Source: Muribaculaceae bacterium
GTDB lineage: Bacteria; Bacillota; Clostridia; Lachnospirales; Lachnospiraceae
NCBI GenBank assembly: GCA_023663465.1
Contig: JAMPHJ010000020.1
Location: forward strand, 1 to 36,948
Reading direction: 5' to 3'
Length of the DNA stretch: 36,948 nt
A program made the translations under genes and the position numbers. Under the pieces are notes generated by a model. It saw nothing but the letters and a program-made list of their open reading frames with translations, ran no database searches and was not told where the DNA came from. Positions 1 through 36,948 of the stretch are shown here, piece after piece (position 1 is the first letter of the stretch; each line of letters starts with the position of its first letter).

Positions 1-74
1 TGAAATAAAGAAAAGCAATAAAGTGTAGATGGGATGCTGTCATGCGTTTACCGTGGGATTTTCCACACAGCATC

Positions 75-102
75 TTGACATTCCATTAAAATGTGATATA
101 CT
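75..102 (+). promoter_or_regulatory. Sigma-A-like promoter of the cobalamin locus
   Basis: TTGACA (75-80) and TATACT (97-102) are separated by 16 bases, close to the vegetative consensus. Transcription would start near 108-110, just upstream of the riboswitch aptamer. An interrupted inverted repeat (GATGCTGT at 33-40 with ACAGCATC at 67-74, plus GTGG 53-56 with CCAC 63-66) ends directly before the -35 box. It may be the end of an upstream transcript or an operator; no T-run follows it. The first 74 bases hold no gene that I can recognise. Confidence 0.75.
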
Positions 103-123
103 TTGGACAATTCAATAGAAAAT

Positions 124-306
124 ATACAGGTGTCAAAACAATGCGTCAGAGGCATTGGTTTTGGTGAAAAGGGAAACAGGTGCAAATCCTGTACGAACTC
201 GTCACCGTAATTAGGGAGCAGAAGCCGATATATCACTGGGAAACTGGGAAGATGGCGGATGCGCTGGGACAACCCTCGAACTTCAAGCCGGGAGACCTGC
301 CTGTAT
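124..306 (+). promoter_or_regulatory. Cobalamin (B12) riboswitch
   Basis: The 3' part carries the B12-box-like block AGCCGGGAGACCTGCC, the most conserved signature of the cobalamin aptamer. Upstream lie other aptamer-like blocks (for example ATCACTGGGAAACTGGGAAG near 231-250). The aptamer is closed by a P1 helix: ATACAGG (124-130) is exactly complementary to CCTGTAT (300-306). It sits between the promoter and the first gene of the corrinoid locus, so it should lower expression of cbiK, the ABC importer and probably the whole B12 operon when adenosylcobalamin or another corrinoid is plentiful. The identification rests on motif and context; I could not run a covariance model. Confidence 0.95.
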
Positions 307-426
307 GTTGTACGGAAACATTTGTTTCAGACCACGAGTAACTGGTTGTACGTTTGAACTTGCAGAGTCATCGCGGGAGCGGTATGCTTTCTTGTTTTGA
401 TGCCCTGCAGGATTATTTTGTGTACG

Positions 427-469
427 AATCCTTTATCGTGGCGTATAAGCTGTGGTAGAGGATTTTTTT
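427..469 (+). terminator. Candidate riboswitch-controlled intrinsic terminator
   Basis: AATCCTTTA (427-435) can pair with TAGAGGATT (456-464), a 9-bp helix with one G-U pair and a 20-base loop, followed at once by a T-run ending at 469. The 5' arm can instead pair with AGGATT at 409-414, and CCACGA (332-337) can pair with TCGTGG (436-441) in the terminator loop. These exclusive pairings are what an attenuation-type expression platform needs. The helix is AT-rich and its strength was not calculated. The rest of 307-545 is purine-rich leader ending in the GGAGGG ribosome site (535-540). Confidence 0.5.
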
Positions 470-545
470 ATGATATTTTTTTAGAAGAAATTATAGTAGA
501 GATTAGAAGAAAGAGGAAGAAAAAGAAGAAAAGCGGAGGGTAAAA

Positions 546-1844
546 ATGAAAAAGAAATTTGTAATCACTTTATTAACAGGTGCAATGACCTGCACGGTGG
601 CGCTTACAGGCTGTGCTGGGAAGACTGCGGAAACTGCCGGGGATACCGTGCAGACAGAAGATGCTGAAAATGTGGGTGCAGAAGACTCTGAGGAGTCAGA
701 GGCGGATAATGAGGAAGCGACGGAATTGGAACAGGATGAGGAAATGACAGCAGATGATGGCGCAGACGCAGATCAAAAAGCGGCGGATGAAGTCGCAGCG
801 TTGATTGATGCCATTTATGTGCAGGAAAGAACGGACAGTACCGACGAGCAGTGTGCGCAGGCGAAAGCGGCGTGGGATGCGTTGACGGACGCACAGAAAG
901 AACTGGTAGAAGGGGAAGAGGCAGACCCGGATTATTTTGGCAGGGATACCGGAGATGCATCGAAAGATGACCCGCGCAATCAGGATGATATCGGGGAAAA
1001 TGAAATTCTGGTCGTCAGCTTCGGAACGTCATTTAATGACAGTCGTGTCGCTGATATCAAGGGAATCGAAGACGCGATACAGGCGGCAAATCCTGACTGG
1101 TCTGTCAGAAGGGCTTTTACGGCGCAAATTATTATCAATCATGTACAGGCAAGGGACGGGGAAAAAATTGACAATGTGCAGCAGGCATTGGAGCGTGCAG
1201 TGGCAAACGGCGTTAAAAATCTGGTGATACAGCCCACCCACCTGATGCACGGCGCAGAGTATGATGAATTGATGGAAGCAGTCGAATCCTATCAGGATAA
1301 ATTTGAAACCGTGCAAGTAGCGGAGCCGCTCCTTGGCGAAGTAGGCGCAGATGCATCAGTTGTCAATGAAGACAAGGCGGCAGTAGCGGATGCAATTCTT
1401 GCCGCAGCCGTGGCGGATGCGGGCTATGGCAGTCTGGCAGATGCGCAGGAAGATGGCACAGCATTCGTATTTCTGGGACATGGAACTTCCCATACGGCAA
1501 AAGTGAGCTACAGCCAGATGCAGACCCAGTTGACGGATATTGGCTGCGTCAACGCATTTATCGGCACAGTGGAAGGCGAACCGGAAGAAACTGCATGTGA
1601 AGCGGTGATAGAGGCGGTTGCACAGGCAGGATACACCAAGGTCATTTTAAGACCTCTTATGGTAGTGGCAGGAGATCATGCCAACAATGATATGGCGGGC
1701 GCGGAGGAAGATTCCTGGCTTAGCATGTTCCAGGCATCAGGCAGTTTTGAAAGCGTAGATGTGCAGATTAGCGGGCTGGGGTCTATTGCGGAAATTCAGG
1801 AAATCTATGTGGGGCACACGGCGGATGTTATGATTGTGAAATAA
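546..1844 (+). CDS. cbiK: Lipoprotein-anchored CbiK-type sirohydrochlorin cobaltochelatase
   Basis: This 432-residue protein should insert cobalt into sirohydrochlorin (or a related tetrapyrrole) outside the membrane. Residues 1-23 are a lipoprotein signal with lipobox LTGC and Cys23 as lipid site. An Asp/Glu-rich linker follows (about 33-78), then a short helical segment (about 80-122, ending LTDAQKELVEG) like the repeats of Firmicute surface proteins. The CbiK domain runs from about 152 (EILVVSFGTSFNDSR) to the end. His312 (FLGHGTSH), Glu343 (TVEGEP) and His378 (AGDHANND) match the metal ligands of class II CbiK chelatases. The start has GGAGGG five bases upstream. It is the first gene after the riboswitch and is followed by an importer. 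Most CbiK enzymes are cytoplasmic; a periplasmic homologue is known in Desulfovibrio vulgaris. The enzyme class is well supported; the true external substrate, cobalt-sirohydrochlorin or haem-like, is not settled. Confidence 0.9.
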   Translation: MKKKFVITLLTGAMTCTVALTGCAGKTAETAGDTVQTEDAENVGAEDSEESEADNEEATELEQDEEMTADDGADADQKAADEVAALIDAIYVQERTDSTDEQCAQAKAAWDALTDAQKELVEGEEADPDYFGRDTGDASKDDPRNQDDIGENEILVVSFGTSFNDSRVADIKGIEDAIQAANPDWSVRRAFTAQIIINHVQARDGEKIDNVQQALERAVANGVKNLVIQPTHLMHGAEYDELMEAVESYQDKFETVQVAEPLLGEVGADASVVNEDKAAVADAILAAAVADAGYGSLADAQEDGTAFVFLGHGTSHTAKVSYSQMQTQLTDIGCVNAFIGTVEGEPEETACEAVIEAVAQAGYTKVILRPLMVVAGDHANNDMAGAEEDSWLSMFQASGSFESVDVQISGLGSIAEIQEIYVGHTADVMIVK

Positions 1845-1848
1845 GTAA

Positions 1849-1880
1849 TGCGAAACTAGGTTTTCGTTGCGGCTCGTTGT
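1849..1880 (+). repeat. Degenerate relative of the outer arm of the palindromic repeat
   Basis: Just after the cbiK stop codon, TGCGAAACTA (1849-1858) and TCGTTGT (1874-1880) recur with the same 25-base offset as in the left arm of the palindromic element at 17636-17667. About 23 of 32 aligned bases agree. The core of that element is absent here, so this may be a remnant or an independently repeated sequence. Confidence 0.4.
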
Positions 1881-1918
1881 GCAATGATATTATGAATAAA
1901 TAGTGGAGACAAAACACC

Positions 1919-3880
1919 ATGAAGAAAAAAACAATATTCGCCGCTATGCTATGCTCGGTTGCATTGTTTAGTGGGTGTGGGGCAAAAAACGGGGCAGACG
2001 GAGCGCAGACTGTCGTCGATACGGTGGCGGAATCAAATGTATCCGCAGGGACGGGCGCAGCAGCAGAATCCGATACATCAACACCACTAGCCGACGGAAT
2101 CTACACGGCGGAGTTTACGACGGACAGCAGTATGTTCCATGTCAATGAAGCCCATGAGGGAAAAGGGACGCTGACGGTAAAAAATGGGGAAATGACGATT
2201 CATATATCCCTTGGTTCCAAGAAAATCCTGAACCTGTATCCCGGACTTGCCAAGGACGCTGCAAAAGAAGACGCAGGGCTGCTTATGCCGACGGAAGATA
2301 CCGTGACTTATAGCGATGGCATGACGGAAGAAGTCTATGGATTTGACGTACCGGTTCCGTATCTGGATGAGGAGTTTGATTTGGCGCTGATTGGCACGAA
2401 AGGGAAATGGTACGACCATAAGGTCAGCGTTTCCGCGCCGGTTCCCCTGGAAGCGGGCGCGCAGATAGAAGATGTGCAATTACAGAAAGAGCGTACAGGT
2501 ATGCCTCAGGATGGGACATACAGCATGGACATTACCTTTGAAGGCGGAAGCGGAAAAGCGGAGATTTTATCTCCGGTGACAGTTACCGTAGCGGATGGGA
2601 AGGCGACGGCGATTGTAGAGTGGAGCAGTCCGAACTATGACTATATGATTGTGGATGGGGAAAAGTATTTTCCCATCAATACAGAAGGAAATTCCGTCTT
2701 TGAAATTCCCGTATTGGTATTTGACGAGCCGATGGTTGTTATCGGTGATACAGTGGCAATGAGTAAGCCCCATGAAATAGAATATACGCTGACGTTTCAT
2801 ACGATATCAGAGAATGCCCTAATTTATGAAAGAAGCATGGAATTGCAGTATGCGGAAAATTTTACCGTCGATTATTATGAAGACGGCTATACGCTGCTGA
2901 CGACGACGATGGACGGGATGCAGTTTTTCATTGTGCCGGAGGGGAAGGAAGCGCTGCCTGATATGGATAAGGCGATAAAAGGCAGCCAATCTACGGGAAA
3001 CAAGACGGTGATTCTGCAGCGTCCGGTCGAAGATATTTATCTGGTGGCGTCTTCCGTTATGGATATGTTCAGCGAGCTGGACGGATTGGACGCCATTGCT
3101 TTTTCCGGGCAGAAAGAAGACGGATGGTATATAGAAGCGGCGGCACAGGCTATGGCACAGGGCAGGATTCTTTATGCGGGCAAATATAACAAGCCGGATT
3201 ATGAGCTTTTGGTTTCCGGGAATTGCAAGCTTGCCATAGAAAACAGAATGATTTCCCATGCCCCCGAAGTGGTGGAAAAAATGGCGGATTTCGATATTCC
3301 GGTCATGACGGATTATTCCAGCTATGAGTCGCACCCTCTTGGCAGGGTGGAGTGGGTGAAGTTTTACGGCGCATTACTTGGAAAAGAAGAGGAAGCGGAG
3401 AAAATTTTTACCAAACAGACGGAAATTCTGGAAAGAGTCAGCGCGGAGGAAAAAACGGATAAGACGGTGGCATTTTTTTTCATTACGGCGAACGGTCTGG
3501 CGCAGGTGCGTCAGTCCTCGGATTATGTTCCGAAGATGATAGAGCTTGCGGGCGGAAACTATATTTTTAAACAGATAGGCGACTCAGAAACCAAACGCTC
3601 TACCATCAATATGCAGATAGAGGAATTTTATGCGGGCGCAAAAGACGCCGATTTTTTGATTTACAACAGCTCTATAGACGGGGGCGTTGCCAGTCTGAAA
3701 GAGCTTCTGGATAAATGTGGTCTGCTTACAGATTTTAAGGCGGTAAAGGAAGGCAATGTCTGGTGCACGACAAACGATATGTATCAGCAGTCCCTTTCGA
3801 TAGGCTATCTGATTGAAGATATGCATGAGATGCTTCAGGGCAAAAAGAATAAGATGCATTATCTCATCCCGCTGAAATGA
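1919..3880 (+). CDS. Lipoprotein ABC-transporter solute-binding protein with two N-terminal beta-rich domains
   Basis: A 653-residue surface lipoprotein (lipobox LFSGC, Cys20). Two related beta-rich domains (about 58-175 and 195-300) begin with DGIYTAEF and DGTYSMDI, and the second contains SSPNYDYMIVDGEKYFPI and HEIEYTLTF. These look like the domains that accompany iron, haem or tetrapyrrole uptake proteins in Lachnospiraceae; I would call them NEAT-like only tentatively. From about 305 to the end is a class III periplasmic-binding-protein fold of the BtuF/FhuD type (DGLDAIAFSG, VEWVKFYGALLGKEEEAEKIF, FYAGAKDADFLIYNSS). It lies between cbiK and the permease and should deliver the ligand to that importer. 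Its ribosome site is weak (GGAG at 1904-1907, 11 bases upstream). Ligand unknown: corrinoid, cobalt-tetrapyrrole, haem or siderophore are all possible; riboswitch control favours a corrinoid or precursor. Confidence 0.8.
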   Translation: MKKKTIFAAMLCSVALFSGCGAKNGADGAQTVVDTVAESNVSAGTGAAAESDTSTPLADGIYTAEFTTDSSMFHVNEAHEGKGTLTVKNGEMTIHISLGSKKILNLYPGLAKDAAKEDAGLLMPTEDTVTYSDGMTEEVYGFDVPVPYLDEEFDLALIGTKGKWYDHKVSVSAPVPLEAGAQIEDVQLQKERTGMPQDGTYSMDITFEGGSGKAEILSPVTVTVADGKATAIVEWSSPNYDYMIVDGEKYFPINTEGNSVFEIPVLVFDEPMVVIGDTVAMSKPHEIEYTLTFHTISENALIYERSMELQYAENFTVDYYEDGYTLLTTTMDGMQFFIVPEGKEALPDMDKAIKGSQSTGNKTVILQRPVEDIYLVASSVMDMFSELDGLDAIAFSGQKEDGWYIEAAAQAMAQGRILYAGKYNKPDYELLVSGNCKLAIENRMISHAPEVVEKMADFDIPVMTDYSSYESHPLGRVEWVKFYGALLGKEEEAEKIFTKQTEILERVSAEEKTDKTVAFFFITANGLAQVRQSSDYVPKMIELAGGNYIFKQIGDSETKRSTINMQIEEFYAGAKDADFLIYNSSIDGGVASLKELLDKCGLLTDFKAVKEGNVWCTTNDMYQQSLSIGYLIEDMHEMLQGKKNKMHYLIPLK

Positions 3881-3913
3881 TGGATAGTGCTGAAAGAAGG
3901 CGTGGTTATTCAT

Positions 3914-4921
3914 ATGGACAAAAATAGAAAGCGCCGGTATTTAGCGGTCTATGCTTTGCTCGGACTAGGGACTTTGCTTTTTTTTATCCTGAATATCTGT
4001 ATTGGAAGCGTGCAAATTGCCTTGCCGGATATTGTAAAAATAGTTACTGGAAAGCAGGGCAGTGAAACGATGACGAGGATTCTATGGGATATCAGACTTC
4101 CGAGGACGGCAGCGGTTCTGATACTTGGCGGGGCGCTTTCGTTAGCGGGATATCTGTTACAGACTTTTTTTAAGAATCCCATCGCGGGACCCTTCGTGCT
4201 GGGAATTTCTTCCGGCGCTAAAATGGTAGTGGCGCTTGTCATGGTATTTCTGCTGGGAAAAGGAATCGGCGTAACGTCGGCGGTGATGATTCTGGGAGCG
4301 TTTGTCGGCGCAATGCTGTCTATGGGATTCGTTCTGCTGATGTCGCGCGGAATAAACAATATGTCGATGCTGGTAGTCAGCGGCGTTATGATTGGCTACA
4401 TCTGCTCGGCGATAACGGAGCTGGTAGTAACGTTCGCCGATGATGCGGACATTGTTAATCTGCATCATTGGTCACAGGGCAGTTTTTCCGGGATGACATG
4501 GGAAAAGGTGGAGGTCATGGCGGTGGCTGTTTTTGTGACGACACTCGCCACATTTCTGATGTCCAAACCGCTTAGCGCATATCAGCTAGGCGATGCTTAT
4601 GCGGTAAATGTGGGAGTAAACCTTCGCCTTCTGCGTGCGTGCATCGTTATTTTTTCCAGTATTTTATCGGCGTGTATTGTGGCATTTGCAGGACCGATTT
4701 CCTTTGTCGGCGTCGCCGCGCCGCATCTGGTAAAAAAGTTTTTGGGCACGACGGAGCCTGTCTGGATGATACCGGCCTGTTTTCTGGGCGGAAGCGTTTT
4801 CTGCCTGTTCTGCGATTTGCTTGCCAGAATGCTGCTCGCGCCGACGGAACTGAGCATCAGTACGGTAACGGCTATTTTTGGCGCGCCGGTGGTGCTTTAT
4901 ATCCTGAGACGGAAGGATTGA
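3914..4921 (+). CDS. FecCD/BtuC-family ABC transporter permease
   Basis: Integral membrane subunit of an importer of the B12/siderophore/haem class, 335 residues from the ATG at 3914. It has many hydrophobic segments and family landmarks: RLPRTAAVLILGGALSLAGY, FKNPIAGPFVLGISSGA, FAGPISFVGVAAPHLVKKFLG and the C-terminal ELSISTVTAIFGAPVVLYIL. The frame can also start at a GTG at 3887 (344 residues); AAGG (3897-3900) is 13 bases before the ATG, so neither start is ideal. The ATG is preferred because MDKNRKRR directly precedes the first membrane helix. It lies between the binding-protein and ATPase genes and should form a dimer that docks both. Substrate inferred only from context. Confidence 0.88.
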   Translation: MDKNRKRRYLAVYALLGLGTLLFFILNICIGSVQIALPDIVKIVTGKQGSETMTRILWDIRLPRTAAVLILGGALSLAGYLLQTFFKNPIAGPFVLGISSGAKMVVALVMVFLLGKGIGVTSAVMILGAFVGAMLSMGFVLLMSRGINNMSMLVVSGVMIGYICSAITELVVTFADDADIVNLHHWSQGSFSGMTWEKVEVMAVAVFVTTLATFLMSKPLSAYQLGDAYAVNVGVNLRLLRACIVIFSSILSACIVAFAGPISFVGVAAPHLVKKFLGTTEPVWMIPACFLGGSVFCLFCDLLARMLLAPTELSISTVTAIFGAPVVLYILRRKD

Positions 4922-4958
4922 GACTGCATCAATAAAACGACATCAATGAGATAAAAAT

Positions 4959-5744
4959 ATGGAAAATTACTATTTTTTCACACAAAAAATGTGCGTAGGC
5001 TATGATAAGAAACCGTTGATAAAAGATATGGAAATCGCGCTGGAAAAAGGGGAAATCCTAAGTATCATCGGTCCAAACGGCGCGGGCAAGTCTACGGTCT
5101 TAAAAAGTATCGCCAGGCAGTTACAACTGCTTGGGGGAGCGGTGTATCTGGGGGAAAATGCGCTGGCGGATATGAAAGCGAACGCCTTGGCGCGGAAAAT
5201 GGCGGTGGTGTTTACCCAGAAGGTAAAGGCGGAAATGAAAAGCTGCCGGGATGTAATCGCTACAGGCAGATATCCTTATACAGGATGGTTCGGCGCTTTA
5301 TCGAAAGAGGATGAGAGAATCGTGGATGAGGTAATGGAATTTACGCATACCCTCGATATCGGCGGACAGGATTTCCAGAAAATCAGCGATGGACAGAAGC
5401 AGCGGGTCATGCTTGCAAGGGCGCTCTGTCAGGAGCCGGAAATCATCCTATTGGACGAGCCGACCTCTTATCTGGATATCCGCTACAAACTGGAATTTTT
5501 ATCCTTATTACAGGAAATGAGAGAGAAAAAAGGATTGACGGTTATCATGTCTTTGCATGAACTGGAGCTTGCAAAGCTTGTTTCCGATAAAATACTCTGC
5601 CTGAAAGGGGAGTATGTGGAACGCTATGGGACGCCGGAGGAAATCTTTACATCGGATTTTATAGAGCGGCTTTATGGAATTGAGGAAAAGCGTTTCGCAG
5701 GAAATGAAAATCTTCTGGCATATATCAGAAAGCTGACGTCGTAG
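4959..5744 (+). CDS. ABC transporter ATP-binding protein, FecE/BtuD type
   Basis: A 261-residue ATPase that powers the permease encoded upstream. Walker A is GPNGAGKST near residue 40, the signature loop is the variant ISDGQKQRVMLARAL (usual LSGGQ), Walker B is IILLDEPTSYLD, and the H-loop histidine is in MSLHELELA. The length is normal for the family. The gap to the permease is 37 bases with no strong ribosome site, so translation may depend on coupling or a weak site. The next gene, cobQ, begins 14 bases downstream behind GGAGG, placing this importer in the same transcript as B12 synthesis. Confidence 0.9.
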   Translation: MENYYFFTQKMCVGYDKKPLIKDMEIALEKGEILSIIGPNGAGKSTVLKSIARQLQLLGGAVYLGENALADMKANALARKMAVVFTQKVKAEMKSCRDVIATGRYPYTGWFGALSKEDERIVDEVMEFTHTLDIGGQDFQKISDGQKQRVMLARALCQEPEIILLDEPTSYLDIRYKLEFLSLLQEMREKKGLTVIMSLHELELAKLVSDKILCLKGEYVERYGTPEEIFTSDFIERLYGIEEKRFAGNENLLAYIRKLTS

Positions 5745-5758
5745 GCTGAGGAGGGAGC

Positions 5759-7300
5759 ATGGCAAGAGTAATTATGGTGCAGGGAACCATGTCCGGCGCG
5801 GGCAAAAGCCTTTTAACGGCGGGACTATGCAGGATTATGAGACGGGACGGATATAAGGTGGCGCCTTTTAAGTCCCAGAATATGGCGCTCAATTCCTTTA
5901 TTACCGAAGAAGGGCTGGAAATGGGAAGGGCGCAGGTTATGCAGGCGGAGGCAGCAGGGATTGCGCCGTTAGTCTGTATGAATCCGATTCTGTTAAAACC
6001 CACGGACCAGACGGGGTCGCAAGTGATTGTAAACGGGCGTGTTCTTGGCAATATGAGCGCGCGGGAGTATTTTGCCTACAAAAAGAAACTCATACCGGAT
6101 ATTATCCGGGCATTTCAGCAGTTGGAAGAACTGGCGGATATCATCGTCGTGGAAGGCGCAGGAAGTCCTGCGGAAATCAATCTGCGGGAAAATGATATCG
6201 TCAATATGGGACTGGCAAATCTCATTGACGCGCCCGTGCTGCTTGTGGGCGATATCGATAGGGGCGGCGTCTTTGCGCAGCTTCTGGGGACGCTGATGCT
6301 GCTGGCGGAAGAGGAGCGAAAAAGGATAGGCGGGCTTATCATCAATAAATTCAGAGGGGACAAGTCGCTGCTTCATTCCGGTATCGAATTATTGGAGCAA
6401 AAGGGAGGCGTCCCCATAACGGGCGTGATTCCCTATATGGATATCGATTTGGAAGACGAAGATTCCCTGACAGAGCGTTTTGCAAAAAGGGAAAAGGGCA
6501 GGATTGACATAGCGGTTATCAGATATCCCCGAATCTCTAATTTTACGGATTTCAATGTCTTCGAGCAGATACCGGAGGTATCGGTACGATATGTGACACG
6601 CGTGTCGGAAATTGGATGCCCGGATTTGATTTTCTTACCCGGCAGTAAAAACACAATGGGAGATTTGGACTGGATGCGCAGAAACGGCTTGGAAGATGCG
6701 GTGAAGAGACTGGCGGGAAACGTACCAATCTGTGGCGTCTGCGGTGGCTATCAGATGCTGGGAATGCAGATTCTGGATACGGAGGGTGCAGAGACAAAAG
6801 GAAGCATGAAAGGGATGGAGCTGCTGCCCATTGTCACGACGCTGCAGCATGAGAAAGTACGGCGGCAGAGACAGGGGACAATCAACCGGGTGGAAGGCGT
6901 TTTTTCCGTCCTTTCAGGGCTTGCCTATGAAGGCTATGAGATACACATGGGCGTCAGCGTCAGAGCGCCTTTTCGAGATGAGGGCGGAACGCCCGGCACT
7001 CTGGAATGGGAAAAAGGCACGGCGGAAGATGGAGAGACAAAAGAGCCGTTCATGACAGGAAATACTCCGAATGTGTATGGGACTTATCTTCATGGGATAT
7101 TTGATAAAGCGCCTGTCGTCTCTGCATTGGTGGGGGCGCTGCTTGAGAAAAAGGGTGTTGCGGCAAGCAGCCTTTATCTGGATTATAAGGATTATAAAGA
7201 AAAACAGTATGACAAACTGGCGGATATTTTGACGGAGTATCTGAATATGGAGGATGTCTATGGAATGCTCAGAGAGGCGCATATCGGGTCATGGCAATGA
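5759..7300 (+). CDS. cobQ: Cobyric acid synthase
   Basis: Glutamine-dependent amidotransferase (CobQ/CbiP) that amidates side chains b, d, e and g of adenosylcobyrinic acid a,c-diamide using ATP. The 513-residue length is typical. The N-terminal synthetase part has the dethiobiotin-synthetase-like P-loop [11 protein letters not shown] (about 7-17), [10 protein letters not shown] and [14 protein letters not shown]. The C-terminal triad-type glutaminase domain has [15 protein letters not shown], the nucleophile Cys328 in [10 protein letters not shown] and His445 in [10 protein letters not shown]. The ribosome site GAGGAGGGA lies directly upstream of the ATG. Its 3' end overlaps the start of cobT. 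Confidence 0.97.
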
Positions 7301-8366
7301 GACAAAGGCGGTATTGGATAAGCTTATCGTGGACGGACCGGATAAGGAAGTTTATCGAAAAGTACGGGAAAATTGGGATAGGATAGCCAAGCCCCTTGAC
7401 GGGATGGGCAGGTTTGAGACGATTACGGCACAGATAGGCGCGATTCTGGGGACAGAGGATATCGATATTTCCAAAAAGGCTGTCATTATCATGTGTGCGG
7501 ATAATGGAATCGTGGAAGAAGGCGTCAGCCAGACCGGACAGGAGGTTACGGTCACAGTCGTAAAGCAGATGGGAAAAGGAGCGTCCAGCGTAGGAAAAAT
7601 GTCGCATGCCATCGGCGCAGACACCATTCCGGTGGATATCGGCATCAACAACCGGGAGCACATACCGGGAACGCTGGATAGGAAAATTCGCTGCGGCACC
7701 AGAAATTTCAGAAAAGAAGCGGCGATGACAGAAGACGAGGCTGTCCGTGCAATCTTGACAGGCATAGAAGTAGTGGCGGATTGTAAGCGGCAGGGATACC
7801 AGATTCTGGCTACGGGAGAAATGGGAATCGGCAATACGACCACAAGCAGCGCCATTGCCGCCGCCCTTTTAAAATGCGATGTAGAGGCGGTAACCGGCAG
7901 GGGCGCCGGGCTTTGCGGCGAAGCTTTTTCCCGCAAAAAACGAATTATCGCAGAAGCTATCGAAAAATACAGGCTGTATGAGGCGGAGCCTTTTAAGGTG
8001 TTGGAAACGGTGGGCGGATTGGATATCGCAGGTCTGGCAGGCGTATGCATCGGAGGCGGCATATCCCATATTCCGGTGGTGTTGGACGGCGTAATCAGCA
8101 TGGTGGCGGCGCTTCTGGCACAAAGGCTCGTTCCGGGTACGATACAATACCTGATTGCGTCGCACAAAGGAAAGGAACCGGCGGTAGAAAAGCTGCTGGA
8201 CGCACTGCATTTGGAGCCTGTGATTGACGGCAGGATGGCGCTAGGCGAAGGAACGGGCGCGGTCATGATGCTGTCGTTGCTGGATATGGCATTGCGCATT
8301 TATCATGGAAAAACGTCCTTTGCAGAGATGCAGATAGAGCCCTATAGAAGATATGAAAGAGAATGA
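7260..8366 (+). CDS. cobT: Nicotinate-nucleotide--dimethylbenzimidazole phosphoribosyltransferase
   Basis: CobT makes alpha-ribazole phosphate from a lower-ligand base and nicotinate mononucleotide for the nucleotide loop. Landmarks are [56 protein letters not shown] and, near the C-terminus, the catalytic-glutamate motif [10 protein letters not shown]. The frame has ATGs at 7254 and 7260. GGAGG (7249-7253) abuts the first and is six bases before the second, so 7260 is chosen (368 residues). The gene overlaps cobQ by 41 bases, which suggests translational coupling. Which base it activates cannot be read from the sequence. Confidence 0.95.
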
Positions 8367-8418
8367 AAATAAGATGAAATAGATAAAAAATGAGTGAAAA
8401 GAAAGGCTGGTTTTAGAA

Positions 8419-9084
8419 ATGATGGTATTGATTCTGGGTGGGAGCGGAAGCGGGAAATCCGGCTATGCCGAAAAGATTGCAGTTTCCCTTGCCAGACGGA
8501 CGATGCCCGGGTATTATCTTGCTACCATGCAGGTCTGGGACGACGAGGGGCGGCGCAAAGTTGAGAACCATAGAAAATTAAGAGATGGAAAAGGCTTTCT
8601 CACCATCGAGCAGCCGACGGACATTTCCCAAGCCCTGGAAAAAATGCAGCCGGGTGAAAAGGTCGCGCTGTTGGAGTGCATTTCCAATCTGGCGGCGAAT
8701 GAGATGTTTTCGCCGGGGGAGGCGCAGACAGAAGCGAAGTTGGCGGCGCAATTAGACATACAAGTGGAAGAAGCAGCGGCAGGGAAGCTGGAAACGCAGT
8801 TAGAAATACAGGTCGCAGAAAAAATCATAAGGGACGTTGCTCTGTTGAAAGAGAAAACGACGCATCTGGTCGTGGTCAGCAACAATGTTTTTGAGGACGG
8901 CATCAACTATGATGCGGCGACAATGGCATACATGCGCGCAATGGGTAGAGTGAATTGTGAGCTTGCTGCATTGACCGATTGGGTCATTGAAGTTGTGGCA
9001 GGGATTCCTCTAGTCGTGAAGGAAGGGAAGGAAGAAGATGCGGGTAATAAAATCTTTTCTGATAGCGGTTTCCATGTATTCTAA
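8419..9084 (+). CDS. cobU: Adenosylcobinamide kinase / adenosylcobinamide-phosphate guanylyltransferase
   Basis: Bifunctional CobU phosphorylates adenosylcobinamide and transfers GMP to give adenosyl-GDP-cobinamide. The P-loop GGSGSGKS is at 7-14; YYLATMQVWDDEGRRKVENHRKLR contains His51, which fits the GMP-accepting histidine; later come LLECISNLAANEMF and VSNNVFEDGINYDAATMAYMRAMGRVN, the clostridial version of the family's C-terminal block. At 221 residues it is longer than usual because of an acidic, repetitive insert (about 109-140) with two similar blocks, QLDIQVEE and QLEIQVAE. The start is a double ATG with only a weak purine-rich site upstream. The last 47 bases overlap cobS. Confidence 0.93.
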   Translation: MMVLILGGSGSGKSGYAEKIAVSLARRTMPGYYLATMQVWDDEGRRKVENHRKLRDGKGFLTIEQPTDISQALEKMQPGEKVALLECISNLAANEMFSPGEAQTEAKLAAQLDIQVEEAAAGKLETQLEIQVAEKIIRDVALLKEKTTHLVVVSNNVFEDGINYDAATMAYMRAMGRVNCELAALTDWVIEVVAGIPLVVKEGKEEDAGNKIFSDSGFHVF

Positions 9085-9808
9085 AATTTTGGTTCCGCAA
9101 TTTGACTGGCAAGAGGAAGATATGAAATATGTCTTTTGTTTTTTCCCATGGGTCGGGGCTTTGATTGGCGGCAGCGTTTATCTATGGAATCTGCTATGCG
9201 ACAGGCTGCAGATAGGAATCCTATGCCGCACTGTCATGGATGGCGTGATTCCGCTTCTGATAACAGGAGGCTTTCATGCGGATGGGTTTATGGATACGAT
9301 GGACGCGATACGTTCCTACAGTTCCAAGGAAAGGCGGCTGGAAATTTTGAAAGATTCCCATATCGGCGCTTTCGCGGTAATTGAATTTGCCATTTATGGT
9401 TGTCTCTTTCTGGGGGCGTTTTCAGAAATTAGGCAGGAGCCGCTGTTAAAAATCGTCTGCTGCGGTTTTTTCCTATCCCGCTGTCTTAGCGGTATCAGCG
9501 CAGTTTCTTTTCCGCTGGCAAAAAAGGACGGGACGCTTTTCCTTTTTGCGGACAATTCCCATAGAAGGATTGTCAAAGGTTCTTTGTATCTGCAAAGCGC
9601 CCTTTGTACCGGACTCATGCTTTTCTGGCTTTTGCCGGCAGGGGCGGTGATTGTGGGCGCGGCGTTTCTGGCGTTTGGATTTTATTTTTATCAGAGTAAG
9701 AAAGTTTTTGGCGGAATTACCGGCGATACCGCAGGATATTTCGTATTGTTGTGCGAAGGGTGTATGGTTGTGGCGGCGGCGGTGTGTGAGATTCTAGGGG
9801 CGTGTTGA
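9038..9808 (+). CDS. cobS: Adenosylcobinamide-GDP ribazoletransferase (cobalamin synthase)
   Basis: CobS is the membrane enzyme that joins adenosyl-GDP-cobinamide and alpha-ribazole (phosphate) to form cobalamin (phosphate). The 256-residue protein has the hallmark GGFHADGFMDTMDA followed by LEILKDSHIGAFAV, and several hydrophobic helices (about 30-50, 66-80, 105-135, 180-215, 230-250). The start is preceded by AAGGAAG inside the 3' end of cobU, with which it overlaps by 47 bases, so the two consecutive pathway enzymes are probably coupled in translation. Confidence 0.95.
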   Translation: MRVIKSFLIAVSMYSKILVPQFDWQEEDMKYVFCFFPWVGALIGGSVYLWNLLCDRLQIGILCRTVMDGVIPLLITGGFHADGFMDTMDAIRSYSSKERRLEILKDSHIGAFAVIEFAIYGCLFLGAFSEIRQEPLLKIVCCGFFLSRCLSGISAVSFPLAKKDGTLFLFADNSHRRIVKGSLYLQSALCTGLMLFWLLPAGAVIVGAAFLAFGFYFYQSKKVFGGITGDTAGYFVLLCEGCMVVAAAVCEILGAC

Positions 9809-9832
9809 CAGGAAGCGCAGAAATGAGGGAAA

Positions 9833-10252
9833 ATGAAACTGGTTATAGGCGGATATGCGCAGGGAAAACTGGATTATGTGTTATCAAAATATTCATTGCC
9901 AAAAGATGCGGTATGGGATGGCGTTTTGCCGGACGATGCCGTGTTGAAAGGCAGTCAAAAAGAACAGGACGGGCAGTATGGGCAAAAGCCCTTGGTAGTT
10001 ATCAATCATTTTCATCTATGGGTCAAAAATTGCATGATAAACGGCGGGCAGCCGGAAGAGGAAATTATGGCTTTTCTGGATAAATGTGACAACTGTGTCA
10101 TAATTAGTGATGAAATCGGAAACGGTATTGTTCCGCTTGCGCAGTCTGAAAGAGAGTATCGGGAATGCGTGGGAAGAATCCTGATTCGGCTTGCCGGGAA
10201 AGCGGAGGAGGTAGAGCGGGTACTATGCGGAATCAATCAGAAGATAAAATAA
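9833..10252 (+). CDS. Short divergent CobU-family protein
   Basis: A 139-residue protein that resembles a trimmed CobU. It begins MKLVIGGYAQGKLDY, which fits GxxxxGK but has Leu where Walker A normally has Ser or Thr. The C-terminal half (IISDEIGNGIVPL, REYRECVGRILIRLAGKAEEVERVLCGI) matches the CobU C-terminal block more closely than the full CobU encoded 750 bases upstream. HFHLWVKN in the middle provides histidines but no clear GMP-accepting motif. Similar short proteins occur in Firmicute B12 loci and are usually labelled CobU. It could be a single-activity kinase or guanylyltransferase, or a partner of CobU. A GAGGG site lies three bases before the ATG. It ends in a TAATG junction with the phosphatase gene. 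Confidence 0.75.
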   Translation: MKLVIGGYAQGKLDYVLSKYSLPKDAVWDGVLPDDAVLKGSQKEQDGQYGQKPLVVINHFHLWVKNCMINGGQPEEEIMAFLDKCDNCVIISDEIGNGIVPLAQSEREYRECVGRILIRLAGKAEEVERVLCGINQKIK

Positions 10253-10896
10253 TGCTGACGTTTATCCGGCATGGAGAAACGCAGGCAAATAAAGAGCAGA
10301 GGTATCTTGGAAAAACAGACGAACCGCTGGCGGAAAGCGGCAGAAACATCCTGTCAGCCTATCGGGAAAAGCATGTCTATCCGCCCGTAAAATATTTGTT
10401 TACAAGCCCGATGATACGATGCGTGGAAACCGCCCATATCCTCTATCCGCAGTTGCAGCCAATGATTATCCCAGAGTGGACGGAACTCGATTTCGGAAGA
10501 TTTGAATATAAAAATTATGAGGAGTTAAAGGACGATGAAACCTATCAGAAATGGGTGGACAGCGGCGGCGTTCTCGGCTTCCCGGAGGGCGAAAGCCTGA
10601 GCCATTTTTCCAGGCGGTGTGAAAAAGGCTTCTATAGAATGTGTGACGCGCTGCGCGAGATGTTGGAAAAAGACGCTGACGATGCAGAGACGTCAGTAGG
10701 ATTGATTGTTCATGGCGGTGTGATTATGGCATTGTTAAGTGCGCATAATGGAAACGATTATTTTACCTATCAGGTTTCTAATGGGAAAGGATATGTCTGC
10801 AGCATGGCAGGGGACGACTACCGGAACATACCGTGGCAGGATGGAGCCTTGCTTTCCCCAGAAAGTGTGAAGATAAGGATAATAAGAGAATTATGA
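10252..10896 (+). CDS. cobC: Histidine phosphatase, probable alpha-ribazole-phosphate phosphatase
   Basis: Phosphoglycerate-mutase-like (histidine phosphatase) family, 214 residues from the ATG at 10252. The phosphohistidine motif FIRHGETQANKEQRYLGKTDEPL (His7 in RHGE) is at the very N-terminus, TSPMIRCVETAHIL carries the second arginine, ELDFGRFEYKNYEEL the acid block, and LIVHGGVIMALL the second catalytic histidine. Membership is clear; the CobC role (removing phosphate from alpha-ribazole phosphate or cobalamin phosphate) is inferred from its place among cobT, cobU and cobS. The frame also has an ATG at 10225 (nine more residues), better placed for GGAGG at 10207-10211, so that start is possible. 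It overlaps cbiB by ATGA. Confidence 0.85.
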   Translation: MLTFIRHGETQANKEQRYLGKTDEPLAESGRNILSAYREKHVYPPVKYLFTSPMIRCVETAHILYPQLQPMIIPEWTELDFGRFEYKNYEELKDDETYQKWVDSGGVLGFPEGESLSHFSRRCEKGFYRMCDALREMLEKDADDAETSVGLIVHGGVIMALLSAHNGNDYFTYQVSNGKGYVCSMAGDDYRNIPWQDGALLSPESVKIRIIREL

Positions 10897-11882
10897 GATA
10901 CCATATCATTGCCTTTTTCTTGGGATTTCTACTGGATTTGATACTAGGAGATCCCCAGGGCTTTCCCCATCCTGTCCGGCTGATAGGGAAGCTGATAACA
11001 GGGACAGAGAGAATCCTGCGGGGCTCGTCTGTGCGAAGGGCGGGCAAGACAGAAGAGAAACAAAGAACAGAATTTTATCAGGGAATCGGCTTGACGTTTA
11101 TTGTGCCAATTAGCGTTATGGCGGCAGCAGCGTTTCTTTTATTTGCGGCATACGGTCTGCATCTCTATTTAGGAATTGCGGTGGAAACTTTGATGACCTA
11201 TCAGATTCTGGCAGTCAAGAGCTTGAAAGTCGAGAGTATGAAAGTGTATGACTGTTTAAAAAGTAAAGATTTGAAAAAGGCGAGAGTTGCCGTGTCTATG
11301 ATTGTAGGCAGGGATACGGAATGTCTGGATGAAGAAGGCATTGCAAAAGCGGCAATCGAAACAGTAGCGGAAAATACTTCCGACGGCGTAATCGCGCCGA
11401 TGCTGTATCTGGCGCTCGGCGGTCCGATACTTGGTTTTGGATACAAGGCGGTGAATACCCTGGATTCTATGGTCGGATACCGGAATGAGAAATATCTGTA
11501 TTTCGGCAGGGCGGCGGCGAAGCTGGACGATATCCTGAATTACTTTCCGGCGAGAATCAGCGCCTATTTGATGATTGTTGCTTCTTTCTTAGCCGGTCGC
11601 AGTTTTTCATGGGAAGGCGCGTGGAAAATCTACAGGCGGGACCGCAGAAAACACGCAAGTCCCAATTCCGCCCAGACAGAGTCCGTATGCGCCGGTGCGC
11701 TCGGCATCCGGCTGGCGGGGGACGCCCGTTACTTTGGAAAAACAGTGAAAAAACCGTTTATCGGAGATGCGCTGCGTAAAGTGGAGTATGAAGATATTAA
11801 GCGTGCAAACCGGCTGTTGTATGTTACGGCATGGATGGGGGAAGTTGGGTGTTTGGCGGTGATGATGGGCTGTTGGGGGTAA
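10893..11882 (+). CDS. cbiB: Adenosylcobinamide-phosphate synthase
   Basis: CbiB is the membrane enzyme that attaches (R)-1-amino-2-propanol phosphate (or ethanolamine phosphate) to adenosylcobyric acid. The 329-residue protein starts MRYHIIAFFLGFLLDLILGDPQGFPHPVRLIG, whose LGDP..FPHPVRLIG block is the family signature; ENTSDGVIAPMLYLALGGPILGFGYKAVNTLDSMVGYRNEKY is the conserved central motif. The ATG at 10893 shares ATGA with the end of the phosphatase gene; the family match begins exactly here, so longer upstream starts are rejected. It is followed by cobD, which makes its amino-propanol phosphate substrate. Confidence 0.95.
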   Translation: MRYHIIAFFLGFLLDLILGDPQGFPHPVRLIGKLITGTERILRGSSVRRAGKTEEKQRTEFYQGIGLTFIVPISVMAAAAFLLFAAYGLHLYLGIAVETLMTYQILAVKSLKVESMKVYDCLKSKDLKKARVAVSMIVGRDTECLDEEGIAKAAIETVAENTSDGVIAPMLYLALGGPILGFGYKAVNTLDSMVGYRNEKYLYFGRAAAKLDDILNYFPARISAYLMIVASFLAGRSFSWEGAWKIYRRDRRKHASPNSAQTESVCAGALGIRLAGDARYFGKTVKKPFIGDALRKVEYEDIKRANRLLYVTAWMGEVGCLAVMMGCWG

Positions 11883-11974
11883 AGGGTGTGTTGGCTGATG
11901 CGAAGGGACGTCTGCATATCCACAATAATGTCTACCACTTAAACCAAATTATACCAGAAAGGCGGCGCTCCCCA

Positions 11975-13027
11975 ATGCACACTCATGGCGGCGATATCTA
12001 TAGAAATCAAATAACCCTTGATTTTTCAGTAAATACCAATCCCCTCGGCACCCCGGAAGCCGTGAAAGCGGCGTTGCATAACGCCGTAGGACTGTGCGCA
12101 CAATATCCCGATATCAAGGCGGATAAATTAAAAAAAGCAGTTGCAAGGATGCTGAATGTGTCAGAAGAATATCTGCTGTTTGGAAACGGGGCCTCAGAGC
12201 TTTTTATGGCGATAACCCGTGGTATTAGGGCGAAGAAAATCGTGATACCAATCCCCTCTTTTTATGGGTATGAATATGCGGCAAAGGCAGCAGGCGGCGA
12301 GTTAATTTTTTATGAGACGAAACAGGAAAATCATTTTTGCATCATGGAAGAGATAGAAAGTTTTCTGACAGAAGACGTGGATATCCTGTTTCTTGCCAAT
12401 CCCAACAACCCGACGGGAAATCTTATGGACAGGGATGGGGTAAGAAGACTGTTACAGCACTGCAAGGACAGGGGAATTTTTGTGGTTTTAGATGAATGTT
12501 TTGTTGAATTTAGCGGGACCCAGTTTTCCATGCTTTCCGAGATAGAAGCGTTTAAAAATCTTATTCTTGTCCGGGCGTTTACCAAAATATTTGCCATTCC
12601 TGGCGTGCGGCTAGGATATCTGTTATGTTCAGATGATGCCGTCCTTACCCGGATAACCAGGCAGCTTCCAGAATGGAATTTATCTTGTTTTGCGCAGGAG
12701 GCGGGCTGTATTTGCGCCACGCAGACAAATTTCGTCCGAGAAACGGAAGCTTATGTGAAAATGCAGCGACGTTTTCTGGAAGAAGGATTGCTTCGGCAGG
12801 GTTTTCAGATATTTCCTTCCAAGGCTAATTTTATCCTGTTTTATGGTGAAAACTCTTTCTATGAGAGCTTGCTGGCAAAAGGCATTTTAATCCGGGATTG
12901 TGAGAACTTCCGGGGTCTGGGAAAAGGATTTTACCGGATTGCCGTAAAACAAAGAAGGGAAAATGAGATTCTGCTGGAAGCAATTGCGGATTTGCAGATA
13001 GAAAAAGGCATTATATGGGGAAAATAG
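11975..13027 (+). CDS. cobD: L-threonine-O-3-phosphate decarboxylase, histidinol-phosphate-aminotransferase fold
   Basis: A fold-type-I PLP enzyme (350 residues). In B12 loci this group is CobD, which decarboxylates threonine phosphate to (R)-1-amino-2-propanol phosphate, the substrate of CbiB next door. The N-terminal MHTHGGDIYRNQ and DFSVNTNPLG are typical of CobD; other family marks are FGNGASELF, FLANPNNPTGN, VLDECFVEF and the PLP lysine Lys204 in AFTKIFAIPGVRLGY. The frame is open upstream to 11831, but the family match begins at the ATG at 11975, with AGAAAGG upstream at an unusually long distance. The 92 bases after cbiB hold no other gene. A plain histidinol-phosphate aminotransferase is the alternative; context argues against it. 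Confidence 0.9.
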   Translation: MHTHGGDIYRNQITLDFSVNTNPLGTPEAVKAALHNAVGLCAQYPDIKADKLKKAVARMLNVSEEYLLFGNGASELFMAITRGIRAKKIVIPIPSFYGYEYAAKAAGGELIFYETKQENHFCIMEEIESFLTEDVDILFLANPNNPTGNLMDRDGVRRLLQHCKDRGIFVVLDECFVEFSGTQFSMLSEIEAFKNLILVRAFTKIFAIPGVRLGYLLCSDDAVLTRITRQLPEWNLSCFAQEAGCICATQTNFVRETEAYVKMQRRFLEEGLLRQGFQIFPSKANFILFYGENSFYESLLAKGILIRDCENFRGLGKGFYRIAVKQRRENEILLEAIADLQIEKGIIWGK

Positions 13028-13074
13028 AGATAGAAAAGCATCATGCGGGAAAACTGCGTAGAAATGAGGAAACG

Positions 13075-13710
13075 ATGAAATATTCCCAGATAGAGCATTT
13101 TTTACCGGAAGAAATTGAAAAGAAAAGCTTTGAAATTATCAGTGAAGAACTCCGGCGGATGGGCATTTGTCTTCCAGAGGAGGAAGCGCCGATTACGAAA
13201 CGGGTCATCCATACGAGCGCGGATTTTGATTATGCCAGGACGCTCTGCTATTCCAAAGGGGCGGTTGCGACGATGAAAAAACTGATAACAGCAGGTGCGG
13301 ACATCGTAACAGATACCAATATGGCGTTGGCGGGCATCAATAAAAAGGCTCTCGCCAGATTTGGCGGGGAAGCACGTTGTTTTATGGCAGAAGAGGAAGT
13401 CGCGCTCATCGCAAAGCAGAGGCATACGACGCGGGCAGCCGTCAGTATGGAAATGGCGGCGAAAATTGACAAGCCTGTCATTTTTGCCATCGGCAATGCG
13501 CCGACTGCATTGATAAAATTATATGAAATGTCCGTCGAAACAAGCTGGAAACCGGATTTTATCATCGGAGCGCCGGTAGGGTTTGTCAATGTGGAAGCAG
13601 CGAAGGAGCTGATATTGGGGACGGATATTCCATATATTATTAATCGGGGGAGAAAAGGCGGGAGCGGGATTGCAGCGGCGATTTGTAATGCGGTGTTGTA
13701 TGCGGTTTAG
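13075..13710 (+). CDS. cbiC: Cobalt-precorrin-8 methylmutase
   Basis: CbiC moves the methyl group from C11 to C12 to form cobyrinic acid. The 211-residue protein has the catalytic-histidine motif VIHTSADFDYA (His46), DTNMALAGINK, TRAAVSMEMA, FAIGNAPTALIKLYE and IIGAPVGFVNVEAAKE, all characteristic. The frame extends back to 13015, but GAGG at 13066-13069 is five bases before the ATG at 13075 and the family sequence begins there. It is the first of the consecutive corrin-ring genes cbiC-D-FG-H-JET. Confidence 0.96.
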   Translation: MKYSQIEHFLPEEIEKKSFEIISEELRRMGICLPEEEAPITKRVIHTSADFDYARTLCYSKGAVATMKKLITAGADIVTDTNMALAGINKKALARFGGEARCFMAEEEVALIAKQRHTTRAAVSMEMAAKIDKPVIFAIGNAPTALIKLYEMSVETSWKPDFIIGAPVGFVNVEAAKELILGTDIPYIINRGRKGGSGIAAAICNAVLYAV

Positions 13711-13718
13711 AGAGAGAG

Positions 13719-13742
13719 GGGGGAAAAACGCCCCTTTCCCCC
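13719..13742 (+). other. GC-rich intercistronic hairpin
   Basis: GGGGGAAA (13719-13726) is exactly complementary to TTTCCCCC (13735-13742), giving an 8-bp stem with an 8-base loop between cbiC and cbiD. No T-run follows, so it is more likely an RNA stability or processing element, or a weak pause site, than a terminator. Confidence 0.5.
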
Positions 13743-13776
13743 AATCCATCCCCTAAAAATGACAAGGAGAATACCA

Positions 13777-14937
13777 ATGCGCTATGGTTTCACAACCGGC
13801 AGTTGTGCCGCAGCTGCCGCCAAAGCAGCCGCCTACATGCTACTGACAGGACGGGAAAAAACAGAAATTTCCATAGAAACCCCAAAAGGAATCCTATACC
13901 AGACTAAGATTTTCGATATCAGCCGAAAGGAAAGGGAAGTAAGCTGCGCTGTAGAAAAGGACGGCGGCGACGATCCGGATATTACGACGGGGGCATGGAT
14001 TTACGCCTGTGTTTCTTATCTGGAAGATGAGAAGGCGCAGGAATATGAAGACGAAAAAGCCGGGACAGATACGGCGCAGCGGATTCATATCGTTGGCGGA
14101 AAAGGCATCGGGACAGTGACAAGACCCGGACTCGACCAGCCTGTCGGCAGCGCCGCAATCAATCGGGTTCCAAGGGAAATGATTACCAAAGAAGTAACAG
14201 AGGTCTGTAAAACACTGGATTATCGGGGGAGTCTGCGGATTCAGATTTCGGCGCCGGAAGGGGAAACGCTGTGTGGGCGGACTTTTAACCCCAGACTTGG
14301 TATTGTCGGCGGTATTTCCATCCTGGGGACAAGCGGGATTGTGGAGCCTATGAGCAGTCGCGCGCTTCTGGATACGATCCGGGTAGAACTGCGCCAGAGG
14401 AGGGAAATGGGCTTTGATTATGTTGCCGTTTCACCGGGAAACTACGGTCTGGAATTTATGAAAAAAACCTATGGCTATGATTTGGACAGGAGTGTGAAAT
14501 GCAGTAACTTTATCGGGGAAACAATCGACATGGCTCTAGAGCTTGGATTTCGGGAAATGCTTCTGACAGGTCATATCGGGAAACTAATCAAAGTAGCGGG
14601 CGGCATTATGAATACACATTCTAAAGAGGCGGATTGCAGGATGGAGCTTCTTGCCGCTTTTTCCATCCGGGAAAGGCTTGATGCGGATAGAGTCAGAAAA
14701 ATATTGGAGTGCGCGACGACGCAGGAAGCGATTCCGATTTTAAAAGAAAGTGGAAAGCTGCAGCCGGTTATGGATAGCATAGCGGAGCGGATTTGTTTTT
14801 ACATGGAAAACCGCGCAGATCACAGGATGAAAATGGATTGTATCTTATATGCCAATGAATTTGGGGAACTGGCAAAGAGCAGGGGGGCGGATAAATGGTT
14901 TATTTTGTTGGAGCAGGAACAGGCGCAGCAGATTTGA
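13777..14937 (+). CDS. cbiD: Cobalt-precorrin-5B C1-methyltransferase
   Basis: CbiD methylates C1 of the corrin ring in the anaerobic pathway. The 386-residue protein opens with RYGFTTGSCAAAAAKAAA, the family's N-terminal signature, followed by VEKDGGDDPDITTG, IVGGISILGTSGIVEPMS, LTGHIGKLIKVAGGIMNTHSKEAD and NEFGELAKS. An ATG at 13759 is in frame, but AAGGAG (13764-13769) lies between it and the ATG at 13777 with a seven-base spacer, so the shorter start is chosen. The final 43 bases overlap cbiFG. Confidence 0.97.
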   Translation: MRYGFTTGSCAAAAAKAAAYMLLTGREKTEISIETPKGILYQTKIFDISRKEREVSCAVEKDGGDDPDITTGAWIYACVSYLEDEKAQEYEDEKAGTDTAQRIHIVGGKGIGTVTRPGLDQPVGSAAINRVPREMITKEVTEVCKTLDYRGSLRIQISAPEGETLCGRTFNPRLGIVGGISILGTSGIVEPMSSRALLDTIRVELRQRREMGFDYVAVSPGNYGLEFMKKTYGYDLDRSVKCSNFIGETIDMALELGFREMLLTGHIGKLIKVAGGIMNTHSKEADCRMELLAAFSIRERLDADRVRKILECATTQEAIPILKESGKLQPVMDSIAERICFYMENRADHRMKMDCILYANEFGELAKSRGADKWFILLEQEQAQQI

Positions 14938-16820
14938 TAACCGTCAGGGGAAAGCATTTATTAGAACAGGCGGATGTGATTATTTACGCCGGGTCTTTGG
15001 TGAATCCAGAGCTGCTTGCGTATGCGAAACCGGCATGTGAAATTCATAACAGTGCGAAACTGACGCTGGAAGAAGTCATCCAGCTTATGTGCGACGCTAA
15101 CGCAAAAGGAAAAACAATAGTCCGGCTGCATACGGGAGACCCCAGCGTATACGGTGCAGTCAGGGAGCAGATGGACGAGCTGGATAAGCGGAAGATTCCC
15201 TATGAGAGCTGTCCGGGGGTAAGCGCCTGTTTTGGGGCGGCGGCGTCCCTAAATCTGGAATATACCCTGCCCGGCGTATCCCAGTCTTTGATTATCACCA
15301 GAATGGCGGGAAGGACCGAAGTCCCAGATAAGGAAAGCATAGAGAGTTTTGCGGCGCATAGGGCGTCTATGGCGATTTATCTGAGCGCAGGAATGTTACA
15401 GGAATTAAGCGCCCGACTCATCGCCGGCGGCTATGAAAAGACCACACCGGCGGCGCTTGTCTATAAAGCCACATGGAAAGAGGAAGAGGCGTATCTTTGT
15501 ACGTTAGAAACCCTATCTGATACAGGTATGGCGCATCATATCACCAAAACGGCGTTGGTATTGGTAGGTGATGCGATTGCCCATCAGCATTATCAGAAAT
15601 CAAGATTGTATGCTTCTGATTTTACGACCACTTTTCGCAGCCGGAAGACAGAAGCGGCATTCCCGCTACAGAATGTAGGGCGGAAGCTAAGTGTTATCAG
15701 TTTTACGCAGAAAGGGAAGCGGCTTTCGGAAAACATTAAGGAAGGGCTGGAAAAAGAGCAGGAAGTCTGCCTATATACGAAATGTCAGATTTGCGGGATA
15801 GAAGAAACTGACACGGATGTCACTTTTGTAAAAACCTCTATTATCGATTGGGCAAAAGAGCAGTTGGAGGAAAAAAACGCCTTGTTGTTTCTTGGAGCCT
15901 GTGGCATTGCAGTCAGGGCGATAGCCCCTTTTCTGACGGATAAGCTGCACGATGCGCCGGTACTCGTCATGGATGAAGACGGCGGATATATTATTCCGCT
16001 TTTATCAGGGCATATGGGCGGGGCAAACGAGCTGGCGGGACTCATTGCACAAAAAACGGGCGCAGTGCCGGTGATTACGACGGCGACAGACATTAACCGG
16101 AAGTTTGCAGTGGATTTGTTTGCCAAAAAAAACGGTTTTTCCATTCAGAAGAAAGAAGGAATCGCGAAAATATCCTCGAAAGTATTGGCAGGTGAAGAAA
16201 TCACGATATCCATAGAACCGCTTCGCCGGGATGATAACAAGGCAGATAGCGAGGAGTCCGCCAACAGATTGAAAAAAGAGGTCTTGTCGGATGGGATAAG
16301 GCTGGTGTCTGATTTGCCAGACGAAATAAAACTTGCCCCCTACCCCCCGTCAGCCCCGGTCGATATTGTGGTTTCTTCCGAGAATACCCCATTTGATGCA
16401 GTAATGGTATTAAAGCCTAAAGAATACATTCTGGGGGTAGGCTGTAAAAGAGGAAAAAGCGCAGAGGAATTGGAGCGTTTTATTGGGGAAACGCTAGAGA
16501 GGCTTTCTATTTCTAAGGCGCAGATTTACGCCCTTTCCTCCATTGCGCAAAAAAGCGATGAGCAGGGAATTTTGACATGGTGTAGAAGGGAAGGAATCCC
16601 GTTTTTTACTTATTCTGCGGAAGAATTGCAGCAGGTAAATGGAACTTTTGGCACATCTTCTTTTGTCAGGGAGCAGGTGGGCGTTGACAATGTATGCGAG
16701 AGGGCGGCGCTAAAAGCCTGTGGGCAAGGCGGAAAACTGATTTTCCCCAAGCGTGCGGAAAACGGTATGACGATTGCAGTCGCCAGAAGAGAATGGACGG
16801 TATGGTTTGATGGAGAATAG
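14895..16820 (+). CDS. cbiF-cbiG: CbiF-CbiG fusion: cobalt-precorrin-4 C11-methyltransferase and cobalt-precorrin-5A hydrolase
   Basis: One 641-residue chain joins two consecutive pathway steps. Residues 1 to about 245 are CbiF, an SAM-dependent methyltransferase: YFVGAGTGAADLITVRG, YAGSLVNPELL, LHTGDPSVYGA, YESCPGVSACFGAAASL and LVLVGDAI. Residues about 264-641 are CbiG, which opens the delta-lactone and releases the C20 fragment: LLFLGACGIAVRAIAPFL, VMDEDGGYIIPLLSGHMGGANELA (about 359-381), and the C-terminal YILGVGCKRGKSAEEL (about 512) through VCERAAL and TIAVARREW. AGGGGGG sits seven bases before the ATG. The stop codon lies in the first unit of a 35-bp triplication that separates this gene from cbiH. 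A fusion would allow the labile intermediate to pass directly between the active sites; that is inference. Confidence 0.95.
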   Translation: MVYFVGAGTGAADLITVRGKHLLEQADVIIYAGSLVNPELLAYAKPACEIHNSAKLTLEEVIQLMCDANAKGKTIVRLHTGDPSVYGAVREQMDELDKRKIPYESCPGVSACFGAAASLNLEYTLPGVSQSLIITRMAGRTEVPDKESIESFAAHRASMAIYLSAGMLQELSARLIAGGYEKTTPAALVYKATWKEEEAYLCTLETLSDTGMAHHITKTALVLVGDAIAHQHYQKSRLYASDFTTTFRSRKTEAAFPLQNVGRKLSVISFTQKGKRLSENIKEGLEKEQEVCLYTKCQICGIEETDTDVTFVKTSIIDWAKEQLEEKNALLFLGACGIAVRAIAPFLTDKLHDAPVLVMDEDGGYIIPLLSGHMGGANELAGLIAQKTGAVPVITTATDINRKFAVDLFAKKNGFSIQKKEGIAKISSKVLAGEEITISIEPLRRDDNKADSEESANRLKKEVLSDGIRLVSDLPDEIKLAPYPPSAPVDIVVSSENTPFDAVMVLKPKEYILGVGCKRGKSAEELERFIGETLERLSISKAQIYALSSIAQKSDEQGILTWCRREGIPFFTYSAEELQQVNGTFGTSSFVREQVGVDNVCERAALKACGQGGKLIFPKRAENGMTIAVARREWTVWFDGE

Positions 16821-16900
16821 AATCTATATAGACGGTATGGTTTGACGAAGAATAGAATTTATATGGACGGTATGGTTTGATGAAGAATAGAATCTATATT
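16796..16900 (+). repeat. Three tandem copies of a 35-bp unit at the cbiFG/cbiH junction
   Basis: Units at 16796-16830, 16831-16865 and 16866-16900 each begin GACGGTATGGTTTGA and continue with an AGAATAGAAT.TATAT block. They differ at only a few positions. Unit 1 contains the cbiFG stop codon; unit 3 contains the cbiH start. Unit 1 also encodes the first residues of CbiH (MENRIYI) in the cbiH frame before hitting a TGA in unit 2, and unit 2 has ACG in place of the ATG. Confidence 0.95.
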
Positions 16901-17626
16901 GTGGGCATGGGACCCGGCAGGGAGGAAATGATGACTGGCGAGGCGTTAGCGGCGTTGGAATGGTCTGACGTGATTGTCGGGTATACGCTGTATCTGAATC
17001 TGCTGCCAGAGCGTTTTCATGAGAAAGAATTGTTGTCCACGCCGATGCGTCAGGAAGAGGCGAGGTGCAGACTGTGTTTTGAGGAAGCAGAAAAAGGGAA
17101 AAAGGTCGCACTTATCTGTAGCGGCGATGCGGGCATCTATGGAATGGCGTCTTTCATGTATGCGATTGGAAGAGAGTACCCGGAAACGGAACTTTTCGTT
17201 ATCGCGGGAATTACGGCGGCAAGCAGCGGAGCCGCGCTTTTGGGGGCGCCGTTGAATCATGATTTCTGCTGTATCAGTCTCAGCGATTTGCTGACGCCTT
17301 GGGATAAGGTTGAGAAAAGATTGTATGCGGCGGCAGAAGGCGATTTTGTAATCGTACTCTACAATCCTTCCAGTCAGAAAAGAAAAGGGCATCTGACGAA
17401 AGCTTGCGACGTTTTGCTGAGCCTTATTGAGCAGGAGCGGGCGTGTGGATATGTGGAAAATATAGGAAGGGAAGGAACGCGGGCGGCGGTTTGTACGTTG
17501 AAGGAATTGCGGGACAGAGAGGTCAACATGTTTACGACGGTATTCATCGGCAATTCCGAATCGGAAATCATCGATGGGAAACTGATTACGAAGCGGGGGT
17601 ATGACTTATCTTCCATAAAAGGGTAA
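16880..17626 (+). CDS. cbiH: Cobalt-precorrin-3 C17-methyltransferase
   Basis: CbiH (CobJ family) methylates C17 and contracts the ring. The 248-residue protein has NRIYIVGMGPGREEMMTGEA at its start, VIVGYTLYLNLL, the SAM-binding motif ICSGDAGIYGMA, VIAGITAASSGAALLGAPLNHDFCCISLSDLLTPW, FVIVLYNPSSQKRKGHL and TVFIGNSES, all typical. The ATG at 16880 follows an in-frame TTG at 16877. No clear ribosome site is visible because the upstream sequence is the 35-bp repeat, whose GGACGG is the only purine-rich stretch; expression could therefore be altered relative to an ancestral overlapping arrangement. Confidence 0.95.
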   Translation: MKNRIYIVGMGPGREEMMTGEALAALEWSDVIVGYTLYLNLLPERFHEKELLSTPMRQEEARCRLCFEEAEKGKKVALICSGDAGIYGMASFMYAIGREYPETELFVIAGITAASSGAALLGAPLNHDFCCISLSDLLTPWDKVEKRLYAAAEGDFVIVLYNPSSQKRKGHLTKACDVLLSLIEQERACGYVENIGREGTRAAVCTLKELRDREVNMFTTVFIGNSESEIIDGKLITKRGYDLSSIKG

Positions 17627-17629
17627 ACG

Positions 17630-17843
17630 GAGAATTGCGAAACTAAGATTTTGCAGCCGTTCGTTGTACAGAAGATACAATCCAGCGCAGGCACGCTCTC
17701 GCTACGGTTCAAACGCAGCGGTACTAAGTTCAAAAGCCGCGTTGCGTCTTTTTCACTAAGTACCGGCGTTTTCACAGTACCTGCTTATGGATTTGTATCC
17801 TCTGTACAACTACACATTTCTAAACTTTCATTTCGCAATTCTC
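17630..17843. repeat. Long imperfect palindrome, copy 1 of an intergenic repeat element
   Basis: Nearly the whole 258-base gap between cbiH and cbiJET is one palindrome. Its 13-bp tips (17630-17642 and 17831-17843) are perfectly complementary, and inner arms 17663-17684 and 17788-17810 pair with one mismatch and one bulge. The centre (17689-17774) is shared, in opposite orientation, with a second element at 24437-24532; the arms outside the core are unrelated between the two. Within the core, CGGTACT pairs with AGTACCG and AAACGC with GCGTTT. No protein-coding gene is apparent. It may be a MITE-like element, a structured RNA, or both. Confidence 0.85.
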
Positions 17844-17884
17844 TCATGGTTATTAGATTTAAGGAAGGAGCATGATGACAGGCG

Positions 17885-19921
17885 ATGAAAAAATTATTGA
17901 TATTTGCGGGGACGACAGAAGGCAGGCAGTTATCGGAAGCTCTTGTAAGAGCAGAAATAGCACATACTGTCTGCGTGGCGACGGCATATGGCGAAATTGT
18001 CTTAGAGCCCCATGCTCTGGTAACGGTGCGCCGGGGAAGGATGCAGCGGCAGGAAATAGAGGAGTTTCTAAAGACGGAGCAGTTTGAAGCCGTAATCGAT
18101 GCGACCCACCCTTTTGCAACAGAGATTACCGCCAATATCAAGGCGGCGATAGCGGAAAGAAAAAAGGCGTGCGCGGATATAGTTTATCTGCGTCTGAAAA
18201 GAGAAGGCAGGGCACGGCAGGAAGACGTGACCTATTTTGAAACCAAGGAAGCGTGTGCGGCAGCGCTGGAACATACAGAGGGCAATATCCTTTTGACGAC
18301 TGGCAGCAAAGAACTGGGCGCTTATTGTCAGATAGAGAGCGTCAGAAACAGGTTATATGTGCGGGTACTGCCTAGTATGGAAAGTATTTCCTTGTGTGAG
18401 GCGCAGGGTATTTATGGGAAACATATCCTTGCCATGCAGGGACCTTTCAGTGCGGAAATGAATGAAGCCATCCTCCGGCAATATCATATTTCCTGTCTGG
18501 TCACAAAAGAGAGCGGCTTATCCGGCGGGTATCCAGAAAAAGTAGCAGCGGCGGCAAAAATGGGCGTGCAGGTTTTTGTCCTAGGCTGCCCAAAAGAGGA
18601 TGAAGGATATTCTTTTTATGAAATCTGTAGGAAGTTAGAGGGGCTTTGTGCCAAGAAAATCCGGGCGGCAGGGCGGCTGGAAATCGTTCTGGCGGGTGTT
18701 GGCATGGGGCATGAGAACTGTCTGACAAAAGAAGCAGAGCGGGCGATCAAGGAAGCGGATATTTTAATGGGCGCAGAGCGATTGTTAGAAACAATTCCCA
18801 CAGCAGCAGAGAAATATCCCTATTATCAGATTCATCAGATCATCCCCTGTTTACAGGAAATCCAGGAAAGAAACAGGGGCGTGTCGCCAAAAAAGATAGG
18901 GATTCTTTTTTCCGGGGACAGCGGTTTTTACAGCGGCTGTCAGACATTGTATCCGGCATTGCAGAAAGAGATTCTGGAAAAAAGGCTGGCAGCGTCCCTG
19001 CATGTTCTGCCGGGGATATCCTCGGTGGCTTATCTGGCGGCGTGTATCGGGGAAAGTTATCAGGACAGCGCCATTTATAGTATTCATGGGAAAAAGCTAT
19101 GCAATCTGGCGCGCAGAATCGCAGTCAGTCCCAAAACCTTTCTGCTTACTTCCGGTGTTGGGGATATCAACCGATTGGGCAGACTTTTACTGGAAGAAAA
19201 TCTGACGGAATGCAAGATAATTATAGGATATCAGTTATCTTACGAGAATCAGCGGATAGAAAACTATACCCCCGCGGAGTGCTGCACGCTGCAGGAAGAG
19301 GGTTTGTATACCTGTCTGGTCAAAAATCCCCATGCCTTGTCAAAGAGACTGACGCATGGCATGGCGGATACACAGTTTATCCGGGATAAGGTTCCCATGA
19401 CGAAAGAGGAAGTACGGGAAGTTAGTCTCTGCAAACTCCGGTTATGGGACAAGGCGGTGGTCTACGATATCGGCAGCGGCACCGGCTCTATGGCAGTAGA
19501 AATCGCCGCGCTATCCGACGATATCTCAGTATATGCGATAGACGCAAAAAAGGAAGCCCTTTCTTTGCTAGAGAAAAACAGAGATAGATTCCATCTAGAG
19601 AATCTGATACCTGTGGAAAAAACGGCGCCAGAGGGATTATCAGACCTTCCCGCAGCAACCCACGCGTTCATAGGCGGAAGCGGCGGCAGACTAAAAGAAA
19701 TCCTAGAGACGCTACAGCAAATCAATCCCCGGATGAGAGTAGTAATCAACGCCGTCAGCCTGGAAACCATCTGCGAACTAAAAGAAATCCTAACAGCAGA
19801 CAGAATAACCGACGAAGAACTCATACAGCTACAAGTAAACAAAGTAAAAGAAGCCGGAAATTATCATCTACTACAATCTGAAAACCCGGTTTGGATTTGT
19901 TCCTTTAATTTTTCTAAATAA
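17885..19921 (+). CDS. cbiJ-cbiE-cbiT: CbiJ-CbiE-CbiT triple fusion of the cobalt-precorrin-6 steps
   Basis: This 678-residue chain carries three activities. Residues 1 to about 250 are CbiJ, cobalt-precorrin-6A reductase: LLIFAGTTEGRQLSEAL, VIDATHPFATEIT, ILLTTGSKEL, LAMQGPFSAEMN, LVTKESGLSGGYPEK. About 264-480 is CbiE, the C5-methyltransferase: IVLAGVGMGHENCLTKEA, ILFSGDSGFYSGC, VLPGISSVAYLAA. About 490-678 is CbiT, the C15-methyltransferase/decarboxylase: VYDIGSGTGSMAVEIA (SAM-binding, about 526-541) and AFIGGSGGRLKEIL. AAGGAAGGAG (17861-17870) is 14 bases from the ATG, long for an ordinary site; an out-of-frame ATG at 17872 is nearer and could start a short peptide. CbiE-CbiT fusions are common (CobL-like); the extra CbiJ is less so. 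Confidence 0.95.
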   Translation: MKKLLIFAGTTEGRQLSEALVRAEIAHTVCVATAYGEIVLEPHALVTVRRGRMQRQEIEEFLKTEQFEAVIDATHPFATEITANIKAAIAERKKACADIVYLRLKREGRARQEDVTYFETKEACAAALEHTEGNILLTTGSKELGAYCQIESVRNRLYVRVLPSMESISLCEAQGIYGKHILAMQGPFSAEMNEAILRQYHISCLVTKESGLSGGYPEKVAAAAKMGVQVFVLGCPKEDEGYSFYEICRKLEGLCAKKIRAAGRLEIVLAGVGMGHENCLTKEAERAIKEADILMGAERLLETIPTAAEKYPYYQIHQIIPCLQEIQERNRGVSPKKIGILFSGDSGFYSGCQTLYPALQKEILEKRLAASLHVLPGISSVAYLAACIGESYQDSAIYSIHGKKLCNLARRIAVSPKTFLLTSGVGDINRLGRLLLEENLTECKIIIGYQLSYENQRIENYTPAECCTLQEEGLYTCLVKNPHALSKRLTHGMADTQFIRDKVPMTKEEVREVSLCKLRLWDKAVVYDIGSGTGSMAVEIAALSDDISVYAIDAKKEALSLLEKNRDRFHLENLIPVEKTAPEGLSDLPAATHAFIGGSGGRLKEILETLQQINPRMRVVINAVSLETICELKEILTADRITDEELIQLQVNKVKEAGNYHLLQSENPVWICSFNFSK

Positions 19922-19940
19922 TTACGAAAGGCACCCCATT

Positions 19941-20921
19941 ATGTTAAAAATCCTCAAAATTTCCACCGGAAGCGTCGCCGCCATCCTGCTTGCCGAGGCC
20001 CTAGGCTTAAACTATAGCGCGTCAGCAGGAATTATTACCCTTTTGACAATACAGGATACGACGAAAGAAACCATCGCTATTTCCATCAAACGGATTACCG
20101 CATTTTTACTGGCGGTCATCCTTGCGTATGTCGTGTTTCATTTTGCCGGATACAGAGTGGTTGCTTACGGAATCTTTCTTTTTCTATTTATCGCGTGCTG
20201 TAGGTCGTTAGGGCTTGAAAATGCGGTTTCTACGAATGCGGTGCTCGTTACGCATTATCTGGCGGGAAAGGATATGTCGCTTCCGGTGATTGGAAATGAA
20301 GCCCTGCTGTTATGTATTGGCGCAGGGATAGGGACGCTGCTAAATCTTTATATGCCGGGCAAGGTAAAAGAAATCCGCACCATGCAGCATATGTTGGAAA
20401 ATGATTTAAGAAATGTGCTTTTTTCTATGTCGGAATCTATCAAGAGAGAAGATAAGCCGGATGATACGGGCGCATGTTTTGATAAACTTTCTGAGGATAT
20501 TACTGTCGGTAAAAAGCAGGCGTTTGCTTATAGGAACAACACGTTTTTCCAGGAGTCCGAATATTTTATATCTTATATGGATATGAGGGAGCAGCAATGT
20601 ATCGTTTTAAAAGAGATTCATAAAAAAATTGTAAGTATCTGCAAAGTTCCGCCTCAGGCAGAAGAGATTTCTACGTTTATATACGAAATAAGCGTTTCTT
20701 TCGGTGAGTCCAATAATGCAAGGGAGCTGCTTGAAATGCTGGAAGAGCTGCTTTTACGCATGAAAGATTCACCACTGCCTGTCACAAGGGAAGAATTTGA
20801 GGAGCGGGCCGTATTATATTCTGTTTTGATGGATTTGGAGTATTTTTTGAAACTGAAGAAAAATTTTGCGGATACGCTTACGGTAGAGCAAATTCGCAGG
20901 TATTGGAATCAGCAGGTATGA
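19941..20921 (+). CDS. Aromatic-acid-exporter-like (ArAE/FUSC-type) membrane protein
   Basis: A 326-residue protein with about four to six hydrophobic segments in residues 1-135 and a helical soluble C-terminal half (about 145-326). LGLNYSASAGIITLLTIQDTTKETIAISIKRITAFLLA and STNAVLVTHYLAGKDMS fit the ArAE_1-type Firmicute family, whose substrate is unknown. AAAGG lies about ten bases before the ATG. It has no known link to B12 synthesis although it follows cbiJET by only 19 bases; it may be part of the transcript by position alone or may help corrinoid precursor or product export. The latter is speculation. Confidence 0.75.
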   Translation: MLKILKISTGSVAAILLAEALGLNYSASAGIITLLTIQDTTKETIAISIKRITAFLLAVILAYVVFHFAGYRVVAYGIFLFLFIACCRSLGLENAVSTNAVLVTHYLAGKDMSLPVIGNEALLLCIGAGIGTLLNLYMPGKVKEIRTMQHMLENDLRNVLFSMSESIKREDKPDDTGACFDKLSEDITVGKKQAFAYRNNTFFQESEYFISYMDMREQQCIVLKEIHKKIVSICKVPPQAEEISTFIYEISVSFGESNNARELLEMLEELLLRMKDSPLPVTREEFEERAVLYSVLMDLEYFLKLKKNFADTLTVEQIRRYWNQQV

Positions 20922-20957
20922 TATCCCATGAGGCAAACGACGTTTTCCTAATAGGTC

Positions 20958-20987
20958 TTGCTATTAGTAACTGCCATAAAGTATACT
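20958..20987 (+). promoter_or_regulatory. Candidate promoter for the AAA-ATPase/nuclease-like gene
   Basis: TTGCTA (20958-20963) and TATACT (20982-20987) are 18 bases apart in the 102-base gap before the gene. The -35 box overlaps a perfect hairpin, CTAATAG (20948-20954) with CTATTAG (20961-20967), which could be an operator. Only moderately convincing. Confidence 0.4.
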
Positions 20988-21023
20988 GGAATCAACAGAT
21001 TTGTGTAAAAGAGGGGATAGCAT

Positions 21024-22751
21024 ATGGGGATAACGATAGCAATCGGGCAGCAGGATTTTGAGACAGTCAGGGAAAGAGGATATTTCTATATCGACAAAAC
21101 CAGATTTATTCGCGAATGGTGGGACAGCGGTGACAGTGTTACCTTGATTACCCGTCCGAGAAGATTTGGCAAAACTTTGACAATGAGTATGTTGGAAAAG
21201 TTCTTTTCTGTTGGTTATAAGAATAGAGCAGATTTATTTGAAGGGCTGGATATATGGAAGGATGAAAGTTACCGGAAGCTGCAGGGGACATACCCGGTTA
21301 TTTTCCTGAGCTTTGCCGATATAAAAGAAACATCTTTCCAGGATGCAAGAAAAATGATCTGTTATAATATCGAACAGCTTTATAACAAATATGCTTTTTT
21401 GTTGGAAGGAAATCTGCTCAACGATAATGAGAAAAAATTTTTTAGGAATGTTACGGCACAGATGGAAAATTATATTGCAGCCTCTTCCTTGAAAACCCTG
21501 TCCAGTTACTTATACCGTTACTATGGCAGGAAGGTAATTATTCTTTTGGACGAGTATGATACCCCGATGCAGGAAGCGTATATAAATGGGTACTGGCAGG
21601 AGCTTGCAGAGTTGACAAGAAGCTTGTTTAATGCCACTTTTAAAACAAACTCCTGTCTGGAACGCGCTATTATGACAGGGATTACCAGGATAAGTAAGGA
21701 ATCGGTTTTTTCAGATTTGAATAATCTAAAAGTAGTGACAACGACGTCTGAAAGTTATGCAGATTGCTTTGGGTTTACAGAAAATGAAGTTTTTGCGGCG
21801 CTCAATGAGTTCGCCCTCGCAGACCAGAAGCAGAAGGTGAAAGACTGGTATGACGGATTTGCATTTGGGATGAGAAGGGATATTTATAATCCGTGGTCTA
21901 TCATCAATTTTCTGAAAGAACGAAAAGCAGGGGCATACTGGGCAAATACGAGTTCCAATAACCTGATAGAAAAACTGCTTAGGGAAAGTAACCCGGATAT
22001 CAAGCAGTCTTTTGAACAGTTGCTAAGTGGTGGGGCGCTTCACATGGAAATTGACGAACAGATTGTATATAACCAACTGCCTGCCAAAAGGAACGCCATT
22101 TGGAGTCTGTTGCTTGCCGGGGGGTATCTGAAAGTATCCGGGACAACGTTTGTGGAAGATGCAGGGCGCACTTATTATGAACTTATGCTGACCAATAAAG
22201 AAGTTCGGATTATGTTTGAAAATATGATTCAGAACTGGTTTTCAGAAAATGGGAATTACAATGCTTTTATTAAGGCATTGTTACTGGATGATGTAAAGGC
22301 GATGAACCTGTATATGAACAGAGTAGCGCTGGAAACGTTCAGCTATTTTGATACCGGAAAAACGGCTTCTGTGGAGGAACCGGAGCGATTCTATCATGGA
22401 TTTGTCTTAGGGATGATGGTGGAGCTGTCTGACAGGTATGTCCTTACGTCAAACCGTGAAAGCGGATTTGGACGCTATGATGTGATGCTGGAACCAAAAC
22501 ATTCAGAGGACAATGCATATATTTTGGAATTTAAAGTTCAGGATACGGAAGAAAAAGGGTTATATGATACGGTTCAGGAAGCATTGCGGCAGATTGACCG
22601 GAAAGATTATGCGGCGAATCTTGTAGCAAAAGGAATCCGAAATGAGCGTATAAAGAAGTACGGATTTGCGTTTTGTGGGAAAAAAGTGCAGATTGGCTCT
22701 AACTCCGATGCCTCAAGCCTGGAAAGGAACAATAGCCACAATGAAGATTAA
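21024..22751 (+). CDS. AAA-ATPase-like protein with C-terminal PD-(D/E)XK nuclease-like domain
   Basis: A 575-residue protein of a family abundant in gut Bacteroidetes and Firmicutes. The N-terminal part opens with IGQQDFETVRERGYFYIDKTRFI and has the unusual P-loop RPRRFGKT (44-51); KVIILLDEYDTPMQEAYINGYW supplies Walker B. The C-terminal part has GRYDVMLEP followed by AYILEFKV (about 485-510), the D...ExK pattern of PD-(D/E)XK nucleases. The function of the family is not established; roles in defence or mobile-element biology are guesses. GAGGGG is seven bases before the ATG. It has no recognised role in cobalamin synthesis, sits between cbiJET and cbiA, and its last 11 bases overlap cbiA. 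Confidence 0.85.
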   Translation: MGITIAIGQQDFETVRERGYFYIDKTRFIREWWDSGDSVTLITRPRRFGKTLTMSMLEKFFSVGYKNRADLFEGLDIWKDESYRKLQGTYPVIFLSFADIKETSFQDARKMICYNIEQLYNKYAFLLEGNLLNDNEKKFFRNVTAQMENYIAASSLKTLSSYLYRYYGRKVIILLDEYDTPMQEAYINGYWQELAELTRSLFNATFKTNSCLERAIMTGITRISKESVFSDLNNLKVVTTTSESYADCFGFTENEVFAALNEFALADQKQKVKDWYDGFAFGMRRDIYNPWSIINFLKERKAGAYWANTSSNNLIEKLLRESNPDIKQSFEQLLSGGALHMEIDEQIVYNQLPAKRNAIWSLLLAGGYLKVSGTTFVEDAGRTYYELMLTNKEVRIMFENMIQNWFSENGNYNAFIKALLLDDVKAMNLYMNRVALETFSYFDTGKTASVEEPERFYHGFVLGMMVELSDRYVLTSNRESGFGRYDVMLEPKHSEDNAYILEFKVQDTEEKGLYDTVQEALRQIDRKDYAANLVAKGIRNERIKKYGFAFCGKKVQIGSNSDASSLERNNSHNED

Positions 22752-24144
22752 AAGAATCATGATTACCGCCCCCAGAAGCGGGAGCGGGAAGACGACAATC
22801 ACCTGCGCGCTGCTTGGGGCGTTAAAAAATGCCGGATACCGGGTAAGCGCCTACAAATGCGGACCGGATTATATCGATTCGATGTTCCACGAGAAAGTGA
22901 TTGGCATTCCTACGAAAAATCTGGATACTTTTTTTACAAATGAGGAAACGACGCGGGAACTCTTCCTAGACGGCGCAAGAGAAAGCGACTTCGCGGTTTT
23001 GGAAGGAGTTATGGGGCTGTACGACGGTCTGGGAGGCATCAGGGAGGAAGGCTCTGCCTATCATCTGGCGCAGGTGACGAAGACGCCGATTATCCTGGTC
23101 GTGGATGCGAAAGGCATGGGGCGTTCCCTGATTCCGCTGATTGCGGGGTTTCTGGACTATGACAGGGCACATCTGATTCAGGGAGTACTATTGAACAGGA
23201 TTTCCGGGGGCTTCTATGAAACGATGAAACCGCAGATAGAGGAAGCCTTGAAAATCCGGGTCGTCGGCTTTCTGCCTGATAAAGAAGAATATCATATAGG
23301 CAGCAGACGCCTGGGACTCATGATGCCCCATGAGCTGCAGGATATGCGGCAGAAACTACAGACAGTCTCAGATACCTTTGTCGCAAATGTTTCCTTGGAC
23401 AGTATCGTGGAAATTGCAGAAAACGCCGAAGAAATAGAAACAGAGAAATCAGAGACAATAACCAAAACTGACAGAAGTGTCATAATCGCAGTGGCAAAAG
23501 ATGAAGCCTTCTGCTTTTACTATATAGATAACATCCGTCTGCTGGAAGCATACGGCGCAGAAATCAAATATTTTTCACCGCTGCGGGATGAAAAATTGCC
23601 GGATGGATGCCATGCCCTGCTGCTTGGCGGCGGATACCCGGAACTTTATGCAGGACAGCTTAGCAGGAATGAGAAAATGCGCCATGCAGTGAAATGGGCA
23701 GTGGATAATGGAATGCCCGTTGTGGCGGAATGCGGCGGTTTTATGTACTTACATTCTGCGCTTACGGATAAAGAGGGCGTCCGTCATAATATGGCGGGCG
23801 TTATCCCGGCAGTTTGTTTTGATACCGGTAAGAAGGTTCGTTTCGGGTATGTGGAAATACAGGAAAAACAACCTCATTTTCTGCCAGCGGGCGATAAGAT
23901 AAAAGGGCATGAATTTCATTATTATGACAGTACCGATAACGGCAGGGACGCCGTTGCAATCAAACCGGCGACAGGAAAAACTTATCCCTGCATCATGGCG
24001 GATGAAAATCATTTTATGGGATTCCCCCATCTATACTATCCCTCCAACCCGGCGTTTGCGGAAGCTTTCGTTGAGAAAGCCCGGAAATATAAAGAAAAAA
24101 TAACGCAGCCAAAGAGCGTGGAAGAAAGCAGGAAATCCGAATGA
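22741..24144 (+). CDS. cbiA: Cobyrinic acid a,c-diamide synthase
   Basis: CbiA amidates the a and c side chains of cobyrinic acid with glutamine and ATP. The 467-residue protein starts MKIKRIMITAPRSGSGKTT with its P-loop, then YKCGPDYIDSMFH, VLEGVMGLYDG and VVDAKGMGRS. The glutaminase part has LLLGGGYPELYA, the nucleophile Cys331 in VAECGGFMYL, GHEFHYYDS and His430 in FMGFPHLYYPSNP. The frame is open back to 22666 through the preceding gene, but the family match begins at the ATG at 22741, with GGAAAGGA 12 bases upstream. Residues about 228-246 form a short Glu/Thr-rich linker between the domains. Confidence 0.96.
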   Translation: MKIKRIMITAPRSGSGKTTITCALLGALKNAGYRVSAYKCGPDYIDSMFHEKVIGIPTKNLDTFFTNEETTRELFLDGARESDFAVLEGVMGLYDGLGGIREEGSAYHLAQVTKTPIILVVDAKGMGRSLIPLIAGFLDYDRAHLIQGVLLNRISGGFYETMKPQIEEALKIRVVGFLPDKEEYHIGSRRLGLMMPHELQDMRQKLQTVSDTFVANVSLDSIVEIAENAEEIETEKSETITKTDRSVIIAVAKDEAFCFYYIDNIRLLEAYGAEIKYFSPLRDEKLPDGCHALLLGGGYPELYAGQLSRNEKMRHAVKWAVDNGMPVVAECGGFMYLHSALTDKEGVRHNMAGVIPAVCFDTGKKVRFGYVEIQEKQPHFLPAGDKIKGHEFHYYDSTDNGRDAVAIKPATGKTYPCIMADENHFMGFPHLYYPSNPAFAEAFVEKARKYKEKITQPKSVEESRKSE

Positions 24145-24410
24145 AAAATTCACACCGTTTTTTTGAAAATAAAGAATGCCAGTATTTCCCTTGCCATAAG
24201 GGCATGGATGATTTTAACTGCTTATTTTGTTATTGCCCTCTATACAGTAGGGAAAACTGCCCGGGAAATCCCCATTACTTAGAAAGAAACGGCAAAAAAA
24301 TAAAAGATTGTACAGCCTGCACCTTCCCCCACCGCCCCGAAAATTATGACAGCGTGATTGCGGCGCTGAAAGCCACGGAAATCAATTTTCAGTCAGCTCC
24401 TTCACATTAA
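24141..24410 (+). CDS. Cysteine-rich small-domain protein of B12 loci
   Basis: An 89-residue protein with eight cysteines (13, 18, 27, 30, 32, 40, 57, 60) in the order C-x4-C-x8-C-x2-C-x-C-x7-C-x16-C-x2-C, including FPCHKGMDDFNCLFCYCPLY and the closing CTACTFPHRPENYDSVI. It fits the Pfam cysteine-rich small domain (PF04071), which recurs beside or fused to cobalamin genes but has no proven function; binding of metal or an iron-sulphur cluster is plausible. It shares ATGA with cbiA, so it is probably coupled in translation. The last codons (about residues 80-86) lie in one arm of a 21-bp inverted repeat, so its C-terminus may have been altered by the neighbouring element. Confidence 0.85.
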   Translation: MKNSHRFFENKECQYFPCHKGMDDFNCLFCYCPLYSRENCPGNPHYLERNGKKIKDCTACTFPHRPENYDSVIAALKATEINFQSAPSH

Positions 24411-24594
24411 ACCGGCAGGACAGATAGAAATCCCACGAAGGTCCTTGAAAAACGCCGGCACTTAGTGAAAAAGGCGCAACGCGGCTTTTGAACTTAGTAC
24501 CGCTGCGTTTTTCAAGGAGCGAGAGCGTGCCTTCGCGGGATTTCTATCTGCCCTGCCACCTCAATATCTGCATGCTGACTGAAAATTGATTTCC
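24377..24594. repeat. Long palindrome, copy 2 of the intergenic repeat element
   Basis: The 264-base gap before the MATE gene is mostly this palindrome. A perfect 21-bp inverted pair forms its outer edge (24377-24397, inside the preceding coding sequence, and 24574-24594). After unpaired stretches of about 16 bases the arms 24414-24454 and 24505-24557 pair almost perfectly except for a 12-base bulge (GAGCGAGAGCGT region) on one side. The core is the reverse complement of the core at 17689-17774 with only a few differences, while the outer arms are unrelated to those of copy 1. Confidence 0.88.
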
Positions 24595-24615
24595 GCAGCT
24601 GAAAGCAATCCCCTA

Positions 24616-24646
24616 TTGACTTATCCACAGTATCCGTGTTTATAAT
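24616..24646 (+). promoter_or_regulatory. Candidate promoter of the MATE transporter gene
   Basis: TTGACT (24616-24621) and a perfect TATAAT (24641-24646) are 19 bases apart, slightly long. Transcription would begin near 24653, leaving a leader of about 20 bases with the AGGGGA ribosome site. Confidence 0.55.
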
Positions 24647-24674
24647 AGATAGCGGAAAGCAGGGGAATAAAATT

Positions 24675-26030
24675 ATGGAAAAAAATCTGACGACGGGCAG
24701 CGTCTTCAAAACCGTGTTATCTTTTTCGCTGCCATTTCTCTTATCCTATTTTTTACAGACGCTCTACGGTATGGCGGATTTGTTCATTATCGGACAGTTT
24801 AACGGCGTGGAAAGCACTACGGCGGTTTCGATTGGCAGCCAGGTCATGCACATGCTGACCGTTATGATTGTGGGGCTTGCGATGGGGGCGACCGTTATGA
24901 TTGGACAGGCGGTCGGCGCCGGGAAACGGGAGCAGGTATCCCATGCGATAGGCAATACCGTAACGCTGTTTATGGCGTTATCCATTTTGGCGACGGCAGG
25001 ACTGCTTTTTGCCGTAGGGGGAATTGTTTCGATTATGTCCACGCCCACAGAGGCGGTAGAGGGGACAGTCTCGTATCTTACGATTTGTTTTATCGGTATT
25101 CCGTTTATTACAGCATATAATATTATCAGCTCTATTTTCCGGGGCATAGGGGATTCCAAAAGCCCGATGTATTTTATTGCCGTAGCCTGCGTATCGAACA
25201 TTGCGCTGGATTATTTTTTTATTGGAAAGATGGGGCTGGGCGCCGCCGGGGCTGCGCTTGGGACCACGCTATCCCAGACCATCAGTGTCTTGGTATCGAT
25301 TGTAGTCATCCTGAAGCGGGAAACCGGTATATCGCTTACAGCAAACAATTTCAGACCGCGCCGGGATACGATGGCGGGGTTGTTAAAAATTGGGATTCCC
25401 ATCGCAGTGCAGGATGGATTTATCCAGATTGCCTTTATCGTCATTACCGTGATTGCCAATAAGCGGGGTTTAAACGATGCGGCGGCAGTTGGAATCGTGG
25501 AAAAGATTATCGGGATTCTGTTTCTCGTGCCCTCTTCCATGCTCCAGACCGTGTCTGCGCTTTCCGCCCAGAATATCGGCGCCGGAAAACACGACCGTGC
25601 CCGTCTCACCCTGCGTTATGCCGCCATGATGGCGGTGGTGTGGGGAATCGCGGCATGTATCATAATGCAGGCGGACGCCGAATTTTTCGTGGGATTGTTT
25701 GCGGAAAGCTCTCAGGTGGCGCTGCTTGGCGGACAGTATATGCGGGGATATGTGTGGGATACGATTTTTGCAGGGCTGCATTTCTGCTTCAGCGGCTATT
25801 TCTGCGCATATGGATTGTCGGGGATTTCTTTTATCCACAACTCGCTTTCCATTCTCTGCGTCCGCATTCCCTTCGCCTATCTTGCGTCCAAATATTTTGC
25901 GGACACCCTTTTCCCGATGGGGCTGGCTTCTTCGGCAGGTTCCGCTTTTTCGGTGATTATCTGCGTGGGGGTTTTTCTCTGGATGGAAAGGAAGAGGAAG
26001 AAGGCTGGTCTGGAAATGTGCAGGAATTAA
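24675..26030 (+). CDS. MATE-family multidrug/toxin efflux transporter
   Basis: A 451-residue membrane protein with about twelve hydrophobic segments, exchanging cations for organic substrates across the membrane. Family landmarks include SLPFLLSYFLQTLYGMADLFIIGQF, GLAMGATVMIGQAVGAGKREQ, FRGIGDSKSPMYFI, ALGTTLSQTISVL, PSSMLQTVSALSAQNIGAGKHDRA and FCFSGYFCAYGLSG, the last two being the repeat of the first half. The frame starts earlier at 24636, but AGGGGA about nine bases upstream and the match to the family choose the ATG at 24675. It has its own promoter and is not obviously part of the B12 set. Substrate unknown. Confidence 0.92.
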   Translation: MEKNLTTGSVFKTVLSFSLPFLLSYFLQTLYGMADLFIIGQFNGVESTTAVSIGSQVMHMLTVMIVGLAMGATVMIGQAVGAGKREQVSHAIGNTVTLFMALSILATAGLLFAVGGIVSIMSTPTEAVEGTVSYLTICFIGIPFITAYNIISSIFRGIGDSKSPMYFIAVACVSNIALDYFFIGKMGLGAAGAALGTTLSQTISVLVSIVVILKRETGISLTANNFRPRRDTMAGLLKIGIPIAVQDGFIQIAFIVITVIANKRGLNDAAAVGIVEKIIGILFLVPSSMLQTVSALSAQNIGAGKHDRARLTLRYAAMMAVVWGIAACIIMQADAEFFVGLFAESSQVALLGGQYMRGYVWDTIFAGLHFCFSGYFCAYGLSGISFIHNSLSILCVRIPFAYLASKYFADTLFPMGLASSAGSAFSVIICVGVFLWMERKRKKAGLEMCRN

Positions 26031-26060
26031 TAAAGAGAACATATATTCGACAAGTTTTGC

Positions 26061-26089
26061 TTGCTTATGATTGTGAGGAGTAGTATAAT
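26061..26089 (+). promoter_or_regulatory. Candidate promoter of the methyltransferase gene
   Basis: TTGCTT (26061-26066) and TATAAT (26084-26089) are 17 bases apart in the 102-base gap after the MATE gene. The leader to the methyltransferase start would be about 35 bases and includes AGGAG. Confidence 0.55.
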
Positions 26090-26132
26090 AAGGGAAAAAT
26101 TCGGTACAGATTATTTCCCAGGAGCGAAACAG

Positions 26133-27281
26133 ATGAAGCAGGTACATTTGAGAGTCGATGATGAGTTATATAATGAATTGAGCGCTTATTCCGCAGCTGC
26201 GGAACAGACGATACAGGATTGCGTCAGGGAAGCCGTCGCATATTATGTTACCGATGTGAGAAGAAAACAGCGTGAAGGGAAAGATACGGGATTTACATTT
26301 ATTGATTTATTCGCTGGAATCGGGGGAATGAGAATCGCTTTTGAGAGAGCTGGCGGTCATTGCGTTTATTCCAATGAATGGAATAAATACAGCCAGCAGA
26401 CTTATTTTGCCAATTTTGGGGAACAGCCGGAAGGTGATATTACGCAGGTGCCGGCTTCGTCCATACCGGAACATGACATTCTGGTTGCCGGTTTTCCCTG
26501 TCAGCCGTTTTCCATTGCCGGCGTTTCCAAGAAGAACAGCCTTGGCAGGGCGACGGGATTTGAAGATAAAACGCAGGGGACTCTCTTTTTTGATGTCTGC
26601 CGGATATTAAAGGAAAAGAGACCCAAAGCGTTTATGTTGGAAAATGTAAAAAATCTGTGCAGTCATGACAAGGGAAGAACTTTTCGGGTAATCCTGGAGT
26701 CCTTAGAAGAATTGAAGTACAACGTGTTTTATTCTGTACTGGATGGACAACAGTTTGTGCCGCAGCATAGGGAGCGTATTGTTATTGTGGGATTTGACCG
26801 TGAGAGATATGGGCAAGATGTTTCTTTTCAGTTTGCTTTGACGCCTAGGGAGCCGAAGCCGGTTATGCGCGATATCCTTGAGAAAAATGTTGATGAAAAG
26901 TATACGTTGTCAGACAAGCTCTGGATATATCTGCAGAATTATGCTGCAAAACATAAAGCGGCGGGAAATGGGTTTGGATATGGGATTGCGCCGTTAGACG
27001 GCGTGTCGAGGACGATTAGCGCAAGATACTATAAAGACGGCTCGGAAATACTGATTGAGCAGACGGGAAAGAATCCGAGAAGGCTGACGCCGCGCGAATG
27101 CGCAAGATTACAGGGATTCCCGGATGATTTCAAGATTCCTGTATCAGATACCCAGGCCTATAAACAGTTTGGAAATTCTGTTGTTGTGCCATTGATGGAA
27201 AATGTGGCAAGGCTGATTGTAAAAGAACTTGAGGAATTGGACGAGGCAGGAAGAAGGGAATCGCAAAGGATGGTGATTTAA
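26133..27281 (+). CDS. C5 cytosine-specific DNA methyltransferase with ribbon-helix-helix-like N-terminus
   Basis: A 382-residue enzyme that transfers methyl groups from SAM to C5 of cytosine. Motif I is [15 protein letters not shown], motif [13 protein letters not shown] with catalytic Cys123, motif VI MLENVKN with Glu170, motif [15 protein letters not shown], and motif [11 protein letters not shown]. Before the catalytic domain, residues 1-43 read as one strand plus two helices ([15 protein letters not shown], then [14 protein letters not shown]), the pattern of ribbon-helix-helix DNA-binding proteins. AGGAG is eight bases before the ATG at 26133; the frame opens at 26061. The EcoRII-like partner begins on its stop codon (TAATG), so they form a type II restriction-modification pair. 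CCWGG specificity would fit the partner family but is inferred. Confidence 0.93.
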
Positions 27282-28472
27282 TGGCTGCGGGTTATATAAA
27301 TCAGGCAATACAGTCAGTGCTTAACAGTGAAAAGGCATTTTGTAAATTCCTTTCTGCAAACGATACAGGCGCAACCGGCGCTCATCAGTCTGGCATTTTA
27401 ATTTCAAAATCTGCAGTGGAAATGATGTTTGGCAGACAGGAACTTATGATAAGCGGGATTCCCAAAAAGACAGTAAAAATCAGATGGCAGGATGATTTTA
27501 TAACGGAAAGCAGTTTTACCTATTATGAAAGTAAAAGGGAATTGAGAATTACACGGTTTGGAAGGGGATTTCCATTTCTGAGACCGGAACAGACAGGTTC
27601 GTTATTTGTATTTATCAGGCAGACCAATACGGACTATAGCGGGTATTTCCTGGATACAGACAAGGATATAGAGGAATTCCTGGACACATTTGGCATTAGC
27701 CCGACGGAAACAAACAGTCTGATTGATGTGGGGAAAGTGTCATCAGAAATGCAGGAAAAAATGGCGGTACAGGAATTTATAGAAAGCTTTGGGACAGACT
27801 TTCCGACATCGGACGTGATGTCGGCGGCTGCAAGGGTTATTGAAGAAAAGGTATATGACCGTATCGAAGATGTTACCATAAATCCCGACAGGAAACTTAT
27901 CAGTTGGACAAATATGGAATATACGCTTTTCAGGGCATTGGAATATGCAAGATATGGTGAGATTATTAAAAAAGGGTTTTCATCTGTGGATGAGTTTGTC
28001 AGGATTGCCAACATGGTGCTAAACCGGAGGAAAAGCCGCGCGGGCAAAAGTCTGGAACATCATCTTGCAGCGATATTCGATAGAAATGAAATAGAATATT
28101 CCGCACAGGCAGTTACAGAAGGGAATAAAAGACCGGACTTTCTTTTTTCCCTCGCAGGAAGCCTATCATGATGCTTCTTTCCCTACAGACCGTCTTATTT
28201 CCCTGGCAGCGAAAACAACCTGTAAAGACCGGTGGAGGCAGGTATTGAATGAAGCGGACAGGTTAAAAGGCAGACCGAAATACCTATGTACGCTTCAGCA
28301 GGGAATATCGGGAGCGCAGATGGATGAAATGCAGTCTGCGAATGTGATACTGGTTGTGCCGGAACCTTATATCGCGGCATATCCGAAAGACCGCAGGGAC
28401 AGGATATGGACATTGGCGCGCTTTGTAAAATATGTAAAATCACCCTTTCCCCCTTCTACACATACCTTATAA
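27281..28472 (+). pseudogene. EcoRII-like type II restriction endonuclease, frameshifted
   Basis: The first frame gives 296 residues and ends at 28171. It begins with ATGAHQSGILISK, typical of the N-terminal effector part, and enters an EcoRII-type C-terminal nuclease domain (RKSRAGKSLEHHLAAIF, TEGNKRPDF with Asp286). At a run of six T (28143-28148) the homology moves to the next frame, continuing FPSQEAYHD, LAAKTTCKDRWRQVLNEADR and GISGAQMDEM to a stop at 28470-28472. Removing one T restores 396 residues, close to EcoRII (404). The catalytic aspartate and the KTTCK lysines fall on opposite sides of the break, so the unshifted product should be inactive. It may be a pseudogene, a slippage-switched gene, or a read error. 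Confidence 0.88.
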
Positions 28473-28508
28473 TAAAACCCATAAGGGATGGAAGGGCAGG
28501 AGTATTTT

Positions 28509-28982
28509 ATGGCATATACGGCTTATGTCCCCGTCATTGGTGTCATACTGAATATCACAAGGGGCAATAACTGCTGTAGTCAGATGATGTCGATTCGTAC
28601 AGACAATGGCATCGTAAATTTTGCGGTGGGACCGGATACCCGCGTAATTGACAGCAGACCGCTCCGGGCGGGGCTGCGGGTGGCGGCGTTTTATGATAGT
28701 TCGCTTCCGGCGCCGCTGATTTTTCCGCCTCAGTATCAGGCGCAGATTGTCACGGTGCTTGCCAGAAACCAACAGGTCACGCTGCGGGAATTTGATAGGA
28801 ATCTGGTAGCGAGGGATAATTCTTTACAGTTAAATATCGCACGAAATACGAGGATAGAGACGATAAACGGGCAGAATGTTACCTGTAATCTGGGGAATCA
28901 GACGCTGCTTGTATATTACACGGCGACGACCAGGAGCATTCCGCCGCAGACGACGCCGGAAAGGATTGTGGCGCTTTGCTAA
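28509..28982 (+). CDS. Conserved Firmicutes protein of unknown function
   Basis: A 157-residue soluble, beta-rich protein without signal peptide or membrane segment. Recognisable blocks are NCCSQMMSIRTDNGIVNFAVGPDTRVID, VAAFYDSSLPAPLIFPPQYQAQIV and the C-terminal TTRSIPPQTTPERIVALC. I recall similar proteins in many Bacillus and Clostridium genomes, all of unknown role; the alternation of short strands suggests tandem OB-like or SH3-like barrels, which is a guess. AGGAG six bases upstream selects the ATG at 28509 rather than the in-frame one at 28488. It stands alone between the restriction enzyme and a kinase, and a hairpin covers its stop codon. Confidence 0.8.
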   Translation: MAYTAYVPVIGVILNITRGNNCCSQMMSIRTDNGIVNFAVGPDTRVIDSRPLRAGLRVAAFYDSSLPAPLIFPPQYQAQIVTVLARNQQVTLREFDRNLVARDNSLQLNIARNTRIETINGQNVTCNLGNQTLLVYYTATTRSIPPQTTPERIVALC

Positions 28983-28989
28983 GCGCCAC
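28968..28989 (+). terminator. Strong hairpin over the stop codon of the preceding gene
   Basis: GTGGCGCTT (28968-28976) and AAGCGCCAC (28981-28989) are perfectly complementary with a TGCT loop. No T-run follows, so it may be a weak or factor-dependent terminator or a 3'-end stabiliser rather than a classic intrinsic terminator. Confidence 0.45.
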
Positions 28990-29083
28990 CGGAATCTTAT
29001 CAAAATCTTATCGGAAAAAAATCTTCCTTATCAAAAATGTCACAAATCAAGTGAAATTTGCCAATAAAAACAGGCTTTGACGC

Positions 29084-29111
29084 TTGCATTCCTTTTTTCC
29101 TCCTTTATAAT
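29084..29111 (+). promoter_or_regulatory. Candidate promoter of the signalling operon
   Basis: TTGCAT (29084-29089) and TATAAT (29106-29111) are 16 bases apart. A better -35 match, TTGACG (29077-29082), is 23 bases from the -10 box and too far. The leader to the kinase ATG is about 55 bases. Confidence 0.55.
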
Positions 29112-29171
29112 ATTCTTATCAACTAAAATCGACGAGTTAGGAATTTCATGAAAGCTATTTGAGGACTCTAT

Positions 29172-30797
29172 ATGTTTCAATTCTTGAAAGACCATTGTGG
29201 AAACGAGCAGGTCAATCTTATTTTGGCAGACGGAATCTTCGATTTCGTAGTGTGTATCAATGTAAAAACGAGCGAATATATGCGAAAATACGCAAGCGAA
29301 AATTTGCCATATTTAGAGAGCGAAAGAGGACAATACGCTGATTTTCTTCAATCTCTGCAAAGAGGGCTGATTAGTGATAAAGATGCATTTGCCGAAGCGC
29401 TGAATCTGATTACTATCATTGGGGAACTAACATTGCGGGACAGTTATGCGGTATTATGCAAATTTGAGTATGAAGGAAAGATTTCTCATAAGAGACTGCT
29501 CTTTTGTTATGATAGGACGGATACTGGCAAAGACACAGACCATATTCTGGTTTTTTGCGAAAACGTTACCGCAGTTTTCGGATATGAGGACGGGACTTCC
29601 AGGCAGGAGCGGGGAGCGATGGCAAAGCAGAAGGAAGAACTGCAGACTCTGCAAAAAGATTTGGCCTGCCTATCCCATGAAATCAGAACGTCCGCGAACA
29701 ATATTTACGGCAATCTTTCCCTGTTGAAAAAGAAAGGGCAGTTAAAGGACAAGTATCTGGATAACGCGCTTTTTTCAGCGGATTATCTGCTGCGTCTTAT
29801 AAACCGCACTCTGCACCTGTCCAGGATGAAAAATGACACAAATGTCATAAAGGTGCAGGCCGTCACCCTGGAGGAACTGCTAGAGTATCCTAGAGAAATA
29901 TTCGGGCCAGAAGCAGCGGATAAAAACATCAAATTGCAGATTCTGGCGGGGCTGCAGGTATATCGGTATCTCTACCTGGATAGAGAGGTTGTGCAGCAGA
30001 TTATCATCAATCTGATTTCCAATGCAATCAAATACACGGAAGACGGCGGACGGATTTTATGCCGTATTTCGGAAGAATATCTGGAAGAGAAGCGGGTAAA
30101 GGTATCCTTAGAGGTGCAGGATACAGGAATCGGTATGGACGAGACATTTCTTGCAAAAAATTTTTCTGCATTCTCTGCATGGAAGGACTATGCGAGGGAA
30201 GGCAGGAAAAAAGACGTTTCCGGGAGCGGTCTGGGGCTTTCTTTGACGAAGCGGATGGTTGAAGCCCTGCATGGAAGCATTCGGATTGTTAGTCAGATAG
30301 GAAAAGGAACAGGTGTTTTCGTAGAGTTTGAGGCGGATGGAGACGATGTGCTTTATGGCGCGGGACATCCTTGGGAAGATACAGGCGAACAAATTGAAGC
30401 GGAAGAAATAACGCCCATACCAGACATACGGAGGGTGCTGGCGGCAGAGGACGAGGAAGCCGGCATGGACGTGCTGTGTGGATATCTGGAACAATTGGGC
30501 ATTATAGCGGATAGGGCTTATAGTGGCAAGGAAGTTATAGAGTGTTTTGTTCATGCTATAGAGAATTATTATGATGCGATTCTGATGGATATCAACATGC
30601 CGGAAGGGAGCGGCATGGAGGTGGCAAGAACCATTAGGGGTCTGGACAGGAAGGACAGCAGCCTGCCCATTATCGCCGTGACAGCAGATATGTTCGATGA
30701 GGAAAAGGACGCTGTATCCGCCGGAATCAGCGGGTACATTACCAAGCCGTATCGGATAGAGGATATCATATCTGCGTTGTCAAAATACAAGGAGTGA
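29172..30797 (+). CDS. Soluble hybrid histidine kinase with receiver domain
   Basis: A 541-residue sensor kinase without membrane segments, so it should sense a cytoplasmic signal or a partner protein. Residues about 1-140 look PAS-like (ending HILVFCENVTAVFGY). A short coiled stretch leads to the phosphoacceptor His169 in LSHEIRT, then the ATPase domain with NLISNAIKYTEDGG (N box), DTGIGMDE (G1) and GSGLGLSLTKRM (G2). A receiver domain covers about 420-541: acidic AAEDEE, phosphoacceptor Asp473 in ILMDINMP, and Lys525 in ITKPY. GAGGA is six bases before the ATG. It overlaps the next kinase gene by GTGA. A phosphorelay with the two following genes is likely but not proven. Confidence 0.92.
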   Translation: MFQFLKDHCGNEQVNLILADGIFDFVVCINVKTSEYMRKYASENLPYLESERGQYADFLQSLQRGLISDKDAFAEALNLITIIGELTLRDSYAVLCKFEYEGKISHKRLLFCYDRTDTGKDTDHILVFCENVTAVFGYEDGTSRQERGAMAKQKEELQTLQKDLACLSHEIRTSANNIYGNLSLLKKKGQLKDKYLDNALFSADYLLRLINRTLHLSRMKNDTNVIKVQAVTLEELLEYPREIFGPEAADKNIKLQILAGLQVYRYLYLDREVVQQIIINLISNAIKYTEDGGRILCRISEEYLEEKRVKVSLEVQDTGIGMDETFLAKNFSAFSAWKDYAREGRKKDVSGSGLGLSLTKRMVEALHGSIRIVSQIGKGTGVFVEFEADGDDVLYGAGHPWEDTGEQIEAEEITPIPDIRRVLAAEDEEAGMDVLCGYLEQLGIIADRAYSGKEVIECFVHAIENYYDAILMDINMPEGSGMEVARTIRGLDRKDSSLPIIAVTADMFDEEKDAVSAGISGYITKPYRIEDIISALSKYKE

Positions 30798-31465
30798 GAA
30801 AGGGCATTCGCACGGGAAGCGGTTACGGTGACGTCAGGCTGGAAGAGAGGCAGCGCGTTGTCCGTCGTATCAACCCTCACTTTGTTTTTAATACCTTGGC
30901 TGCGATTCGCATCGAAACAAAGAATGATTCAGATATAGCATACGATTTAATCTATGATTTTTCTAAGCATCTCAGGGCAGTGTTCCAATCCCTGACCCGT
31001 ATGGAAAACATTTCCATCCGGGAAGAAATATCCAACATTACTTCTTATATCAATTTAATTAAAATCAGGTTCGGAAACAATATCACGATACATATGGATT
31101 GGGAAGAAGCAGAATTTATGCTGCCGCCCATGTCAATCCAGCCGCTGGTGGAAAATGCGGTGATGCACGGATTAAAGAAAGGAAAAAGAAAAGGAATTGT
31201 ACAGATTAGAAGCTGCCAGACTGCCACGGAATATATCGTCCAGGTGGAGGATGACGGAATCGGATTTGAGATGGACAAAGATATGGAAAGGCATATCGAA
31301 AACGATGTTGTCCCGCAGTGGGAAGATGATTTTGAAAGGGGCGGATTACAAAGAGTGAGATGCCAGATAGCGTATATGACGGGCGGCAATGTGGAAATCC
31401 AGAGCGTCATAGATTATGGCACGGTTGTCACATTGCATATTCCGAAAAGTCTGGGTAAAAACTAA
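30794..31465 (+). CDS. Sensorless LytS/YehU-type histidine kinase
   Basis: A 223-residue protein made almost only of the His_kinase (PF06580) and ATPase domains. Phosphoacceptor His29 lies in INPHFVFNTLAAI; VENAVMHGLKKGKRKG is the N box, VEDDGIGFEMD the G1 box, and GTVVTLHIP the end. There is no sensor or membrane part, so it probably takes its signal from the hybrid kinase encoded just upstream. The start is a GTG overlapping the previous stop codon (GTGA); AAGGA abuts it directly, an awkward spacing, so translation probably relies on re-initiation. No better start is seen downstream before the conserved part. Confidence 0.85.
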   Translation: MRKGIRTGSGYGDVRLEERQRVVRRINPHFVFNTLAAIRIETKNDSDIAYDLIYDFSKHLRAVFQSLTRMENISIREEISNITSYINLIKIRFGNNITIHMDWEEAEFMLPPMSIQPLVENAVMHGLKKGKRKGIVQIRSCQTATEYIVQVEDDGIGFEMDKDMERHIENDVVPQWEDDFERGGLQRVRCQIAYMTGGNVEIQSVIDYGTVVTLHIPKSLGKN

Positions 31466-31486
31466 TAGGATGAAAGGGGGAAATGC

Positions 31487-32302
31487 ATGGCGCAGTTAAA
31501 GGTGATTCTGGTAGACGATGAGCTGTGGAGCATGGAGCAGTTTGAAATGGAATGCACGAATCTTGATATCGAGGTGGTTGGGAAGTTTGATAATGCGGAA
31601 GAAGCGCTTGCATACGCTAAGAACCATCCGATCAGGTGCGCGCTGTTAGATGTCAGGATGCCGGGTATGGATGGAATTGATCTGGGCAAAGAATTAAAGA
31701 AAACCAAACCTGACACGATTGTCATATATGTTACCGGCTATGAGGATTATGTAAAAAAAGCGATTCTAGGCGTCAAGGCGGACGGTTATCTGATGAAACC
31801 TTATAATCGGCGAGATGTAATTGAAGCGCTAACTAAGGTAAAGCTTTTATCTAATAAGTCCGATAAAAGAATTATGGTGCGTACTTTTGATGAGTTTGAT
31901 ATTTTCATAGACGGGGAGCTGATTGAGTTTACCAACCGGAAGGCGAAAGAGCTTTTTGCAATCTGCATCGATAGGGAGGGCGGCGATGTGACGATGCAGG
32001 ATGCCATTGATTTGCTGTGGGAAGGAAGGGACTATGATGATAAGGTCAAATGTCTCTACCGGAAAGCGGTGGGATATCTGAAGAATATCTTCAGACGATA
32101 CGGCGTGGAAGACGTCTTTCAGAACAGCAGGGGAAAGTGCCATGTGAACAGGCAGGAAGTGTCTTGCGATTATTTTGAGATACTGGATGGCAAAAGTATC
32201 GAAGAGACGTTATTTGACGGCAGATATATGATGAATTATTCCTGGAGCGAGAAAACCTGCGGCAGACTGTGCCGTATGGCGGCGCCCTATCTTGCTGATT
32301 AG
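31487..32302 (+). CDS. Response regulator with SARP-like winged-helix output domain
   Basis: A 271-residue regulator. The receiver (1 to about 118) has DDE at 10-12, phosphoacceptor Asp55 in LLDVRMPGMDG, Thr83 and Lys104 in LMKPY. Residues about 125-235 form an output domain: MVRTFDEFDIFIDGELIEFTNRKAKELFAICIDREGGDVT followed by IDLLWEGRDYDDKVKCLYRKAVGYLKNIFRRYGVEDVF, the pattern of the winged-helix DNA-binding part of SARP/OmpR-like regulators. AAAGGGGG is six bases before the ATG. It closes a three-gene signalling cassette and lies 132 bases upstream of flgM, so a role in flagellar or motility control is possible but only by position. Confidence 0.9.
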   Translation: MAQLKVILVDDELWSMEQFEMECTNLDIEVVGKFDNAEEALAYAKNHPIRCALLDVRMPGMDGIDLGKELKKTKPDTIVIYVTGYEDYVKKAILGVKADGYLMKPYNRRDVIEALTKVKLLSNKSDKRIMVRTFDEFDIFIDGELIEFTNRKAKELFAICIDREGGDVTMQDAIDLLWEGRDYDDKVKCLYRKAVGYLKNIFRRYGVEDVFQNSRGKCHVNRQEVSCDYFEILDGKSIEETLFDGRYMMNYSWSEKTCGRLCRMAAPYLAD

Positions 32303-32354
32303 GCAGGAATTTTACCGGGCTATGATTTTGTCATGAAAAAAATAAACCAACCTC

Positions 32355-32390
32355 TAAAGTCTTGACAAAATTATCCGATACAATTAATAA
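32355..32390 (+). promoter_or_regulatory. Sigma-28 (sigma-D) flagellar promoter overlapping a sigma-A-like promoter
   Basis: TAAA (32355-32358) and CCGATAC (32375-32381) are separated by 16 bases, matching the sigma-28 pattern TAAA-N15/16-GCCGATAA-like of late flagellar genes. In the same stretch TTGACA (32362-32367) and TAATAA (32385-32390) are 17 bases apart, a sigma-A-like pair. Either could drive flgM and the genes after it. Confidence 0.75.
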
Positions 32391-32433
32391 CAGTTGATAA
32401 ATATATGTGAATGGACAGGAAGGAGGAGTTACG

Positions 32434-32715
32434 ATGCGTATTGAAGCGTATACTCAGACCCAGCAGTTATACAATACGAAAAAGGCTGTGAAGAAACCTA
32501 TCGCGCAAAGTATAAGCGTTTCTGATAAAATACAGATTTCCAGCATCGGCAAAGATTTCCAGACCGCCAAGGCAGCGGTAGATGCGGGCAGTGATATCAG
32601 GGAAGACGTAATCGCTCCTCTCAAGGCAGGTATTGCAAACGGTACCTATCATGTGAGCGGCGAAAGTTTTGCAGAAAAACTGTTGCAGAAGTACGATGAA
32701 ATTTCCAGTCTGTAG
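32434..32715 (+). CDS. flgM: Anti-sigma-28 factor
   Basis: FlgM binds and inhibits the flagellar sigma factor until it is exported through the finished hook. The 93-residue length is normal. The C-terminal half has the conserved sigma-binding helices: VSDKIQISSIGKDFQTAKAAV and REDVIAPLKAGIANGTYHVSGESFAEKLLQKY. AAGGAGGAG lies about six bases before the ATG at 32434; the earlier in-frame ATG at 32407 overlaps no ribosome site. It is the first gene behind the sigma-28-type promoter, giving the usual feedback loop. Confidence 0.93.
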   Translation: MRIEAYTQTQQLYNTKKAVKKPIAQSISVSDKIQISSIGKDFQTAKAAVDAGSDIREDVIAPLKAGIANGTYHVSGESFAEKLLQKYDEISSL

Positions 32716-32740
32716 GCACAATGAAAAGTGAGGTTCTGGC

Positions 32741-33259
32741 GTGGCAAGTTTGATGGAAGATTTAATCGATGTTTTAGGAAAAGAAAGCGCTGAATATGAG
32801 AATTTATTAGATTTATCCATGCAGAAAACCCCGGTCATTGTGTCGGAAGACCTGGAACAATTAGCAAAAATCACGGATGAGGAACAGCTTATCGTAAGCA
32901 GAATCAATCATTTAGATAATATGCGGAATGAGACTGTACATGATATAGCAAACGTACTTAACAAGGATGTTACAACACTGAAAATTACAGATTTAATTAA
33001 AATGCTTGGGGCGAGACCGGAAGAACAGCAGAAACTGGCGGCAGCTTTTGATTCGCTGCGCGCAGTTGTGAAAAACGTCGCAAGAGTCAATGAACAGAAC
33101 CGGGAATTGATTCAGAGCGCGTTGGAAATGGTACAGTTCAATATGAACATGCTCCAGTCCATGAAAGCGGCGCCGGAGACAGCCAATTACAACAGAGGGG
33201 CTTATAACACCGGCGACGTTATCGGAACGAACCACAAGGCATTTGATGCAAAACAGTAG
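32741..33259 (+). CDS. flgN: Flagellar export chaperone
   Basis: FlgN keeps the hook-filament junction proteins FlgK and FlgL soluble for export, and its gene normally sits between flgM and flgK as here. The 172-residue protein is almost all helical: MEDLIDVLGKESAEYENLLDLSMQKTPVIVSEDLEQLAKITDEEQLIVSRI and LRAVVKNVARVNEQNRELIQSALEMVQFNMNML fit the family. It starts with GTG, with GAGG (32730-32733) seven bases upstream. A disordered tail follows residue 145. Sequence similarity in this family is low; the call leans on both pattern and order. Confidence 0.9.
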   Translation: MASLMEDLIDVLGKESAEYENLLDLSMQKTPVIVSEDLEQLAKITDEEQLIVSRINHLDNMRNETVHDIANVLNKDVTTLKITDLIKMLGARPEEQQKLAAAFDSLRAVVKNVARVNEQNRELIQSALEMVQFNMNMLQSMKAAPETANYNRGAYNTGDVIGTNHKAFDAKQ

Positions 33260-33296
33260 GAATGAATCGGATTGTTAAGTTAAGGATGGTAATGCT

Positions 33297-34976
33297 ATGT
33301 CATTAATGGGTAGCCTTTATCTGGGCGTATCAGGATTACAAACTTCAAATAATGCGTTGAATACTACAGCGCACAATATGTCTAACTTAGACACCATCGG
33401 TTATACAAGACAGCAGGTGGCGCAGGCGACGCGCGGCTATCTTACCGTTTCTAAAAGTCAGAGAACCAGCTGGCAGCAGCTGGGGCTCGGTGTCGTATAT
33501 TCCCAAACAAGACAAGTAAGAGATTATTTTCTGGACAAAAATTATCGTCGTGAATCGGGCAGAAGCGCTTTTTACGAGATTTCTTCCAATGCCATGGAAG
33601 AGATAGAGGGAATCCTTGGCGAGTCCTACGAAGGACACGAGTTTTCCGAGGCAATTACCAATCTCTGGACCGCGGTGGAAGAGCTGAGTAAAAATCCGAC
33701 GCTGGCGGTAAACCAGAATTTATTCGTTACCCGTTCCCATGAGTTCGTTACGAAAGCGGCGGCGGTATACGACGGTCTGTGCGAATATCAGGACAACATG
33801 AATCAAATCGTGGTGGAAGACGTTGATAAAATAAATGCATATGCCAATATGTTAGAAGATTTAAATCGTCAGATAGCAAGGGTGGAAGGCGGTATCGAAC
33901 ACGCCAACGATTTACGCGACCAGCGTAACTACATCTTAGATGAGCTTGGCAAGCTGGGTTCCATATCCTATACGGAAGATATCGGCGGCTATCTCAGCGT
34001 CAGGTTTGAAGGCGTGGATTTGGTAAAAGGCGGTCTTATCAATAAAATGTCCTTGTATGAGGATCCCACAACAGGATTTTATACGCCATATTGGGAAATG
34101 TTTGCACATTATGATTTCGACGAGTTCGGGAATAAATATCTGACGGAAGACAGTCTGAAATCCGCAAGCGTCTTCGATTTGACGGCGACGATTTCTTCCG
34201 ACTTAAATACGGACATCGGCTCTTTGAAAAGTATCCTTTTAGCGCGGGGCGACCATCATGCGACCTCGCAGGAATTAAAAGATGTCAGTCACAAAGGCGA
34301 ATATATACCGGGCTGGTATGATACGAATATTTCCCAGTCCATCATTATGAATATTGAGGCGGAATTTGACCAGTTAATCAATGCGGTAGTGACCAAAGTA
34401 AACGGTATTTTACAGGAAGCGGCAGAACGGGAGACGGCGAATTATCCCGATTCCACTTATCTGCGGGACAGCAATGGGAAACCATATCAGTTGTTTGAAA
34501 AAATCATCGACGACGGTGAGACCTACACCTTACCGGACGGCACCGTAGTAGAGAGCGGCTGGCATGTAGGGAATCTGATGGTCAATATGGATTTGCGCCA
34601 GAATCCTTCCTTACTCGTTTTCCGGCTGCACGACAGCTCGGAAGCCAATGTGACGATGGAACAGTTAAAGACAGCGTTTTCGGAAAGTATTTATACGCTG
34701 AATCCGAATGTACAGACCCCGGTATGTTTCGTGGATTATTATAAAAATCTGGTATCCCAGGTGGCGAATTCCGGGGCGGTGTTCGGCGATATCGTGGAAA
34801 GCCAGACACTTACGATGGATTCCCTGGGCAATGCCAGGGAGCAGGTCGTGGGAGTATCCTCAGACGAGGAATTGACCAATATGATTATGTATCAGAATGC
34901 CTATAACGCTTCCAGCCGTTATATCAACGTTATCAGCGAGATGCTGGAGCATGTCATTACGACATTAGGCAGATAA
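33297..34976 (+). CDS. flgK: Flagellar hook-associated protein 1, first copy
   Basis: FlgK joins the hook to the filament. The 559-residue protein has the conserved D0/D1 segments at both ends: N-terminal LYLGVSGLQTSNNALNTTAHNMSNLDTIGYTRQQV and C-terminal NMIMYQNAYNASSRYINVISEMLEHVITTLG. Internal marks such as QIARVEGGIEHANDLRDQRNYILDELGKL are typical for HAP1. The middle (about 280-460) is unique to this copy and unlike that of the second copy. AAGGAT is about ten bases before the ATG. It should be exported with help of FlgN. Confidence 0.93.
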   Translation: MSLMGSLYLGVSGLQTSNNALNTTAHNMSNLDTIGYTRQQVAQATRGYLTVSKSQRTSWQQLGLGVVYSQTRQVRDYFLDKNYRRESGRSAFYEISSNAMEEIEGILGESYEGHEFSEAITNLWTAVEELSKNPTLAVNQNLFVTRSHEFVTKAAAVYDGLCEYQDNMNQIVVEDVDKINAYANMLEDLNRQIARVEGGIEHANDLRDQRNYILDELGKLGSISYTEDIGGYLSVRFEGVDLVKGGLINKMSLYEDPTTGFYTPYWEMFAHYDFDEFGNKYLTEDSLKSASVFDLTATISSDLNTDIGSLKSILLARGDHHATSQELKDVSHKGEYIPGWYDTNISQSIIMNIEAEFDQLINAVVTKVNGILQEAAERETANYPDSTYLRDSNGKPYQLFEKIIDDGETYTLPDGTVVESGWHVGNLMVNMDLRQNPSLLVFRLHDSSEANVTMEQLKTAFSESIYTLNPNVQTPVCFVDYYKNLVSQVANSGAVFGDIVESQTLTMDSLGNAREQVVGVSSDEELTNMIMYQNAYNASSRYINVISEMLEHVITTLGR

Positions 34977-35029
34977 TGATAACAAAAGCAGAAATAGGAT
35001 TGCAAAGATAGATAAATGAGTGAATAGAC

Positions 35030-35052
35030 GTCCGCCCGGCGGACAGGGAGGT
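35030..35052 (+). promoter_or_regulatory. Palindrome and CsrA-like sequence over the second flgK ribosome site
   Basis: GTCCGCC (35030-35036) and GGCGGAC (35038-35044) form a perfect palindrome around one base, directly before AGGGAGG. The stretch ACAGGGAGGT (35043-35052) agrees at nine of ten positions with the CsrA RNA-binding consensus ACARGGAUGU, and CsrA is a common regulator of flagellar translation in Firmicutes. An ordinary strong ribosome site would look similar, so this is tentative. Confidence 0.3.
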
Positions 35053-35057
35053 AGCAT

Positions 35058-36884
35058 ATGCCATCTACATTTTTCGGATTAACCATAGCGTCTTCGGGAC
35101 TGCGCGCTGCCAATGCGGCATTAAACACCACGGGCAATAATATCAGCAATTCCAATACGGAAGGATACAGCCGTCAGGCAGTGACGACGGAAGCTGCCAA
35201 CGCGCTGCGCGTTTTTGCCGCATATGGCTGCGCGGGCGCAGGTGTTGAGACGATTGCCATCGAGCGTATCCGGGACAGTTTTTATGATAATAAATTCCGC
35301 GATAATGAGACGAAACTGGGCGAGCAGGATGTCAAAGCCTACTATATGCGCATGGTAGAAAACTATCTGAAAGACGACCAGATTACAGGTTTTAAGACTA
35401 TTTATGACCAGTTATCCGTTTCTTTACAGGAAATTGCCAAGAACGGCAGTTCTACCGCGAACAAGAGACAGTTTTTATCCAGCGTGCAGACCCTTACCGA
35501 TTATTTTAATTCGATGTATGGCAATTTACAGAATTTACAGTCAGACGTCAATGATGAAATCAAGATGCGCGTGGATGAAATCAATTCCATCGCCCAGGAG
35601 CTGGCGACGGTCAATAAGCAGATTAACGTGATTGAGCTGACGGGAACGACGGCGAACGAGCTGCGCGACAAACGCGACGTTTTGCTGGACCGGCTGTCCG
35701 GTATTGTGGATATCAAAGTGAGAGAGCTGCCGATGTATGATCAGGCGGGCAATCCTTCCGGCGCCAACAGGTGTATCGTTCAGATAGCCGGCGGACAGAC
35801 TTTGGTAGATTCAGAGAGTTATAATCAGTTAATGTGTGTGGCAAGAGAGCCGGAAGAAAAAGTAAACCAGACCGATATGGACGGTCTTTATGATATCAAG
35901 TGGACGAATGGTATTGATTTCGGCATGTATAACGCGTCGATGACCGGGGAACTCAAGGGTCTGATTGAGATGCGCGACGGCAACAACGGCGAATATTTTA
36001 ACGGAACCGTGCAGGAAATCTATTATAATATTGAGACGACAAGGGTCAATATTTCCACAACGGCGGATTATTTGAACAGTATGAGTAAGTCTAAACTCTC
36101 AGACACCGGCGGCGTGATTAATATCGGCAATCAGCTGTATTACTATACAGACTGGAGCTATAACGGCGATGGCAGTTATACGTTTACAATCGATAACCAG
36201 AAGAGCGATCAGCCGTTGGTGAACGGTAAGCAGTATATGGAAGCAAGTATCGGGAATGATATCAGATATCAGGGCGTTCCCTATTATATGGCGCAGATGA
36301 ACGAATGGATTCGTGATTTTGCCAAAGCGCTGAACGGTATTTTCACCGAAGGCGTAACCGATGACAGTATGGATGCAGGAATCCTTTTTACCGGAAATTT
36401 ACCTACCGGCGGCGGACAGTATACGGAAGGGGAATTGAACGATTCCAGAAGAAACGGCAAAGGATATTATTATATGACGGCCGGCAATGTAGCGATTACA
36501 ACGGAGCTGGATAAAGACCCGTCCAAGCTGGGCACCAGATTCGACCCGACAGCGGGCGTGGAAGAGTGCGAGCAGGTCAAGAAAGTCATTTCCCTGATGT
36601 CGGATACGAATCAGTTCAGTTTCCGCGGAAGGGATGCAGGCGGATTCCTGGAATGTGTCTTAGCGGACGTCATGCTCAATGCAGAGAATGCGGAAACGCT
36701 TTACAGCACCTACCTGAGTCTGGAAACGAGTATCGACAACCAGCGGATTTCCATTTCAGGCGTGGATGAAGACGAAGAAGCCATCAGCCTTGTCAAATAT
36801 CAAAATTCCTATACATTGGCGTCCAAGATGATTTCGACCCTGACGGAAATTTATGACAGACTGATCTTACAGACCGGCGTTTAA
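35058..36884 (+). CDS. flgK: Flagellar hook-associated protein 1, second copy
   Basis: A second HAP1-like protein of 608 residues. N-terminus: FFGLTIASSGLRAANAALNTTGNNISNSNTEGYSRQAV; internal QINVIELTGTTANELRDKRDVLLDRLSGIVDI; C-terminus ISISGVDEDEEAISLVKYQNSYTLASKMISTLTEIYDRLI. The ends show it belongs to FlgK rather than FlgE, FlgG or FlgL. Similarity to the first copy is clear only in the terminal helices. AGGGAGG is about six bases before the ATG. The next gene is flgL, so the order is M-N-K-K-L. The two may assemble as neighbouring layers of the junction or replace one another; that cannot be decided here. Confidence 0.92.
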   Translation: MPSTFFGLTIASSGLRAANAALNTTGNNISNSNTEGYSRQAVTTEAANALRVFAAYGCAGAGVETIAIERIRDSFYDNKFRDNETKLGEQDVKAYYMRMVENYLKDDQITGFKTIYDQLSVSLQEIAKNGSSTANKRQFLSSVQTLTDYFNSMYGNLQNLQSDVNDEIKMRVDEINSIAQELATVNKQINVIELTGTTANELRDKRDVLLDRLSGIVDIKVRELPMYDQAGNPSGANRCIVQIAGGQTLVDSESYNQLMCVAREPEEKVNQTDMDGLYDIKWTNGIDFGMYNASMTGELKGLIEMRDGNNGEYFNGTVQEIYYNIETTRVNISTTADYLNSMSKSKLSDTGGVINIGNQLYYYTDWSYNGDGSYTFTIDNQKSDQPLVNGKQYMEASIGNDIRYQGVPYYMAQMNEWIRDFAKALNGIFTEGVTDDSMDAGILFTGNLPTGGGQYTEGELNDSRRNGKGYYYMTAGNVAITTELDKDPSKLGTRFDPTAGVEECEQVKKVISLMSDTNQFSFRGRDAGGFLECVLADVMLNAENAETLYSTYLSLETSIDNQRISISGVDEDEEAISLVKYQNSYTLASKMISTLTEIYDRLILQTGV

Positions 36885-36913
36885 AAGAAGCCAGAGAAAG
36901 GTGTGATACGACT

Positions 36914-36948
36914 ATGAGAATGACAAATAAAATCATGCGCAACAATTC
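36914..36948 (+). CDS. flgL: Flagellar hook-associated protein 3, 5' end only
   Basis: The window ends 35 bases into a reading frame encoding MRMTNKIMRNN, the usual N-terminus of FlgL, 29 bases after the second flgK. AAAGG lies about 12 bases upstream; the in-frame ATG at 36920 is an alternative start. The identification rests on these few residues and on gene order. Confidence 0.75.
   Translation, partial: MRMTNKIMRNN

What the first reader, a model, noticed from the sequence alone, without database searches (positions are those of the whole stretch)
17630..24594. Two inverted copies of an ~80-bp core, each set in unrelated but self-complementary long arms
The cores (17689-17774 and the reverse complement of 24437-24532) agree at nearly all positions, including the pairing blocks CGGTACT/AGTRCCG and the unpaired CACGCTCTCGCT stretch. 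One difference inside the core stem (A versus G) keeps pairing. The flanking arms are long palindromes in both copies but share no sequence with each other. A simple transposon copy would carry its arms along, so either arms are built locally at each insertion, or selection keeps arm pairing. This suggests an uncharacterised palindromic mobile element or a structured RNA family.
Basis: seen in the sequence. Interest (0 to 1): 0.72.

Follow-up and report, generated by a model that had tools for sequence, protein, structure and literature searches.

The report
Conserved hairpin core in swappable palindromes
The two look-alike hairpins belong to a many-copy family of small mobile DNA elements found across a family of gut bacteria, in which one conserved folded core sits inside palindromic arms that differ from lineage to lineage.

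Summary
Confirmed and extended. The window's two hairpins are members of two subfamilies (A, 17630-17843; B, 24374-24597) of a high-copy element. The window's genome holds at least 61 copies. A covariance model of the core matches 74 of 77 genomes of the genus, 105 of 299 sampled genomes of the family and 5 of 398 of the phylum. No Rfam 15 family covers it.

Within a subfamily the arms are largely shared. Many B copies end in ordinary terminal inverted repeats with target duplications (window copy B: GCTGAAAGC on both sides). So the carrier is MITE-like. Unusual are (1) one ~90-nt core with covarying helices and invariant mismatches inside several unrelated palindromic shells; (2) arms that change symmetrically, without the G-U excess seen in the core; (3) cores inverted in place in 5 of 22 species-to-species comparisons; (4) in one genome, insertion into other palindromes, which gives the core a new shell.

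Best reading: a structured core, most likely RNA, carried by non-autonomous DNA transposons whose arms are swapped by nested insertion and rewritten by template switching. Mobilising enzyme and core function are unknown; no Y1 (REP-type) transposase was found in this genome.

The parts
17630..17843 (+). Copy A: whole palindromic element of subfamily A, between two cobalamin-biosynthesis genes; no convincing target duplication
   Evidence: (I3 arms 17630-17680/17793-17843); flanking genes by Pfam; L001 is not among the duplications
17679..17782 (+). Copy A: conserved core plus inner arm ends
   Evidence: I1; 85-96% identity to the other listed copies that match most of the query
17692..17703 (+). 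Copy A: one-sided bulge CACGCTCTCGCT (mini-hairpin GC-N4-GC)
   Evidence: three of its aligned unpaired positions (C, T, C) are 50 of 50 in alignment A3
17713..17769 (+). Copy A: inner stem with A bulge, A.A mismatch, TC/TC internal loop and variable tip
24365..24373 (+). Copy B: left 9-bp target-site duplication GCTGAAAGC
   Evidence: read directly
24374..24597 (-). Copy B: whole element of subfamily B (224 bp); core is on the minus strand
   Evidence: (ends 24374-24397 + and 24574-24597 -)
24449..24542 (-). Copy B: conserved core plus inner arms
   Evidence: G000:C95:24449-24542:-; covariance-model match 24427-24544, 134.6 bits
24598..24606 (+). Copy B: right 9-bp target-site duplication GCTGAAAGC
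   Evidence: read directly

Best explanation
Both hairpins are non-autonomous (MITE-like) palindromic elements that carry the same conserved structured core of about 90 nt. SHOWN: the family is high-copy and widespread; part of subfamily B and most examined G192 elements have terminal inverted repeats and 9-10-bp target duplications; the core has covarying helices around invariant unpaired bases; arms change symmetrically; cores are found inverted in place between sister species. INFERRED: the elements are moved in trans by DDE-type transposases that recognise the shell's ends (from the general anatomy; no autonomous partner found). The core changes shell when a core-bearing element inserts into another palindromic repeat and the outer repeat's ends then carry the nest. 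Arm sequences stay paired while drifting because replication template switching copies one arm onto the other. The core itself is selected as a folded single strand, most likely RNA, for the spread or tolerance of the element rather than for regulating one neighbouring gene.
For: Copy number: 61 distinct own-genome copies with both core halves (one search lists 62; one is the other strand of the L029 hairpin). Spread: 74 of 77 genus genomes, 105 of 299 family genomes at E<=1e-6, 5 of 398 phylum genomes. Mobility: window copy B has perfect 9-bp duplications; 8 of 47 own B and 6 of 37 sister B copies pass a strict search, swapped-flank controls 2 of 137 and 0 of 106; in G192, 21 of 27 fetched copies with both ends have an exact 9-10-bp duplication. 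Shell change: 20 of those 27 have the repeat motif GTWACHRTTCA (up to 1 mismatch) in the 60 nt on one or both sides, against 35 of 618 single 60-nt background windows; two G192 copies have 8-bp duplications outside such an outer shell (L238, L247). Core structure: 44 sequences of three arm types, 94.3% of cells paired, 132 doubly changed cells against 30.7 shuffled and 20-48 when slid; 51 sequences from many genera, 94.6%, 619 against 166.9 and 68-94. Both As of the A.A mismatch and the bulged A are 50 of 50. Strand test: core pairs G-U 78 against A-C 8, outer-arm pairs 17 against 18; outer arms of 159 copies sum to 99 against 121. Symmetric arms: within-copy pairing 93.5% (own B2), 95.8% (sister B2), 93.2% (MAG G151), against 79.2%, 77.8% and 72.1% across copies. 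In-place inversion: 5 clear of 22 orthologous pairs.
Against: No transposase with the same ends was found in the listed end hits of G000, G192 (first 100 of 261 listed) and six relatives. 59 of the 78 core G-U cells come from two columns; without them it is 19 against 8. In G192 swapped flanks also pass the loose duplication search in 17 of 38 cases, because the targets are themselves repeats, so only the exact comparison counts there. The in-place inversions rest on MAG assemblies. Four 158-bp G192 variants lacking part of one arm still carry duplications, so full arm pairing is not needed for movement there. Per-copy purifying selection is not established: core 63 of 1966 sites differ, flanks 339 of 6211, and the sister copies were fetched by an exact core pattern, which biases this. 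Duplications are absent in 0 of 9 G066 and 0 of 5 G016 copies found, and present in only 2 of 11 own A and 1 of 31 G151 copies. No expression data.
Confidence: 0.62

Rival explanations
1. A host-useful structured RNA (small RNA or mRNA-stability element): copies are kept and spread because the folded core regulates neighbouring genes; mobility is secondary.
For: Strand-specific covariation in the core; B copies with decayed ends keep the inner hairpin, though copies were found by their core; MITE RNAs that regulate adjacent mRNAs are described for other bacteria (PMC2229807, passages read).
Against: Of 63 entries placed between two called genes, 29 are tandem, 22 divergent and 12 convergent, and core sense against antisense in tandem pairs is 17 to 12 (a few hairpins are entered twice, once per strand); the core inverts in place; no neighbour-gene theme was looked for beyond the window.
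Confidence: 0.17
2. Nothing is selected after insertion: these are ordinary MITEs, recent enough for the core to look conserved, and covariation comes from DNA template switching alone (quasipalindrome correction).
For: Outer arms show no G-U excess; concerted block change of both arms between orthologs L025 and L115; the mechanism is published for RNA genes (PMC8794818, abstract and start of the introduction read).
Against: Correction would erase the A.A mismatch, TC/TC loop and A bulge, yet these persist across many genera while neighbouring pairs change; the same core recurs with unrelated arms.
Confidence: 0.1
3. Arms are built locally at each insertion by fold-back copying of flanking DNA.
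For: In G066, 9 copies pair with themselves (mean 38.4 bases) much better than with each other (mean 19.8); by eye several palindromes run into copy-unique flank.
Against: Arms and ends are shared within much of subfamily B, G192 and G074; insertion into pre-existing palindromes or template-switch extension explains copy-specific outer arms without it.
Confidence: 0.06
4. REP/REPIN-like elements moved as single-stranded hairpins by a Y1 (RAYT/TnpA-REP) transposase.
For: Strand-specific hairpin with conserved mismatches, high copy, mostly intergenic.
Against: No Y1_Tnp match at E<=1e-10 in G000 or in the 100%-complete G060, which has 66 core matches at E<=1e-6; no association in 299 genomes: both 50, core only 55, Y1 only 102, neither 92, P = 0.47; target duplications are present in some groups.
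Confidence: 0.03

Closest known systems
Bacterial MITEs (Correia/NEMIS, ERIC, RUP; reviewed in PMC2229807, passages read)
   Same: Short, non-coding, terminal inverted repeats, target duplications, many intergenic copies, long hairpin fold; RNA roles proposed for some.
   Different: One structured core with covarying helices and invariant mismatches is shared by several shells with different ends and duplication lengths (8, 9, 10 bp) across a bacterial family. The review passages seen do not describe such a case.
REP/REPIN elements with RAYT transposases (PMC3116915, passages read)
   Same: High-copy palindromic non-autonomous repeats.
   Different: No Y1 transposase found in the genome; target duplications in some groups; a single central core instead of a pair of REPs.
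Template-switch maintained RNA hairpins (PMC8794818, abstract and start of the introduction read)
   Same: Multi-base compensatory changes that rebuild perfect stems.
   Different: Described there for RNA genes; here it would act on the arms of mobile elements while the core keeps its mismatches.
Unnamed structured-RNA candidates from human microbiomes (PMC8040213, passages read; tables not held)
   Same: Reports 250 palindromic candidates, 230 of them predicted terminators, the rest possibly REP-like.
   Different: Main text has no occurrence of Lachnospir-, transpos- or Blautia; whether one of its thousands of candidates is this core could not be checked.

Membership tests
MITE (non-autonomous DDE-type element) | Terminal inverted repeats shared by copies | tested here: met
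   Own B: 65 hits to the 24-nt end at up to 3 mismatches, control 0; G192: 125 + 136 hits to the 18-nt end at up to 2 mismatches, control 1
MITE (non-autonomous DDE-type element) | Target-site duplication of fixed length | tested here: met
   For window copy B (9 bp), part of B (8 of 47 own, 6 of 37 sister, mostly 9 bp) and G192 (21 of 27 at 9-10 bp). Not met or undetectable for most A, G066, G016 and G151 copies
MITE (non-autonomous DDE-type element) | Autonomous partner with the same ends | tested here: inconclusive
   None found in G000, G192 and six relatives; assemblies are fragmented and the G192 listing was cut at 100 places
REP/REPIN with RAYT | Y1 transposase in the genome | tested here: not met
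   G000 (86% complete) and G060 have none at E<=1e-10; no association over 299 genomes
Known Rfam family | Match at or above gathering score | tested here: not met
   Window: only a cobalamin riboswitch elsewhere. At relaxed E, 4 loci gave microRNA hairpin matches far below their cut-offs plus a TPP riboswitch elsewhere, and 16 loci only a glmS ribozyme elsewhere
Structured RNA | Compensatory changes beyond shuffled and slid controls | tested here: met
   A3 was fitted to the model, which favours the structure
Structured RNA | Transcribed | not testable with these tools
   no RNA-seq available
Phase-variable inverton | Promoter inside the invertible segment | tested here: not met
   No promoter-like site within either window element; a consensus scan of two copies only

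The most novel reading that the evidence does not exclude
The core is an undescribed structured-RNA (or single-stranded DNA) domain that behaves as a portable passenger: it has passed between several unrelated transposon shells across one bacterial family, raises the success of whichever shell carries it, and may act in trans, for example by capturing a host or transposase protein through its invariant A.A mismatch, UC/UC loop and one-sided GC-N4-GC bulge.
Probability: 0.4. Interest if true: 0.85.

Novelty: new variant of a known kind. Interest (0 to 1): 0.7.

Why it matters
A motif found in about a third of the sampled genera of the family, with tens of matches per genome in most of the genus members examined closely, and absent from Rfam 15, is a sizeable gap in the annotation of gut bacteria. 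It offers a natural test of two things: whether covariation in long genomic hairpins reflects RNA selection or template switching (core and arms give opposite answers in the same molecules), and whether a folded core can be a shared part of unrelated mobile elements. It also warns that compensatory changes in hairpin arms alone do not prove RNA function.

Tried and rejected
Locally built arms as the general rule: rejected, because arms are shared within much of B, G192 and G074. Chance similarity of two hairpins: rejected. Known Rfam family: none. Phage, plasmid or viral spread: one B copy as query had no match in 72,556 plasmid or 50,697 phage records; the 13 IMG/VR stretches with an exact match to one 16-mer do not match the model; other subfamilies were not searched there. 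RAYT/REP: rejected. Candidate autonomous element G192 C10 (L285): two core-bearing copies flanking a dehydrogenase-like frame (label by eye), not a transposon. G185 stretch L325: two B ends 1.3 kb apart enclose a frame matching PF04754, but they belong to two separate loci. One end is the ortholog of window copy B, whose near half joins the same flank in the opposite orientation and then meets a run of 100 N. The other is a 71-bp core-less mini-palindrome with its own duplication, the ortholog of own L019. So it is not an autonomous element. L326-L328: single ends, a frame without a family search, or a mini-palindrome. Sister locus L085 as an empty-site test: failed, the own locus keeps a remnant of the end. 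Promoter or terminator role: no such site in either window element, no clear orientation bias. Papers: eight searches listed nothing that describes this core; I saw only listings there (10 of 98 papers, 12 of 26) and read passages of five papers; bioRxiv and most subscription journals are not held.
Full report
CHECK OF THE OBSERVATION. The two cores and their long self-complementary arms are in the sequence at the stated places. The cores match over 104 nt at 87% in inverted orientation and each is flanked by its own palindrome. Folding energies are far beyond dinucleotide shuffles (z -9.0 and -16.2). The outer arms of these two copies share no evident sequence.

WHY THE ARMS DIFFER. BLAST of the core against the window's own genome (G000, 3.15 Mb, 182 contigs) gave 40 hits, the number scored of 123 candidates. 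A short pattern gave 68 hits at up to 3 mismatches, reversed control 3. Among the regions fetched, one search lists 62 copies with both core halves; one (L029, minus) is the other strand of the same hairpin, so 61 are distinct. They fall into subfamily A (like 17630-17843) and subfamily B (like 24374-24597); within each the inner arms are largely shared. B has a 24-nt terminal inverted repeat: 65 hits, control 0. Window copy B has the perfect 9-bp duplication GCTGAAAGC on both sides (24365-24373 and 24598-24606, read). A strict scripted search passes 8 of 47 own B copies and 6 of 37 sister B copies, mostly 9 bp at the CACGG ends but not all there; swapped-flank controls 2 of 137 and 0 of 106. 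It missed the window copy, whose one end has two changes. The other groups: own A 2 of 11, sister A 0 of 12, G074 2 of 4, G151 1 of 31, G066 0 of 9, G016 0 of 5, other genomes 6 of 82. Many B copies have decayed ends but keep the inner hairpin; since copies were found by their core, this alone does not show selection.

HOW WIDE IT IS. An exact core pattern in 84,980 species genomes found, outside the window's own, only two MAGs, called Blautia sp. NALB_7861_7 and Butyrivibrio sp. NALB_7823_4. The second carries a third arm type. Both fall in the same GTDB genus as the window's genome: they are G185 and G187, with the coordinates and scores of G150 and G151. A covariance model R1 was built from 44 diverse copies of the three arm types. 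It matches 74 of 77 genomes of the genus, all with best E at or below 7.6e-7; 105 of 299 family genomes at E<=1e-6, 104 of 298 genera; and 5 of 398 phylum genomes, four of the five in the same family. R1 counts per genome are inflated, because a palindrome also matches weakly on its other strand. I inspected the core letters only in the stronger hits; weaker hits are unverified. A 150-genome family sample with the near-exact pattern had found only the own genome, so the sequence diverges quickly.

THE CORE. Across A1 (44 rows, three arm types) 94.3% of pair cells are standard pairs and 24 of 47 pairs have double changes: 132 such cells against a shuffled mean of 30.7, and 20-48 when the partners are slid. 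Across A3 (51 matches at E<=1e-9 in 45 loci that I chose, mostly among the best hits) the figures are 94.6%, 43 of 47, and 619 against 166.9 and 68-94. A3 was fitted to the model, which favours the structure. One weak opposite-strand row was dropped. Inside the covarying helix some unpaired bases hardly vary: both As of an A.A mismatch and a bulged A are 50 of 50, the TC/TC loop 42-48 of 49-50, and C, T, C of the one-sided bulge 50 of 50 each. Such mismatches would not be expected to survive if arm-to-arm copying were the only force.

CORE AND ARMS TELL DIFFERENT STORIES. If a single strand is selected as RNA, G-U should exceed A-C on that strand; in double-stranded DNA the two are equivalent. 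Core pairs: 78 G-U against 8 A-C (19 against 8 without the two columns that supply most). Outer-arm pairs of the same rows: 17 against 18. The outer arms of 159 copies from own, sister and five other genomes sum to 99 against 121 (summed by me; related copies share mismatches, so these are not independent events). Yet arms pair better within a copy than across copies of the same genome: 93.5 against 79.2% (own B2, 27 copies), 95.8 against 77.8% (sister B2, 16), 93.2 against 72.1% (G151, 28), 85.2 against 68.2% (own A, 13), 87.3 against 77.0% (sister A, 13), 84.7 against 70.7% (G066, 9), 87.2 against 79.8% (G016, 4). Groups with more alike arms show little gap: own B1 89.7 against 86.6%, sister B1 91.4 against 88.6%, G192 84.2 against 83.1%, G074 94.6 against 94.0%. 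So the symmetry of diverged arms seems to build up after spread. In one ortholog pair both arms changed as a block with an indel (own L025 against sister L115). This is what template-switch correction predicts (PMC8794818, abstract). In G066 nine copies pair with themselves over a mean of 38.4 bases and with each other over 19.8.

IN-PLACE INVERSION. Of 24 own copies with both flanks mapped to a fetched sister locus, one mapped to a different hairpin and one sister core was missed by the script, leaving 22. The script called 6 flipped; one (L026) is ambiguous because two cores lie close together, leaving 5 clear cases. The window's own copy B looks flipped in the sister as well, from its near half only. 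These are MAG assemblies.

SHELL CHANGE. In G192 (R1: 111 matches at E<=1e-6) the element is mostly 189 bp with ends CAATGTCATTAAG. Of 27 fetched copies with both ends, most chosen for identical scores or end spacing, 21 have exact 9-10-bp duplications. 20 have the motif GTWACHRTTCA (up to one mismatch) within 60 nt, 7 of them on both sides; background 35 of 618 single windows. Two copies have 8-bp duplications outside that outer repeat, as if the nest had moved with the outer ends. In the loose search, swapped G192 flanks pass in 17 of 38 cases because the targets are repeats, so I rely for G192. G074 elements themselves end in GTAACAGTTCAG with 8-bp duplications in 2 of 4 copies, and some arms of the Butyrivibrio MAG run into a similar outer sequence. 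Nested insertion into palindromes is thus an observed way for the core to gain a new shell; that the shells then mobilise it is inferred.

WHAT MOVES IT. No Y1 transposase match in G000 or G060 at E<=1e-10 and no association over 299 genomes, so a REP/RAYT system is unlikely there, allowing for 86% completeness of G000. No autonomous partner was found in the listed end hits. No plasmid, phage or viral copy was found with the few queries tried.

FUNCTION. By a crude ORF call, 76 entries (own, sister and G151 copies with enough flank; a few hairpins entered twice) lie in tandem (29), divergent (22) and convergent (12) gaps, inside a called frame (12, some probably spurious) or unplaced (1). Neither window element contains a promoter-like or terminator-like site. 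Conservation of single copies between species is not shown beyond ascertainment: core 63 of 1966 sites and 18 gap columns, flanks 339 of 6211 and 522. I commit to a folded core, most likely RNA, selected for the success of the element; this is the least certain step.

NOVELTY. Eight searches of the paper library listed no description. The carrier is a known kind (MITE); the shared structured core across shells is the new part, hence 'new variant of a known kind'.

Noticed in passing
window 24141-24410: The stop codon and about the last 12 codons of a cysteine-rich small-domain gene (PF04071) lie inside element B, so the insertion supplies the gene's present end; the Pfam match (residues 6-79 of 89) lies before it or just reaches it.
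   Followed up: partly
window 16793-16910: Three copies of a 48-nt direct repeat spaced 35 nt apart (90% identity to the reference) lie at the start of the tetrapyrrole methylase gene upstream of element A.
   Followed up: no
L070 and L075 (G000); L325 and L328 (G185, G186): Mini-palindromes with B ends but no core, probably internal deletions. The one in L325 is the sister ortholog of a full core-bearing copy in the own genome (L019) and keeps its target duplication.
   Followed up: partly
L286-L290 (G192): A 158-bp variant lacking part of one inner arm occurs at five places; the four that the script could check have 9-10-bp duplications.
   Followed up: partly
L272, L275, L279, L283 (G733): The only sampled genome outside the own family with strong matches; the core letters are kept with different arms, suggesting transfer or an older origin.
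   Followed up: partly
L325 437-1225 (G185): A YhgA-like putative transposase frame (PF04754; recombination-promoting nuclease type by recall) lies between two B-type elements.
   Followed up: partly
window 111-318: Cobalamin riboswitch at the start of the window, which also holds the cobalamin genes around element A.
   Followed up: no
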